Shown: positions 1 through 64,000 of the stretch, in pieces
How positions within the stretch are numbered: position 1 is the first letter of the stretch
Layout: every line of letters begins with the position of its first letter
Source of the DNA: Mycolicibacterium litorale
Lineage (GTDB): Bacteria > Actinomycetota > Actinomycetes > Mycobacteriales > Mycobacteriaceae
DNA: 64,000 nucleotides
Assembly: GCF_010731695.1 (NCBI RefSeq)
Contig: NZ_AP022586.1
Span: forward strand, 1,178,001 to 1,242,000
Direction of reading: 5' to 3'
Position numbers and translations under genes: made by a program
The notes under the pieces: generated by a model
What the model was told of the DNA's origin: nothing
The model's input: the letters and a program-made list of their open reading frames with translations, nothing else
The model's database searches: none

Positions 1-773
1 TCGGCCACGCCGGGCGTCTTCAGCCCGTCGCGCGAGATCGTGGTGTTGGTGGCGACGATTCCGGCCAGCCCCAATTCGATTGCCAGGCCGGCGATCTCGT
101 CGACATCGGCGTCGGACAGATCGGGCGCGATCTTCACCAACACCGGCGTCGAGGTCTGGGCACGCACCGCGGAGAGGATGGGCCGCAACGCTTCCACCGC
201 CTGCAGATCGCGCAGGCCGGGGGTGTTCGGGGAGCTGACGTTGACCACCAGGAACGCGGCGAGCGGTCCGAGCTGGCGGGCGCTCTGCGCGTAATCCTCG
301 ACGGCCCGGTCGGCGGGCGTCGCCTTGGTCTTGCCGATGTTCACCCCGACGGGCGCGTCGGAGGTGTGGCGGGTGAGGCGCTGCGCGAGCCGGGCGGCGC
401 CGTGATTGTTGAACCCCATGCGGTTGAGCAGCGCCCGGTCCTCGGGCAGCCGGAACAACCGGGGCTGCGGGTTGCCGGGCTGCGGCTGGGCGGTCACGGT
501 GCCGACCTCGGCGAACCCGAAGCCCAGCGCGGGCCAGGTGTGCAGTCCGAGGCCGTCCTTGTCGAATCCGGCCGCCAGGCCGAGCGGCCCCGGGAAGTGC
601 ACGCCGAACACGGTGCTGGCCAGGACCGGGTCGGAGGGTGCGAGCCGGCCGCGCAGCGCGCGACGGAGCGGGCCCGGTGCGGTCAGGGTGCGCAGCAGCG
701 CGAACACCCAGATGTGGATGCGCTCGGGGGAGATCAGGAAGAGCACCCGCCGCAGCGCGTGATAGCCGCTCAC
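1..773 (-). CDS. pyrD: Dihydroorotate dehydrogenase (quinone), 3' end cut by window edge
   Basis: Class 2 dihydroorotate dehydrogenase, which oxidises dihydroorotate to orotate in pyrimidine synthesis at the membrane using quinone. About 257 residues are visible, reading from the start toward the left edge. Reading the minus strand gives an N-terminal amphipathic segment ([15 protein letters not shown]), then [10 protein letters not shown] (FMN/substrate region), [30 protein letters not shown] (with the catalytic-loop Ser typical of class 2), LVKIAPDL and IVATNTT, all hallmarks of PyrD. The GTG start at 773 overlaps the stop of the small upstream gene (GTGA), so the two are translationally coupled. 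The C-terminal part lies outside the window. Confidence 0.95.
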
Positions 774-1024
774 TGGCCGGGCTGCTCCGCCGCACTCGCG
801 GTCTTACGGCGTCGCAGCAGTACCCGGCGGCTGCCGTCGGTGTAGGCCCGCACCCGGGTCAGCTCCCAGCCGCGGTACTCGGCCTCGATGGACAGCCGGA
901 TCGACGCGCTGATCCTGGTCACATCGGGTGGTAGCCGCAGCGGCACCCACTCCCACTCGTCGGATGCCTCCGCGACCACCTTGTCCCAGGCCGCGGGCAT
1001 CCGACCCCGTGCGCCGGCCGTCAC
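770..1024 (-). CDS. Small conserved actinobacterial protein (DUF5703-like)
   Basis: About 84 residues if the GTG at 1024 is used. That GTG overlaps the stop of the lipoprotein gene upstream (GTGA), and the stop of this gene overlaps the pyrD start in the same way, so lipoprotein, small protein and pyrD form one coupled operon. An ATG at 1000 would give 76 residues. The conserved core reads [12 protein letters not shown], then [13 protein letters not shown] and RRVLLRRRK. It has no signal peptide, membrane segment or catalytic motif. I associate this layout with the small DUF5703-type protein found beside pyrD in mycobacteria, but the family name is from memory. Function unknown. Confidence 0.75.
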
Positions 1025-2049
1025 CGTGGCACCGCCGCACCCGGGATCACCTGCACACCCGCTCCCGTTCCTGACACCACATAAAGAGTGCCAGACGCGT
1101 CGTCGTAGGCGAGGAGATTCGGTTGCTGCACGGTTCTGTAACGCACCCTCTCGACGGGTATTCCGGTGGACAGATCGTAGCCAATCACGGTGTTGGCCGC
1201 CGTCTGCGACACCCACGCCAGCTCCGGCGACCCGGTCAGTCCGTACGGGGCGCCGGGCACGGGGTAGCGCTGCCTCATGATCAGCGGATCGGTGCCGAAC
1301 ACCAGCAGTTCGTCACCGCGGGTGTCGGCGACCAGCACCCGGCCCTGCGGGTCGGCGGCCATGGTGGTGGCGCCCTCACCGGCGCGCAGCGCCTGCGCCG
1401 CCTTGGTCCCGCTGGCGTCGACCGTCGTCACCGAGGTCTGCCCCCGGTCGAGGACCACGGCCGTATTGCCCTGGGTGACAAGCGCGTCGACGCGCGCGAA
1501 GATCCCCAGCCGCGCAGCCACCGCCGTGTCGGAACTCAGCGTCAGCACGGCGCCGTCGGAGGTGCCGAGGACCAGCCGCCCGTCCTCGCGCCGGGCGATC
1601 GCGGTGAAGTCGGTGTCGGCCTCACCCTCCACGTCCACCGGGGCGACGGTGCCCGCCGCGACGTCCACCCGCAGGTAGCCACCGCGGGTGGCGAGGTAGA
1701 GCCCGCCGTCGTCGTCTCCGGCCATCGCCGTCGCCGGCGCGGGGGTCAACACGGTGCGTGGCGGCGCGGCCGAGGTGAACACCGTCAGCGCCGACTGCCC
1801 CTCCGGTCCCGGGCCCAGCACCACCAGCGAACGGGTGGCCGGATCGAACAGCGCCGCCGCGGTGTCCGCGCCCACCGGCCGCACGGTGCCGTCGGGCTCC
1901 CCCGTGACCGGGGGCGACGATGCGGCGGTGGCAGGCGTGATGGTCGGTGGTGGCGCGTCGACCGGACTGGACGAACAGCCGGCGAGCACCGCCAGCGCCA
2001 CCAGGGCACCGGTCAGCGGCACGGGTCGGGGGTTTACGCGCAGCGGCAA
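1021..2049 (-). CDS. lppL: Secreted beta-propeller-like lipoprotein (LppL family)
   Basis: 342 residues. The N-terminus is basic, then hydrophobic, then LAVLAGC, a clear lipobox, so the protein should be lipid-anchored outside the membrane. The rest is a series of repeating units such as GGLYLATRGGYLRVD, DGRLVLGTSDGAVLTL, GRVLVADTRGDELLVF and GTLYVVSGTGAGVQVI, the pattern of an SMP-30/YVTN-like beta-propeller. The start is TTG at 2049. The next in-frame GTG would remove the basic residues needed for a signal peptide. It sits where lppL (Rv2138) sits next to pyrD in M. tuberculosis. Ligand and role are unknown. Confidence 0.8.
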   Translation of the reverse strand: MPLRVNPRPVPLTGALVALAVLAGCSSSPVDAPPPTITPATAASSPPVTGEPDGTVRPVGADTAAALFDPATRSLVVLGPGPEGQSALTVFTSAAPPRTVLTPAPATAMAGDDDGGLYLATRGGYLRVDVAAGTVAPVDVEGEADTDFTAIARREDGRLVLGTSDGAVLTLSSDTAVAARLGIFARVDALVTQGNTAVVLDRGQTSVTTVDASGTKAAQALRAGEGATTMAADPQGRVLVADTRGDELLVFGTDPLIMRQRYPVPGAPYGLTGSPELAWVSQTAANTVIGYDLSTGIPVERVRYRTVQQPNLLAYDDASGTLYVVSGTGAGVQVIPGAAVPR

Positions 2050-2170
2050 GGGGTAGCTCTCGGTGTGTGCGAAGGGAAATTCTCGGCGTGGGCGGCTCGG
2101 TGCGCCAGTGTAGGCAGTGTCGGACCGACGGATTCTCGCCGTTTCCTAGACCGTCTTACATAAGTCTCGC

Positions 2171-2176
2171 TACGGT
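2171..2176 (+). promoter_or_regulatory. Leaderless -10 element for the 2183 gene
   Basis: TACGGT fits the actinobacterial TANNNT -10 and lies 6 nt before the ATG at 2183, the spacing of a leaderless mycobacterial promoter. No Shine-Dalgarno is visible in between. Confidence 0.5.
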
Positions 2177-2182
2177 GACGCC

Positions 2183-2506
2183 ATGACGCTGGTCACCGAG
2201 GGTCGCGCCGGCACCACCGCCACCGCTACCGCCTTCGAGTTCGAAGACATCTCCACGGGTGTGCACGCCAGCGGGTTCGGGCAGGTCGGCGACGGCCGCA
2301 GCTTCTCCTTCCACGTCGAGCGCCAGCTCCTCGTGGTCGAGGTCTACCGGCCGCGCCTGCGCACCCCGGTGCCCACCGAGGACGACGTGGTCGCCGCGAC
2401 CACCCGCAAGCTCACCGACATCGACCTGACCGACGAGCGCAGCCTGGCGGCCGCCGTGCGCGACGCGGTGTCCTCCGCACAGCCGGTGGCGCGACCCGGT
2501 CGCTGA
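2183..2506 (+). CDS. Conserved mycobacterial hypothetical (Rv2137c-like position)
   Basis: 107 residues. It has an acidic N-terminal part with [41 protein letters not shown], then a stretch ending in [23 protein letters not shown]. No signal peptide, membrane segment or known catalytic motif is seen. It is divergent from the lppL-pyrD operon and followed 26 bp later by uppP, in the place of Rv2137c. A TANNNT element at 2171 suggests a leaderless transcript. I do not recognise a function. Confidence 0.65.
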
Positions 2507-2519
2507 CGCCCCGTCACGG

Positions 2520-2525
2520 TACGGT
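2520..2525 (+). promoter_or_regulatory. Leaderless -10 element for uppP
   Basis: TACGGT lies 7 nt before the GTG at 2533, matching the leaderless TANNNT pattern seen at several genes in this window. Confidence 0.45.
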
Positions 2526-2532
2526 CGTCGTC

Positions 2533-3381
2533 GTGATCGACGCACCGGCCATGTCGTGGTTGCAGGTCATCGTCCTCGCCGTCGTGCAGGGCCTCACCGA
2601 ATTCCTGCCGGTGTCCTCCTCGGGTCATCTCGCGATCGTGTCGCGGGTCTTCTTCGACGACGATGCGGGCGCATCGTTCACCGCCGTCACCCAACTCGGC
2701 ACCGAGGTCGCCGTCCTCGTCTACTTCGCCCGCGACATCGGGCGCATCGTGCAGGCCTGGTTCCGCGGCCTGCGCCGGCCCGAACACCGCGACGCCGACT
2801 ACCGGCTGGGCTGGTATGTGATCATCGGCACCATCCCGATCGCCGTGATGGGGCTGCTGCTCAAAGACGAGATCCGCACCGCCGCCCGCAATCTGTGGGC
2901 CATCGCGATCGCGCTGATCGCGTTCTCGGTCGTCATCGCCGCCGCCGAGTACTTCGGCAGGCAGGTCCGCCACGTCGAACAACTCACCTGGCGTGACAGC
3001 GTGATCGTGGGCGTCGCACAGTGTCTGGCGCTGCTGCCCGGGGTGTCGCGGTCGGGGGCGACGATCAGTGCGGGCCTGTTCCTCGGCCTCGACCGTGAAC
3101 TGGCCGCCCGGTTCGGATTCCTGCTGGCCATCCCCGCGGTGTTCGCCTCCGGCCTGTTCTCGCTGCCCGACGCCTTCGCCCCGGTGGGCGAGGGGATGAG
3201 CGCGAGCGGTCCGCAGCTGCTGGTCGCGACGATCATCGCGTTCGCCGTGGGCTTCGCGGCGATCGCCTGGTTCCTGCGGTTCCTGGTCCGCCACGGTATG
3301 TACTGGTTCGTCGGCTACCGGGTGGTGTTGGGTGTGGTGGTGCTGATCCTGTTGTCCACCGGGGTGGTGGCCGCGCAATGA
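2533..3381 (+). CDS. uppP: Undecaprenyl-diphosphate phosphatase
   Basis: 282 residues. A BacA-type integral membrane phosphatase that recycles undecaprenyl (decaprenyl in mycobacteria) diphosphate to the monophosphate lipid carrier for cell-wall synthesis; overexpression gives bacitracin resistance in this family. Two diagnostic motifs are present: [13 protein letters not shown] at residues 20-32 and PGVSRSG at about 169-175. Several hydrophobic segments follow, for example around residues 95-110, 122-138, 190-205 and 228-275. The length is normal for the family. The GTG start is likely leaderless (TACGGT 7 nt upstream). The stop overlaps the next gene's ATG (ATGA), so the phosphatase downstream is coupled. 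Confidence 0.95.
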
Positions 3382-4091
3382 CCGTGATCCTGCTGCGGCA
3401 CGGCCGCTCGACGTCCAACACCGCGCACACCCTCGCCGGCCGCAGCGAGGGCGTCGACCTCGACGAACGGGGTGCCGAACAGGCGCGGGCCCTCGTCGGC
3501 CGCATCGGTGAGCTCCCGGTCAAGGCGATCGTGCGCTCACCGCTGCTGCGGTGCGAGCGCACCGTCGAACCGCTGGCCGCCGCGCTCGGGCTCGAACACG
3601 TCGTCGACGAACGCCTCACCGAGGTCGACTACGGCGCCTGGACCGGTCGCAAGATCGGCGACCTGGTCAAGGAACCGCTGTGGGCGGTGGTCCAGCAGCA
3701 GCCCAGCGCCGCGGTGTTCCCCGACGGCGAAGGCCTGGCGCAGGTGCAGGCCCGCGCCGTGGCGGCCGTCCGCGAACACGACCGCCGGCTGGCCGAGGAG
3801 CACGGCGGCGATGCGCTGTGGGTGGCGTGCAGCCACGGCGACGTCATCAAGGCGGTGCTGGCCGACGCCCTGGGCACGCACCTGGACAGTTTCCAGCGGA
3901 TCACCGCCGATCCCGCGTCGATGAGCGTGATCCGGTACACGACGCTGCGCCCCTTCGTGGTGCACGTCAACCACAACGGCGCGGAGCTGGCCGCGGGGTT
4001 GATGCCCAAACCCGCGCCGGCCGAGGGGCAACAGGACGGTCCTGCGGAAATGCCGCCGGAGGACGCGGTGGTCGGCGGTTCCACGGGCTGA
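3378..4091 (+). CDS. Histidine phosphatase (phosphoglycerate-mutase-like) family protein
   Basis: 237 residues. The N-terminal LLRHGRS motif (about residues 4-10) carries the phosphohistidine of the RHG superfamily. The distal half of the active site is seen as the conserved Glu around [17 protein letters not shown] and the second His in [14 protein letters not shown]. The C-terminus is a Pro/Gln-rich tail. The ATG overlaps the uppP stop. It corresponds in position to Rv2135c. In these actinobacterial clusters the protein is called MSMEG_4193-type phosphatase; the true substrate is unknown, and mutase activity should not be assumed. Confidence 0.85.
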
Positions 4092-4119
4092 CCCGCCACC
4101 CGGTATTTTGGAAGGTGCC

Positions 4120-4710
4120 ATGGCCCGAGCAATTCACGTTTTCCGCACGCCCGACCGCTTCGTGGCCGGGACGGTCGGGCAACCCGGAAATCGGACGTTC
4201 TACCTGCAGGCCGTGCACGACAAGCGCGTGGTGTCGGTGATCCTGGAGAAACAGCAGGTGGCCGTGCTGGCCGAACGGATCGCCGCGCTGCTGCAGGAGA
4301 TCAACCGCCGGTTCGGCACCCCCATCCCGCCCGACACCGGTGAGGTCGACGACCTCAGCCCGCTGGTCACGCCCGTCGACGCGGAGTTCCGGGTCGGGAC
4401 GATGGGTCTCGGGTGGGACTCCGAGGCGCAGACCATCGTCGTGGAACTGCTCGCGGTGTCCGACACCGAATTCGACGCCTCGGTGGTGCTCGACGACGCC
4501 GAGGACGGCCCCGACGCGGTGCGGGTGTTCCTCACCCCCGAGTCGGCCCGCCAGTTCGCGACCAGATCCAACCGCGTCATCTCCGCAGGCCGTCCGCCGT
4601 GCCCGCTGTGCGACGAACCCCTCGACCCGGAGGGGCACATCTGTGTGCGCACCAACGGCTATCGGCGCGGCGCGCTGGCCGGAACCGACGACGATGACAC
4701 CGACAGCTGA
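4120..4710 (+). CDS. DUF3090 family protein
   Basis: 196 residues. The N-terminus MARAIHVFRTPDRFVAGTVG and the segment TFYLQAVHDKRVVSVILEKQQVAVLAERI are typical of the DUF3090 family (Rv2134c), restricted to Actinobacteria. Near the C-terminus PPCPLCDEPLDPEGHIC holds CxxC plus a further Cys, which looks like a small zinc ribbon. ATG 4120 was chosen over an in-frame TTG 12 nt upstream because GGAAGG lies just ahead of it. It always travels with the upstream phosphatase and the downstream SCO1664-type gene, which it overlaps by 17 bp. Biochemical role unknown. Confidence 0.85.
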   Translation: MARAIHVFRTPDRFVAGTVGQPGNRTFYLQAVHDKRVVSVILEKQQVAVLAERIAALLQEINRRFGTPIPPDTGEVDDLSPLVTPVDAEFRVGTMGLGWDSEAQTIVVELLAVSDTEFDASVVLDDAEDGPDAVRVFLTPESARQFATRSNRVISAGRPPCPLCDEPLDPEGHICVRTNGYRRGALAGTDDDDTDS

Positions 4711-5542
4711 GGGCGGCGCATCCGAGGGTGCAGACGGGGTCACAGCCGACGGCACGGTGATGCGGTGCGGCGAGTTGACCGTCATCGGCCGGATCCGCTC
4801 GGCGAGCAACGCCACGTTCCTGTGTGAGGCGCATCTGGACGATGCGCAGATCCACTGCGTGTACAAGCCGGTCGCCGGAGAGGCGCCGCTGTGGGACTTC
4901 CCGGACGGCACGCTGGCCGGCCGCGAGTACGGCGCCTATCTCGTCTCGGCGGCGTTGGGCTGGAAGATCGTGCCCGACACCGTGATTCGCGACGGTCCGG
5001 CCGGACCGGGAATGGTGCAGCGGTGGGTCGACCAGCCCGGCGACGAGGGTGACGAAGACCTCGGCCCGGACCTCGTCGACCTGTTGCCTGCGGGCCGGAT
5101 CCCGCCCGGCTACCTGCCGATCCTGCAGGCCTACGACTACGCCGGTGACGAGGTCACGCTGGTACACGCAGATGACAGCCGGCTGCGGCGGATGGCCGTG
5201 TTCGACGTGCTGATCAACAATGCCGACCGCAAGGGCGGCCACATCCTCGCCGGCATCGACGGCCGGGTGTACGGCGTCGACCACGGCGTCAGCCTGCACA
5301 GCGAGGACAAACTGCGCACCGTGCTGTGGGGCTGGGCGGGCAAACCGGTCGACGACGAGACCCTCGAGGTGGTGGCCCGCCTCGGCGACGAACTGCGCGA
5401 CGGGGGACTGGCCGACCGGCTGCGGCCGCACATCACCGCCCGCGAGGTCGCCGCTTTGCGTGCGAGAGTCGTTGACCTGCTTGACAATCCGGTGATGCCG
5501 ACGCCGGACCGGCGCCGTCCGATCCCGTGGCCGGCCTTCTGA
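4694..5542 (+). CDS. SCO1664-family, PI3/4-kinase-like protein
   Basis: 282 residues. After about 15 variable residues come [21 protein letters not shown] and the Lys of [15 protein letters not shown], like a nucleotide-binding lobe. [11 protein letters not shown] and [11 protein letters not shown] follow, like the catalytic loop and metal-binding DxG of phosphatidylinositol 3/4-kinase-like and HipA folds. This is the SCO1664 family (Rv2133c position). Its start overlaps DUF3090 by 17 bp and its stop overlaps the cysQ ATG (TGATG), so the genes are coupled. Kinase activity is an inference from fold motifs; no substrate is known to me. Confidence 0.8.
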
Positions 5543-6309
5543 TGCAGAGCGACGCCGAGCTGGCCGCCGCGGTGGCCGTCGAGGCCGGCGAGATGCTGGT
5601 CGCGCTGCGCGAGGAATACGACTGGTACCACCCCTACGACCTCGGCGACGCCGGCGACAAACGCGCCAACGTGCTGATCCTCGACCGGCTGCGCGAGCAC
5701 CGGCCCGACGACGCCGTGCTGAGCGAGGAGGCGGTCGACGACCTGGCCCGGGTGGACGCCGAACGGGTGTGGATCGTCGACCCGGTCGACGGCACCCGTG
5801 AGTATTCGCTGCCGCCGCGGTCGGACTGGGCCGTGCACATCGCGCTGTGGCAGCGCGACGGCAGCCCCACCGGCCGGCTCACCGACGCGGCCGTGGCGCT
5901 GCCGGCCCGCGGCGAGGTGTACCGCACCGACACCGTCGCACCACCACCTGAGCGCACGGACGGGCCGATCCGCATCACCGCCAGCGCCACCCGCCCGCCC
6001 GCGGTGCTGTGGTGGATCCGCGACCGCCTGGACATCGAGATGGTCCGCATCGGCTCGGCAGGCGCGAAGGCGATGGCCGTGGTCCGCGGCGAGGTCGACG
6101 CGTACCTCCACGCCGGCGGCCAGTGGGAATGGGATTCGGCCGCACCCGCTGCGGTGGTGCAGGCGGCCGGGCTGCACGCCACGCGGCTCGACGGCTCCCC
6201 GCTCGTGTACAACCGGCGCGACCCCTACCTCCCCGACCTCCTGATGTGCCGGCCGGAGTTGGCCGGAGTGCTGCTCGAAGCGATCCACTCGGCATACCGG
6301 GGGGAATGA
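5542..6309 (+). CDS. cysQ: 3'(2'),5'-bisphosphate nucleotidase / PAP phosphatase
   Basis: 255 residues. An inositol-monophosphatase-fold, Mg-dependent, Li-sensitive phosphatase that removes the 3'-phosphate of PAP(S) produced in sulfate assimilation. Motifs: SEEAVDD (metal-binding Glu), [12 protein letters not shown] (the DPxDGT motif, about residues 77-88), [20 protein letters not shown] and [15 protein letters not shown] (WDxAA). It matches the CysQ (Rv2131c) position between the SCO1664-like gene and mshC. ATG 5542 overlaps the previous stop. A GTG 15 nt earlier is possible but less likely. Confidence 0.9.
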
Positions 6310-6379
6310 AAGTGCCGTCGTCGTTGTCGCATTGCTCTGACACTGCGCACCAGCGGGAGGCTGCCCTGATCCAACAACC

Positions 6380-6385
6380 TAGAGT
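6380..6385 (+). promoter_or_regulatory. Leaderless -10 element for mshC
   Basis: TAGAGT lies 7 nt before the ATG at 6393 in the only sizeable gap (83 bp) between cysQ and mshC, suggesting that mshC has its own leaderless promoter. Confidence 0.4.
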
Positions 6386-6392
6386 CGAGGTC

Positions 6393-7640
6393 ATGGAATC
6401 GTGGCCCGCTCCGGACGTTCCGGCACTGCCGGGCCGGGGTCCGCAGCTGCGGCTCTACGACAGCGCCGACCGGCAGGTGAGGCCGGTGTCTGCGGGTGAG
6501 ACGGCCACCATGTACGTCTGCGGCATCACCCCGTACGACGCCACCCACCTCGGCCACGCCGCCACCTACCTGACGTTCGACCTGGTGCACCGGGTGTGGC
6601 TGGACGCCGGCCACCGGGTGCACTACGTGCAGAACATCACCGACGTCGACGATCCGCTGTTCGAGCGCGCGGACCGCGACGGGATCGACTGGCGTGCGCT
6701 GGCCGCACGCGAGACCCAGCTGTTCCGCGAGGACATGGCCGCACTGCGGGTGCTGCCACCGCAGGACTACGTGGCCGCCACCGACGCGATCGCCGAGGTG
6801 ATCGAGCTGGTGGAGAAGATGCTGGCCTCCGGCGCCGCCTATGTCGTCGACGACGCCGAGTACCCCGACGTCTACTACCGCGCCGACGCGACCGTCCAGT
6901 TCGGCTACGAGTCGAACTACGACCACGACACCATGCTCCAGCTGTTCGCCGAACGCGGCGGCGACCCGGACCGGCCCGGCAAGGCCGACGAGCTCGACGC
7001 ACTGCTGTGGCGCGCGGAGCGGCCGGGCGAGCCCAGCTGGCCCTCACCGTTCGGCCCCGGCCGGCCGGGTTGGCACGTGGAGTGCGCGGCGATCGCGCTC
7101 AGCCGCATCGGCACCGGTCTGGACATCCAGGGCGGCGGCAGCGACCTGATCTTCCCCCACCACGAGTTCTCGGCGGCGCACGCCGAATCGGTGACGGGGG
7201 AGCGGCGATTCGCCCGCCACTACGTGCACGCCGGCATGATCGGCTGGGACGGCCACAAGATGAGCAAGAGCCGCGGCAACCTGGTGCTGGTGTCACGGCT
7301 GCGCGCCGACGGCATCGACCCCTCGGCGATCCGGCTCGGCCTGCTCGCCGGCCACTACCGCGCCGACCGGTTCTGGAGCGACGACGTGCTCGCCGACGCG
7401 CACACCCGGCTGGACCGCTGGCGGCGCGCCACCGCGCTGGCCGCCGGACCCGACGCGACCGATGTGCTCGCCCGGGTGCGCACCTACCTCGCCGACGATC
7501 TGGACACTCCGAGGGCCCTCGCCGCGCTGGACGCCTGGTGCGAGGAGGCACTCGAGGACGGCGGTCACGACACCGCCGCGCCCGGCATCGTCGCGACCGC
7601 CGTCGACGCCTTGCTCGGAGTCGCGCTGTCCGTGGAGTAA
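6393..7640 (+). CDS. mshC: L-cysteine:1D-myo-inositol 2-amino-2-deoxy-alpha-D-glucopyranoside ligase
   Basis: 415 residues, close to M. tuberculosis MshC (414). It catalyses the ATP-dependent joining of cysteine to GlcN-Ins in mycothiol synthesis. It is a cysteinyl-tRNA synthetase relative lacking the anticodon-binding end. It has the zinc/Cys site at Cys43 ([10 protein letters not shown]), the HIGH-type THLGH at 51-55, and KMSKS at 289-293. The start MESW...[13 protein letters not shown] aligns with the known N-terminus; the open frame extends upstream but that part has no family resemblance. The 9-bp gap to the downstream SDR suggests cotranscription. Confidence 0.93.
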
Positions 7641-7649
7641 CTTCCACGC

Positions 7650-8525
7650 ATGACTTCGGTACGCGACAAGGTCGTGTTCATCACCGGCGGCGCCCGAGGG
7701 ATCGGCGAAGAACTGGCCCGGCGGCTGCACGCCAAAGGCGCCAAGCTGGTCCTCACCGACCTCGACGAGGCGCCGCTGACCACACTCGCCGCCGACCTCG
7801 GCAACGAGCGGGTGCTGACCGTCGTCGCCGACGTCTGCGACCTCGCCACCATGCAGTCCGCCGCCGAGCAGGCCGTCACGCGGTTCGGCGGCATCGACAT
7901 CGTGATCGCCAACGCCGGTATCGCCAGCTACGGCTCGGTGCTGGTCGTCGATCCCGACGCGTTCCGGCGGGTGCTCGACGTCAACGTGGTCGGCGTGTTC
8001 AACACCGCGCGTGCGACGCTGCCGTCGGTGATCGACCGCAAGGGCTACGTGCTGGTGGTGTCGTCGCTCGCGGCGTTCGCCGCCGCACCGGGGATGGCGC
8101 CGTACGACGCGTCCAAGGCCGGGGTGGAGCACTTCGCCAACGCGCTGCGCCTCGAGGTCGCCCACCACGGCGTCACGGTCGGATGTGCACACATGTCCTG
8201 GATCGACACCCCGCTGGTGCAGGACACCAAGGCCGATCTGCCGAGCTTCCGCACGATGCTCGACTCGCTGCCCGGACCGCTGAGCAAGACCACCTCGGTG
8301 CAGAAGTGCGGCGAGGTGTTCGTCAAGGGCATCGAAGGCCGCAGGGAGCGCATCTACTGTCCCTGGTGGGTGGGCGTCATCCGCTGGGCGAAGCCGCTGC
8401 TGACGACCCGGCTGGGGCAGGCGTCGGTGCTGAAGACCGCCCCGAAGGTGCTGCCGCAGATGGACAAGGAAGTGACCGCGCTGAAGCGGTCGCTGGGCGC
8501 GCGCACCCACGGCCTGAAGAAGTGA
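7650..8525 (+). CDS. Short-chain dehydrogenase/reductase
   Basis: 291 residues. Classical SDR with FITGGARGIG (TGxxxGxG, from residue 12), the NAG motif in IANAGIASYG, a VVSS serine segment and the catalytic Y152-x3-K156 in YDASKAG. A basic C-terminal extension ends KRSLGARTHGLKK. It corresponds to Rv2129c, next to mshC. The substrate is unknown. It ends in a GTGA overlap with the DUF1254 lipoprotein gene, so those two are coupled. Confidence 0.9.
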   Translation: MTSVRDKVVFITGGARGIGEELARRLHAKGAKLVLTDLDEAPLTTLAADLGNERVLTVVADVCDLATMQSAAEQAVTRFGGIDIVIANAGIASYGSVLVVDPDAFRRVLDVNVVGVFNTARATLPSVIDRKGYVLVVSSLAAFAAAPGMAPYDASKAGVEHFANALRLEVAHHGVTVGCAHMSWIDTPLVQDTKADLPSFRTMLDSLPGPLSKTTSVQKCGEVFVKGIEGRRERIYCPWWVGVIRWAKPLLTTRLGQASVLKTAPKVLPQMDKEVTALKRSLGARTHGLKK

Positions 8526-9955
8526 TCCGCCGGCTGGTCGCCCTCGCGGCGGTCACGTTGCTGGCCGGATGTGCCCAAGGCGGTGACACCGACGCCCCCT
8601 CGGCCGCTCCGGCGACAACGCCGCCGGCGCAGGTCGGTCCGGCCGAGGCCAGGGCGATCGCCAAGGAGGCCTACATCTACGGCTTCCCGATCGTCGACAA
8701 CTACCGGGTGCAGTACGCCTACTTCGTCGACAAGCAGGATCCCGAGTACAAGGGCGGCTGGAACGAGATCCACAGCACCGCACGGGTGTACACACCAGAG
8801 GACACGGCGGTGCAGACGCCGAACTCCGACACCCCGTATTCGATGCTCGGCGCGGACCTGCGCGCCGAACCGCTGGTGCTGACGGTTCCGCCGATCGAGC
8901 CGGACCGCTATTACTCGCTGCAGTTCATCAACGGCTACACCAACAACATCGCCTACGTCGGCAGCCGGACCACCGGCAACGGCGGCGGGAAGTACCTGTT
9001 TGCCGGACCCGGCTGGCAGGGCGACACACCGCAGGGCATCGACGAGGTCATCCGGTCCGACACCGACCTGGCCGGCGTCATCTACCGGACCCAGCTGTTC
9101 GGACCGTCCGACCTCGAAAGCGTCAAACGGATTCAGGCCGGCTATCAGGTGGCGCCGCTGTCGGTGTACCTCAACGCGCCACCGCCGCCCGGCGCCCCGC
9201 CGATCGACTTCGTCCCGCCGCTCACCCCCGAGCAGCAGGTGAATTCGCCGCAATTCTTCGAGATCCTCAACTTCGCGCTGCGCACCGCGCCGGTGCTGCC
9301 CGACGAACGCGATATGCGCAACCGGTTCGCGCGCATCGGCATCGGTCCGGACGGGGGTTTCGACGCCGACACCCTCACCCCGGAGATGCGACAGGCCGTC
9401 GAGGACGGCATGGCCGATGCGTGGGCCGAGTTCAACACGTTCAAGAAGAACGAGCTCGACACCGGAAAGGTGGGATCAGCCCAGCTGTTCGGCACCGCCG
9501 CGGACCTCAAGGGCAACTACCTCCACCGGATGGCCGGTGCCGTGCTCGGCATCTACGGCAACACCGCGGCCGAAGCGCTCTACCCGGGCCTGGTCGAGGA
9601 TTCCGACGGCCAACCGCTCACCGGCGCCAACAACTACACCGTCCGCTTCGCGCCGGGTCAGTTGCCGCCGGTCAACGCGTTCTGGTCGCTGACGATGTAC
9701 GAGCTGCCGCAGAGTCAGTTGGTGCCCAACGAGCTGCAGCGCTATCTGATCAACTCGCCCATGTTGCCGAGCCTGGTGCCCGACCCCGACGGCGGCTACA
9801 CCTTCTTCGTGCAGAACGCCTCGCCCGGCGCAGGCAAGGAGTCGAACTGGCTGCCCGCGCCGAAGGGACCGTTCCAGATGGTGCTGCGGCTGTACTGGCC
9901 GAAGCCCGATGCGCTCAACGGCACGTGGAAGCCACCGCAGGTGGTGCGCGGCTAG
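8522..9955 (+). CDS. DUF1254/DUF1214 domain lipoprotein
   Basis: 477 residues. A short basic N-terminus, a hydrophobic stretch and LLAGC (Cys about 18) give a lipobox, so it is predicted to be lipid-anchored and extracytoplasmic. The mature part starts with EARAIAKEAYIYGFPIVDNYRVQY and VQTPNSDTPYSM, typical of DUF1254. It ends with the DUF1214-like AFWSLTMYELPQSQLVPNELQRYLINS and WLPAPKGPFQMVLRLYWPK. The GTG start shares bases with the SDR stop. The function of the family is undefined. Its stop interlocks with that of the convergent PAC2 gene (CTAG). Confidence 0.88.
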   Translation: MIRRLVALAAVTLLAGCAQGGDTDAPSAAPATTPPAQVGPAEARAIAKEAYIYGFPIVDNYRVQYAYFVDKQDPEYKGGWNEIHSTARVYTPEDTAVQTPNSDTPYSMLGADLRAEPLVLTVPPIEPDRYYSLQFINGYTNNIAYVGSRTTGNGGGKYLFAGPGWQGDTPQGIDEVIRSDTDLAGVIYRTQLFGPSDLESVKRIQAGYQVAPLSVYLNAPPPPGAPPIDFVPPLTPEQQVNSPQFFEILNFALRTAPVLPDERDMRNRFARIGIGPDGGFDADTLTPEMRQAVEDGMADAWAEFNTFKKNELDTGKVGSAQLFGTAADLKGNYLHRMAGAVLGIYGNTAAEALYPGLVEDSDGQPLTGANNYTVRFAPGQLPPVNAFWSLTMYELPQSQLVPNELQRYLINSPMLPSLVPDPDGGYTFFVQNASPGAGKESNWLPAPKGPFQMVLRLYWPKPDALNGTWKPPQVVRG

Positions 9956-10842
9956 CTCCGGAAACCCGGGCCCCTTCGCCGCAGATACCGCTCGAACTCG
10001 GCGGCCAGGGCGTCGCCGTCGATCTTGCCCAGCGCCTCGGTCATGTCGACCTCGGCGTCGCCGCGCTGTTCGAGGGAGGCGACGTACTCGGCGATCTCGT
10101 CGTCCTCGGCGGTCATCTCGGTGACCGCCTCCTCCCACTCCTCGGCCTGGGTGGGCAGGTCGGCCAGCGGCACCTCGATGTCGAGGACGTCCTCGACGCG
10201 ACGCAGCAGCGCGACGGTGGCTTTCGGGTTGGGCGGCTGCGACACGTAGTGCGGCACCGCAGCCCAGAACGTGACCGCGGGAATCCCGGCCTGCACGCAG
10301 GCGTCCTGGAACACCCCGGCGATGCCGGTCGGTCCCTCGTACCGGGTCTCCTCGAGACCGAAGAACTTCGCCGACTCCGACGAGTAGGCCGCGCCGGACA
10401 CCGGCACGGGCCGGGTGTGCGGGGTGTCGGCGAGCAGCGCACCCAGGATCACGACGGTCTGCACGTTGAGCTTGTCGGCGATGTTGAGCAGTTCCGCGCA
10501 GAACGTGCGCCAGCGCATGTTCGGTTCGACGCCGTGCATCAACACGATGTCGCGGTCGGCGCCGGGCGGGCGGCAGTGGGAGATCCGCATCGACGGCCAC
10601 ACCAGCTCGCGGGTCACCCCGTCGATCTGCCGGATCACCGGGCGATTGACCTGGTAGTCGTAGTACGACTCGTCGTCGATCTCGGCGATCGTCTCGGCCT
10701 CCCAGATCGCGTCGAGGTGCTCGAGCGCGTCACTGGCGGCGTCACCGGCGTCGTTCCAGCCCTCGAACGCCGCCACGACGATGGCGTCCCGCAACTGCGG
10801 CAGGTCAGGTCCCTTCGGGGGGCCGAAGTCCGATGGGGTCAC
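9952..10842 (-). CDS. PAC2 family protein
   Basis: 296 residues. PAC2 (proteasome-assembling-chaperone-2-like) family, corresponding to Rv2125. Signature segments are IVVAAFEGWNDAGDAASDAL near the N-terminus, DRDIVLMHGVEPNMRWRTF, TVVILGALLADTPHTRPV, and VPAVTFWAAVPHYVSQPPNPKATVALL-type sequence in the middle, with an acidic region before the C-terminus. The GTG start at 10842 has TAGGCT 6 nt upstream, so it is probably leaderless. The bacterial role is unknown; a proteasome link is only a family-name association, although proteasome genes do lie 17 kb away. Confidence 0.88.
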   Translation of the reverse strand: MTPSDFGPPKGPDLPQLRDAIVVAAFEGWNDAGDAASDALEHLDAIWEAETIAEIDDESYYDYQVNRPVIRQIDGVTRELVWPSMRISHCRPPGADRDIVLMHGVEPNMRWRTFCAELLNIADKLNVQTVVILGALLADTPHTRPVPVSGAAYSSESAKFFGLEETRYEGPTGIAGVFQDACVQAGIPAVTFWAAVPHYVSQPPNPKATVALLRRVEDVLDIEVPLADLPTQAEEWEEAVTEMTAEDDEIAEYVASLEQRGDAEVDMTEALGKIDGDALAAEFERYLRRRGPGFRS

Positions 10843-10848
10843 AACGCA

Positions 10849-10854
10849 AGCCTA
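10849..10854 (-). promoter_or_regulatory. Leaderless -10 element for the PAC2 gene
   Basis: On the minus strand TAGGCT lies 6 nt before the GTG at 10842, fitting the TANNNT leaderless pattern. Confidence 0.5.
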
Positions 10855-10912
10855 AGGCCTGCGAGGCACGCGCGAGCCCCATCGACCCACGCGGCGGTTT
10901 GCACTCACCGAC

Positions 10913-10918
10913 TATCCT
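10913..10918 (+). promoter_or_regulatory. Leaderless -10 element retained by the metH remnant
   Basis: TATCCT lies 7 nt before the GTG at 10926. This is the promoter expected for the original gene whose first 25 codons survive here, and it may still be active. Confidence 0.45.
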
Positions 10919-10925
10919 GTGCCGT

Positions 10926-11021
10926 GTGAGTGCCGCCGAACCGCGCGTCCGCGACACCGACCTCCTCGGCGCCCTGTCGACGCGGGTTCCGGTGGGCGAC
11001 AACGTGGTCGAGACGAAATAG
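10926..11021 (+). pseudogene. 5' remnant of a displaced, different-type metH
   Basis: A GTG opens a 31-codon frame containing TDLLGALSTRVPVGD, then NVVETK and a TAG stop. As I remember it, mycobacterial MetH of the Rv2124c type begins ...TDLLDxLSxRVxxGDGAMGTQLQ; the match stops exactly at GD, before the conserved GAMGT. Codon 25 ends at 11000, the likely breakpoint. The full metH downstream has the same start region but another subtype ([12 protein letters not shown]), so this is not a duplicated 5' end of that gene. A leaderless -10 (10913) remains. It could now act as a short leader ORF. Confidence 0.55.
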
Positions 11022-11033
11022 GTTCAACGGCGA

Positions 11034-11056
11034 TTTGGTTAACCTTGGTAACCAAA
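11034..11056 (+). repeat. Perfect 8-bp inverted repeat after the metH remnant
   Basis: TTTGGTTA (11034-11041) and TAACCAAA (11049-11056) are perfect reverse complements separated by 7 bp, in an unusually AT-rich patch 12 bp past the remnant's stop and about 80 bp before the metH promoter. It could be a regulator operator or a mark left by recombination. There is no U-tract, so a classical terminator is unlikely. Confidence 0.5.
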
Positions 11057-11134
11057 GCATCGCGGGCAAGCGCTCCGAGGCGGGGTCGATTGCGGCGGTG
11101 AACTGGGCGTCCAGACGTCGATCGCGCGACGACG

Positions 11135-11140
11135 TAGACT
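11135..11140 (+). promoter_or_regulatory. -10 element of metH
   Basis: TAGACT fits TANNNT and predicts transcription starting at about 11147, exactly where the first paired strand of the riboswitch begins (11148). Confidence 0.5.
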
Positions 11141-11146
11141 TTCCGG

Positions 11147-11249
11147 GGTCGAGAGGCGTTGCAACGGGTTCTGGCGGGGTCCCTTCCCCGTCCGGTATCC
11201 GCCACGCTCGGCAGAGTCAAGGACGCCTTCCGCTACGGAAGGAGTGCGC
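11147..11249 (+). promoter_or_regulatory. S-adenosylhomocysteine (SAH) riboswitch candidate controlling metH
   Basis: The leader has the SAH-riboswitch order. P1 pairs 11148-11153 (GUCGAG) with 11207-11212 (CUCGGC). The conserved UGCAAC is at 11160-11165. A long P2 runs 11165-11201: CGGGU/AUCCG outside, CUGG/CCGG inside, and CGGGG/CCCCG around a UCCCUU loop. GCCA-GCUCGG follows directly before and in P1. The closing pseudoknot is AGGCGU (11154-11159) with ACGCCU (11223-11228). The pseudoknot 3' strand overlaps a 7-bp hairpin, CCUUCCG (11226-11232) with CGGAAGG (11236-11242), that masks the SD GGAAGGAG (11237-11244). Ligand binding would therefore free the SD and switch metH on, as known for this class. 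Confidence 0.7.
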
Positions 11250-14999
<3,750 letters not shown>

Positions 15000-15085
15000 C
15001 CCCTGATCGCCGCGAACGTGAAGTCATGCATGAAGAATCGCCAACTTGTCGAACACGAGCTCACATTCGGCAGGGGGTTGCGGCC

Positions 15086-15772
15086 ATGAGAGCGGTGCTG
15101 TTCGACATGGACGGGACGCTCGTCGACTCCGAAAAGCTTTGGGATGTCTCGCTTGCCGCGCTCTACGACCGGCTCGGCGGCGTGATCACCGACGAGATGC
15201 GCGTCGCGCTGGTCGGCAGCTCCGCCGAGAACACCATCCGGACCATCTTCGCCGACCTGGGTCTCGATCCGGAACCCGCGGCGATGGCCGACGCCGATCG
15301 CTGGCTGCACGAATACACCGGGCAGTTGTTCGCCACGGCGGGCTTGCCGTGGTGTGACGGCGCCCGAGAACTACTGGAACACCTTGCCCGCGAGGGTGTT
15401 TCGATGGCGCTGGTCACCAACACGCAGCGGGCGCTCACCGAGCAGGCGCTCGAGAGCATCGGCCGCCACTACTTCACCGTGACGGTCTGCGGTGACGAGG
15501 TGCCCGAAGGCAAACCCGCACCGGACCCGTACCTGCGGGCCGCCGAACTGCTCGGGCTCGATCCCGGGCATTGCCTGGCGGTGGAGGATTCGGTCACCGG
15601 CGCCCAGGCCGCCGAACTCGCCGGATGCCCGGTGCTCGTGGTGCCCAACGATGTGGTGGTTCCGTCGAGCCCGCGCAGGCGGCACATCGATTCGCTGCGA
15701 GACGTGGTCGTCGACGACTTGCGGGCGTTCCACGCCGAAATCGACGGCGCCTCCGGGAAACGCAGCGCCTGA
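15086..15772 (+). CDS. HAD-superfamily hydrolase (beta-phosphoglucomutase-like)
   Basis: 228 residues. HAD subfamily IA: the nucleophile motif DMDGT at residues 7-11 (Asp7, Asp9) is followed by the helical cap (LWDVSLAALYDRLGG...). Motif II is VTNTQRA, the motif III lysine is in EGKPAPDPYL, and motif IV is AVEDSVTGAQAA. It is a cytosolic phosphatase or phosphomutase of unknown substrate. It follows metH by 86 bp and precedes the sugar permease, as in other fast growers. ATG 15086 was selected because the HAD motif starts right after it; the open frame extends into the metH end without homology. Confidence 0.88.
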   Translation: MRAVLFDMDGTLVDSEKLWDVSLAALYDRLGGVITDEMRVALVGSSAENTIRTIFADLGLDPEPAAMADADRWLHEYTGQLFATAGLPWCDGARELLEHLAREGVSMALVTNTQRALTEQALESIGRHYFTVTVCGDEVPEGKPAPDPYLRAAELLGLDPGHCLAVEDSVTGAQAAELAGCPVLVVPNDVVVPSSPRRRHIDSLRDVVVDDLRAFHAEIDGASGKRSA

Positions 15773-15849
15773 CCTGCGCCCGCGGCAGCGCGGTTTCGCG
15801 CCTCGCATCCGTGGGAACCCGCCTTGTCTCAGCCGGATCGGTGTTTGAA

Positions 15850-15865
15850 TGTGATTCCGGTCACG
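15850..15865 (+). promoter_or_regulatory. CRP-like binding site upstream of the glucose permease
   Basis: TGTGA-N6-TCACG matches the mycobacterial CRP (Rv3676 type) consensus TGTGA-N6-TCACA at 9 of 10 defined positions. Its right end is 24 bp before the permease ATG, in a 117-bp gap with no other gene. Confidence 0.55.
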
Positions 15866-15889
15866 CAACGCTGCGGGAAAGGATGACCC

Positions 15890-17368
15890 ATGGCAGGTCA
15901 CGGTGGCGCTCCGGTAGGCGATGACCTACCCATCGCGGACAACGAATTCTCCTCAGGGAAGACCGCGGTCCGCATCGCCTCGGTCGCCGCACTCGGTGGT
16001 CTGCTGTTCGGGTACGACAGCGCGGTGATCAACGGCGCCGTCGACTCCATTCAGGAGGACTTCGGCATCGGCAACGCCGAACTCGGCTTCGCCGTCGCAT
16101 CCGCCCTGCTGGGCGCCGCGGCCGGCGCGATGACCGCGGGCCGCATCGCCGACCGGATCGGCCGCATCGCGGTCATGAAGATCGCGGCGGTGCTGTTCCT
16201 CATCAGCGCCTTCGGCACCGGCTTCGCCCACGAGGTGTGGGCCGTCGTGCTCTTCCGGATCGTCGGCGGTATCGGCGTCGGGGTGGCCTCGGTGATCGCA
16301 CCCGCCTACATCGCCGAGACCTCACCGCCGAGCATCCGGGGGCGGCTGGGCTCGTTGCAGCAGCTGGCCATCGTGTCCGGCATCTTCCTGTCGTTCGCCG
16401 TCAACTGGCTGCTGCAGTGGGCCGCGGGTGGGCCGAACGAGCCGCTGTGGTTCGGGGTGGACGCCTGGCGCTGGATGTTCCTGGCGATGGCGGTGCCCGC
16501 CGTGGTGTACGGCGCACTGGCCTTCACCATCCCCGAGTCACCGCGGTATCTGGTTGCCAGCCACCGGATTCCGGAGGCGCGCCGGGTGCTGAGCACCCTG
16601 CTCGGCGGTAAGAACCTGGAGATCACGATCCACCGCATCCAGGACACGCTGGAACGTGAGGACAAACCCTCCTGGCGGGATCTGCGCAAACCCACCGGCG
16701 GGCTCTACAGCATCGTCTGGGTCGGGCTCGGGCTGTCGATCTTCCAGCAGTTCGTCGGCATCAACGTGATCTTCTACTACTCCAACGTGCTGTGGCAGGC
16801 GGTCGGCTTCAGTGCCGACGAGTCGGCGATCTACACCGTCATCACCTCGGTGATCAACGTGCTGACCACGCTCATCGCGATCGCCCTGATCGACAAGATC
16901 GGCCGCAAACCGCTGCTGCTGATCGGCTCGACGGGCATGGCCGTCACGCTGATCACGATGGCGGTCATCTTCGCCAACGCGACGATCGGCCCCGACGGGA
17001 ACCCGAGCCTGCCCGGCGCGTCCGGGGTGATCGCGCTGATCGCGGCCAACCTGTTCGTCGTGGCGTTCGGCATGTCCTGGGGTCCGGTGGTGTGGGTGCT
17101 GCTGGGCGAGATGTTCCCCAACCGCATCCGGGCCGCCGCGCTGGGTATTGCCGCCGCCGGGCAGTGGGCCGCCAACTGGCTGATCACCGTCACGTTCCCG
17201 GGCCTGCGGGAACACCTCGGGCTCGCGTACGGGTTCTACGGCCTGTGCGCAGTGCTGTCCGGGCTGTTCGTGTGGCGCTGGGTGCGGGAGACCAAGGGCG
17301 TGTCGCTGGAGGACATGCACGCCGACATTATGCAGCACGACCTGCCCACGGCGGCCAAGGAAGGGTGA
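15890..17368 (+). CDS. glcP: Sugar porter MFS transporter, probably glucose permease GlcP
   Basis: 492 residues, 12 predicted membrane helices. Sugar-porter signatures: GGLLFGYDSAVING in helix 1, GRIADRIGR between helices 2 and 3, PESPRYLV after helix 6, QQFVGINVIFYYS in helix 7 and DKIGRKPLLLIGS between helices 8 and 9; the end has WVRETKGVSLEDM. Gene position beside metH and hisG matches, from memory, the proton-coupled glucose permease GlcP characterised in M. smegmatis. A GAAAGGA ribosome site precedes ATG 15890, and a CRP-like box precedes that. Another hexose or pentose is possible as substrate. Confidence 0.85.
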   Translation: MAGHGGAPVGDDLPIADNEFSSGKTAVRIASVAALGGLLFGYDSAVINGAVDSIQEDFGIGNAELGFAVASALLGAAAGAMTAGRIADRIGRIAVMKIAAVLFLISAFGTGFAHEVWAVVLFRIVGGIGVGVASVIAPAYIAETSPPSIRGRLGSLQQLAIVSGIFLSFAVNWLLQWAAGGPNEPLWFGVDAWRWMFLAMAVPAVVYGALAFTIPESPRYLVASHRIPEARRVLSTLLGGKNLEITIHRIQDTLEREDKPSWRDLRKPTGGLYSIVWVGLGLSIFQQFVGINVIFYYSNVLWQAVGFSADESAIYTVITSVINVLTTLIAIALIDKIGRKPLLLIGSTGMAVTLITMAVIFANATIGPDGNPSLPGASGVIALIAANLFVVAFGMSWGPVVWVLLGEMFPNRIRAAALGIAAAGQWAANWLITVTFPGLREHLGLAYGFYGLCAVLSGLFVWRWVRETKGVSLEDMHADIMQHDLPTAAKEG

Positions 17369-17400
17369 GGGCCGTGCCCGCACGGGGCTGACGCAACGGC

Positions 17401-17682
17401 GTGGGAGAATTGCAGCCCGTGAAGACCTTCGATGCGCTGTTCGACGAGTTGACCGAACGTGCGCGCACCCGGCCTGAGGGCAGCGGCACCGTGGCGGCCC
17501 TCGACGGCGGCGTGCACGGGCTGGGCAAGAAGATCCTCGAGGAGGCCGGCGAGGTGTGGCTGGCCGCCGAACACGAGAGCGACGAAGCCCTCGCCGAGGA
17601 GATCAGCCAGCTGCTCTATTGGACGCAGGTGCTCATGATCTCCCGCGGTCTGTCGCCCGCCGACGTCTACCGCAAGCTGTGA
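17401..17682 (+). CDS. hisE: Phosphoribosyl-ATP pyrophosphatase
   Basis: 93 residues, the same length as I recall for M. tuberculosis HisE. It hydrolyses PR-ATP to PR-AMP in histidine synthesis. An MazG-like helical protein: [14 protein letters not shown], then [21 protein letters not shown] with the metal-binding EExxE pattern, and [19 protein letters not shown]. The GTG at 17401 is preferred because the product then matches the family length; a GTG at 17419 is the alternative. It is followed after 5 bp by hisG, so this is a two-gene operon. Confidence 0.93.
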
Positions 17683-17687
17683 ACGGC

Positions 17688-18539
17688 ATGCTGCGCGTCG
17701 CAGTTCCCAACAAGGGCACGCTGAGTGAACCCGCCGCCGAGATCCTGTCGGAGGCCGGCTACCGCCGCCGCACCGACACCAAGGACCTCACGGTCGTCGA
17801 CCCGGCCAACAACGTCGAGTTCTTCTTCCTGCGGCCGAAGGACATCGCGATCTACGTCGGGTCCGGCCAGCTCGACCTGGGGATCACCGGGCGGGATCTG
17901 GCCGCCGAATCCAATGCGCCCGTGCGTGAGCGGCTTGCGCTGGGGTTCGGCTCCTCGACCTTCCGCTACGCCGCGCCCGCCGGACGCGACTGGGCTCCGG
18001 AGGATCTCGACGGTAAGCGGATCGCCACCGCGTTCCCGAACCTGGTGCGAAAAGACCTGGCCGCCAGGGGAATCGATGCGACCGTCATTCGCCTCGACGG
18101 CGCGGTGGAGATCTCGGTGGTACTCGGTGTCGCCGACGCGATCGCCGACGTCGTCGGCTCGGGCCGCACGCTCGGCCTGCACAACCTCGTCGCCTTCGGT
18201 GAGTCGCTCTGCGATTCGGAGGCGGTGCTGATCGAGCGCGACGGCGCCGGTGACGAGAACGCTGCCGCGCGTGACCAACTCGCGGCCCGGGTGCAGGGCG
18301 TGGTGTTCGGCCAGCAATACCTGATGCTGGACTACGACTGCCCGCGCCACCTGCTGGACCGAGCCACCGAGGTGACGCCCGGACTGGAATCGCCCACCAT
18401 CGCACCGCTGGCCGACCCGGACTGGGTGGCGGTGCGCGCGCTGGTGCCGCGGCGCGACGTCAACGCGATCATGGACGAGCTGGCGGCGATCGGCGCCAAG
18501 GCGATCCTCGCCTCGGACATCCGGTTCTGCCGCTTCTGA
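17688..18539 (+). CDS. hisG: ATP phosphoribosyltransferase (long form)
   Basis: 283 residues. Catalyses the first step of histidine synthesis (ATP + PRPP to PR-ATP) and is feedback-inhibited by histidine through its C-terminal ACT-like domain. Signatures: [16 protein letters not shown] at the N-terminus, [29 protein letters not shown], the PRPP loop in [13 protein letters not shown], and the C-terminal [40 protein letters not shown]. The length is that of hexameric long HisG, so no HisZ is needed. ATG 17688 fits the family; a GTG 9 nt upstream overlaps the hisE stop. Confidence 0.95.
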
Positions 18540-18649
18540 ATCCCACCGGGCGCTGGGGCGCGCGTCCGGTGTCTCGCGCGCGATGCGCTGTGGGGACCGG
18601 AGTTGCGTGCTAGCGTCCGGAGGACTTCATCGGCCGGCCGGAGGTTCGC

Positions 18650-19132
18650 ATGACGCATGCCCTAGTCCTGCTCCTGGCACTGCTGATCGGTGTGGTCGCC
18701 GGGCTGCGCGCGTTCGCCGCACCGGCGGCGGTCGCGTGGGCGGCGATGCTGGACTGGATCATCCTGGACGGCACGTGGGCGCAGTGGCTGGCCCACCCGA
18801 TCACGGTGACGGTGCTCACCATCCTGGCGATCGGCGAACTCGTCACCGACCAGCTGCCCAAGACCCCCAGCCGCAAGACGCCGATGCAATTCGTCCCCCG
18901 GCTGGTCAGCGGGGGGTTCGCGGGCGCGGTGATCGGCACCGCGTGGGGCTACACGTTCGGCGGACTGGGCGCGGGCGTCGTCGGTGCCGTACTCGGCACC
19001 CTCGGCGGCTACGAGGCCCGCAGACGTCTGGTCGCGCGCAACGGCGGGCGTGACCTGCCGATCGCGCTGCTGGAGGACGGCATCGCCATCGGCGGCGGCA
19101 TCCTCGTCGCGTGGCTCACCTCGGTGATCTGA
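18650..19132 (+). CDS. DUF4126 membrane protein
   Basis: 160 residues. Membrane protein with hydrophobic segments at about residues 4-28, 50-66, 84-118 (Gly-rich, AGAVIGTAWGYTFGGLGAGVVGAVLG) and 140-158, plus the DUF4126 pattern GLRAFAAPAAVAWAAMLDWI near the start and DQLPKTPSRKTPMQFVPRLVSGGFAGA in the middle. It corresponds to Rv2120c beside hisG. GGAGG precedes ATG 18650. The next gene starts one base after its stop, so the two are cotranscribed. Function unknown. Confidence 0.85.
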   Translation: MTHALVLLLALLIGVVAGLRAFAAPAAVAWAAMLDWIILDGTWAQWLAHPITVTVLTILAIGELVTDQLPKTPSRKTPMQFVPRLVSGGFAGAVIGTAWGYTFGGLGAGVVGAVLGTLGGYEARRRLVARNGGRDLPIALLEDGIAIGGGILVAWLTSVI

Positions 19133-19133
19133 G

Positions 19134-20513
19134 ATGACCGAACAGACAACGAAATTCGACGCCATCGTCATCGGTGCGGGGCAGGCCGGCCCACCGCTGG
19201 CCGGCCGCTTGACCGAGGCCGGCCAGACCGTCGCCGTCATCGAACGCAAACTCGTCGGCGGCACCTGCGTGAACTACGGCTGTATCCCGACCAAGACCCT
19301 GGTGGCCAGCGCGCACGCCGCGCATCTGGCCCGCCGCGGCGCCGAATACGGTGTCGGCACGGGCGATGTGACCGTCGACATGGCGAAGGTCAAGGCGCGC
19401 AAGGACAAAATCATGCTCGACGACCGCAACGGCGTCGAGTCGTGGTTGAAGGGTATGGACGGCTGCACGTTCCTGCGCGGCCACGCCCGCTTCGAGGGTC
19501 CCCGCACCGTCCGGGTGGACGATCAGCTGCTCGAAGCGGATCGCATCTTCCTCAACGTCGGGGGCCGGGCCGTGGTACCCGACCTGCCCGGCCTGCAGGA
19601 CATCGACTACCTCACCAACGTGGGCATCCTCGATCTCGACGCCCTGCCCGAGCATCTGGTGATCGTCGGCGGCAGCTACATTGCGCTGGAGTTCGCCCAG
19701 ATGTACCGCCGGTTCGGCGCGCGGGTGACCGTGCTCGAACACGGTCCGCGGCTGACCTCGCGAGAGGACGAAGACGTGTCGGCGGCGATCAAGGACATCC
19801 TCGAGGCCGAGGGCATCGACATCGTGGTCGGTGCCAAGGACATCCGATTCAGCAAGCGCGACAACGGGTTCCAGGTCGTGACGGGTGACGGAGCGCAACC
19901 CGTCGCCGGCAGTCACCTGCTGCTCGCGGTCGGCCGGCAACCCAACACCGACGACCTCGGCCTCGACGCCGCAGGTGTGCAGACCGACGAGCGGGGCTAC
20001 ATCGTCGTCGACGACCAGCTGCGCACCAGCGTCGAAGGCATCTGGGCGATGGGGGACTGCAACGGCAGGGGGGCGTTCACCCACACCTCCTACAACGACT
20101 TCGAGATCGTCGCCGCGAACCTCCTCGACGACGATCCTCGCCGGGTCAGCGACCGGGTCACCACCTACGCGCTCTACATCGACCCGCCGCTCGGTCGCGC
20201 CGGGATGACCGTCGACCAGGTGCGGGCGTCCGGCCGCAAGGCGTTGGTCGGCAAGCGGCCCATGACGCGGGTGGGCCGCGCGGTCGAGAAGGGGGAGACC
20301 CAGGGCTTCATGAAGGTGGTGGTCGACGCCGAGACCGAGGAGATCCTCGGGGCGGCGATCCTCGGCGTCGGCGGGGACGAGGTGGTCCACGCGATCCTCG
20401 ACATCATGACCGCCAAGAAGCCCTACACCGCGATCTCCCGGACCATGCACATCCACCCGACGGTCAGTGAACTGGTGCCGACGCTGCTGCAGGACTTGAA
20501 GCCGCTGACGTGA
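19134..20513 (+). CDS. Mercuric-reductase-like FAD-dependent disulfide oxidoreductase
   Basis: 459 residues. Class I pyridine-nucleotide-disulfide reductase. The FAD site is DAIVIGAGQAGPPLAGRL at the start, the redox-active disulfide is Cys45/Cys50 in GGTCVNYGCIPTK, the NAD(P) fold contains LVIVGGSYIALEFAQ, and a second FAD motif is GIWAMGDCNGRGAFTH. The dimer end IHPTVSELVPTLL contributes the catalytic His. It lacks the N-terminal heavy-metal domain and the C-terminal Cys pair of true MerA, so mercury reduction is not implied. Its 3' end overlaps the convergent flavodoxin-type gene by 50 bp. Confidence 0.88.
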   Translation: MTEQTTKFDAIVIGAGQAGPPLAGRLTEAGQTVAVIERKLVGGTCVNYGCIPTKTLVASAHAAHLARRGAEYGVGTGDVTVDMAKVKARKDKIMLDDRNGVESWLKGMDGCTFLRGHARFEGPRTVRVDDQLLEADRIFLNVGGRAVVPDLPGLQDIDYLTNVGILDLDALPEHLVIVGGSYIALEFAQMYRRFGARVTVLEHGPRLTSREDEDVSAAIKDILEAEGIDIVVGAKDIRFSKRDNGFQVVTGDGAQPVAGSHLLLAVGRQPNTDDLGLDAAGVQTDERGYIVVDDQLRTSVEGIWAMGDCNGRGAFTHTSYNDFEIVAANLLDDDPRRVSDRVTTYALYIDPPLGRAGMTVDQVRASGRKALVGKRPMTRVGRAVEKGETQGFMKVVVDAETEEILGAAILGVGGDEVVHAILDIMTAKKPYTAISRTMHIHPTVSELVPTLLQDLKPLT

Positions 20514-21102
20514 CGCGCCGCCCGGCGGCGAACTGCGCGGCCACCCGGGCGATCCGCTCGCCCAGATGCCTGCAGGTCCGCGCGTCCGAGGGATGCACCC
20601 CGTCCGGTCCGGCGTCGACGTCGGTCTGCGCGCCGGCCCCCAGGAAGAAGCCGAGCCGATTGAGGTCGTCCGCGCTGCCCGCCGAGCTGTTCCAGCCCGC
20701 GACCAGGCCGAGGCTCACCCAGTGCATGTGGTGTTGCGCGGCGAACACCGCAAGCGACATCAGCGCGGCGACCTTGTCGCCGCTCTTGGCCCCCGAATTC
20801 GTGAAACCCGCCGCGAGCTTGTCGCGCCAGGTGCCCTCCTGGCACCGCCGCCCGGTGCGTTCGGCGAACGCCTGGAACGCCGCCGACACGTTGCCCATGT
20901 AGGTCGGCGTGCCGAACACGATCGCGTCCGCCTCGTCGAGCGTGTGCCAGTCCCGGTCGGTGAGGGCATCGAGGACGACGATGTGGACCGCGGCGCCCGC
21001 CGCCCTCGCGCCGTCGGCGACCGACTCCGCGAGCGCCGCGGTGTGACCGAAGCCGGAGTGGAACGCGACGGCCACACGCGGCGCATGGTCATCGGCGGGC
21101 AT
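20464..21102 (-). CDS. Flavodoxin / NAD(P)H-dependent oxidoreductase (WrbA-like)
   Basis: 212 residues. FMN-binding flavodoxin-fold protein: VAVAFHSGFGHTAALAESVADGA is the phosphate loop, AIVFGTPTYMGNVSAAFQAFAERTG the second FMN loop, and GFTNSGAKSGDK the third. These are the positions used by WrbA-type quinone reductases. Its start overlaps the SRPBCC gene stop by 14 bp, so it is the last gene of an ArsR-SRPBCC-flavodoxin operon. The tail runs 50 bp into the convergent oxidoreductase gene. A role in detoxifying quinones or electrophiles is plausible but not shown. Confidence 0.85.
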   Translation of the reverse strand: MPADDHAPRVAVAFHSGFGHTAALAESVADGARAAGAAVHIVVLDALTDRDWHTLDEADAIVFGTPTYMGNVSAAFQAFAERTGRRCQEGTWRDKLAAGFTNSGAKSGDKVAALMSLAVFAAQHHMHWVSLGLVAGWNSSAGSADDLNRLGFFLGAGAQTDVDAGPDGVHPSDARTCRHLGERIARVAAQFAAGRRVTSAASSPAAASAPVH

Positions 21103-21580
21103 CGTCGACCTCCTGTTTGCGGGACAGCCAGTCCGGCAGCTCGGCGCCGGTCAGATGGGACTCGAGCCGGTCGAGGAATGCGTGGGTGCCGCCGAGGAAG
21201 CCCGAGGCGTTGCGAATTCCCAAGCCGCGGTGGGTGAATCGCAGCACCGTGTCGGCACCGTCGGTGCGCAGTTCGTATCGCACCACCCCGTCCTCGACGA
21301 TCGGCTGGCGCCATTCGTGTTCGAAGACGTGCGGCGGATCCCAGACGAGGATGCGTCCGGTCATCCGCTTGCGGTCGTCGGGCAGCGGCGGGCCGGTGGC
21401 GACCATGTCGATGGTGCCGCCTTCGCGGGCGTCGATCGTCGTCGCGCCGAACCACTGGCCGCGTTCGTGCGGATCGGTGATCGCCGACCACACCGTCTCG
21501 ATCGGGAACGGCAGCCGGCGTTCGAAGGTCAGCACCGCCCGGTCACCCTCGACGGTGAGGCGCCCGTCTCGCCCGCTCAT
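21089..21580 (-). CDS. SRPBCC (AHSA1/START-like) family protein
   Basis: 163 residues. The pattern FERRLPFPIETVWSAITDPHERGQWFG followed by GRILVWDPPHVFEHEWRQP and TVLRFTHRGLGIRNASGFLGGTHAFLDRLESHLTG is typical of Aha1-type SRPBCC proteins with a hydrophobic ligand cavity. It overlaps the ArsR gene by 4 bp and the flavodoxin gene by 14 bp. ArsR plus SRPBCC pairs are common in actinobacteria, where the regulator controls its own operon. Ligand unknown. Confidence 0.85.
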   Translation of the reverse strand: MSGRDGRLTVEGDRAVLTFERRLPFPIETVWSAITDPHERGQWFGATTIDAREGGTIDMVATGPPLPDDRKRMTGRILVWDPPHVFEHEWRQPIVEDGVVRYELRTDGADTVLRFTHRGLGIRNASGFLGGTHAFLDRLESHLTGAELPDWLSRKQEVDDARR

Positions 21581-21894
21581 CGCGACTCCTCAGCGCGCCG
21601 CTGCAGATGTCGCTCGAGGTCGTCGAGGTGTCCGGCCCAGAAGTGCCGGTACCGGTCGATCCACGCGCCGATCTCGACGAGCCCGTCGGCGCGCAGCGCG
21701 TAGATCCGGCGCTGGGCGTCCGGGCGCACCTCGACGAGGCCCACCTCGCGGAGCACCCGCAGGTGCCGCGACACCGTCGGCTGGGTCAGGTCCGGCAGGG
21801 TCGACACGAGTTCGCCGGCGGTGCGCTCACCGTCGGCCAGCGCGTCGAGAAGTGCCCGCCTGCTGGGTTCGGCGACTGCCTCGAAGACATCCAT
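21577..21894 (-). CDS. ArsR-family winged-helix repressor
   Basis: 105 residues. The N-terminus VFEAVAEPSRRALLDALADGERTAGELV and recognition region LTQPTVSRHLRVLREVGLVEVR followed by QRRIYAL define an ArsR-type helix-turn-helix. There are no CxC metal-binding cysteines, so it is not an arsenic or cadmium sensor; it belongs to the subgroup paired with SRPBCC proteins. It is the first gene of the operon 21894 to 20464. An AT-rich stretch at about 21910-21935 (CTATATAG core) just upstream is a likely promoter/operator. Confidence 0.88.
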   Translation of the reverse strand: MDVFEAVAEPSRRALLDALADGERTAGELVSTLPDLTQPTVSRHLRVLREVGLVEVRPDAQRRIYALRADGLVEIGAWIDRYRHFWAGHLDDLERHLQRRAEESR

Positions 21895-21941
21895 GGCCGA
21901 AGTATTGCACCCTGTCTATATAGATGCAAGCAAATACAACG

Positions 21942-22319
21942 TCAGACCCACTGGACGAACTGCACGATGATCCCGTTGGGGTCCTCGAACTGGCAGTAGC
22001 GCTCGCCCCACGGTTCCGTCTCGGGCGGGGTGACGACGGTGGCGCCGCCCGCGCGAACGGCCTCGTAGGCGGCGTCGACGTCCTCGACGACGAAGGCCAG
22101 CAGCAGGCCGTCGCCCGCGCTGCCGGCCCGGTGGGCCGGCCTGAACGTCGGCAGGCCGGTGCGCAGAAAGACGACGTTCGGCCCATCGCCAGGGGGTTGC
22201 AGCGAGACGAAGCCGTCGTCCTGCATGGCCACGGTGTGTCCGACGTGCTGGGTCAGGAAGTCGGCGGAGGCCTGCGGGTCGGGGACGTTGAGCGAGATGG
22301 CGGTGGCGGTGACGTTCAT
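21942..22319 (-). CDS. VOC (glyoxalase/bleomycin-resistance-like) family protein
   Basis: 125 residues. One VOC domain: ISLNVPDPQASADFLTQHVG at the start, VVFLRTG, a paired motif LLLAFVVEDVDAAYEAVRAGGATVV, and the C-terminal YCQFEDPNGIIVQFVQWV with a metal-ligand Glu or neighbouring residue. It is a small metal-dependent enzyme or ligand binder of unknown substrate. It is transcribed divergently from a TetR regulator across a 73-bp gap with a repeated 12-bp motif, so the regulator probably controls it. AAAGGA lies upstream of ATG 22319. Confidence 0.85.
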   Translation of the reverse strand: MNVTATAISLNVPDPQASADFLTQHVGHTVAMQDDGFVSLQPPGDGPNVVFLRTGLPTFRPAHRAGSAGDGLLLAFVVEDVDAAYEAVRAGGATVVTPPETEPWGERYCQFEDPNGIIVQFVQWV

Positions 22320-22332
22320 CGGATCCTTTTCT

Positions 22333-22369
22333 CGTATCGTGTACGTGAACGAGTATCCGTATCTTGTAC
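22333..22369. promoter_or_regulatory. Probable TetR operator in the VOC/tetR divergent promoter
   Basis: Two direct 12-bp copies, CGTATCGTGTAC (22333-22344) and CGTATCTTGTAC (22358-22369), differ at one base and start 25 bp apart. The right copy overlaps TATCTT (22360-22365), a -10 for tetR. Both divergent genes could be repressed from here. Confidence 0.5.
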
Positions 22370-22392
22370 CGAAAAGCAAGTGAGGTGGGGAC

Positions 22393-23145
22393 ATGGACAC
22401 CGTCGACCTGCTGTGGCGCCGCGAGCGACCCCTGCCGCTGCGGCGCGGCCGCCCGCCCCGGTTCACCGCCGACCAGGTCGTCGCCGCGGCGATCGCCGTC
22501 GCCGACCGGCTGGGGCTGCCGTTCACGCTGCGCGACGTGGCGGGTGCGCTCGAGGCGCCGGTGATGACGTTGTACTCGTACGTGAGCAGCCGGGAACAAC
22601 TGCTCGAACTCATGGCCGACCAGTGCCGCGCCGACATGGAGGTCACCGAACCGGCCGGCGACTGGAGAGCCCGGCTGACCGCCGTCGTCGCCGACAACCT
22701 GCGGCTGTTCGACCGGCACCCGTGGCTCGCCGAGATCGAGTCCGAGCGGGCCGTTCTGGGGCCCGGCACCCTCGCCAAATACGAGCGCGAACTCGGTGCC
22801 GTGGACGCGCTGCCGCTCGGCGATGCCGACAAGGACGCGGCGCTGACGCTGGTGCTCGACTTCGCGCGCTCCTGTGCCCGCGCGCTGGCCCACGCCCGTC
22901 GGGAACGTGAGGACGAGGCGCCGCGGCAGTGGTGGGAGCGCGAGGGCGCCAAGCTGGCCGCACTGGGGATCGACGAACGCTACCCGCTGGCCTCGCGCAT
23001 CGGCACCGCCGCCGGGGAGGCCAGCGGCGCCGCCCACGACGCCGACGCCGCACTGGCTTTCGGGCTGGACGTGCTGCTCAACGGGTTGGCCGCGATACCG
23101 CCCGCAACAGCCGGAGCTGACCGATCTCGGCGACGTTCTTCGTGA
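22393..23145 (+). CDS. TetR-family transcriptional regulator
   Basis: 250 residues. DNA-binding region: FTADQVVAAAIAVADRLGLPFTLRDVAGALEAPVMTLYSYVSSREQLLELMADQ, the TetR helix-turn-helix with its aromatic LYxYVxxR variant, preceded by a basic RRGRPPRF segment. The long C-terminal ligand domain resembles the TetR_C subgroup that has WWEREGAKLAALGID. It is divergent from the VOC gene, which it probably represses through the repeated motif in between. The last 68 bp overlap the convergent DinB-like gene. Confidence 0.87.
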   Translation: MDTVDLLWRRERPLPLRRGRPPRFTADQVVAAAIAVADRLGLPFTLRDVAGALEAPVMTLYSYVSSREQLLELMADQCRADMEVTEPAGDWRARLTAVVADNLRLFDRHPWLAEIESERAVLGPGTLAKYERELGAVDALPLGDADKDAALTLVLDFARSCARALAHARREREDEAPRQWWEREGAKLAALGIDERYPLASRIGTAAGEASGAAHDADAALAFGLDVLLNGLAAIPPATAGADRSRRRSS

Positions 23146-23593
23146 GCTCGACGTGCAGCCACAGCGCGGTGTCGGCGACCGTGCGACCGCTGTCCGGCCC
23201 CCACGGAAACGCCGACGGGCGGTCGAGGTCCGCGGCGGTGAGCTGGTCGAGGATCGCGCGCCAGCGTTCGGCCAGCTCGCGGATGCGGGCCACCACCGCC
23301 GCGCCACCGGGCCAGGTCACCTCGGTGCGGTCGGGTACGGGTTCGCCGTCGAGGTGTGCCAGCGTCACCGACCACCACCAGGTGACATGCCACGTCAGCC
23401 AGCCGATAGTGGGCACCGGGATGGGATCGGGCTCCGCGTCCGACCAGTCGGGCAGCCACCGGCCGGACCCGTCCGGCCGCACTGTCCACACGGTGTCGGC
23501 GGGCTCCCACAGGAAGTCGCCGTCGTCGAGCGCGGACAGATGCAGGTCGGCCAGCGCCCACGCCAGCTCGAACTGGCCGGCCAGCCCGTTCAC
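23078..23593 (-). CDS. DinB-like (YfiT/DUF664-type) metal-binding protein
   Basis: 171 residues. Four-helix DinB fold with a histidine in WLTWHVTWWWSVTLAH and a second site in ALWLHVELTKNVAEIGQLRLLRA, the usual metal-binding pattern; TIGWLTWHVTWW is highly characteristic. Mycothiol-dependent enzymes belong to this superfamily, so a thiol-related role is possible in this mshC-bearing organism, but that is inference. It starts with a 4-bp overlap onto the thioesterase gene upstream and runs 68 bp into tetR at its end. Confidence 0.82.
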   Translation of the reverse strand: MNGLAGQFELAWALADLHLSALDDGDFLWEPADTVWTVRPDGSGRWLPDWSDAEPDPIPVPTIGWLTWHVTWWWSVTLAHLDGEPVPDRTEVTWPGGAAVVARIRELAERWRAILDQLTAADLDRPSAFPWGPDSGRTVADTALWLHVELTKNVAEIGQLRLLRAVSRPTR

Positions 23594-24396
23594 CGCTGCC
23601 TCTGCACGAGCAGCGTCTGTGCCGACGTCCCGATGAAGCCCCGGCGGTCGAAGATCTCGCCCGTCGTGACACCGATCCCGTCGGGCCCGATCGAACCGCG
23701 GGTGCGCAGGCCGAAATCCGACCCCTCGGGAAGGCGGTGCAGGTGCACGACGGTGTCGGTGTTCATGAACACGAACTGCTGCGGGTCGAGCGCCGCGCCG
23801 ATGCCGTTGGCGGAGTCGACCACCATCGCCAGGCGCTGCAGTGCCGTCGTCGGCTCGTCGTCGACGAGCGGCACCAGCGGCGTCAGCCAGGCCACCGCCG
23901 CGGTGCCGTCATCGGGTTGGCGGCGCCAGCTGACCGTCTCGAGGTAACCGGGCGCGCCGTCCCACGCGTGCGCGACGGCGGCGGCATCGCCCTCCACCAA
24001 CGGTGGATACCGGTCGGTGGCGGCGTCACGGGTGTCACTGGGGGCGAGCAACCATGCGGTCACCCGGGCGACGGCCCGGCGGCTGCCGTCCGGGCGGGCG
24101 GCGAGCATCTCGGCGGCCATCAGCGCGATCCGGTTACCGGGACGGATCACCTCCGAACGCAGCCACACCGGCGCCACCGGGACCGCGCCGAGGATGTCGA
24201 GCGTGAGCCGCCCGACGCGTAACCCACTGTCGGCGGCGAGATCCTCGACGGCCCTGGTGAGCAGCGCCAGCGGCGGCGACCCGTGCTGGATGGCCGGATC
24301 CCAGTTGCTGCGGGTGTCGGCGGTCGACTCGTATGCGGTCAGGCCTGCGCTGTCCGACGGGTCGTGCGGCAACCGGTGGTAGAGGTGTCCGATCAT
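23590..24396 (-). CDS. Acyl-CoA thioesterase-like (double hot-dog) protein
   Basis: 268 residues. TesB-like double hot-dog fold: NWDPAIQHGSPPLALLTRAVEDLA in the first half, LRVGRLTLDILGAVPVAPVWLRSEVIRPGNRI, and a second half with FVFMNTDTVVHLHRLPEGSDFGLRTRGSIGPDGIGVTTGEIFDRRGFIGTSAQTLLVQR. This is the thioesterase-family pattern of mycobacteria. ATG 24396 overlaps the stop of the RecB-like gene (ATGA), so RecB-like, thioesterase and DinB are coupled. The acyl-CoA substrate is unknown. Confidence 0.8.
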   Translation of the reverse strand: MIGHLYHRLPHDPSDSAGLTAYESTADTRSNWDPAIQHGSPPLALLTRAVEDLAADSGLRVGRLTLDILGAVPVAPVWLRSEVIRPGNRIALMAAEMLAARPDGSRRAVARVTAWLLAPSDTRDAATDRYPPLVEGDAAAVAHAWDGAPGYLETVSWRRQPDDGTAAVAWLTPLVPLVDDEPTTALQRLAMVVDSANGIGAALDPQQFVFMNTDTVVHLHRLPEGSDFGLRTRGSIGPDGIGVTTGEIFDRRGFIGTSAQTLLVQRQR

Positions 24397-25226
24397 GCCG
24401 CCGGAATCTCCGGCCAGCCCGGATAGGGCGGCGGTGTGCCGCCGAACTCCGGGCAGAGTGCGCGGTGCGAGCACCAGTCGCACAGCCGCGACGGCTTCGG
24501 CCGGAAGTCCCCGGTCGCACCCGCCGCCCGGATGGCCCGCCAGATCGCGGTCAGCGTGCGCTCGAAGCGGGTCAGCTCCTCGAGATCGGGGGAGTAGTCG
24601 AGGATCTGGCCGTCGGCGAGGTAGAGGAGCCGCAGCCGGGTCGGCAGCACCCCACGCGAGCGCAGCAGCGCCACGGCGTAAAACTTCATCTGGAACAGCG
24701 CTTTCGCCTCGGCCAGTGCGCGGGCCTCCGGCGGCGCCTTACCCGTCTTGTAGTCGACCACCCGCAGCTCACCGCTCGGCGCGACGTCGATGCGGTCGAC
24801 GAAGCCGCGCAGCAGGGTGCCATCCTCGAGTTCGACCTCCACGTGCTGTTCGCAGCACTGCGGATCGAACCTCGTCGGATCCTCCAGGCGGTAGTAGCCC
24901 GACAACAGCGCGCGGGCCTCGCCGAGCAGCGCCTCGCGGACCGCGGGTTCGATCTCGCCGGCCACCTCCGGCCGTTCGGCGACCACCCGGTCCCAGGCGG
25001 GCGCCACCAGCGTCAGCGCCGTCTCGGGTCCGCGGTCGGCCGCGGGCAGCGCGTAGAGCTGTTCGAGGGCGGCGTGCACCACCGACCCTCGCAGCTGCGC
25101 GGTGGACTGCGGTTCGGGCAGCCGGTCGATCGCGCGGAACCGGTACAGCAGCGGGCACTGTTTGAAATCGCTGGCCCGCGACGGCGACAGCGCGGGACGC
25201 CGGACCGGCGCGGGCTGTTCGCTCAT
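24393..25226 (-). CDS. RecB-like PD-(D/E)XK exonuclease with Fe-S cysteines
   Basis: 277 residues. Cas4/AddB-type nuclease. SPSRASDFKQCPLLYRFRAID carries the first cysteine. GFVDRIDVAPSGELRVVDYKTG has the catalytic Asp and D-YK motif, with an upstream conserved His (LRGSVVHAALEQLY). The C-terminal CDWCSHRALCPEFGG provides three more cysteines, together able to hold a 4Fe-4S cluster. It corresponds to Rv2119, a stand-alone RecB-family protein; the helicase domain is absent. It is divergent from trmI. TAGGCT 6 nt before ATG 25226 suggests a leaderless transcript. Confidence 0.88.
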   Translation of the reverse strand: MSEQPAPVRRPALSPSRASDFKQCPLLYRFRAIDRLPEPQSTAQLRGSVVHAALEQLYALPAADRGPETALTLVAPAWDRVVAERPEVAGEIEPAVREALLGEARALLSGYYRLEDPTRFDPQCCEQHVEVELEDGTLLRGFVDRIDVAPSGELRVVDYKTGKAPPEARALAEAKALFQMKFYAVALLRSRGVLPTRLRLLYLADGQILDYSPDLEELTRFERTLTAIWRAIRAAGATGDFRPKPSRLCDWCSHRALCPEFGGTPPPYPGWPEIPAA

Positions 25227-25232
25227 GCCTGA

Positions 25233-26162
<930 letters not shown>

Positions 26163-26173
26163 CCCGTCGCCGC

Positions 26174-26470
26174 TCACTCGTCGTCGCTGCGCCGCAGCAC
26201 CCGTCGCACTGAGAGCAGCTCCATCTCCGGGCGCGCGGCGACCAGTCGTTCCGCGGCGTCCAGCACGTCCACCACGTGAGCGCGGTCGGCGGCCACGACG
26301 GCCAGTCCGATGCCGGCCCGCCGGTGCAGGTCCTGGGCCCCGGTCTCGGCCGCCGACACCGTGAACCGGCGTTGCAGTTCGGCGATCAGCGGGCGGATGG
26401 CCGAGCGCTTCTGTTTGAGCGAGCGCACGTCACCGAGGAGAAGGTCGAATTCCAGCCAGCCGATCCACAT
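26174..26470 (-). CDS. DUF503 family protein
   Basis: 98 residues. WIGWLEFDLLLGDVRSLKQKRSAIRPLIAELQRRFTVSAAETGAQDLHRRAGIGLAVVAADRAHVVDVLDAAERLV fits the small DUF503 (YlxP-like) family with a ferredoxin-like fold. It is at the Rv2117 position. Its ATG is two bases past the end of the LppK-like gene upstream on the same strand, so the two share a transcript. YlxP relatives elsewhere accompany translation factors, but a role here is not established. Confidence 0.85.
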   Translation of the reverse strand: MWIGWLEFDLLLGDVRSLKQKRSAIRPLIAELQRRFTVSAAETGAQDLHRRAGIGLAVVAADRAHVVDVLDAAERLVAARPEMELLSVRRVLRRSDDE

Positions 26471-26471
26471 C

Positions 26472-26999
26472 TCAGCGCGGTGGGTTCTGGGCCGCGTCGA
26501 CCTCCAGCAGCATGTCGGCGCTGTCACGGGTCAGCAGCCAGCCACCGTCGGGGGTGTGCGCGAACTCCATCGGAAACGTGAAATCCCCGCCGGTGCGGCC
26601 CGGCGGTGTCCGGGCGATCACGGTGGCCACCACGTCATCACCGTCGGCGTCGCCGGTCGCCGTCCACGCCAGGTCGGCCGCGTCGAAGGTCATCGGGTGG
26701 TAGCCGTTGTCGGCCAGCGCCCTGCCGAACCGGTCGAGTGCGGCGGCGTCGCCGGGGCCGGCGTCCTCGATCAGCCCGGCGCGCTGCGCGCCGGGCACAT
26801 TCGGATCGGCCAGCCGGTACAGCACATCGGTCAGCGCGCTCGGCGGGGGCAGCGGCGCCGGCGGGGGCGCGACCGCGGGTGCGGCCGGCGCGGAGGTGGC
26901 GGCGGTGGGTGCCGGTGCGGGCGGCTTGTCGCTACCGCACCCGCAGAGGCCGAACGCCGCCACCAGGATGGTGACGGCGCTTCGGACTACTGCGGTCAT
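26472..26999 (-). CDS. lppK: Lipoprotein LppK, Mtb12-like domain
   Basis: 175 residues. A short basic start, hydrophobic stretch and GLCGC lipobox (about residues 17-21) predict a lipoprotein. A Pro/Ala-rich linker (about residues 28-52) follows. The domain LTDVLYRLADPNVPGAQRAGLIEDAG ... HTPDGGWLLTRDSADMLL follows the same layout as the low-molecular-weight antigen Mtb12/CFP-2. It is at the Rv2116 (LppK) position. The adjacent gene upstream encodes a secreted member of the same family. Function unknown; exported by the Sec route. Confidence 0.8.
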   Translation of the reverse strand: MTAVVRSAVTILVAAFGLCGCGSDKPPAPAPTAATSAPAAPAVAPPPAPLPPPSALTDVLYRLADPNVPGAQRAGLIEDAGPGDAAALDRFGRALADNGYHPMTFDAADLAWTATGDADGDDVVATVIARTPPGRTGGDFTFPMEFAHTPDGGWLLTRDSADMLLEVDAAQNPPR

Positions 27000-27025
27000 G
27001 GTGCGTCGGGGCACCGGCGGGTGGC

Positions 27026-27514
27026 TCAGCCGACCGCCGAGAGCAGGTTCAGGGCCGAACCCCGCGAGATCTGCCAACCGCTCGGGCTCGGGCCCGCGGT
27101 GAACACGATGTTCTGGGTGGCGGTGCCGCCGGTGGCCGCGGTGGCGGTGACGTCGGCCGTGGCCACGCCGCCGTTCTGGTCGACGTTGGCGATCGTGAAG
27201 CTCAGCGGGAACTTGCCCTGCGCGGCGGCGTTCTGGTACGCCCGGTCGGCGGCGACCGCTTCGATCCTCCCGATGCCGCCCTGGATGAACGGCGCCTTGC
27301 CCCGGAACGACCCTGGACCGGCGAGCGCCTGGAGCGTCTGGGTCAGCGGGCCGGCCAGATCCGGAGCGGGGACCTGCGGCATCGGAACGCCGAACACGAC
27401 CGGCGCCACGGCGGGTGAAGCTGCCGTGGTCGCTGCAATGGAGGTCACACCTGCCGCTCCACCTGCTACTACAGCTGCTGCTGCAACGCCGGTTACGAGG
27501 GTCTTCAGGGTCAC
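27026..27514 (-). CDS. Secreted low-molecular-weight antigen Mtb12/CFP-2-like protein
   Basis: 162 residues. A cleavable signal peptide (Ala-rich hydrophobic core, residues 4-28) is followed by PVVFGVPMPQVPAP, a helical part, FIQGGIGRIEAVAADRAYQNAAAQGKFPLSFTIANV, and the C-terminal TQNIVFTAGPSPSGWQISRGSALNLLSA. From memory this matches Mtb12 (Rv2376c), including PVVFG, GGIG, LPLSF and GW-x-SR-SA. No lipobox, so it is released rather than anchored. It sits 26 bp upstream of the related LppK gene. A separate promoter toward mpa lies in the 147-bp gap to the right. Confidence 0.82.
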   Translation of the reverse strand: MTLKTLVTGVAAAAVVAGGAAGVTSIAATTAASPAVAPVVFGVPMPQVPAPDLAGPLTQTLQALAGPGSFRGKAPFIQGGIGRIEAVAADRAYQNAAAQGKFPLSFTIANVDQNGGVATADVTATAATGGTATQNIVFTAGPSPSGWQISRGSALNLLSAVG

Positions 27515-27661
27515 GGGTGTCCTTTCGATCTGTCTAGCTCGGGTTCGAGGTTAACAGTGACGCGGGTGTGTCGATGTCCCTACGCCGCACACAAAGTCTG
27601 AATCGCCGGTAGCGTTGAAGTTGTTACTGCACCACTATTCGGTGTGGGAAAGGGGCGCAAC

Positions 27662-29509
27662 ATGAGTGAGTCACAGCGTCACGAAGCCAGAGAAGACGGT
27701 TTCACGACACCCCATGAGTCCGGTCTGTCCCGTGAGGACGCCGCGGAGCTGGAGGAGTTGCGCCGCGAGGCGGCGGCGCTCCGAGAGCAGCTCGAGAACG
27801 CGGTAGGCCCGCAGAGCGGTCTGCGCAGCGCCCGCGACGTCCACCAACTCGAAGCGCGCATCGATTCGCTCGCCGCGCGCAACGCGAAGTTGATGGACAC
27901 CCTCAAGGAGGCGCGGCAGCAGTTGCTCGCGCTGCGCGAAGAGGTCGACCGGCTGGGGCAGCCCCCGAGCGGCTACGGCGTACTGCTGGCCGCCCACGAG
28001 GACGACACGGTCGACGTGTTCACCTCCGGGCGCAAGATGCGGCTGACGTGCTCACCCAACATCGACGTCAAGGCGCTCAAGCAGGGCCAGACCGTGCGCC
28101 TCAACGAGGCGCTGACCGTGGTCGAGGCCGGCACGTTCGAAGCCGTCGGCGAGATCAGCACGCTGCGCGAGATCCTGTCCGACGGGCACCGCGCGCTGGT
28201 CGTCGGCCACGCCGACGAGGAGCGCATCGTCTGGCTGGCCGAACCGCTGGTGTCGGTCGAGCACCTGCCCGACGCCGAGGTGGCCGGCCCCGAACTCGAC
28301 GACGACCGGCCGCGCCGGCTGCGTCCGGGCGACTCGCTGCTCGTCGACACCAAGGCCGGATACGCGTTCGAGCGCATTCCGAAGGCCGAGGTCGAGGACC
28401 TGGTGCTCGAAGAGGTGCCGGACGTCAGCTACAGCGACATCGGCGGTCTGGGCCGTCAGATCGAGCAGATCCGGGACGCGGTCGAGCTGCCGTTCCTGCA
28501 CAAGGAGCTCTACCGCGAGTACTCGCTGCGGCCGCCCAAGGGTGTGCTGCTCTACGGTCCGCCCGGTTGCGGCAAGACGCTCATCGCCAAGGCGGTCGCC
28601 AACTCGCTGGCCAAGAAGATGGCCGAGGTGCGCGGTGACGACGCCCGCGAGGCGAAGAGCTACTTCCTCAACATCAAGGGCCCGGAGCTGCTGAACAAGT
28701 TCGTCGGCGAGACCGAACGGCACATCCGGCTGATCTTCCAGCGGGCGCGCGAGAAGGCGTCCGAGGGCACCCCGGTGATCGTGTTCTTCGACGAGATGGA
28801 CTCGATCTTCCGAACCCGCGGCACGGGCGTGAGCTCGGACGTGGAGACGACGGTCGTGCCGCAGCTGCTCTCGGAGATCGACGGTGTCGAGGGCCTGGAG
28901 AACGTCATCGTGATCGGCGCATCCAACCGTGAGGACATGATCGACCCGGCCATCCTGCGGCCCGGCCGCCTGGACGTGAAGATCAAGATCGAGCGCCCGG
29001 ATGCCGAAGCGGCACAGGACATCTTCAGCAAGTACCTCACCGAGGAACTGCCGGTGCACGCCGACGACCTCGCCGAGTTCAACGGCGACCGGGCGGCCTG
29101 CATCAAGGGGATGATCGAGAAGGTCGTCGAGCGGATGTACGCCGAGATCGACGACAACCGCTTCCTCGAGGTGACCTACGCCAACGGCGACAAAGAGGTC
29201 ATGTACTTCAAGGACTTCAACTCCGGCGCGATGATCCAGAACGTCGTCGACCGGGCCAAGAAGTACGCGATCAAGTCGGTGCTCGAGACCGGACAGAAGG
29301 GTCTGCGGATCCAGCACCTGCTCGACTCGATCGTCGACGAGTTCGCCGAGAACGAGGACCTGCCCAACACCACCAACCCGGATGACTGGGCGCGGATCTC
29401 GGGCAAGAAGGGCGAGCGGATCGTCTACATCCGCACGCTGGTCACCGGCAAGAGCAGCAGCGCGAACCGGGCGATCGACACCGAGTCGAACCTGGGCCAG
29501 TACCTGTAG
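27662..29509 (+). CDS. mpa: Proteasomal AAA ATPase (Mpa/ARC)
   Basis: 615 residues (M. tuberculosis Mpa 609). It unfolds pupylated proteins and feeds them into the 20S proteasome as a hexamer. The N-terminal coiled coil that binds Pup spans about residues 20-95 ([16 protein letters not shown]). Two OB domains follow. The AAA domain has Walker A GPPGCGKT (299-306), Walker B FFDEMDS (Asp377, Glu378) and the second region [13 protein letters not shown] [10 protein letters not shown]. The C-terminus GQYL is the gate-opening tail for the proteasome. ATG 27662 was chosen because GGAAAGGGG precedes it; an in-frame GTG 18 nt earlier falls before that site. Confidence 0.95.
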
Positions 29510-29521
29510 GTCACGGCTTCG

Positions 29522-29554
29522 GCGGCCCGTCACCGACTTTCGGTGGCGGGCCGC
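29522..29554 (+). terminator. Strong stem-loop between mpa and dop
   Basis: GCGGCCCG-T-CACCG (29522-29535) pairs with CGGTG-G-CGGGCCGC (29541-29554), a 14-bp stem with one wobble pair and a 5-base loop, starting 13 bp after the mpa stop. There is no U-tract, as is common for mycobacterial terminators. It separates mpa from dop. Confidence 0.65.
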
Positions 29555-29613
29555 TTGCCGTCCGCCGGGCGCCCGGCGCCCCCGCCACTCACCCGGGCCG
29601 CCGCCGCGTCACC

Positions 29614-29619
29614 TACTCT
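29614..29619 (+). promoter_or_regulatory. Leaderless -10 element for dop
   Basis: TACTCT lies 6 nt before the ATG at 29626 and follows the mpa terminator-like hairpin, so dop-pup-prcBA probably starts a new leaderless transcript here. Confidence 0.5.
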
Positions 29620-29625
29620 GAGGTC

Positions 29626-31137
29626 ATGCAGCGGATCATCGGAACCGAGGTCGAATACGGTATCTCCTCACCGTCCGATCCGACCGCCAACCCGATCCTG
29701 ACGTCCACCCAGGCCGTGCTGGCCTACGCGGCGGCGGCCGGTATCCAGCGGGCCAAGCGCACCCGGTGGGACTACGAGGTGGAATCGCCGTTGCGCGACG
29801 CCCGCGGATTCGACCTGAGCCGCGCCTCGGGTCCGCCGCCGGTGGTCGACGCCGACGAGGTCGGCGCGGCCAACATGATCCTCACCAACGGCGCGCGGCT
29901 CTACGTCGACCACGCCCACCCCGAGTACTCCGCACCCGAGTGCACCGACCCGCTCGACGCGGTGATCTGGGACAAGGCGGGGGAGCGCGTGATGGAGGCC
30001 GCGGCGCGCCACGTCGCGAGCGTGCCCGGCGCGGCGAAGCTGCAGCTGTACAAGAACAACGTCGACGGCAAGGGCGCCTCGTACGGGTCGCACGAGAACT
30101 ATCTGATGAGCCGGCAGACCCCGTTCTCCGCGGTGATCGCCGGGCTCACCCCGTTCCTGGTGTCGCGCCAGGTCGTCACCGGCTCGGGCCGCGTCGGCAT
30201 CGGCCCCTCGGGTGACGAACCCGGTTTCCAGCTGTCCCAGCGCGCCGACTACATCGAGGTCGAGGTCGGGCTGGAGACCACGCTCAAACGCGGCATCATC
30301 AACACCCGCGACGAACCGCACGCCGACGCCGACAAGTACCGGCGCCTGCACGTCATCATCGGCGACGCCAACCTGGCCGAGACGTCCACCTACCTCAAGC
30401 TGGGCGCCACCTCACTGGTCCTCGACCTCATCGAGGAGGGTCCGGCGCACGGGTTCGACCTGTCGGATCTGGCGCTGGCCCGGCCGGTGCACGCGGTGCA
30501 CGTCATCAGCCGGGACCCGTCACTGCGCGCGACGGTCGCGCTCGCCGACGGCCGGGAACTCACCGCACTGGCGCTGCAGCGCATCTACCTCGACCGGGTG
30601 GCCAAGCTGGTCGATTCGCGCGACCCCGATCCGCGGGCCTCGCACGTCGTGGAGACCTGGGCCAATGTGCTGGACCTGCTCGAGCGCGACCCGATGGAGT
30701 GCGCCGAGATCCTCGACTGGCCGGCCAAGCTGCGGCTGCTCGAGGGGTTCCGCAACCGGGAGAATCTCGCCTGGTCGGCACCGCGGCTGCACCTGGTCGA
30801 CCTGCAGTACTCCGACGTCCGGCTGGACAAGGGGCTGTACAACCGGCTGGTCGCCCGCGGATCGATGCAGCGGCTGGTCACCGAACAGCAGGTGCTCGAC
30901 GCCGTCGACAGCCCACCGACCGACACCCGCGCCTACTTCCGGGGCGAGTGCCTGCGCCGGTTCGGCGCCGACATCGCCGCGGCCAGTTGGGACTCGGTGA
31001 TCTTCGACCTCGGCGGTGACTCGCTGGTGCGGATCCCGACGCTCGAACCCCTGCGCGGCAGCAAGGCGCACGTCGGGGCGCTGCTGGACTCGGTGGACAG
31101 CGCCGTTGCGCTCGTCGAGCAGCTCACCGCCACCTAG
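29626..31137 (+). CDS. dop: Deamidase/depupylase of Pup
   Basis: 503 residues. Converts the C-terminal Gln of Pup to Glu and also removes Pup from substrates. Glutamine-synthetase-like fold: GTEVEYG at residues 6-12 gives the Mg/ATP glutamates, and Asp95 in [12 protein letters not shown] is the catalytic Asp known from this family. [22 protein letters not shown] and [41 protein letters not shown] follow. The length matches Dop, and the deamidase-specific Dop loop region is present as an insertion near residues 40-80. It needs Pup ending in Gln, which the adjacent pup gene does encode. Confidence 0.95.
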
Positions 31138-31243
31138 CCGCAACCGAGGCCCGGCTATCCCCGGCAATCCGGGCGTCGACCGGTAGTGTGGAGGAACCGG
31201 TGGGTGGCTGTGAGCCCGCCGATGACAAGTGCAGGAGGCGGCG

Positions 31244-31438
31244 ATGGCGCAGGAGCAGACCAAGCGTGGCGGTGGCGGCGGCGAGGACGACGACCTCTCC
31301 GGCGGCACGGGCGCCGGGCAGGAGCGTCGCGAGAAGCTCGCCGAGGAGACCGACGACCTGCTCGACGAGATTGACGACGTGCTCGAGGAGAACGCCGAGG
31401 ACTTCGTGCGCGCTTACGTCCAAAAGGGCGGACAGTGA
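31244..31438 (+). CDS. pup: Prokaryotic ubiquitin-like protein Pup
   Basis: 64 residues, the same length as in M. tuberculosis. Intrinsically disordered and acidic: a Gly/Arg-rich start ([11 protein letters not shown]), then [35 protein letters not shown], the Mpa-binding helix and tail. It ends in GGQ, so it must be deamidated by Dop to GGE before ligation to lysines by PafA. An AGGAGG site precedes ATG 31244. The stop overlaps the prcB GTG (GTGA). No pafA is present in the window. Confidence 0.97.
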
Positions 31439-32349
31439 CCTGGCCGCACTTTCAGCAGCTGGCCTTTCCTGATCTCACCCGCGATCCGTCCCGCCCTACG
31501 ACCCGAGGGGTCCCTTCGGTTTCCATGGATTTGTCGTCCTTCTCCGACATGCTGCGCCGGCAGGCGCCCCACCTGTTGCCGTTCGGCGGCGACGCGCCCA
31601 TGACGCCCACCGACGCGGTGCCGCACGGCACCACGATCGTGGCGCTGAAGTTCCCCGGCGGGGTGGTGATGGCCGGTGACCGGCGCGCGACCCAGGGCAA
31701 CATGATCGCCAGCCGCGACGTGCAGAAGGTGTACATCACCGACGATTACACGGCCACCGGGATCGCGGGCACCGCCGCGATCGCGGTGGAGTTCGCCCGC
31801 CTGTACGCCGTCGAGCTCGAGCACTACGAGAAGCTCGAAGGCGTCCCGCTGACGTTCGCCGGCAAGGTCAACCGCCTGGCCACCATGGTGCGCGGCAATC
31901 TCGGTGCGGCACTGCAGGGTTTCGTCGCGCTGCCGCTGCTGGCGGGATTCGATCTGGACGACCCCGATCCCCAGGCCGCGGGCCGCATCGTGTCGTTCGA
32001 CGCCGCGGGTGGACACAACCTGGAAGAAGAGGGTTTCCAGTCGGTGGGCTCCGGCTCGATCTTCGCCAAGTCCTCGATGAAGAAGCTCTACCACCAGGTC
32101 GCCGACGCGGATTCGGCGCTGCGCGTGGCCATCGAGGCGCTCTACGACGCCGCCGACGACGACTCCGCCACCGGCGGACCGGATCTGGTGCGCGGCATCT
32201 TCCCGACCGCCGTGCTCATCACCGCCGACGGCGCCGAGGAGGTCAGCCAGGAGCGGATCGCCGGGCTGGCCCGCGAAGTCATCCAGAACCGTTCCCGCGC
32301 CGACACTTTCGGCCCTGACGCGCATGCGCCGCGAGGTACAGATTCGTGA
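31435..32349 (+). CDS. prcB: 20S proteasome beta subunit
   Basis: 304 residues. Catalytic subunit of the four-ring 20S core. The propeptide of about 65 residues ends in PHG, and processing exposes Thr66 ([21 protein letters not shown]) as the N-terminal nucleophile; the Asp and Lys of the active site follow in AGDRRAT and [17 protein letters not shown] and [17 protein letters not shown] patterns complete the Ntn-hydrolase fold. The GTG overlaps the pup stop and the TGA overlaps the prcA GTG, so the three genes are translationally coupled. The propeptide is a few residues longer than in M. tuberculosis (Thr58). Confidence 0.95.
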
Positions 32350-33092
32350 GCTTCCCGTATTTCATCTCGCCCGAGCAGGCGATGCGCGAGCGTTCGGAGC
32401 TCGCACGCAAAGGCATCAGCCGTGGCCGCAGCGTCGTGGCGCTGGCGTATGCCGACGGGGTGCTGTTCGTCGCGGAGAACCCGTCGCGCTCACTGCAGAA
32501 GGTCAGCGAACTCTACGACCGGGTCGGCTTCGCGGCTGTCGGTCGGTTCAACGAGTTCAACAACCTGCGCAGCGGCGGCATCCGGTTCGCCGACACCCAG
32601 GGCTACGCCTATTCGCGCCGGGACGTGACCGGCCGTCAGCTGGCCAACGTGTACGCGCAGACCCTCGGCACGATTTTCACCGAACAGGCCAAGCCCTACG
32701 AGGTGGAGTTGTGCGTGGCCGAGGTCGCCCACTTCGGCGAGTCGAAACCCCCGGAGCTGTACCGCATCACCTATGACGGGTCGATCGCCGACGAACCGCA
32801 CTTCGTCGTGATGGGCGGGACCACCGAGCCGATCATCGCCAAACTCAACGACTCCTACACCGAGAACGCCGAATTGGCCGACGCGATGCGCATCGCGGTC
32901 GCGGCGCTCGAATCCGGCGGCAACGGCGCCGAACCGCGCACGCTGGGACCGTCGACGTTGGAGGTGGCGATCCTCGACGCGAACCGGCCCCGCCGGGCGT
33001 TCCGCCGGATCACCGGGACCGCGCTGGAAGCGCTTCTGCCGCAGCGGGATTCGGAGTCAGCCGCGGAGTCGACGGAGACACCCGCCGACTAG
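32346..33092 (+). CDS. prcA: 20S proteasome alpha subunit
   Basis: 248 residues. The outer-ring subunit that gates the core and docks the Mpa tail. The start [49 protein letters not shown] has the gating N-terminus and the family core. The rest ([53 protein letters not shown]) matches the mycobacterial alpha subunit. It lacks an N-terminal Thr, so it is non-catalytic. The GTG overlaps the prcB stop. The C-terminal tail is polar. The next gene lies on the opposite strand only 8 bp away. Confidence 0.95.
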
Positions 33093-33100
33093 CGGGCGTC

Positions 33101-33958
33101 TCAGCGCTGCCAGGCGGAGTAGAGGATCGCGGTGAGCGCCGCGATCCGCGCGGACCGCACCACGCCCACCAGTGGGCGCAACGCATCGCTGGCGATCTGC
33201 ACCTCCGACGAACTCTGCAGACCGATCGGCATGAGCCCGGAGCTCACCGTGATGATCGCGTCGACGTGGGCGGCGTTCTCGAGGACCCGCGCCGCCCGGC
33301 TGGGCGCATGGTCGGGCAGCCGATGGCCGCGCCCGGATTCCAGCACCTGTTCGACCAGGCCGCGCGGATCGTCGACGTCGGCGCCGGCCATCCCGGCGCG
33401 CAGCGCACCGAGGGCTTCGGCCGCCGCGCGCACCGCCGACCGCAGCTCGTATTCGGCCTCACCGAGGTCGATGTGCGGCGACGGCGGCGTCGTGGGGGCC
33501 GAGTAGACCGTCCACGACAGTGCCGACACCTCGGGGTCGAACTCGGGATCGTCGCTGCCGTCGTCGAACTCGAAATCGGGCACCAGGCCCACCGCGGTGG
33601 ACGGGATGTGCGGATCGGTGACGATGAGGGCTTCGCCGACGGCGATCGCGTCGCGCTGGAACTGGGTGCCCGCGGGCAACCCGCGCACGTCGCCGGGCAC
33701 CGGAAGCGCGACCGACACCGACGGACCCGACGGTGCCGGACCGGCCGCGGTGCGCAGCGTCTGCAGCAGCGACACCGCACCGGTGCCGTTGAGGTCGGGC
33801 CACGGCAGGCCGGTCCGGCCGGCGGCCGCCGAATCGTAAGCGGTCACGGAATGCTTTGGCGCCCAAGCAGAGAGCGAATCGAGCACGTCATCGGGCGCGG
33901 CGGTTCCCGCGAGCCAGGAATTGGCCCACACCGCCAGCGTTGCACTGGGACACCACAT
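33101..33958 (-). CDS. Conserved mycobacterial hypothetical (Rv1486c-like)
   Basis: 285 residues from ATG 33958 ([29 protein letters not shown]). The middle contains [30 protein letters not shown] and an acidic region [22 protein letters not shown]; the C-terminal half is helical and Ala-rich. There is no signal peptide or catalytic motif. Its place next to the nfeD/SPFH pair matches Rv1486c. The open frame extends 15 codons upstream, but MWC... looks like the natural start. Function unknown. Confidence 0.75.
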
Positions 33959-34005
33959 GATGCCCGCAGTGTAGTTGTTCACCGCTGCGCAAGCCCGATA
34001 CACGT

Positions 34006-34011
34006 TAGGCT
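34006..34011 (+). promoter_or_regulatory. Leaderless -10 element for the NfeD gene
   Basis: TAGGCT lies 6 nt before the ATG at 34018, the same hexamer and spacing as at the PAC2 and RecB-like genes. Confidence 0.5.
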
Positions 34012-34017
34012 GGCCAC

Positions 34018-34452
34018 ATGCCCGTTTGGCTGATCTGGCTGATCCTCGCGATTGTGCTGGCCGGGGCAGAGGCGCTGACCGGCGACATGTTCCTGCTGAT
34101 GCTGTCCGGCGGAGCGCTGGCCGCCACCGGGACCTCGTGGCTGCTGGACTGGCCGATCTGGGCCGACGGGGTGGTGTTCCTGCTGGTGTCGGTGCTGCTG
34201 TTGGCGGTGGTCCGGCCCGTACTGCGCAAACGGTTCTACTCCGGCCCCGGACTGCCCGAACCGGCGAAGGCGCTGGAGGGCAAGACCGCGCTGGTACTCG
34301 ACCGTGTCGCGCAGCACGCAGGCCAGGTCAAGCTCGAGGGCGAGGTCTGGACGGCGCGCCCGCTGGACGACCACGATGTGTACGAACCGGGCGACCAGGT
34401 GACCGTCATGCGGATCGACGGCGCCACCGCGGTCGTCTGGAAGAACCCCTGA
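34018..34452 (+). CDS. NfeD-family membrane protein
   Basis: 144 residues. Three or four N-terminal hydrophobic segments (about residues 3-18, 22-40, 47-66) are followed by an OB-like soluble domain: [55 protein letters not shown], the NfeD C-terminal pattern. This short form lacks the protease domain. It precedes an SPFH protein by 18 bp; NfeD-SPFH pairs work together in membrane microdomains or membrane protein quality control in other bacteria. Corresponds to Rv1487. Confidence 0.9.
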
Positions 34453-34470
34453 GCCGAAGGGAAGTCCGCC

Positions 34471-35649
34471 ATGGATGGAGCCGTCGCCGGCCTGGTCCTG
34501 CTTGTGGTCCTGGTCGTGTTCGCCGTGATCGTCGTGGCCAAATCGGTCGCGCTGATCCCGCAGGCCGAGGCCGCCGTGATCGAACGACTCGGCCGCTACA
34601 GCCGCACCGTCAGCGGGCAGCTGACCCTGCTGATCCCGTTCATCGACAAGATCCGCGCCCGGGTCGACCTGCGCGAGCGGGTGGTGTCGTTCCCGCCGCA
34701 GCCGGTGATCACCGAGGACAACCTCACCGTCGCGATCGACACCGTCGTCTACTTCCAGGTGACGAACCCGCAGGCCGCGGTCTACCAGATCAGCAACTAC
34801 ATCGTCGGCGTCGAACAGCTCACCACCACCACACTGCGCAACCTGGTGGGCGGGATGACGCTGGAGCAGACGCTGACCTCACGCGATCAGATCAACACCG
34901 CACTGCGCGGCGTGCTGGACGAGGCCACCAACCGGTGGGGCCTGCGGGTGGCGCGCGTCGAACTGCGCGCGATCGACCCGCCGCCGTCCATCCAGGACTC
35001 GATGGAAAAGCAGATGCGCGCCGACCGCGAGAAGCGCGCGATGATCCTGACCGCCGAGGGCAGCCGGGAGGCGGCGATCAAACAGGCCGAGGGCCAGAAG
35101 CAGGCGCAGATCCTCTCGGCCGAGGGCGCCAAGCAGGCCGCGATCCTCGCCGCGGAGGCCGAACGGCAGTCCCGCATGCTGCGGGCACAGGGTGAACGTG
35201 CCGCCGCCTACCTGCAGGCCCAAGGACAGGCGAAGGCGATCGAGAAGACCTTCGCGGCGATCAAGGCGGCCCGTCCCACCCCCGAACTGCTGGCCTACCA
35301 GTACCTGCAGACGCTGCCGCAGATGGCCCAGGGCGAGGCCAACAAGGTCTGGGTCGTACCCAGCGATTTCGCCGGTGCGCTGGGCGGGTTCACCAAGCTG
35401 CTGGGTGCGCCCGGTGAGGACGGCGTCATCCGCTACACCCCCTCGCCCGACGAGGGACGGCCGCCGGCCGAGGACGACTCCGAGGAAGTGGCCGACTGGT
35501 TCTCCACCGAGACCGACCCGGAGATCAGGCGGGCGGTCGCCGCGGCCGAGGCGGAGGCCCGGACCCCGGTCCAGGGTCCCGGCCTGCTGTCGACCCCCGA
35601 GCCGCCCGGTGAGCTGAGCGCACCCCGGCACGGAAACCCGGACCTGTGA
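34471..35649 (+). CDS. SPFH/band-7 membrane protein (QmcA/stomatin-like)
   Basis: 392 residues. One N-terminal membrane helix (about residues 5-27), then the SPFH domain (IPQAEAAVIERLGRYSRTVSGQLTLLIPFID ... DTVVYFQVTNPQAAVYQISNYIVGVEQLTTTTLRNLVGGMTLEQTLTSRDQIN). A long Ala/Glu/Gln-rich helix at about residues 175-255 (coiled coil for oligomer rings) precedes a Pro-rich C-terminal tail. Corresponds to Rv1488. Paired with the NfeD gene; the stop overlaps the next gene's GTG (GTGA). Confidence 0.92.
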   Translation: MDGAVAGLVLLVVLVVFAVIVVAKSVALIPQAEAAVIERLGRYSRTVSGQLTLLIPFIDKIRARVDLRERVVSFPPQPVITEDNLTVAIDTVVYFQVTNPQAAVYQISNYIVGVEQLTTTTLRNLVGGMTLEQTLTSRDQINTALRGVLDEATNRWGLRVARVELRAIDPPPSIQDSMEKQMRADREKRAMILTAEGSREAAIKQAEGQKQAQILSAEGAKQAAILAAEAERQSRMLRAQGERAAAYLQAQGQAKAIEKTFAAIKAARPTPELLAYQYLQTLPQMAQGEANKVWVVPSDFAGALGGFTKLLGAPGEDGVIRYTPSPDEGRPPAEDDSEEVADWFSTETDPEIRRAVAAAEAEARTPVQGPGLLSTPEPPGELSAPRHGNPDL

Positions 35650-36008
35650 GCGCTCTGACCTCACCGCGGACCTACGCCGTGCTCGCCGCGATGCAGGCCG
35701 CCGACGCGGTGGCGTGCGTCAAACCGATCGCACCGATCAAGAAGGCGTTCGACGACGTCGGGCTCGCCGAGGAACTGCGGCCGCTCATCCCGGTCGTCAA
35801 GGCCGCCAGCGCCGTCGGGCTGCTGGGGGTGTTCCGGTGGCCCGCCCTGGCGCGACTGACGACCTTCATGCTGACGGTCTACTTCGTGCTCGCGGCCGGT
35901 TCCCACGTCAGGGCCAGGGACTGGAGCCCCGGGCTGGTCGCGTCGTCGTCGCTGCTCGCGCTGTTCGGCGCGATGACGGTGAAGGGTCCCGCGGTCAGGA
36001 CGCGGTGA
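35646..36008 (+). CDS. DoxX-like membrane protein
   Basis: 120 residues. Four hydrophobic segments are recognisable (around residues 8-24, 46-66, 68-86 and 95-113), in the arrangement of the DoxX family: AADAVACVKPIAPIKKAFDDVGLAEELRPLIPVVKAASAVGLLGVFRWPALARLTTFMLTVYFVLAAGSHVRARD. The GTG start overlaps the SPFH gene stop, so it is the third gene of that operon. Its last 14 bp overlap the convergent TVP38-like gene. Function unknown. Confidence 0.8.
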   Translation: MSALTSPRTYAVLAAMQAADAVACVKPIAPIKKAFDDVGLAEELRPLIPVVKAASAVGLLGVFRWPALARLTTFMLTVYFVLAAGSHVRARDWSPGLVASSSLLALFGAMTVKGPAVRTR

Positions 36009-36717
36009 CCGGCGCCGTCGCGCGCCGGTGCACCCGGTTCTCGTAGACCAGCACGATCACGCCGACGCTCGCCGTGGCAGCCGAGATCAGCACGAGCAGC
36101 GGGTTGACCTGGCCGGTGAGCGCGTCGCCCAGGATCACCACCGCCGCGGTGCCCGGCGCCAGCCCGATGACCGTGGCCAGCGTGTACGGGAGCAGCCGAA
36201 CCGCCGACGCGCCCGCGGCGTAGTTCAGGACGGCGAACGGCACGGCCGGGATCAACCGCAGCGCGATGACCGAGGGCCAGCCGCGGCGGCGCAACCGCAC
36301 GTCGATGCGGTCCACGGCGGGATGGCTGACCAGACTGCTCAGCTGCCAGCCGAGCGCGCGGATCAACAGCACCGACAGCAGTGCGCTGATCGTGCTGGCC
36401 GCCACCGCGATCGCGATGCCCAGCAGCGGGCCGAACAGCAGGCCGGCGGCGAGGGTGAACGCGGTGCGGGGGAACGGGAACGTCGTCACCACGATGTGGG
36501 TGGCCAGGAACACCAGCGGGAACCAGGCGCCGACCGAGGTGGCCCAGTCCCGCAGTTCCAGCGCATTCGGGATCGGCACCCACCACGCGAGTGCGACGAG
36601 AATCACAATCGCGGCGGCGATCGCGACCAGTCGCCGGCGGGGGACCTGCAGTGCCGCGGCGGCCACCGTGGCGCGCGCGATCCGCAGGGTCCTGACGACG
36701 GGTTTCACGTCTGCCAA
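35995..36717 (-). CDS. TVP38/TMEM64 (VTT/DedA-like) family membrane protein
   Basis: About 240 residues from a TTG at 36717; a GTG at 36774 would add 19 residues of unlikely sequence, and a GTG at 36708 is also possible. Membrane protein with a VTT domain: FPRTAFTLAAGLLFGPLLGIAIAVAASTISALLSVLLIRALGW and LRRRGWPSVIALRLIPAVPFAVLNYAAGASAVRLLPYTLATVIGLAPGTAAVVILGDAL carry the glycine/proline pattern and the conserved R-x-IP-x-P-F motif. Corresponds to Rv1491c. Divergent from mutA. Lipid scramblase-type functions are known for relatives; here the role is unproven. Confidence 0.82.
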   Translation of the reverse strand: MADVKPVVRTLRIARATVAAAALQVPRRRLVAIAAAIVILVALAWWVPIPNALELRDWATSVGAWFPLVFLATHIVVTTFPFPRTAFTLAAGLLFGPLLGIAIAVAASTISALLSVLLIRALGWQLSSLVSHPAVDRIDVRLRRRGWPSVIALRLIPAVPFAVLNYAAGASAVRLLPYTLATVIGLAPGTAAVVILGDALTGQVNPLLVLISAATASVGVIVLVYENRVHRRATAPVTAS

Positions 36718-36844
36718 GACTACGGGGCGCAGCCGTTGCTGGCCGCCCGGCACGTGGGCTGCCCGGCGGGTCACGCCGTGATCGCCATCATTTAGCCTGA
36801 TGGACGGATACGTCAGTCACACGCTGCGACAACAGGAGATGCCG

Positions 36845-38704
36845 GTGTCTGTGCAGGGGGCCAGTGCTGTCGAGTCCGGTCTGGAGCAGTGGCGCTCCGC
36901 AGTGGCCGGGGTGCTGGCGAAAAGCACCCGCTCCGGCGCCGGGGGAGACCCCGCCGAGTTGCCCGCCGAACCCGACCGGCTGCTCGATTCGCCGACCTAC
37001 GAGGGTTTCGCGATCCGTCCCCTCTACACCAGCCTCGACGCGTTGCCCGAACCTCCGCTGCCGGGGCAGTGGCCGTACGTGCGCGGCGGCGACGCCCTGC
37101 GCGACGTCAAATCCGGCTGGAAGGTCGCCGAGGCCTACCCGGCCGCGGGCAGCACCGCCGAGGAGGCCAACGGGGCGGTGCTGCTGGGCCTCACCGAAGG
37201 GGTCAGCGCGCTGGTGCTGCGCATCGGCGCCGACGGCGCGGCCGCGGCCGACATCGAACGGCTGCTGGACTCGGTGTTCCTGGACCTGGTTCCGGTCCAA
37301 CTCGACGCAGGGACCGATTTCGCGGCCGCAGCCGACGCGGTGCTCGCGCTGCTGAACGGCCTGGACGACGAACAGCGCCAACGGCTTTCGGTGGACCTGG
37401 GCGCCGACCCGCTCACCGCCCCGTTCAGCGACCGGTCGGCACCGGATCTCGCCGAGGTCGTGTCGACCGCGGCGAAGGTCACCGGCTACGGCGGCCACGT
37501 GCGCGCGGTCACCGTCGACGGGCCCGCGCTGCACAACCGCGGGGCGAGCGCCTCCTGGGAACTGGCGGGCGCCGTCGCCGCCGGAGTGTCTTACCTCCGG
37601 CTGCTCGAACAGGGCGGGCTGCCGATCGCCGATGCGGTCCGCCAGATCAGCTTCCGGCTCGCCGCGGACGACGACCAGTTCATGACCATCGCCAAGCTGC
37701 GCGCCGCCCGGCAGCTGTGGGCGCGGGTGTGTGAGGTCGTCGGCGCCGCGGACGCCGGCGCGGCCACCATTCACGCGGTGACCTCGCTGCCGATGATGGC
37801 CCGGCGCGACCCGTGGGTGAACATGCTGCGCACCACGCTCGCGGCGTTCTCGGCCGGTGTCGGCGGGGCGGACACCGTGCTGGTGCACCCGTTCGACGTG
37901 GCGATCCCCGACGGATTCCCCGGCACCTCACGCGGTTTCGCCCGCCGGATCGCTCGCAACACCCAGTTGCTGCTGCTCGAGGAGTCGCACATCGGCCGCG
38001 TGCTCGACCCGGCCGGCGGCTCCTGGTTCGTCGAGGACCTGACCGCCCAGCTGGCCGAACAGGCGTGGAAACACTTCCAGGACATCGAATCCCGCGGCGG
38101 GTTCGTCGCGGCCCACGACTACCTCGCCGAGCAGATCGCCGAGGTCGCCGCCCGGCGCGCCGACGACATCGCGCACCGCCGCACAGCGCTCACCGGTGTC
38201 AACGAGTACCCGAACCTCGACGAGCCGGCGCTGCCGCCCGGTGAGGCGTTCACCGCGGTCGCCCGCTACGCCGCCGGTTTCGAGGCGCTGCGCGACCGCT
38301 CCGATGCCTTCCTCGAACAGACCGGGGCCCGTCCGCAGGTGCTGCTGCTGCCGCTGGGACCGCTGGCCGAACACAACATCCGCGCGACGTTCGCGGCCAA
38401 CCTGCTGGCCTCCGGCGGGATCGAGGCCGTCAACCCGGGCACCGTGGCGGCCGGCGAGGTGGCGCAGGCGGTGACCGCCGCGGGCAGCCCGTCGGTGGCC
38501 GTGATCTGCGGTACCGACGCCCGCTACGCCACCGACGCCGCGGCCGTGGTGGCGGCCGCCCGCGAGTCGGGGGTCACCCGGGTGTACCTCGCCGGCCCGG
38601 AGAAGGCCGTCGCGGACGCGGATCCGAAACCCGACGACTACCTGACCGCGAAGATCGACGCGGTCGAGGCCCTGGCGAACCTCCTCACCCGATTGGGGGC
38701 CTGA
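36845..38704 (+). CDS. mutA: Methylmalonyl-CoA mutase small subunit
   Basis: 619 residues (M. tuberculosis 615). Non-catalytic partner of MutB. It keeps the TIM-barrel layout ([45 protein letters not shown]) but lacks the cobalamin DxHxxG motif, reading [11 protein letters not shown] in that region. The GTG start at 36845 has AGGAG 6 nt upstream and matches the MSVxx start I expect. An earlier ATG at 36839 touches the SD and the ATG at 36800 gives an unlikely N-terminus. mutB begins 1 bp after the stop. Confidence 0.93.
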
Positions 38705-38705
38705 C

Positions 38706-40985
<2,280 letters not shown>

Positions 40986-40995
40986 CCTCATCCAC

Positions 40996-41970
40996 ATGAG
41001 CCAACCGGTCGGCGACCTCGCCGCGGCGCTGCGCAGCGGCGACCGCTCGGCGCTGGCGCGGGCGATCACGCTGGTCGAGTCCACCCGGGCCGACCACCGC
41101 GAGCGGGCGCAGGAGCTGCTGCTGGAATTGACGCCGCAGGCCGGCAGCGCCCTGCACGTCGGCATCACCGGGGTGCCGGGCGTCGGGAAGTCCACGACGA
41201 TCGAGGCGCTCGGGATGTACCTCATCGAGCAGGGCCACCGGGTGGCGGTGCTGGCGGTGGACCCGTCGTCGACCCGCACGGGCGGATCGATCCTCGGGGA
41301 CAAGACCCGGATGGCCAAGCTGGCCGTGCACCCTGACGCTTACATCCGCCCGTCACCCACGTCGGGAACTTTGGGCGGCGTCGCGAAGGCCACCCGCGAG
41401 ACCATCGTGCTGCTCGAAGCCGCCGGCTACGACGTGATCCTGGTCGAGACCGTCGGCGTCGGGCAGTCCGAGGTGACGGTGTCGAACATGGTGGACACGT
41501 TCGTGTTCCTGACGCTGGCTCGCACCGGTGATCAGCTGCAGGGCATCAAGAAGGGTGTGCTCGAGCTGGCCGACATCGTGGTGGTCAACAAGGCCGACGG
41601 CGAGCACGCCATCGAGGCCAAGAGCGCCGCCCGCGAACTGGCCGCGGCGTTGCGGCTCATCTACCCTCGCGAAACCCTCTGGCGCCCGCCGGTACTGACG
41701 ATGAGCGCGTTGGAGGGTAACGGTCTGCGGGAGCTCTGGGACACGGTGCTCAAACACCGCGAGGTGCTGCGGGGGGCCGGGGAATTCGAGGCCCGCAGGC
41801 GCGCACAGCAGGTCGAGTGGACGTGGTCGATGGTGCGCGACGCGGTGCTCGACCGCGTGTTGTCCCATCCCGAGGTCCGCCGGATTCGCGCCGAGGTGGA
41901 ACGTCAGGTCCGCGACGGTGAGCTGACGCCGGCGCTCGCCGCGCGCCGGATTCTCGACGCCGCCCACTGA
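40996..41970 (+). CDS. meaB: Methylmalonyl-CoA mutase-associated G-protein chaperone MeaB
   Basis: 324 residues. G3E-family GTPase that protects and reloads the mutase cofactor; older annotation called it ArgK, a transport ATPase. Walker A GVPGVGKST at residues 59-67. The Asp/Gly region in DPSSTRTGGSILGDKTRMAKL is the switch, VETVGVGQSEV holds the Walker B-type segment and VVNKADG is the guanine-specificity NKxD motif. The C-terminal helices serve dimerisation. Cotranscribed with mutAB; corresponds to Rv1496. Confidence 0.93.
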   Translation: MSQPVGDLAAALRSGDRSALARAITLVESTRADHRERAQELLLELTPQAGSALHVGITGVPGVGKSTTIEALGMYLIEQGHRVAVLAVDPSSTRTGGSILGDKTRMAKLAVHPDAYIRPSPTSGTLGGVAKATRETIVLLEAAGYDVILVETVGVGQSEVTVSNMVDTFVFLTLARTGDQLQGIKKGVLELADIVVVNKADGEHAIEAKSAARELAAALRLIYPRETLWRPPVLTMSALEGNGLRELWDTVLKHREVLRGAGEFEARRRAQQVEWTWSMVRDAVLDRVLSHPEVRRIRAEVERQVRDGELTPALAARRILDAAH

Positions 41971-42033
41971 TCGTTCGCTGACCAGGTAATTAACGAGTCA
42001 ATAACGCTCTGTCTCTGGGGCCTGTCGGCAGGT

Positions 42034-42039
42034 TAAATT
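42034..42039 (+). promoter_or_regulatory. Leaderless -10 element for lipL
   Basis: TAAATT lies 7 nt before the GTG at 42047 within a 76-bp gap after meaB, indicating that lipL has its own leaderless promoter. Confidence 0.5.
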
Positions 42040-42046
42040 CATAGCT

Positions 42047-43312
42047 GTGACGAACCTCTCAGCGAGGAGCCGCAGCGCCGCGCTCCCGCACGGTGTGCAG
42101 GGCGCGGCGGATGCGAATTTCGCACGCACGCTCCAGGGCTTCTCGCAGCTGTTCCCCGGCCGCCGGTTCGGGGGCGGGGCGCTGTGCATCTACCTGCACG
42201 GTGAGCCCGTGGTCGACGTCTGGACGGGGTATTCGGACCGGCGCGGTACGCAGTACTGGACGGCCGACACCGGGGCGATGGTGTTCTCGGCGACCAAGGG
42301 GATGGCCTCGACGGTCATCCACCGGCTGGTCGACCGCGGTCTGCTGGCCTACGACGCGCCGGTCGCGCAGTACTGGCCCGAATTCGGCGCGAACGGCAAG
42401 GAGAAGATCACCGTCCGCGACCTGATGCGGCACCGTGCCGGGTTGTCGCAACTCAACGGGGTCGGCAAGGACGACCTGCTCGACCACCTGAGGATGGAGC
42501 AGCGGCTGGCGGCTGCGCCGGTGAACCGGCTGCTGCACGGTCATCCGGCGTATCACGCGCTGACCTACGGCTGGCTGGTGTCCGGTCTGGCGCGCGCGGT
42601 GACCGGCCAGGGGATGGGCGACCTGATCCGCACCGAACTGGCCGCGCCGCTCAACACCGACGGACTGCACCTGGGCCGGCCGCCCGCCCACGCCGCGACG
42701 CGGGCCGCGCAGATCCTCGTCCCGCAGGGCACGCTGGCCAACCCGGTGTTCAACTTCGTCGCGCCCAAGGTCGCCGCGCTGCAGTTCTCCGGCATGTTCG
42801 GGTCGATGTACTTCCCGGGGATGAAGGCCGTGGTCCAGGGCGACATCCCGTTCCTCGATGCCGAGATCCCGTCCGCCAACGGTGTCGCCACCGCCCGCGG
42901 CCTGGCCCGGATGTACGGCGCGATCGCCAACGGCGGGTGCATCGGCGGCGAGCAGTACCTTTCCGCGCAGGTCGCGGCGGGGCTGACCGGCCGGCCGAAC
43001 CTGCGGCCCGACCGCAATCTGGTCATCCCGCTGGCCTTCCATCTGGGCTACCACAGCCTGCCGTTCGGGGTGATGCGCGGATTCGGCCACGTCGGGCTGG
43101 GCGGATCCGTCGGCTGGGCCGACCCGTCGAGCGGCCTGGCGATCGGCTTCGTCCACAACCGGCTGCTGACGCCGATGCTGCTCGACATGGGTTCGTTCGC
43201 GGGGTTGAACGTGCTGATCCGGCGGGACGTGGCGCGCGCCCGGGTGCGCGGCTACCAGGTGATGCCGGATCTGGGCGCCCCGTTTGCGATGCCCGAGCCG
43301 GTTGCCGGATAG
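42047..43312 (+). CDS. lipL: Serine beta-lactamase-fold esterase (LipL-like)
   Basis: 421 residues (LipL of M. tuberculosis 429). Class C beta-lactamase/esterase fold: catalytic SxxK is Ser81-A-T-Lys84 in VFSATKGMAST, followed by the conserved Tyr in HALTYGWLVSGLARAVTG and the C-terminal HVGLGGSVGWADPSSGLAIGFVHN, where HxG replaces the KTG triad of beta-lactamases. There is no signal peptide. Its position after meaB matches Rv1497. A carboxylesterase acting on lipid esters is the best guess; antibiotic hydrolysis is unlikely. Confidence 0.87.
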   Translation: MTNLSARSRSAALPHGVQGAADANFARTLQGFSQLFPGRRFGGGALCIYLHGEPVVDVWTGYSDRRGTQYWTADTGAMVFSATKGMASTVIHRLVDRGLLAYDAPVAQYWPEFGANGKEKITVRDLMRHRAGLSQLNGVGKDDLLDHLRMEQRLAAAPVNRLLHGHPAYHALTYGWLVSGLARAVTGQGMGDLIRTELAAPLNTDGLHLGRPPAHAATRAAQILVPQGTLANPVFNFVAPKVAALQFSGMFGSMYFPGMKAVVQGDIPFLDAEIPSANGVATARGLARMYGAIANGGCIGGEQYLSAQVAAGLTGRPNLRPDRNLVIPLAFHLGYHSLPFGVMRGFGHVGLGGSVGWADPSSGLAIGFVHNRLLTPMLLDMGSFAGLNVLIRRDVARARVRGYQVMPDLGAPFAMPEPVAG

Positions 43313-43340
43313 CGTTCCCGGACCCCTCTCAGCGTCCGTC

Positions 43341-43364
43341 AGGCCCCCTTTTGGGGGCCTTTTC
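43341..43364 (+). terminator. Rho-independent terminator after lipL
   Basis: AGGCCCCC (43341-43348) and GGGGGCCT (43353-43360) form a perfect 8-bp stem around TTTT, followed by a short run of T (43360-43363). It lies 28 bp beyond the lipL stop and closes the mut/lipL block. Confidence 0.85.
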
Positions 43365-44101
43365 ACCACCTCGTGTGACAACGTTCGTTGTCCCTGGAAA
43401 TGGTTGTCCAGCAGGTCATTTCGCCTTTGCCAGAATCGGCTGGTTAAGCCTGTGACACTGCTGTGTCCACCCCCTTGGAGCTTTGCTGGTGAACGGCGAA
43501 GCGACAACATCGTTATCGGGTCGTCTGTTGCCGTGGTGCGGTGGTCCTCGCCTTCGCACATATCGGCACACCGGGGGAGCGGATCGGCCGGTGCTCGGGC
43601 CGGCGCGATGTTGAGCATGCAAAAAACGCTGTGCGCTGCCGAAACAAGATCGACATTGTTCGGCCGACCGGCCGCCGCCGCGCGGAACTGGCGCTCGTCT
43701 GCGACTTACAGCAATTCCAGACAACATGCTAACTAGTTTGCTGGATTCTTGCTTAGCGAAAAACCTGAGAGAAACCCAAGAAAGTGCCAAGATTGACATT
43801 AGAGTCAAAAAACGAAATAACTGCAGGTCACAGCGTTGAGAGCCGATGAATCTGCGATCTTGTCCTTGCTCGTGTAACGTTTTGGCCGCAGACATTGATC
43901 TAGCAACAGCCGAGAGTCATTTGCTCGGTACTTGCACCAGAGTCGGTGTGAGCGGTTACGCTCCGACTCGGCGCGAACGAAGGCCGAAGAGATACAGAGG
44001 GGAGCGGACGGAGCACGCCGGAAAGTGCTGAATTTCGGAAACTATCGATTTTCTACCCGTCCCGAATCTTCCGTATCACGTTCCAGAAGAGGTTTGCACA
44101 C
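43365..44101. promoter_or_regulatory. AT-rich intergenic region upstream of the glycolipid locus
   Basis: About 740 bp without a credible gene. Short open frames here lack family signatures and typical codon bias. Base composition drops sharply, particularly at about 43730-43880 (A/T runs such as AAAAAACG), against the GC-rich surroundings. Such segments are typical targets of the nucleoid silencer Lsr2 in mycobacteria. It should hold the pks promoter and a long leader; it also contains the hairpin at 43940-43969. No tRNA or insertion sequence is visible. Confidence 0.55.
43940..43969 (+). other. Two-part stem-loop upstream of pks
   Basis: GAGTCG (43940-43945) pairs with CGACTC (43964-43969). 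Inside, GAGCG (43950-43954) pairs with CGCTC (43959-43963) around GTTA, leaving GTGT as a bulge on one side. It lies 132 bp before the pks start, probably in the leader. Role unknown: a protein-binding site or attenuator are options. Confidence 0.4.
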
Positions 44102-47100
44102 GTGGTCGACGCACCGGTCACTCCCATCGCTGTCATCGGAATGGCCTGCCGCCTGCCCGGTGGGATCGATTCTCCCGAGCGGTTGTGGGAGGCCCTTCTC
44201 CGCGGCGACGACTTCGTCACCGAGGTGCCGCTGGAGCGCTGGGACGCCGAGGAGTATTACGACCCGGAACCGGGGGTTCCCGGCCGCTCGGTGTCCAAAT
44301 GGGGCGCCTTCCTCGACGACGTCGCCGGCTTCGACGCCGAGTTCTTCGGCATCAGCGAGCGCGAAGCGACGGCCATCGATCCCCAGCACCGGCTGCTGCT
44401 GGAGACGGCCTGGGAGGCCGTCGAGCACGCCGGCATCGACCCGACGACGCTGGACACCTCGCTGACCGGCGTGTTCATCGGCATGACGCACGGCGACTAC
44501 CAGCTGCTGGCCGCCGACGCGCATGCCATCGAAGGCCCCTACGGGTTCACCGGCAACAACTACAGCCTCGCCTCCGGCCGCATCGCCTACGCGATGGGCC
44601 TGCACGGCCCCGCGTACACGGTCGACTCCGCCTGCTCCTCGAGCCTGCTGGCCGTCCACATGGCCTGCCGCAGCCTGCACGACGGCGAGAGCGACATGGC
44701 GCTCGCCGGCGGCGTCTCGATCATGCTGGAGCCGCGCAAGATGTCCTCCGGCTCCGCCCAGGGCATGCTCTCGCCCACCGGTCACTGCCACGCCTTCGAC
44801 GTCGACGCCGACGGATTCGTCTCCGGCGAGGCGTCGGTGGTCCTCATGTTCAAGCGCCTCGCCGACGCCCAGCGCGACGGCGACCGCATCCTGGCCGTGG
44901 TCAAGGGCACCGCGGCCAACCAGGACGGCCACACCGTCAACATCGCCACCCCCTCGCGCGACGCCCAGGTGTCGGTCTACCGGGCGGCGCTCGCCGCCGC
45001 GGGCATGGACCCCGCAACGGTCGGCATGGTCGAGGCCCACGGCACCGGCACGCCGGTCGGCGACCCCATCGAGTACGCCGGCCTGGCGCAGGTGTACGGC
45101 ACCGACGCACCGTGCGCACTCGGTGCGGTGAAGACCAACTTCGGCCACGGACAGTCGGCATCCGGTGCCGTCGGCATGATGAAGGCGATCCTGTCGCTGC
45201 AGCACGCGACGGTGCCGCAGAACCTGCACTACAACCGCATGCCCGACGAGATGGCGCGCATCAGCACCAACCTCTTCGTGCCGCAGGAGATCACTCCCTG
45301 GCCGCACGGCGACGAGCAGCCCCGGCGCGCCGCGGTCTCCTCTTACGGCCTGTCCGGCACGAACGTGCACGCCGTCCTCGAGCAGGCTCCCGACGTCGCG
45401 GTGCCGGTCGCCGAGCCGACCTCCGAGGCGATGATCTTCGCGCTGTCGGCGACCTCCGCCGAGGAGCTGAGGCGCACCGCCGCGCGCCTGGCCGACTGGG
45501 TGGACGACCATTCCGACGGAAATCTGCGCGACCTGGCCTACACGCTGGCGCGCCGCCGCTCGCACCGGCCGGTGCGCACCTGCGTGTCCGCTGGCACCCG
45601 CGAAGAGCTGATCAAAGCGCTGCGCGAGATCGCCTCCGGCGAGACCCCCTACGAGCCCGCGGTCGCCAAGGGCGAGCACGGCCCGGTCTGGGTGTTCTCC
45701 GGGCAGGGATCCCAGTGGGCCGGCATGGGCAAGGGTCTGCTGGCCACCGAGCCGGTGTTCGCCGCCGCCGTCGCCGAGCTGGAGCCGTTGATCGCCCGCG
45801 AGTCGGGTTTCTCGGTCACCGAGGCGATGTCCGCGCCGGAGAAGGTGACCGGGATCGACCGGGTGCAGCCGACGGTGTTCGCCGTCCAGGTCGCGCTCGC
45901 GGCGACGATGAAGTCCTACGGGGTGACCCCCGGCGCGGTGATCGGCCACTCGATGGGTGAGTCGGCGGCCGCCGTGGTCGCCGGTGGCCTGTCGCTGGAG
46001 GACGGCGCGAAGGTCATCTGCCGCCGGTCCAAGCTGATGGCCCGCATCGCCGGATCCGGCGCAATGGCGTCGGTGGAGCTGCCCGCCCAGCAGGTGCTCT
46101 CGGAGCTGGCCGCCCGCGGCATCAGCGACGTGGTCCTGTCCGTCGTCGCCTCGCCGCAGTCGACGGTCGTCGGCGGCGCCAAGGAGGCGATCCGCGAACT
46201 GGTCGCCGAATGGGACAGCCGCGGTGTGATGGCCCGCGAGGTGGCCGTCGACGTGGCATCCCACTCGCCGCAGGTCGACCCCATCCTCGACGAGCTGACC
46301 GAGGTGCTCGACGACATCGAGCCGATGGAACCGGAGATCCCGTACTACTCGGCCACGCTCTACGACCCGCGCGACCCGGCTGAGTTCGACGCCTACTACT
46401 GGGTGGACAACCTGCGTCACGCCGTGCGGTTCTCCGCGGCCGTGCAGGCGGCGCTCGAGGACGGGTTCCGCGTGTTCGGCGAGCTGGCCCCGCACCCGCT
46501 GCTGACCCACGCCGTCGACCAGACCGGCCGCAGCCTCGATATGAGCCTGGCCGCGCTGGCCGCGATGCGCCGCGAGCAGGAGCTGCCCGACGGGCTGCTC
46601 GGCTTCGTCGCCGATGTGCACAATTCCGGTGGCGCAGTGGACTTTTCGGTCATCTACCCGGACGGGCGTCTCGTCGACGCACCGTTGCCCACCTGGACCC
46701 ACACTCATCTGATGCTGACGCGCGACGGCCAGGAGCAGGCGCAGGGCGGTTCCACGGTCGCGGTGCACCCGCTGCTCGGCGCACATGTGCGCCTGCCCGA
46801 GGAGCCCGAGCGCCACGTGTGGCAGGGCGACGTCGGCACCGCCACCCAGCCGTGGCTGGGCGACCACCAGGTGCACAACGTCGCGGCGCTGCCGGGTGCG
46901 GCCTACTGCGAGATGGCGCTGGCCGCCTCACGTGCCGTGTTCGGTGAGACCGCCGAGGTCCGCGACATCACCTTCGAGCAGATGCTGCTGCTGGAGGACC
47001 AGACCCCGGTCTCCTCGGTCGCCACCGTGAAGCGGCCCGGCGTGGGCGACTTCGTCGTCGAGACCTACGACGAGGGCAACGAGGTGCGGCGGGCCACCGC

Positions 47101-50100
47101 CGTGCTGCACGGCGACGCCGCCGCCGAGGCCCCCGGCGCCTACGACGTCGAGGAACTGCTCCTCACGCATCCGGAGCGCCGCGAAGGCGCCGAACTGCAC
47201 AGCTGGTACGCCGACCGCGGCATCTCCTACGGGCAGGCCTTCTCCGGTCTCGTCGCCGCCAACACCCGCGACGACGGCGGCGACACCGTGCTCGCCGAGG
47301 TGGCACTGCCCGGTTCCATCCGCTCGCAGCAGGGCGCCTACGGCATCCACCCGGCGCTGCTCGACGCCTGCTTCCAGGCGGTCGGTGCGCACGCCGCGCT
47401 GCAGGCCGACACCACGGGCACGCTGATGCTGCCGCTGGGTGTGCGCCGGCTCACCGCACACGCCTCCACGCGCAACGCCCACTACTGCTACGTCACGGTC
47501 ACCCACGTGAGCGCCGCCGCGATCGAGGCCGACATTGAGGTGCTCGACGAACTCGGTGCGGTGCTGCTCACGGTCGAGGGCCTGCGCCTGGGTAGCGGCG
47601 CCACCGCGGGCGGACAGCGCGAGCGGCTGCTCAACGAGCGGCTGCTGACCATCGACTGGCGCAAGCACGATCGCCCGGAGGCCGCCCACGTCGACGCTGG
47701 CCGCCTGCTGCTGATCGCGACGTCCGACGCTGCGCAGCCCGACGCCGCCCGACTGGCCGACGCGCTCACCCGCGCCGACGCCACGGTGACCACGACGGTC
47801 TGGTCGGCGGACGCCGACCACGCCGCCCTCGCCGAGCAGGTGCGTGCACAGCTCACCGCCGACCACCACAGCGGTGTGGTCGTGGTGACCGCACCCGGTG
47901 GTCCGGCTGATGGCGCACCGGCGCAGGGCGCCGAGTACGTGCGCCACCTGGTCCGCATCGCGCGGGAACTGCCCGAGGTCCCCGGCGAGCCGCCGCGGCT
48001 GTTCGTGCTCACCCGCAACGCGCAGACCGTGGTCGACGGCGACGTCGCGAACCTGGAGCAGGCCGGCCTGCGCGGCCTGATGCGGGTGCTCGTCATGGAG
48101 CATCCGGCGCTGCGGCCGACCCAGGTCGACCTCGACGGCGCCACCGAGCCCGACTACGTCGCCGCGCAGTTGCTCTCGGACTCGGAGGAAGACGAGACCG
48201 CCTGGCGGGATGGCGAATTCCACGTCGCGCGGCTGTCGGTCAGCCCGCTGCGCCCCGAGGAGCGCCGCACCACCGTCGTCGATCACGAGACCGGCGGCAT
48301 GCGGCTGCAGATCCGCACACCGGGCGACCTCGAGTCGCTGGAACTGGCCGCGTTCGACCGCGTCCCGCCCGGGCCGGGTGAGATCGAGGTCTCGGTCACG
48401 GCGTCGAACCTGAACTTCGCCGACGTGCTCGTCGCCTACGGGCGCTACCCGAGCTTCGAGGGCCGGCTGCCCAAGCTGGGCGCCGACTTCGCCGGCGTGG
48501 TCACCGGCGTCGGTGCCGGAGTCACCGAGCACCAGGTGGGGGACCGGGTCGCCGGCATCTCGGCCAACGGTGCCTGGGCGACGTTCGTCACCTGCGACGC
48601 CAACCTCGCGGTCACCCTGCCCGCAGGCGTGCCCGAGGACCGCGCGGCCGCGGTGCCAAGCGCCCACGCCACCGCCTGGTACTCGCTGCACGACCTGGCC
48701 AGGATCGGCGCGCGGGACAAGGTGCTGATCCACTCCGCGACCGGCGGTGTGGGTCAGGCCGCGGTCGCGATCGCCAAGGCCGCGGGTGCGGAGATCTTCG
48801 CCACCGCGGGCAGCCCCGAGCGTCGGAAGCTGTTGCGCGACTGGGGGATCGAGCACGTCTACGACTCCCGCAGCACCGCCTTCGCCGACGAGATCCGTGA
48901 GGACACGGCGGGCTATGGCGTTGATATCGTGCTGAACTCGCTTCCGGGTGCCGCGCAGCGCGCCGGTCTGGAACTGCTCTCCTTCGGTGGCCGCTTCGTC
49001 GAGATCGGCAAGCGCGACATCTACGGCGACAGCAAGATGGGCCTGTTCCCGTTCCGGCGCAACCTGGCGTTCTACGCCGTGGACCTCGCGCTGCTGACGC
49101 TGACGAACCCGGACGTCCTGCGCCGCCTGCTGGAGACGGTCTACCAGCAGATCGCCGACGGGGTGCTGCCGCTTCCCGAGACCACGCACTACCCGCTGGC
49201 CGAGGGTGCGACCGCGATCCGCGTGATGGGCGCCGCCGGGCACACCGGCAAGCTCGTGCTCGACGTCCCGCACACCGGTCAGAGCACCGCGGTGGTGCCG
49301 CCGGAGAACGCCGAGGTGTTCCGTGGCGACGGCGCCTACGTCGTCACCGGCGGTATGGGCGGGCTCGGGCTGTTCCTCGCCGAGAAGATGGCCGCGGCCG
49401 GCTGCGGCCGGATCGTGCTCAACGGCCGCTCGGCGCCCAGCGCCGAGGCGACCGCGGCGATCGACCGGATCCGGGCGACGGGTACCGAGGTCGAGGTGTC
49501 GCTGGGCGACATCGCCGACCCCGCGACCGCCGAACGCGCGATCGCCGCGGCGACCGCGACCGGACTGCCGGTGCGTGGCGTGCTGCACGCCGCGGCCGTC
49601 GTCGAGGACGCGACACTGCCCAACATCACCGACGAGCTGATCGACCGCGACTGGGCGCCGAAGGTGTACGGCGCGTGGAACCTGCACACGGCGACCACGG
49701 GTCAGCCGCTGGACTGGTTCTGCTCGTTCTCGTCGGCCGCCGCGATGGTCGGTTCGCCGGGACAGGGCGCCTACGCCGCGGCCAACAGCTGGCTCGACGC
49801 GTTCACCCAGTGGCGGCGGGCGCAGGGGCTGCCCGCCGGCGCGATCGCGTGGGGCGCGTGGGCGGAGATCGGCAAGGGTCAGGCGATGGCCGAGGACGCC
49901 GCGATGGCGATCCTGCCCGACGACGGTGCCGACGCCTTCGACGCGCTGCTGCGGCACGACCGCGGGTACAGCGGCTACGCACCGGTCGCCGGTGCGCCGT
50001 GGCTGACAGCGTTCGCGCAGACCAGCAAGTTCGCCGAGGCGTTCGCATCGATCGGCCAGAACAGCGCGGGCACAAGCGCATTCCTCACCGAGCTGTTCGA

Positions 50101-50362
50101 GCTGCCGCAGGAGGAGTGGCCGGGCCGGCTGCGCAAGCTGGTGGCCGACCAGATCGGCCTCATCCTGCGCCGATCGGTCGACGCCGACCGGCCGCTGTCC
50201 GAGTACGGCCTGGATTCGCTGGGCACGCTGGAGGTGCGCACCCGGATCGAGAACGAGACGGGTATCCGCATCGGCTCCACCGACATCACCACCGTGCGGG
50301 CGCTGGCGCAGCGTCTCGCCGACACGCTCGCCGGTGATTCGGCCACATCGAGTTCGTCGTGA
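44102..50362 (+). CDS. pks5: Mas/Pks5-type iterative polyketide synthase
   Basis: 2086 residues, the length of Mas-like synthases. One module: KS 1-430 (Cys178 in DSACSSS, His313 in EAHGTGT, His349 in TNFGHG); AT about 525-830 (Ser617 in GHSMGE, with VASH at 718-721, the methylmalonyl-type specificity motif); DH about 885-1180 (His922); ER about 1430-1740 ([11 protein letters not shown]); KR about 1770-1960 (VTGGMGGLG); ACP about 2000-2075 (GLDSLGTLE). It should elongate an acyl starter iteratively with methylmalonyl-CoA into multimethyl-branched acids for glycolipid acylation. No FadD ligase or thioesterase is in the window. The symbol is by resemblance to the LOS Pks5. Confidence 0.9.
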
Positions 50363-50423
50363 GAGCGGCTGACATGGCGTCGACGAAGTCGCCCGGGAAC
50401 ACACACGAAGCACGGGAGGTCTG

Positions 50424-51890
50424 ATGGTTGCCATCAAAGCGATCCACGACTGGATCGGCGCCCCGGGTACGCTCGTCTCCTGGGATCCGTCGGCATCGTC
50501 GCTGGCGAAGATGCAGGACGCACCGATCAGCGCGGTGCCGGTGAGTTACCAACAGGAACAGCACATCCGGGGCTACCGCAAGCACGTGTCGCAGGGCACG
50601 GACATGGCGCGGCTGAACATCCCGGCGTGGGACATGCCGGGCCAGTGCGACATCCGCGCGATGACGCATGTCATCAACGCCTACATCCGCAGGCACGACA
50701 CGTACCACAGCCGGTTCGAGTTCACCGAGTCCGACGAGGTCATCCGCCGCACGATCCGCAACCCGCGCGACATCAAGTTCGTGCCGACCCAGCACGGCGA
50801 GGTGACCGCCGACCAGTGGCGCAAGCATGTGCTGTCCACGCCGGACCCGTTGCAGTGGAACTGCTTCCACTTCGGCATCATCCAGCGTGAGGACCATTTC
50901 ACGTTCTACATCAGCGTCGACCACGTGCACACCGATGCGATGTTCATGGGTCTGGTGCTCGTCGAGATCCACATGATGTACGCGACGCTGGTGGGCGGCG
51001 GCGCGCCGTTGAAGCTGCCGGATGCGGGCAGCTACGACGACTACTGCCTGCGTCAGCGCGAATACACCGATGCGCTGACCCTCGAGTCGCCCGAGGTGCA
51101 GGACTGGGTGCGCTTCGCCCAGAACAACGACGGCACACTGCCGCACTTCCCGCTGCCGCTGGGCGATCCGTCGGAGCCCTGCTCCGGTGAACTGCTCACC
51201 GTGCGACTGCTGGACAAGCAGCAGGGCGAGCGCTTCGAGGCAGCGTGCAACGCGGCCGACGCGCGGTTCATCGGCGGCGTCTTCGCGTGCGCGGCACTGA
51301 CCGATCACGAATTCACCGGCAACAGCGACTATTACGTCATCACTCCCACCACGACACGGCGCACCCCGGCCGAGTTCATGACCACGGGCTGGTTCACCGG
51401 CCTGGTGCCGGTCACCGTCTCGGTCGACCGCGGCAGCTTCGGCGACACCGCACGCTCGGCGCAGAAGTCCTTCGATTCCGGTCTGGACCTCGCGCACGTC
51501 CCGTTCGAGCGGGTGGTCGAACTCGCCGCATCGGCGGGCGTGCGCCCCGCCGACCCCGGCGTGCCGATGGTGTCCTACCTCGACGCCGGACTGCCGCCGC
51601 TGTCGCCGAGCGTCATCGCGCAGTGGGAGGGCATGAACGGAAAGGTCTTCGCCGACGCCCGCGCCGCCTTTCAGGTCGGCATGTGGGTCAATCGCACCGA
51701 GCGGGAAACGACTGTGACCGTGGCGTTCCCGGACAATCCGACCGCCAGGGAGTCGATCAACCGGTACCTGCAGGTGATGATCTCGTGGTACCTGCGCGTG
51801 GCGGACGGCGGCGCGGGCGGTCCGCTGTCCGGCCGGCACGGTGCGGCCGTGCGGCGTCGCGACGAATTGGTTCCCGTAGTCGGAGGTTGA
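50424..51890 (+). CDS. papA4: PapA-type acyltransferase
   Basis: 488 residues. Condensation-superfamily acyltransferase of the polyketide-associated protein type, expected to move the Pks product onto a sugar hydroxyl. The catalytic motif is D166-H167-x3-D171-A172 (SVDHVHTDAMF), a variant of HHxxxDG that keeps the key His and Asp. The N-terminus SWDPSASSLAKMQDAPISAVPVSYQQEQHIRGY and the C-terminal MVSYLDAGLPPLSPSVI are typical of PapA1-4 rather than PapA5. GGGAGG precedes the ATG. It lies 61 bp after pks and its stop overlaps the next start (TGATG). The number in the symbol is by locus analogy with Rv1528c. Confidence 0.85.
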   Translation: MVAIKAIHDWIGAPGTLVSWDPSASSLAKMQDAPISAVPVSYQQEQHIRGYRKHVSQGTDMARLNIPAWDMPGQCDIRAMTHVINAYIRRHDTYHSRFEFTESDEVIRRTIRNPRDIKFVPTQHGEVTADQWRKHVLSTPDPLQWNCFHFGIIQREDHFTFYISVDHVHTDAMFMGLVLVEIHMMYATLVGGGAPLKLPDAGSYDDYCLRQREYTDALTLESPEVQDWVRFAQNNDGTLPHFPLPLGDPSEPCSGELLTVRLLDKQQGERFEAACNAADARFIGGVFACAALTDHEFTGNSDYYVITPTTTRRTPAEFMTTGWFTGLVPVTVSVDRGSFGDTARSAQKSFDSGLDLAHVPFERVVELAASAGVRPADPGVPMVSYLDAGLPPLSPSVIAQWEGMNGKVFADARAAFQVGMWVNRTERETTVTVAFPDNPTARESINRYLQVMISWYLRVADGGAGGPLSGRHGAAVRRRDELVPVVGG

Positions 51891-53302
51891 TGTTGTCGAC
51901 GCAGATCAGGCCGGCGCGATCTCGAACCCTGCGGCCTTTTCGCGGTTTCGTGACCAAACCCGACGAGCGGCCCGACGAGCGGCTGTCGTATCTGGATCAA
52001 GCCCTGTTCCTCGGCTTGCGGGCCACGGGACAGGCCGCGGTCATGCAGTGCGTATGGGTCTACGAGCACGCCGTCGACTTCGACGGTCTGCGGCGGTTCC
52101 ACCGCAATTTCGGTTACGGGCTGGCGGGCCGCCGCATCGAGCCCTCGCCGTTGCCGTTCGGCAGGCACCGCTGGGTCTCGTCGCTGGGTCCGCCGTCGAG
52201 CATCGACGTGGCCGAGACCCCGCGTGCGCGTGCGGAACTCAGTGACTGGATCGACGAGCGGGCACAGCTGCCGGTCGATCCGGAGTGGGGTCCCGCCTGG
52301 CACCTCGGCGTGTTGCCCATGACCGACGGCTCCACCGCGATCAGCCTCGTGGGTTCGCACTGCATCGGTGACGGCGGCGGCGCGCTGCTGACCGTCTTCA
52401 ACGCCGTCACCGGGAACACCCCGGACTTCGGGTATCCGATGCCCGGTGCGCGCACCCGGATGCGCGGCATCGCCGCCGATGCCCGCCAGACGCTGCGCGA
52501 TGCGCCGGAGATCGGCCGGACGCTGGTCGCGGCGGCCAAGCTCGCCTACCGGCGGCGCAAGGACTTCGCCAAGTCGAACCAGGTCGAGACCTCCGCCGGC
52601 GCCGCCGACGATCATGTTGTGGTGCCGTCGGTTTCGCTGTTCGTCGACAGCGATGAGTGGGATGCGCGGGCCGCCGCACTGGGCGGCAACAGCTACTCAC
52701 TGCTGGCCGGGTTCGGCGCGGTGCTCTCCGAGCGGATCGGGCGCCACCAGCCCGGCGACGGCCTGGTGCCGTTCATCATCCCGATCAACGACCGCACCCT
52801 CGAGGACACCCGCGCGAACGCGGTGAAACTCGCCAACGCCAGGATCGACCCGAAGGGTGTGACCAGCGACCTCTCTGCGGCCCGGGCATCGATCAAGCAG
52901 GCGCTCAAGACGATGCGCGAGGAGACCGACGAGACACTGGCGCTGCTGCCGCTGACGCCGTTCATCCCGAAGCGGGCGGTGAAGTCCACCGCCGACGTGG
53001 CCTTCGGTTTCTCGGACCTGCCGGTGTCGTGTTCGAACCTGGGGGACCTGCCGCCCGAGATCGGCCGTATCGACGGTACGGACGCCGAGTACGTGATCTT
53101 GCGCGGCGTCGACCGCTACATCCCGCGCTCGGTGCTCGAACAGCGGCGCGGTCTGCTCACGGTGATCGGCGCCCGGGTCGGCGACAAGATGTCGATCGCG
53201 GTGATCGGGTACCAGCCCGGCGCAACGAATTCCAAAGCCCACCTGCGCGAGTTGACGACGGCGGCGCTGGCCGACTTCGGTCTCACCGCCGCGGTCATCT
53301 GA
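51890..53302 (+). CDS. Condensation/WS-DGAT-superfamily acyltransferase, copy 1
   Basis: 470 residues. RLSYLDQALFLGLRATGQAAVMQCVWVYEHAVDFDGLRRFHRNFGYG leads into S156-H157-x3-D161-G162 (GSHCIGDGG), the catalytic HxxxDG with the first His replaced by Ser. LPVSCSNLG near the C-terminus is the conserved NxxG-type element of the wax-ester-synthase group. CGGAGG precedes ATG 51890, which overlaps the papA stop. It is followed 10 bp later by a close paralogue. A second acylation of the glycolipid is the natural suggestion; acceptor and donor are unknown. Confidence 0.8.
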   Translation: MLSTQIRPARSRTLRPFRGFVTKPDERPDERLSYLDQALFLGLRATGQAAVMQCVWVYEHAVDFDGLRRFHRNFGYGLAGRRIEPSPLPFGRHRWVSSLGPPSSIDVAETPRARAELSDWIDERAQLPVDPEWGPAWHLGVLPMTDGSTAISLVGSHCIGDGGGALLTVFNAVTGNTPDFGYPMPGARTRMRGIAADARQTLRDAPEIGRTLVAAAKLAYRRRKDFAKSNQVETSAGAADDHVVVPSVSLFVDSDEWDARAAALGGNSYSLLAGFGAVLSERIGRHQPGDGLVPFIIPINDRTLEDTRANAVKLANARIDPKGVTSDLSAARASIKQALKTMREETDETLALLPLTPFIPKRAVKSTADVAFGFSDLPVSCSNLGDLPPEIGRIDGTDAEYVILRGVDRYIPRSVLEQRRGLLTVIGARVGDKMSIAVIGYQPGATNSKAHLRELTTAALADFGLTAAVI

Positions 53303-53312
53303 GGCGGATCCG

Positions 53313-54692
53313 ATGGCAATCCAGATGCGCCCCAGGCTTTCGGCCTCCCGGCGGCAGGAGGGGCTGACCGTCGACGACCGGCTCGCCTACATCGACCAGG
53401 CCGCGTTCCTGCAGCTGCGGGCGACCCGTATCGGCAAGCTGGCACAAGCGGTCTGGGTGTACGAGCACCCGGTGGACGTCGACGCCCTGCGCCGGTTCCA
53501 CGCCAACCTCGACCACAGCCTGCTCGGGCGGCGCGTCGAACCGTCGGCGCTGCCCTTCGGCAGGCACCGGTGGGTGGCCGCGCACGCCGGGCCGCTCGAG
53601 GTGTCCGATCCACGGCCGCGCGCCGAGCTCAGCGACTGGATAGACGAGCGCTCGGCGGTGCCGATCGACCCGGAGTTCGGGCCCAGCTGGCATCTGGCGA
53701 TGCTGCCGATGGACGACGGGTCGACCGCGATCAGCCTGGCGGCCTCACACTGCGTCACCGACGGGATCGGGCTGCTGCGCTCGGTGGCCGATGCCGCCGA
53801 GGGCCGCACCCGGCTGCTCGGATACGCCCCTGCCCGTTCGCGACCCACCCTCGCGGCCCTGCGCGCCGACGCCCGCCAGACGGTGCGCGACCTGCCGGAG
53901 GTCGGCCGGACGGTCGCCGCCGCGGCACGGTTGGGCTATCGGCGGCGCAACGACTTCGCGCAGTCGGGGACGACGCGTCCGCAGGGGACGGTGGATCACG
54001 GCCGGGAGCCGGTGATCATGCCGGCCATCAACGCGTTCATCGACGCCGCCCACTGGGATGCGTGCGCGGAGAAGCTGAACGGCACCACGTACTCGCTGCT
54101 CGCCGGCTTCGCGGCGCGGCTGGCCGAACGCACCGGGCGACACCGCCCCGACGACGGTGCGGTGTCGTTGCTGATCGCGATCAGCGAGCGCACGCCCGAC
54201 GACACCAGGGCCAACGCGGTCTCGCTGACCACCGTGTGCGTCGACCCGGCGCGGGTGACCACCGACCTGTCCGACAGCCGCACCGCGATCCGCCAGGCGC
54301 TCAAGACATTGCGTGAGGTGCCCGACGAGACGTTCGCGCTGCTGCCGTTGACGCCGTTCGTGCCGAAGCGAGCGGTGCGGCGCGCCGCCGACGTGATGTT
54401 CGGTGACCTTCCGGTGTCGTGTTCCAACCTCGGTGAGATCGACCCGGCGGTCGGCCGTCCCGACGGTTCCGACGCCGAGTACTTCATGCTGCGCGGGGTC
54501 GACCAGGACCTCACCCGCGACCAGATCGAACGGGCCGGCGGACAACTGGTGGTGGCGAGTGTGCGCCTGCGCGACGTGATCTCGCTCGGCATCGTGTCCT
54601 ACCAGCCGGGCGGCACCAACACCAAGCGCCATCTGCGGGATCTCACCGCGCTGACGCTGGCCGAGTTCGACCTCTTCGGCGAGATCGTCTAA
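53313..54692 (+). CDS. Condensation/WS-DGAT-superfamily acyltransferase, copy 2
   Basis: 459 residues and clearly paralogous to the gene just upstream: both share LDQA or IDQA, AVWVYEH, LPFGRHRWV, ELSDWIDER, SCSNLG and the GxVSYQPG or GYQPG end. The active site is S145-H146-x3-D150-G151 (ASHCVTDGIG). A tandem duplication followed by divergence is implied. Its stop (TAA) interlocks with the stop of the convergent glycosyltransferase. Probably acylates a different position or uses a different acyl chain; this is inference. Confidence 0.8.
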   Translation: MAIQMRPRLSASRRQEGLTVDDRLAYIDQAAFLQLRATRIGKLAQAVWVYEHPVDVDALRRFHANLDHSLLGRRVEPSALPFGRHRWVAAHAGPLEVSDPRPRAELSDWIDERSAVPIDPEFGPSWHLAMLPMDDGSTAISLAASHCVTDGIGLLRSVADAAEGRTRLLGYAPARSRPTLAALRADARQTVRDLPEVGRTVAAAARLGYRRRNDFAQSGTTRPQGTVDHGREPVIMPAINAFIDAAHWDACAEKLNGTTYSLLAGFAARLAERTGRHRPDDGAVSLLIAISERTPDDTRANAVSLTTVCVDPARVTTDLSDSRTAIRQALKTLREVPDETFALLPLTPFVPKRAVRRAADVMFGDLPVSCSNLGEIDPAVGRPDGSDAEYFMLRGVDQDLTRDQIERAGGQLVVASVRLRDVISLGIVSYQPGGTNTKRHLRDLTALTLAEFDLFGEIV

Positions 54693-55939
54693 CTGTGCCG
54701 GCGCCCGTCACGCGCCGCATCTTCGAGAAGGTCGGCCGCAGTTCCCACACTCGTGGCCGGTTTCGTCATCGCCGCGGCGGCCTCGCGGGCGCGTTCGACG
54801 TACGGCCGGCCGAGCACCTTGCGCAACGACTGGCGCAGCGACTTGCGCGTCGTGGACGAGAACCGTTGATAGTCGCCGACACCGAGGGCCCTGACGCGCG
54901 AACCCCAGATCGGTTGTTCGGCACCGACCCACAACACCAGGGTGGGGATACCGGCCCGGACCCCGGCCGCCGTGGTCCCCGCGCCGCCGTGGTGAACCAC
55001 GGCCCGGCACAACGGGAACACCGCCGCGTGGTTGACGCTGCGGACGACCTTCACGTGTGCCCCGTGCGACAGGCCGGCGATGTCGAGCACCCCGGAGCAG
55101 ATGAGCGCGCGTTCACCGAGATCCGCACACGCCGCCTCGATCATCGCGATCGCGTCGGCGGGGGATTTGACCGGCATGCTGCCGAAACCGAAGTAGATCG
55201 GCGGGGTCCCGGCGGCGATCCAGGACACCACGTCGTCGTCGACCTCGGTGTCCTTCTCGAGCGTGATCGCGCCCACCAGGGGGCGGTCCGGCCCCCACTC
55301 CTCGGCGAGTCCGGGGAAGAAGATCTCGTCGTACGCCTGGATTTCGAGCGCACCGGCCTCGAGCATGCGGCGCACCGCGCGGGTGCCGGCCGGGGGGAGT
55401 CCGAGTTCGCGGCGCTGATCGTCCTCGGCGCCCTTGAGGACCCGCCAGTGCGCCCACTCGCCGACCGCCCACGCCGGACCGACCACCGCGGACGGCAGGG
55501 GAACCGGCAGCACCTTGGTGTTCGGGCGCACCGGGAAGTAATGCAGTGCCGACAGCGGAATCCCGTGCGCCTCGGCCACATTGGCGGCCAGTTCCTGGTA
55601 GGTGGTGCCGGTGAGGATCAGGTCGGCGCCGTCGGCGAGCTCGTCGAGCGAGCGGCTCATCTGGGCCCAGCCCTCGACGACGTACTCGCGTGCTTCGCGC
55701 AGCACCGTGAGCGGGTTCCGCAGCTTGTACCACTCGCGGAAGATGTCGGCGTCGAGCTGCTGCTGGGAATCCACCCCGTAGGTGACCGGCGTGCCCAGTC
55801 CGCATTCGTCGACGAACGAAACGAGGTTGGGCGGCACCGCCGTACGCACCTCGTGCCCGCGCCGGGCGAGTTCGAGTCCCACGGCGGCGCACGGTTCGAC
55901 ATCACCGCGGGTGCCGTGGACGGCGACGACGAATCTCAC
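54689..55939 (-). CDS. UDP-glycosyltransferase (GT1 family)
   Basis: 416 residues, close to Rv1524/Rv1526c (about 414-426). The GTG start gives VRFVVAVHGTRGDVEPCAAVGLELARRGHEV, the N-terminal acceptor-binding Rossmann domain. The C-terminal donor domain holds PLCRAVVHHGGAGTTAAGVRAGIPTLV, the GT-B sugar-nucleotide signature. Such enzymes transfer rhamnose or other deoxyhexoses in glycopeptidolipid and LOS pathways. The frame extends upstream of GTG 55939 but without similarity. It is convergent with the acyltransferases and divergent from mmpL. Confidence 0.88.
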   Translation of the reverse strand: MRFVVAVHGTRGDVEPCAAVGLELARRGHEVRTAVPPNLVSFVDECGLGTPVTYGVDSQQQLDADIFREWYKLRNPLTVLREAREYVVEGWAQMSRSLDELADGADLILTGTTYQELAANVAEAHGIPLSALHYFPVRPNTKVLPVPLPSAVVGPAWAVGEWAHWRVLKGAEDDQRRELGLPPAGTRAVRRMLEAGALEIQAYDEIFFPGLAEEWGPDRPLVGAITLEKDTEVDDDVVSWIAAGTPPIYFGFGSMPVKSPADAIAMIEAACADLGERALICSGVLDIAGLSHGAHVKVVRSVNHAAVFPLCRAVVHHGGAGTTAAGVRAGIPTLVLWVGAEQPIWGSRVRALGVGDYQRFSSTTRKSLRQSLRKVLGRPYVERAREAAAAMTKPATSVGTAADLLEDAARDGRRHS

Positions 55940-56087
55940 CGGCGGAGCCCGCTTCGCGGGTCGGCGTGTAACGGCAACGAGAGCACACCCGATTACAACA
56001 TGGATCGGGTCGACGAGTGCTCGGCGGAGCAACCGGCGCTGTGCGCTGAGCGCAACTGCGTCAGGGGTTTTGATCTTGTGAGCCGTG

Positions 56088-56093
56088 TAGCGT
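56088..56093 (+). promoter_or_regulatory. Leaderless -10 element for mmpL
   Basis: TAGCGT lies 7 nt before the ATG at 56101. An in-frame GTG at 56092 falls inside this element, which argues for the ATG as the start. Confidence 0.5.
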
Positions 56094-56100
56094 GAAAATC

Positions 56101-59100
56101 ATGTTCAACCGCACCAGACTCCGTGGTGCGTTGGCCGACGGGGGGCTACCCCTGCTCGGCCGTTTCATCGTCCGGCATCCTGTCCTGATCATCATCGCGT
56201 GGGTCGCCACGGCCGCCGTGCTGTTCCTGCTCATCCCGCCGCTGGCGGTGGTGTCCCAGAAGAACCCGCCCGAGTTCCTGCCCAAGGACGCGCCGGTCAT
56301 GGTCGCCAGCAAGCAGATGAGCGATGCGTTCAAGGGCGCGGAGGAGACCAACGCCGGCAACCTCAACGTCGTCATCCTCAGCAACGACAAGGGCCTGTCG
56401 CCCCAGGACGAGGCGACGTACAAGACGCTCGTCGAACGCCTCAAGGCCGACAAAGAGCATGTCATCTCGACGCAGGACTTCGTGGCGACTCCCGAACTGC
56501 GGCAGGTGATGACGAGCAAGGACGGGAAGGCCTGGAACCTGCCGGTGAGCCTCACCGGCAACATGGGCACCCCGAAGGGGCAGGCGGCATACCGCGCGGC
56601 CAGCAAGATCGTCAAGGAGACGACGGAGGGCACCTCGCTGCAGGCCAACATGGTCGGCGCGGCGGCGACCCTCGAGGACATCAACGCGATCGGTGCGCGC
56701 GATCAGCGGGTCATCGAGATCGCCACGGTCGGAACGATCCTGACCATCCTGCTGATCGTCTACCGCAGCATCATCGGGATGCTGATCCCGTTGCTGACGA
56801 TCGGTCTGGCGCTCGGGGTGGCCAACCAGGCGGTGGCCGGGCTCGGCGAACTGGGGCTCGGGCTGGGCCCGCAGACCATCGTGCTGATGACCGGCATGCT
56901 GATGGGCGCGGGCACCGACTTCTCGATCTTCTTCTTCAGCCGCTACCACGAACTCGTGCGCGAAGGCATGGAGTCCGACGACGCGATGGTGGGCGCGCTG
57001 GTGACGATCGGCAAGGTGGTCGCCGGCTCGGCGGCGACCACGGCGATCGCCTTCCTCGGGCTGGCGTTCACCACGCTGGGCGTCTTCGCGACCGTGGGCC
57101 CCGCCCTGTCGGTGACCATCGCGATCGGCTTCCTCGCCTCCATCACCCTGCTCCCGTCGCTCATCGTGCTCGCGGGGCGCCGCGGCTGGGTCAAACCCCG
57201 CAAGGATCTGACCGGGCGGTTCTGGCGCCGTTCCGGTGTCCACATCGTGCGCAGACCGGTCATCCACCTCGCCGGCAGCCTCGTCGTGCTGATCGCGCTG
57301 GCGGCCTGTGCGGCGTTCATCCAGTTCAACTACGACGATCGCAAAGCGCTGCCCGCCGATTCCGAGAGCAACCGCGGCTACGAGGCGATGGACGACCACT
57401 TCCCGATCAGCACCACGATGCAGCAGTTCATCGTGATCCAGGCGCCCGACCAGGATCTGAGGTCGCCGCGCGCGCTGGCCGACATGGAGGAGATGGCGCA
57501 GCGGATCGCCGCCCTGCCCGACATCGACATGGTGCGCGGTATCACCCGGCCGACCGGGGAGATGCTCGAACAGGCCAAGGCCACCTACCAGGCCGGCGAG
57601 GTGGGCGGAAAACTCGACGAGGCGTCGACGCTCATCCAGGACAACGACACGAACCTCAACCGGCTCAGCGGCGGTGCACACCAGCTCGCCGACGTCCTCG
57701 ACCAGATCCGCGACGGAGTCATCGGGGCCGCGGGCAGTGTGCGGGGTCTGGCCGGCGCACTCGACGACATGTCCCGCAAGTACGGCGGTGCGAAGACGCT
57801 CGACGAGATCGACCGGACGGCGTCGCTGGTCACGAACATGCGCGACCTCGGCAACGCGATCGGTGTCGACGTCGACCGGATGACCGACATCTACGCGTGG
57901 GCCGAGCCCGTGCTGCGGTCGCTGGACACCAGCCCCACCTGCGACGCCGATCCCGAGTGCGTGCAGTCGCGCGAGGACATGCGTCGCATCGTCAGCACGC
58001 GCGAGAGCCCGTACCTCAACAGCATCTCCGACCTCGGCAGCCAGCTGCAGAACACCGAGGGCTACCAGACCCTCGACGAGACCATCCAGGGACTGAGCAA
58101 GAGCCTCAAGACCGCGACGGCCGCGGCGCGTGAACTCGGCCTCGACGAGCCGGGCGGAGTCCAGAACAAGATCCGCGAGGCCACCGAGGGCGCGAACACG
58201 CTGGCCGATTCGAGCCGTCAGCTCGCCGAGGGCGTCCAGCTGCTGGTCGACCAGACCCGCAACATCGGCGGCGGCCTCGATCAGGCGTCGGACTTCCTGC
58301 TCGCGATGAAACGCGATGCGTCCGAACCCAATCAGGCCGGGTTCTACATCCCGCCGCAGATCCTCACCCAGGAGGAGTTCAAGAAGGCGGCGAACCTGTT
58401 CGTCTCCAAGGACGGACACACCGCGCGCTACCTGGTGCAGACCGCGCTCGATCCGTTCGGCACCGAGGCGATGGACCAGGTCGCCGACATCATCGACGCG
58501 GCCGAAAGCGCCCGGCCCAACACCACGTTGGCGAACGCGAACATCACCATGGTGGGTTTCTCGCCGGTGCAGAACGATCTGCGCCAGTACTACAACGGCG
58601 ACATCCGGTTCATCATCATCGTCACGCTGCTGGTGGTGTTCCTGATCCTCGTCGTGCTGCTGCGCGCGATCGTCGCGCCGCTCTACCTGGTGGCGTCGGT
58701 CGTGCTGTCCTACGTGTCGGCCATCGGGATCGGCGTGCTGTTCTTCCAGTTCATCCTCGGCCAGGAACTCGCCTGGACGGTGCCGGGGATGGCGTTCCTG
58801 GTGTTGGTGGCGGTGGGCGCCGACTACAACCTGTTGCTGATCGCGCGAATACGCGAGGAGTCCCGCGACGGGATCCGCACCGGCATCATCCGCACCGTCG
58901 GCGCCACCGGTGGTGTGATCACCTCCGCGGGACTCATCTTCGCGGCGTCGATGCTGTCGCTGACCGTCAGCAGCATCGGCACCGTCATCCAGCTCGGCTT
59001 CGTCATCGGTGTCGGACTGCTGCTCGACACGTTCATCGTGCGCACCATCACGGTGCCCGCCGCCGCGGTGCTGATCGGCAACGCGAACTGGTGGCCGTCG

Positions 59101-59325
59101 AAACCGACGTACGACGATCTGCCGTCGCGCGATGTCCGCGGTGGCGGGGCACCCGCGCTGCCCACCACGCCGAGATCCCGGGTGCGCCAACGGCTCCTCG
59201 AGGTGGCCGCCGACTATCGTTCCTACCGCGCCCAACTCCACGACCTGCAGACCGAGCCGATCGCCGCCACCGGCGACGCGGGCGGCGAAACGGTCGCCGA
59301 CTCCTCCACCAAGAGCGGTTCATGA
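56101..59325 (+). CDS. mmpL12: MmpL-family lipid transporter (MmpL12-like)
   Basis: 1074 residues. RND-superfamily exporter of complex lipids in the inner membrane, driven by the proton gradient. Topology: helix 1 (about residues 25-48), a large periplasmic domain, helices 2-6 (about 195-370, with the MTGMLMGAGTDFSIFFFSRYHE segment containing the proton-relay D-Y pair), a second periplasmic domain (about 395-830), then helices 7-12 with AVGADYNLLLIARIREE repeating the D-Y relay. The C-terminal soluble tail is about 70 residues. Its stop overlaps the pyruvyl transferase ATG (ATGA). The symbol is by locus resemblance. Confidence 0.87.
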   Translation: MFNRTRLRGALADGGLPLLGRFIVRHPVLIIIAWVATAAVLFLLIPPLAVVSQKNPPEFLPKDAPVMVASKQMSDAFKGAEETNAGNLNVVILSNDKGLSPQDEATYKTLVERLKADKEHVISTQDFVATPELRQVMTSKDGKAWNLPVSLTGNMGTPKGQAAYRAASKIVKETTEGTSLQANMVGAAATLEDINAIGARDQRVIEIATVGTILTILLIVYRSIIGMLIPLLTIGLALGVANQAVAGLGELGLGLGPQTIVLMTGMLMGAGTDFSIFFFSRYHELVREGMESDDAMVGALVTIGKVVAGSAATTAIAFLGLAFTTLGVFATVGPALSVTIAIGFLASITLLPSLIVLAGRRGWVKPRKDLTGRFWRRSGVHIVRRPVIHLAGSLVVLIALAACAAFIQFNYDDRKALPADSESNRGYEAMDDHFPISTTMQQFIVIQAPDQDLRSPRALADMEEMAQRIAALPDIDMVRGITRPTGEMLEQAKATYQAGEVGGKLDEASTLIQDNDTNLNRLSGGAHQLADVLDQIRDGVIGAAGSVRGLAGALDDMSRKYGGAKTLDEIDRTASLVTNMRDLGNAIGVDVDRMTDIYAWAEPVLRSLDTSPTCDADPECVQSREDMRRIVSTRESPYLNSISDLGSQLQNTEGYQTLDETIQGLSKSLKTATAAARELGLDEPGGVQNKIREATEGANTLADSSRQLAEGVQLLVDQTRNIGGGLDQASDFLLAMKRDASEPNQAGFYIPPQILTQEEFKKAANLFVSKDGHTARYLVQTALDPFGTEAMDQVADIIDAAESARPNTTLANANITMVGFSPVQNDLRQYYNGDIRFIIIVTLLVVFLILVVLLRAIVAPLYLVASVVLSYVSAIGIGVLFFQFILGQELAWTVPGMAFLVLVAVGADYNLLLIARIREESRDGIRTGIIRTVGATGGVITSAGLIFAASMLSLTVSSIGTVIQLGFVIGVGLLLDTFIVRTITVPAAAVLIGNANWWPSKPTYDDLPSRDVRGGGAPALPTTPRSRVRQRLLEVAADYRSYRAQLHDLQTEPIAATGDAGGETVADSSTKSGS

Positions 59326-60395
59326 CCCGCGGGAAAGGTTCAGATGACCTCGAGCAGGTTGGCGTGACGGCGGCCCGGGCGCCGTACGTGTCCTACCTCG
59401 GCTGGCACGGCAAGGGCAACCTCGGTGACGACGCGATCTACGACGCGGTGCGGTCCCAGTTGCCCGAGGCCACCTTCCTGGACCTGCCGCGCTTCCCGCA
59501 CGAGCGGATCCGGGCCACGGCAACGGGTTTGACGAAGTCTCTGCGCCAGAGCACGCAGGTCGTCGGCGGCGGAACCCTGATCGGCCGGAAGCACTGGCGG
59601 CGACTGATCGGCAGTGCGATGAAGCTGACCGGCGGGGGGAACTACGCCATCGGCGCCGGTGTCGAGGACCCCGTCTTCGTCGGCCGCAGAAGCGGATCCG
59701 GCGGCAACGAGCTCAGCCGGTGGGTGCCGTTGCTGGAGCGGTTCGACACGGTCTCGGTGCGCGGGCCGCGCAGCGCCGAACTGCTCGCCGACGCTGGATT
59801 CGAGGCGCGGGTGTCGGGCGACCCGGCGCTCGTTCTGCCGTCACCGCAGGCGCAGCCGGTCGACGGCCTCATCGGCCTGAATATCGGCTTCGGCGACGAC
59901 CTCTGGGGTCACGACCCCGACCGCGTCGTCGCCCAGGTGACCGTCGCGGTCAACGAACTCGCCGCCCGGGGTCATCGCTTCGTGGGCGTGCTGATGAACG
60001 CCGACGACGAACAGTGGACCGGCAGGGCGCTCGCCGGGGTGTCCGCCGACATCGTCCGCCCTGCCGACGCGGCCGCCGCGGCGGCGCAGTTCGCCGGTTG
60101 TTCGGCGGTGATCGTCAGCCGGCTGCACGCCGGGATCCTGGCGTCGCTGTCCGGCACCCCGGTGGTCTCCCTCGAATACCAGCCCAAATGCCGCGATTTC
60201 GCGCTGTCGATCGACGACGAGAGGTCGCTGCTGCGCACCGACCGGCTGACCGGGAGTCAGCTGGTCGACCGCGTGCTGGAGACGCTGGCCGATGCGGAGG
60301 CCATCCGGCGCAGGACCTCCAGTGCCGTCGACACGCTCCGGCAGCGGCTGCGCGCCGACTACGCCGGCGTGCGCGCGCACGTGGGGCTCGGCTAA
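59322..60395 (+). CDS. Polysaccharide pyruvyl transferase family protein
   Basis: 357 residues. CsaB/WcaK-like GT-B fold enzyme that uses phosphoenolpyruvate to form a pyruvate ketal on a sugar. Signatures: YLGWHGKGNLGDDAIYDAV at the start (G-x-N-x-GDD), VVGGGTLIGR, GAGVEDP, VSVRGPRSAELLADAGF, SGDPALVL, and the C-terminal SRLHAGILASLSGTPVVSLEYQPKCRDF. M. smegmatis LOS are known to carry pyruvylated sugars, so this is a fitting decorating enzyme. It is translationally coupled to the mmpL gene. Its stop interlocks with the convergent ABC permease stop. Confidence 0.88.
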   Translation: MTRGKGSDDLEQVGVTAARAPYVSYLGWHGKGNLGDDAIYDAVRSQLPEATFLDLPRFPHERIRATATGLTKSLRQSTQVVGGGTLIGRKHWRRLIGSAMKLTGGGNYAIGAGVEDPVFVGRRSGSGGNELSRWVPLLERFDTVSVRGPRSAELLADAGFEARVSGDPALVLPSPQAQPVDGLIGLNIGFGDDLWGHDPDRVVAQVTVAVNELAARGHRFVGVLMNADDEQWTGRALAGVSADIVRPADAAAAAAQFAGCSAVIVSRLHAGILASLSGTPVVSLEYQPKCRDFALSIDDERSLLRTDRLTGSQLVDRVLETLADAEAIRRRTSSAVDTLRQRLRADYAGVRAHVGLG

Positions 60396-61183
60396 CCCGC
60401 CTCCGCCACGGTGCGATAGCCGCGTACCGCCAGCGGTCCGAAGATCGCCCCGAGCACGATCAGCCACGCGCAGGTGAGCAGCAGCGGCCCCAGGACGGGG
60501 CCCTGGCCGGCCAGTCCGCGCATCGTCTCGATGGCGGGGGAGATCGGCTGGAGAGAGATGAACCACTGCAGCCACGACGGGTACATGCCCACCGGCGCCA
60601 TACCGGAGCTGCAGAAGACCAGACCGATCGAGCCGGTGCCCAGCCACGTCAGCATGACGTTGTTCTCGGCGCGGATGGACAGCGCGATCACCATCATCGT
60701 GAACACCGTGACCACCGCGACCGGGATGAGCACGAACGGGATCGCCATGAGCACACCGCGTTCGAACCGCAGTCCGAGCACCACGCCGATGGCCGTGATG
60801 AGGACGGCCCCGCCCAGCGTGCGGCCGCCTTCGGCGATCAGTGTGCCCACCATCGCGCTCGCGCGGTGCACCGGCAGCGTCCAGAACCGGGTCAGCACAC
60901 CGGTGTTGCGTTCGGCGGTCATGGCGAGACCGATGGCCAGCGCACCGAACATCGCACCCGCGATGGCGCACATCGGCACCAGGCCGTACACGCTGTCGGT
61001 ACCGGTGATCCGCATGATGGACTTGCCGAGCAGCAGCTTGTAGGTGACCAGCAGCAGGGTCGGGAACAGCACCGCCTGAAGCGGGATCATCGGGTCGCGC
61101 CGCCACCGGGCGTACCGCCGCCCCGCGAAGACGAGGCTCTCGGTCAGCAGCGAGTTCTGGTGTGTCGTCAGCGCGCTGCTCAC
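60392..61183 (-). CDS. ABC-2 type transporter permease (DrrC-like)
   Basis: 263 residues, six predicted membrane helices. The pattern PMIPLQAVLFPTLLLVTYKLLLGKS, GAMFGALAIGLAMTAERNTGVLTRFWTLPVHRASAMVGTLIAEGGRTLGG and WFISLQPISPAIETMRGLAGQGPVLGPLLLT is that of ABC-2/DrrB-C permeases. The GTG at 61183 overlaps the stop of the upstream permease gene (GTGA). With that permease and the ATPase it forms a three-gene exporter operon read right to left. It resembles the layout of the DIM exporter DrrABC; the substrate here is unknown. Confidence 0.85.
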   Translation of the reverse strand: MSSALTTHQNSLLTESLVFAGRRYARWRRDPMIPLQAVLFPTLLLVTYKLLLGKSIMRITGTDSVYGLVPMCAIAGAMFGALAIGLAMTAERNTGVLTRFWTLPVHRASAMVGTLIAEGGRTLGGAVLITAIGVVLGLRFERGVLMAIPFVLIPVAVVTVFTMMVIALSIRAENNVMLTWLGTGSIGLVFCSSGMAPVGMYPSWLQWFISLQPISPAIETMRGLAGQGPVLGPLLLTCAWLIVLGAIFGPLAVRGYRTVAEAG

Positions 61184-61923
61184 TGCGGCCGCCGTTGCAT
61201 CCGCAGTGCGATGAACCCGAACAGCGCGAACAGCCCGACGCACCACGCCAGCGTGGCCGCCAGGTTGCCGCCCGCCACGTGGCCCGTGGACAGACCGCGG
61301 AGCGTCTCGGCGACCTGGGACACCGGTTGGTACTGCACGAACGGCTGCACCCAGTCGGGGAACGAATCCAACGGCGCCAGCCCGGTCGAGAGCAGCACCA
61401 GCATCAGCTGCGGGAACAGCAGCACCTGACTGGACGCCTCCATGTGGGAGAGCCGGGTTCCGGTCGCGTCCGCGCCCAGCGAGAGCGCGATGGTCAGGAT
61501 CAGCGAGATCATCACGAAGGCCGCGGCGTAGAGCCAGCCGCCGCTCATCCGGAACCCGAACAGGTAGGCGACGGCCAGCGAGGCCACCAGGCCGAGGACG
61601 CCGCGCAGCAGGCAGTAGAGCATGCGCGCCATCAGCGGCACCGCAGCGGACATCGGCATCGTGCGCAGACGGACGCCGAAACCCGACGACTGATCGCGTG
61701 CCGCGCGGTCGGCGGTGGTCATCGAGCTGAACACCATCGCCTGGATGACGATCGCAGGCAGCACGTACTGCGGGTAGCTCATGCCGCCGGTGTCGATCAC
61801 GTTGCGCAGGATGAAGGTCAGGCCGACGAACGTGGCCACCGGCGCCAGGATCGCGAACAGGAGGTCGAGGTCGCGAACGGTGCTGATGACGACCCGTTCG
61901 GTCAGCGCGGCCAGGGCGTTCAC
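61180..61923 (-). CDS. ABC-2 type transporter permease (DrrB-like)
   Basis: 247 residues. Membrane permease with FAILAPVATFVGLTFILRNVIDTGGMSYPQYVLPAIVIQAMVFSSMTTADRAARDQSSGFGVRLRTMPMSAAVPLMARML, a long hydrophobic middle, and FPDWVQPFVQYQPVSQVAETLRGLSTGHVAGGNLAATLAW, the same conserved end as in the partner permease. The GTG start at 61923 overlaps the ATPase stop (GTGA) and the TGA overlaps the next permease. The frame extends antisense to the ATPase, but that part is not related. The two permeases would form a heterodimer with two ATPase copies. Confidence 0.85.
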   Translation of the reverse strand: MNALAALTERVVISTVRDLDLLFAILAPVATFVGLTFILRNVIDTGGMSYPQYVLPAIVIQAMVFSSMTTADRAARDQSSGFGVRLRTMPMSAAVPLMARMLYCLLRGVLGLVASLAVAYLFGFRMSGGWLYAAAFVMISLILTIALSLGADATGTRLSHMEASSQVLLFPQLMLVLLSTGLAPLDSFPDWVQPFVQYQPVSQVAETLRGLSTGHVAGGNLAATLAWCVGLFALFGFIALRMQRRPQ

Positions 61924-62852
61924 GGGGTGACCGAGGGTTTGGTCAGGTGCAGGAAGACCTCGTCGAGCGACGGCTTCCGCAGCGAGATGTCGGCCAGTTC
62001 CACGCCGATCTGATCCATCCGGCGCAACACCTCGGTCAGCGTGGCCACACCGCCGGGTGCGGGCACCGATGCCGTGTTGGCGTCGTAGTCGATCTCCGAC
62101 TCGTCGAAATCGGCCAGCGCCACGTCGATCCGGGACAGGTCGTCCGGGTTCATCGGGGTCACCTGGCAGTAGCTGAACCCGACGCGGCGTTTGAGGTCGT
62201 CGGCGGTTCCGCTGGCGATGATCTGGCCCGCGTCGAGGATGATGATCGAATCGCTCAGCACGTCGGCCTCTTCGAGGTACTGGGTGGTGAGCAGCACCGT
62301 GACGTCCTGGGCCGACAGCGACGCCACCAGCGCCCACACGTCGCGGCGGCTTCGCGGGTCCAGCCCGGTCGTCGGCTCGTCGAGGAACAGCACCTTCGGC
62401 GGAACGACCAGCGCGGCGGCGATGTCGATCCGGCGCCGCATACCGCCGGAATAGGTCGACACCGGCCGGTCGGCGGCGTGCGCGAGGTCGAACTGGGTGA
62501 TGAGCTCGTCGGCCCGGATACGGGCGTCGCGGCGGCGCAGGCCGCGCAGGCGGCCGAACAGGATCAGGTTCTCCCGGCCGGTCAGCAAAATATCGAGTGA
62601 CGCGTCCTGTCCGGTGACGCTGATGTTCTCCCGAACCTTCCCGGGTTGGCGAACCACGTCGTAGCCCGCGACGATCGCCTCCCCGGAGGAGGGCTGGATC
62701 AGCGTCGACAGGATCTTGATCGTGGTGGTCTTACCGGCACCGTTGTGACCGAGTAATGCGCAAATCGAGCCGGTGGGAACGGAAAAACTCACATCGCGAA
62801 GCGCGGGTACTCCGCCCCCGAATGTTTTTCCGACGTTTCTCAGCTCAATCAC
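61920..62852 (-). CDS. ABC transporter ATP-binding protein (DrrA-like)
   Basis: 310 residues from GTG 62852 (VIELRNVGKTF). Walker A GHNGAGKTTT (about residues 35-44), Q-loop SVTGQDASLDILLTGRENL, signature YSGGMRRRIDIAAALV, Walker B VLFLDEPTTGLDP and the H-loop position occupied by LLTTQYLEEAD, as in DrrA-type exporters, where Gln replaces His. The C-terminal domain ends RKPSLDEVFLHLT, typical of DrrA. A TTG at 62978 would add 42 residues of low-GC, uncoding-like sequence and is rejected. First gene of the exporter operon. Confidence 0.88.
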   Translation of the reverse strand: MIELRNVGKTFGGGVPALRDVSFSVPTGSICALLGHNGAGKTTTIKILSTLIQPSSGEAIVAGYDVVRQPGKVRENISVTGQDASLDILLTGRENLILFGRLRGLRRRDARIRADELITQFDLAHAADRPVSTYSGGMRRRIDIAAALVVPPKVLFLDEPTTGLDPRSRRDVWALVASLSAQDVTVLLTTQYLEEADVLSDSIIILDAGQIIASGTADDLKRRVGFSYCQVTPMNPDDLSRIDVALADFDESEIDYDANTASVPAPGGVATLTEVLRRMDQIGVELADISLRKPSLDEVFLHLTKPSVTP

Positions 62853-63083
62853 GGGTTCATACGATACAGCGATTCCGTCGAGCTCAGCGCCAGTGCCGAA
62901 TTGCCGCAACGGCTTCTGATCGCGCCATTCGGTGATGTTCCGGCCATACGGATTCTTCGATACGCAATCTTCCAGCAAACTGATGTCACGCGGATTGCGC
63001 CGGTCGGCGCCCCTTGGTGCCGGTCACGGTGAGGATTGCGGCGTTTGCTGTCATCTCATCGGTCCGACGAATTGCGGCCTCTG
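62853..63083. other. Intergenic region between GT2 and the ABC operon
   Basis: 231 bp, less GC-rich than the genes around it. It should carry the promoter of the leftward ABC exporter operon. I see no hairpin with a T-run and no open frame with family similarity. The three-codon-biased extension of the ATPase frame into this region lacks coding character. Confidence 0.4.
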
Positions 63084-63935
63084 TCAAGCCCGTTCGGCCA
63101 ATGCCCGCAGTCGTTGCACACGGTGCCGTACGGCGGCACCGCCTGGCGACACCGCACGCACGACAGCGCCGACGTTGCGCGGAGTGGGTTGGACACCGAA
63201 TTCCTCGGCGATCGCCTGTGTGACCGGTCTGCCGAATCCCCCCATCCCGTTCCAGGAATGGTTCTCGCCCGTTCCGAGTCGGTAGAGGGCGGCGGGGAAC
63301 GGAATCGGCCGCAGCGGTGTGCCCGCGCGCGCGAGGTCGTCGGCGATGTGCAGGTGCGAGCCGAACACCCGCTCGAGCCGGTCACCGAGCGTGTCCTGCA
63401 GCTGCGCCTGGGTGGACTCCTCGTGGAGATCCGTCAACTCGCCGAACAGATCGGTGCGCACGATATGCGCTGTGCCGCAACGGGTGTGGAACCGCCGCTG
63501 AGGTCGCACCGCCGCGCGTTCGGCGTTGTAACGCCAGCCGCGCTCCACGAACCAGCCGTTGGCGCGCGGATCGCCTGCGACCAGCCCGGACAGCCGCCTG
63601 CTGACGAAATCGTCGGCGTCGACGAACATGACGTGCGAGGCGCCGGCTCTGCGGGCCGCGAGGAGCCCGATCACGAGTTTGGTGCCCTTGTCCAGCAGGA
63701 CCGCCGCCCGGCCGGTGCGCGGACCCGCCTTGGCCGACGGTGGCGGGAACCCGACCTCGACGTAGTGGACCCCGTCGGGCAGGTGAGCGGGTCGGCGATT
63801 GCCGACCACCCATATCCCGAAATCGTCGTGGTCCTGTCGCAGAAGCGATTTCAGCGTGTCATCGAGTAACCGCTCGACGCGGCCGTAATCGCCGCTGTTC
63901 TGCGGATGCCGCAGTGACGTCACAAAAGCCAGCAC
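63084..63935 (-). CDS. Glycosyltransferase family 2 (Rv1520-like)
   Basis: 283 residues. GT-A fold: LAFVTSLRHPQNSGDYGRVERLLDDTLKSLLRQ at the start, WVVGNRRP, GTKLVIGLLAARRAGASHVMFVDADDFVSRRL with the metal-binding DAD motif, and the C-terminal GENHSWNGMGGFGRPVTQAIAEEFGV. From memory it strongly resembles Rv1520 of the M. tuberculosis LOS-related locus. The GTG at 63935 is favoured because AGGGGG lies 5-6 nt upstream; a GTG at 63956 is an alternative. It should add a sugar to the glycolipid or a precursor; donor unknown. Separated by 231 bp from the ABC operon. Confidence 0.82.
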   Translation of the reverse strand: MLAFVTSLRHPQNSGDYGRVERLLDDTLKSLLRQDHDDFGIWVVGNRRPAHLPDGVHYVEVGFPPPSAKAGPRTGRAAVLLDKGTKLVIGLLAARRAGASHVMFVDADDFVSRRLSGLVAGDPRANGWFVERGWRYNAERAAVRPQRRFHTRCGTAHIVRTDLFGELTDLHEESTQAQLQDTLGDRLERVFGSHLHIADDLARAGTPLRPIPFPAALYRLGTGENHSWNGMGGFGRPVTQAIAEEFGVQPTPRNVGAVVRAVSPGGAAVRHRVQRLRALAERA

Positions 63936-64000
63936 AACTACCCCCTTGTGGCCCACCTTATTGCAGGCGCACCCGAATCCGGTTGCGGTGTGCGCATATA

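Follow-up and report, generated by a model that had tools for sequence, protein, structure and literature searches.

The window, that is the whole stretch of DNA that was analysed, comprises 64,000 nucleotides of Mycolicibacterium litorale and includes metH together with its leader. An initial annotation had proposed a riboswitch for S-adenosylhomocysteine (SAH), a by-product of methylation, in this leader, acting on the Shine-Dalgarno (SD) sequence of metH, and every element that it named was present when we read the sequence directly. Features that it did not mention are two swapped core bases, a metH relic upstream, and the absence of the switch from those members of the genus that have another type of metH. 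The features of the locus are as follows, in window coordinates.

9952–10842, minus strand: PAC2-family gene, a frequent upstream neighbour of metH (neighbour gene comparison)
10913–10918, plus strand: TATCCT, the −10 of a relic type A metH, 7 nt 5′ of its GTG (by-eye comparison with type A leaders)
10926–11021, plus strand: relic of a type A metH N-terminus (VSAAEPRVRDTDLLGALSTRVPVGDNVVETK, then a stop; tblastn E 6e-5, 103 upstream regions)
11135–11140, plus strand: TAGACT, the −10 of the metH promoter (read directly)
11148–11153, plus strand: 5′ strand of P1, GUCGAG (sequence; RF01057 match; covariation at the two outer pairs)
11154–11159, plus strand: 5′ strand of the pseudoknot, AGGCGU (both covariation sets; RNAalifold unprompted)
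11160–11164, plus strand: UGCAA, joining strand of the putative ligand pocket (leader alignment; UGCAAC spans 11160–11165)
11165–11201, plus strand: P2 hairpin, variable in length and covarying (both covariation sets)
11201–11204, 11205 and 11206–11211, plus strand: GCCA, C and GCUCGG (read directly)
11202–11206, plus strand: CCACG, putative pocket strand (protein-found metH leaders and pattern-found elements)
11207–11212, plus strand: 3′ strand of P1, CUCGGC (sequence; 60-element covariation)
11218–11222, plus strand: CAAGG, with G11221 replacing the C found in the Rfam consensus, CAACG
11223–11228, plus strand: 3′ strand of the pseudoknot, ACGCCU (covariation; its last three bases double as anti-SD)
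11226–11242, plus strand: SD-masking hairpin CCUUCCG-CUA-CGGAAGG, competitor of the pseudoknot (folding; stems 11226–11232 and 11236–11242)
11237–11243, plus strand: SD sequence GGAAGGA (read directly)
11250–14999, plus strand: metH, a type B cobalamin-dependent methionine synthase (TIGR02082, 1741 bits)

The likely start of metH is the GTG at 11250, since the alternative GTG at 11244 abuts the SD sequence.

The 17-nt core of the leader, GAGAGGCGTTGCAACGG, is present as a single copy in 131 of the 148 genomes of the genus, and the reversed core pattern in none of the 148. When coordinates were compared, 129 of the 131 cores lay 118–441 nt upstream of a metH HMM match on the same strand, and the remaining two (G545 and G578) had no metH row among the matches listed. 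Because of this lineage evidence we accept the element as real. Starting from proteins close to the MetH of the window, the motif was found at 33 of 34 loci, the exception (L063) having a degraded leader, and 46 other metH loci that were fetched gave nine more. A looser pattern run over the order matched at 127 sites, spread over 103 of 348 genomes, as against three genomes for the reversed pattern. One of the 127 sites (in G103) reads CCAGG and has no such pseudoknot partner, and looks like chance. In a thin sample of the phylum the pattern was present in 10 of 396 genomes, and a covariance-model search of these 396, in which the best 10 candidates per genome were scored, was likewise positive in 10.

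Two alignments were used to examine whether the helices covary. The first holds 70 leaders, left from 79 regex matches after removal of duplicates and of matches with more than three substitutions, which by their look were chance matches in coding DNA; one retained leader (L105) had its end lengthened by hand. Of the 1190 cells of this set 97.7% are paired, and changes on both sides of a pair occur in P1, in P2 and in the pseudoknot. Three of five covariation measures were reached by none of 500 shuffles, and the other two, the pairs changed on both sides and the further pair types, by 20 and 8 of 500, so the case for covariation within this close set appears moderate. The second alignment holds 60 more diverse elements, in which pairing holds for 95.5% of 1080 cells, both sides have changed in 8 of 18 pairs, and no measure of the five was reached by any of 500 shuffles. 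Pairing, which the initial annotation had expected to find in orthologous leaders, is thus kept in both sets. When the strands were slid out of register as a control, 27–44% of cells paired in the 60-element set, and the real alignments stood above every slid control in both sets. Changes on both sides affect two outer pairs of P1 and four of the six pairs of P2 in the diverse set. The search pattern that yielded many of the 60 elements holds the inner four P1 pairs and the middle pseudoknot letters constant, so the support from covariation is supplied by P2, the outer pairs of P1 and the two ends of the pseudoknot.

Given the 60-element alignment and no structure, RNAalifold returned the pseudoknot and P2, and P1 was absent from its output. 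Full pairing at all six pseudoknot positions is found in 114 of 117 distinct elements; the pattern largely dictates the middle pairs and leaves the outer ones free. At the last pair, which the pattern does not constrain, UA occurs in 68, CG in 46, UG in two and CU in one of the 117, and at the second GC occurs in 115 and AU in two. (The block pattern behind these 117 elements did not match L210, L063 and L151, and L178–L207 were not submitted to it.) The initial annotation was right that the pseudoknot differs in sequence from the usual GAGCGC/GCGCUC of Rfam; the difference is compensatory, three of the six pairs in the window having changed on both sides. P1 is also missing from the lowest-energy fold of the single leader, in which GGCGU (11155–11159) pairs with ACGCU (11204–11208) instead. 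This alternative helix competes with both P1 and the pseudoknot and is perhaps the ligand-free state. The fold energy of the leader was equalled by 8 of 200 shuffles (z −1.8), using programs that cannot model a pseudoknot.

A scan of the whole window with Rfam 15 at the curated (gathering) cut-offs gave no match. With open thresholds the best match in the leader was RF01057, the SAH riboswitch, at 11145–11235 with 21.8 bits (E 0.074 in 501 nt), so that the model named in the initial annotation does recognise the leader, at a score below its curated cut-off of 37 bits. Over the whole genome the E value of the leader is 0.19 and an unrelated place, a 45-nt stretch at 931293 without the core when judged by eye, scores 22 bits; for these reasons the Rfam match alone proves little. 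Matches near the leader to Moco-II, L31-Actinobacteria and ZMP-ZTP were weak, far below the respective cut-offs, and were set aside; two of them fall within metH. None of 20 mycobacterial metH loci tested reached any Rfam cut-off. Relatives with the same core do exceed that of RF01057, with 42.6 bits (L146), 39.7 bits (L112) and 37.3 bits (L007), and among 119 relatives 86 had an RF01057 match at E ≤ 0.5 and two were above the cut-off, not every match being traced to metH. A model built from such leaders, that of the window included (R1), found one strong place in the M. litorale genome at 92.2 bits, with a runner-up at 17.4. Membership of the SAH class is thus supported by homology through the relatives that pass the cut-off, and not by the window's own score. 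This suggests that an actinobacterial branch of the class goes largely unseen at the Rfam cut-off.

The genes that follow the element were surveyed at 40 sites hand-picked from the 127 order-level sites. At 23 of them the gene is metH (one a remnant) and at 12 ahcY (one with metK first); of the rest, three have MOSC-domain-like genes, one an adenosine deaminase and one nothing clear. Further sites carry ahcY (L140, L141, L146 and L147, one of the four checked in Pfam), metH (L142 and L143, by likeness), a methyltransferase (L149) and a MOSC-like gene (L148, by eye). The element's genes are therefore mostly those of SAH production and removal, and in gene context the window, with metH, and its relatives, with ahcY, metH or adenosine deaminase, agree with the SAH class. 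The adenosine deaminase stands at L217, adenosine being the other product of SAH hydrolysis. MOSC-domain-like genes lie under the element at L148, L208, L231 and L239 and have no plain link to SAH; of the three MOSC-like proteins in the survey one was matched in Pfam, and the other two, without an NCBIfam match, were named by eye. At L209 the element is followed by an apparently decayed metH of which the C-terminal part alone is recognisable.

We compared the element with RF01057 as represented by the Rfam consensus, whose core reads UGCAA ... CCAGGCUCGG ... CAACG, and by one natural sequence, the ahcY leader of Burkholderia glumae (L151, 55.2 bits). The latter has CCAGGCUCGG and GAACG, its 3′ pseudoknot strand having been spotted by eye past a long linker. 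This was the one clear canonical member when plasmids were searched; a short match on a P. phymatum plasmid gave no SAH hit at E ≤ 0.1, and a search of viral contigs and phages found no canonical member. Both forms have the same order of parts, namely P1, UGC(A/G)A, P2, CCAnGCUCGG, a linker, AAnG and a 6-bp pseudoknot, and they share SAH-removal genes and, as proposed here, the logic of an on-switch. They differ in the pseudoknot, which is AGGCG(U/C) with (A/G)CGCCU in the actinobacterial form and GAGCGC with GCGCUC in RF01057, and in the core, where CCA-C-GC and AA-G-G stand in place of CCA-G-GC and AA-C-G. The mycobacterial form also has a variable and often long P2, a short linker, and metH as the target in the genus.

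UGC, CCA, GCUCG and AA are kept in the 70 aligned leaders, whose selection tolerated up to three substitutions, and within mycobacteria most core positions are invariant. C11205 and G11221 replace the G and C of the consensus CCAGG and CAACG. The same swap is found in 33 of 33 protein-found mycobacterial metH leaders and in 117 of 117 actinobacterial elements; the block pattern fixes most core letters, and the latter count informs only on the letters left free, among them these two positions, at each of which C or G was allowed. The two bases presumably form a true pair, an interpretation that we draw from one change at the level of the subfamily. In the numbering of the solved aptamer, G11161 and C11162 are presumably G15 and C16, A11204 presumably A29, and one of the swapped bases presumably C46. 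All four are named as SAH contacts in a simulation paper, with C46 contacting the SAH tail (PMC7057144).

With the swap falling on a presumed tail contact, the same fold could have been re-tuned for another ligand (e.g., SAM, or SAM and SAH together), and the joint change of both positions in every leader and element compared, as well as the MOSC-domain genes that bear the element, would be in keeping with this. However, the positions that presumably match G15, C16 and A29 are kept, the genes mostly serve SAH removal (ahcY, metH, adenosine deaminase), and metK comes first at just the one site of 40, ahead of ahcY. We consider a different ligand unlikely and retain SAH as the preferred ligand. 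The presumed inverted core pair offers a natural test of which pocket contacts are needed for SAH recognition.

A TANNNT motif lies 12 or 13 nt upstream of P1 in 57 of 69 distinct leaders; eight others have it at 14–17 nt and four have none within the examined range. In the window the −10 that the initial annotation had placed at 11135 reads TAGACT. From this spacing the transcript probably begins with the aptamer. Downstream, folds of 36 nt starting at the 3′ strand of the pseudoknot paired at least three bases of that strand in all 70 leaders. An automatic count, requiring at least four paired bases in the first SD-like match, found the SD masked in 54 of the 70, and this count misses cases where the match begins outside the stem. 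The mean z of the downstream hairpin over the 70 leaders was only −1.4. In the window the SD hairpin alone is worth −10.3 kcal/mol, and P1 and P2 with this hairpin come to −39.7 kcal/mol, compared with −32.6 kcal/mol for P1 and P2 with a residual 4-bp hairpin, the pseudoknot not being counted. The pseudoknot takes up three of the seven anti-SD bases (11226–11228) and a 4-bp hairpin can form from the rest. The clean, mutually exclusive switch described in the initial annotation holds to the extent that pseudoknot and hairpin have a strand in common, and is not perfectly clean, given the residual hairpin.

Since a hairpin that shares the pseudoknot 3′ strand masks the SD of the window, an SAH-on switch is the best reading of this leader; its ligand, direction and translational step are what we infer from these features. 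We put the probability at about 0.84 that the leader is a divergent, cis-acting actinobacterial riboswitch of the SAH class that controls metH, predicted to be an on-switch. Transcription would start at or beside P1, and P1, P2 and the pseudoknot would wrap the ligand. Without SAH, the pseudoknot 3′ strand would join the hairpin at 11226–11242 and metH would be translated poorly. SAH would stabilise the pseudoknot, breaking three hairpin pairs and exposing AGGAG, and the additional MetH would convert homocysteine to methionine and so pull SAH hydrolysis forward. In the known SAH riboswitch, according to the same simulation paper, ahcY is raised by SAH (PMC7057144).

At two sites linked to ahcY, L146 (391–490) and L236 (minus strand), a hairpin that uses the pseudoknot strand is followed by a U-run and looks like a terminator. 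These two are probably transcriptional on-switches, and going by them the switching logic of the metH leader can apparently act on termination too. They lend some weight to transcription attenuation at metH, which, together with an off-switch, we consider quite unlikely: the hairpin in the window holds the SD and has no U-run after it, and in both designs the pseudoknot that the ligand stabilises opposes the off hairpin, which argues for an on-switch. A protein-bound leader, or a passive element of stability or translation, that resembles the SAH motif by chance is very unlikely. The weak single-sequence Rfam score and the unrelated 22-bit place might suggest it, but the same-core relatives exceed the cut-off, with scores from 37 to 43 bits, and the SAH class is matched in topology, in the UGCAA and GCUCGG blocks and in the gene set.

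In a 2013 comparative study one sentence notes SAH riboswitches also in Mycobacteriaceae (PMC3766115), and the SAH regulon of Proteobacteria is reported to include ahcY, metF and at times metH (PMC4239095). The passages of PMC2864571 on the SAM/SAH riboswitch (RF01727) do not mention an SAH riboswitch at mycobacterial metH; the SAM/SAH riboswitch resembles the present element as a small aptamer class for SAM and SAH and differs in being reported before metK in Rhodobacterales. RF01727 had no match in the metH leader of the window, and neither had any cobalamin-family RNA in Rfam. The mycobacterial metE cobalamin riboswitch controls the partner methionine synthase (PMC8088520) and is a different RNA with a different ligand and gene. 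Word searches of the main texts of PMC8088520 and PMC12713380, which deal with the MetE/MetH pair, found no mention of SAH. If our reading is true, mycobacterial MetH is under a methylation-balance signal, alongside the cobalamin control already known for MetE.

The exact core is absent from 17 genus genomes, and 11 of these carry another metH (type A), with 87–100% identity to that of G057 over the N-terminal 300 residues and 34% identity to the MetH of the window (eight compared). One more (G560) has the element with a single difference (L164), and in the remaining five (G005, G008, G059, G522 and G572) the metH N-terminus is missing or cut. The part of the genus that has type A metH is without the switch. 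Instead, by eye, TANNNT lies 6–7 nt upstream of the GTG in 10 of the 11 type A leaders, as in leaderless genes. None of the genomes compared has both types of metH N-terminus, and for eight of the 11 type A genes about 2.6 kb of downstream sequence each showed no remnant of the switch or of a type B metH. In a FastTree phylogeny, from a sample picked by likeness to type B and with 14 of 92 rows thinned beforehand, type A forms a separate branch and mycobacterial type B nests beside the riboswitch-bearing metH of Nocardioides.

Between its PAC2 gene and the switch the window retains a decayed type A N-terminus of 31 codons. Type A relics that are better or partly preserved precede the element elsewhere, as at L041 (80% over 40 residues, E 3e-17), in G578 (79% over 61 residues), and at L033 and L035. 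Most leaders have no recognisable relic, since just 21 of 103 upstream regions match at E ≤ 0.1, several of these being the same locus and some non-mycobacterial. The PAC2 gene adjoins metH in all 12 regions of L153–L164 and, across L036–L068 and L109, at 33 of 34 loci. As we read these sequences, one metH allele would have replaced the other at the locus, in either direction. Simple displacement of type A by the switched metH was our first view and was dropped as the sole account. A tandem state followed by loss of either metH is equally plausible, because the PAC2-metH order is also found at 36 of 46 other actinobacterial loci. A fuller scenario, an actinobacterial SAH subclass with an inverted pocket pair and an altered discrimination of SAH, SAM and related compounds that spread with metH and replaced a leaderless metH in most of the genus, is unlikely in our view. 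With a switched metH and a leaderless-looking one exchanged at the same locus, what the switch is worth can be tested comparatively. At L063, from about 1880 to 2000, the metH leader has lost the 5′ half of the element, and by eye a type A metH-like sequence seemingly occupies its position.
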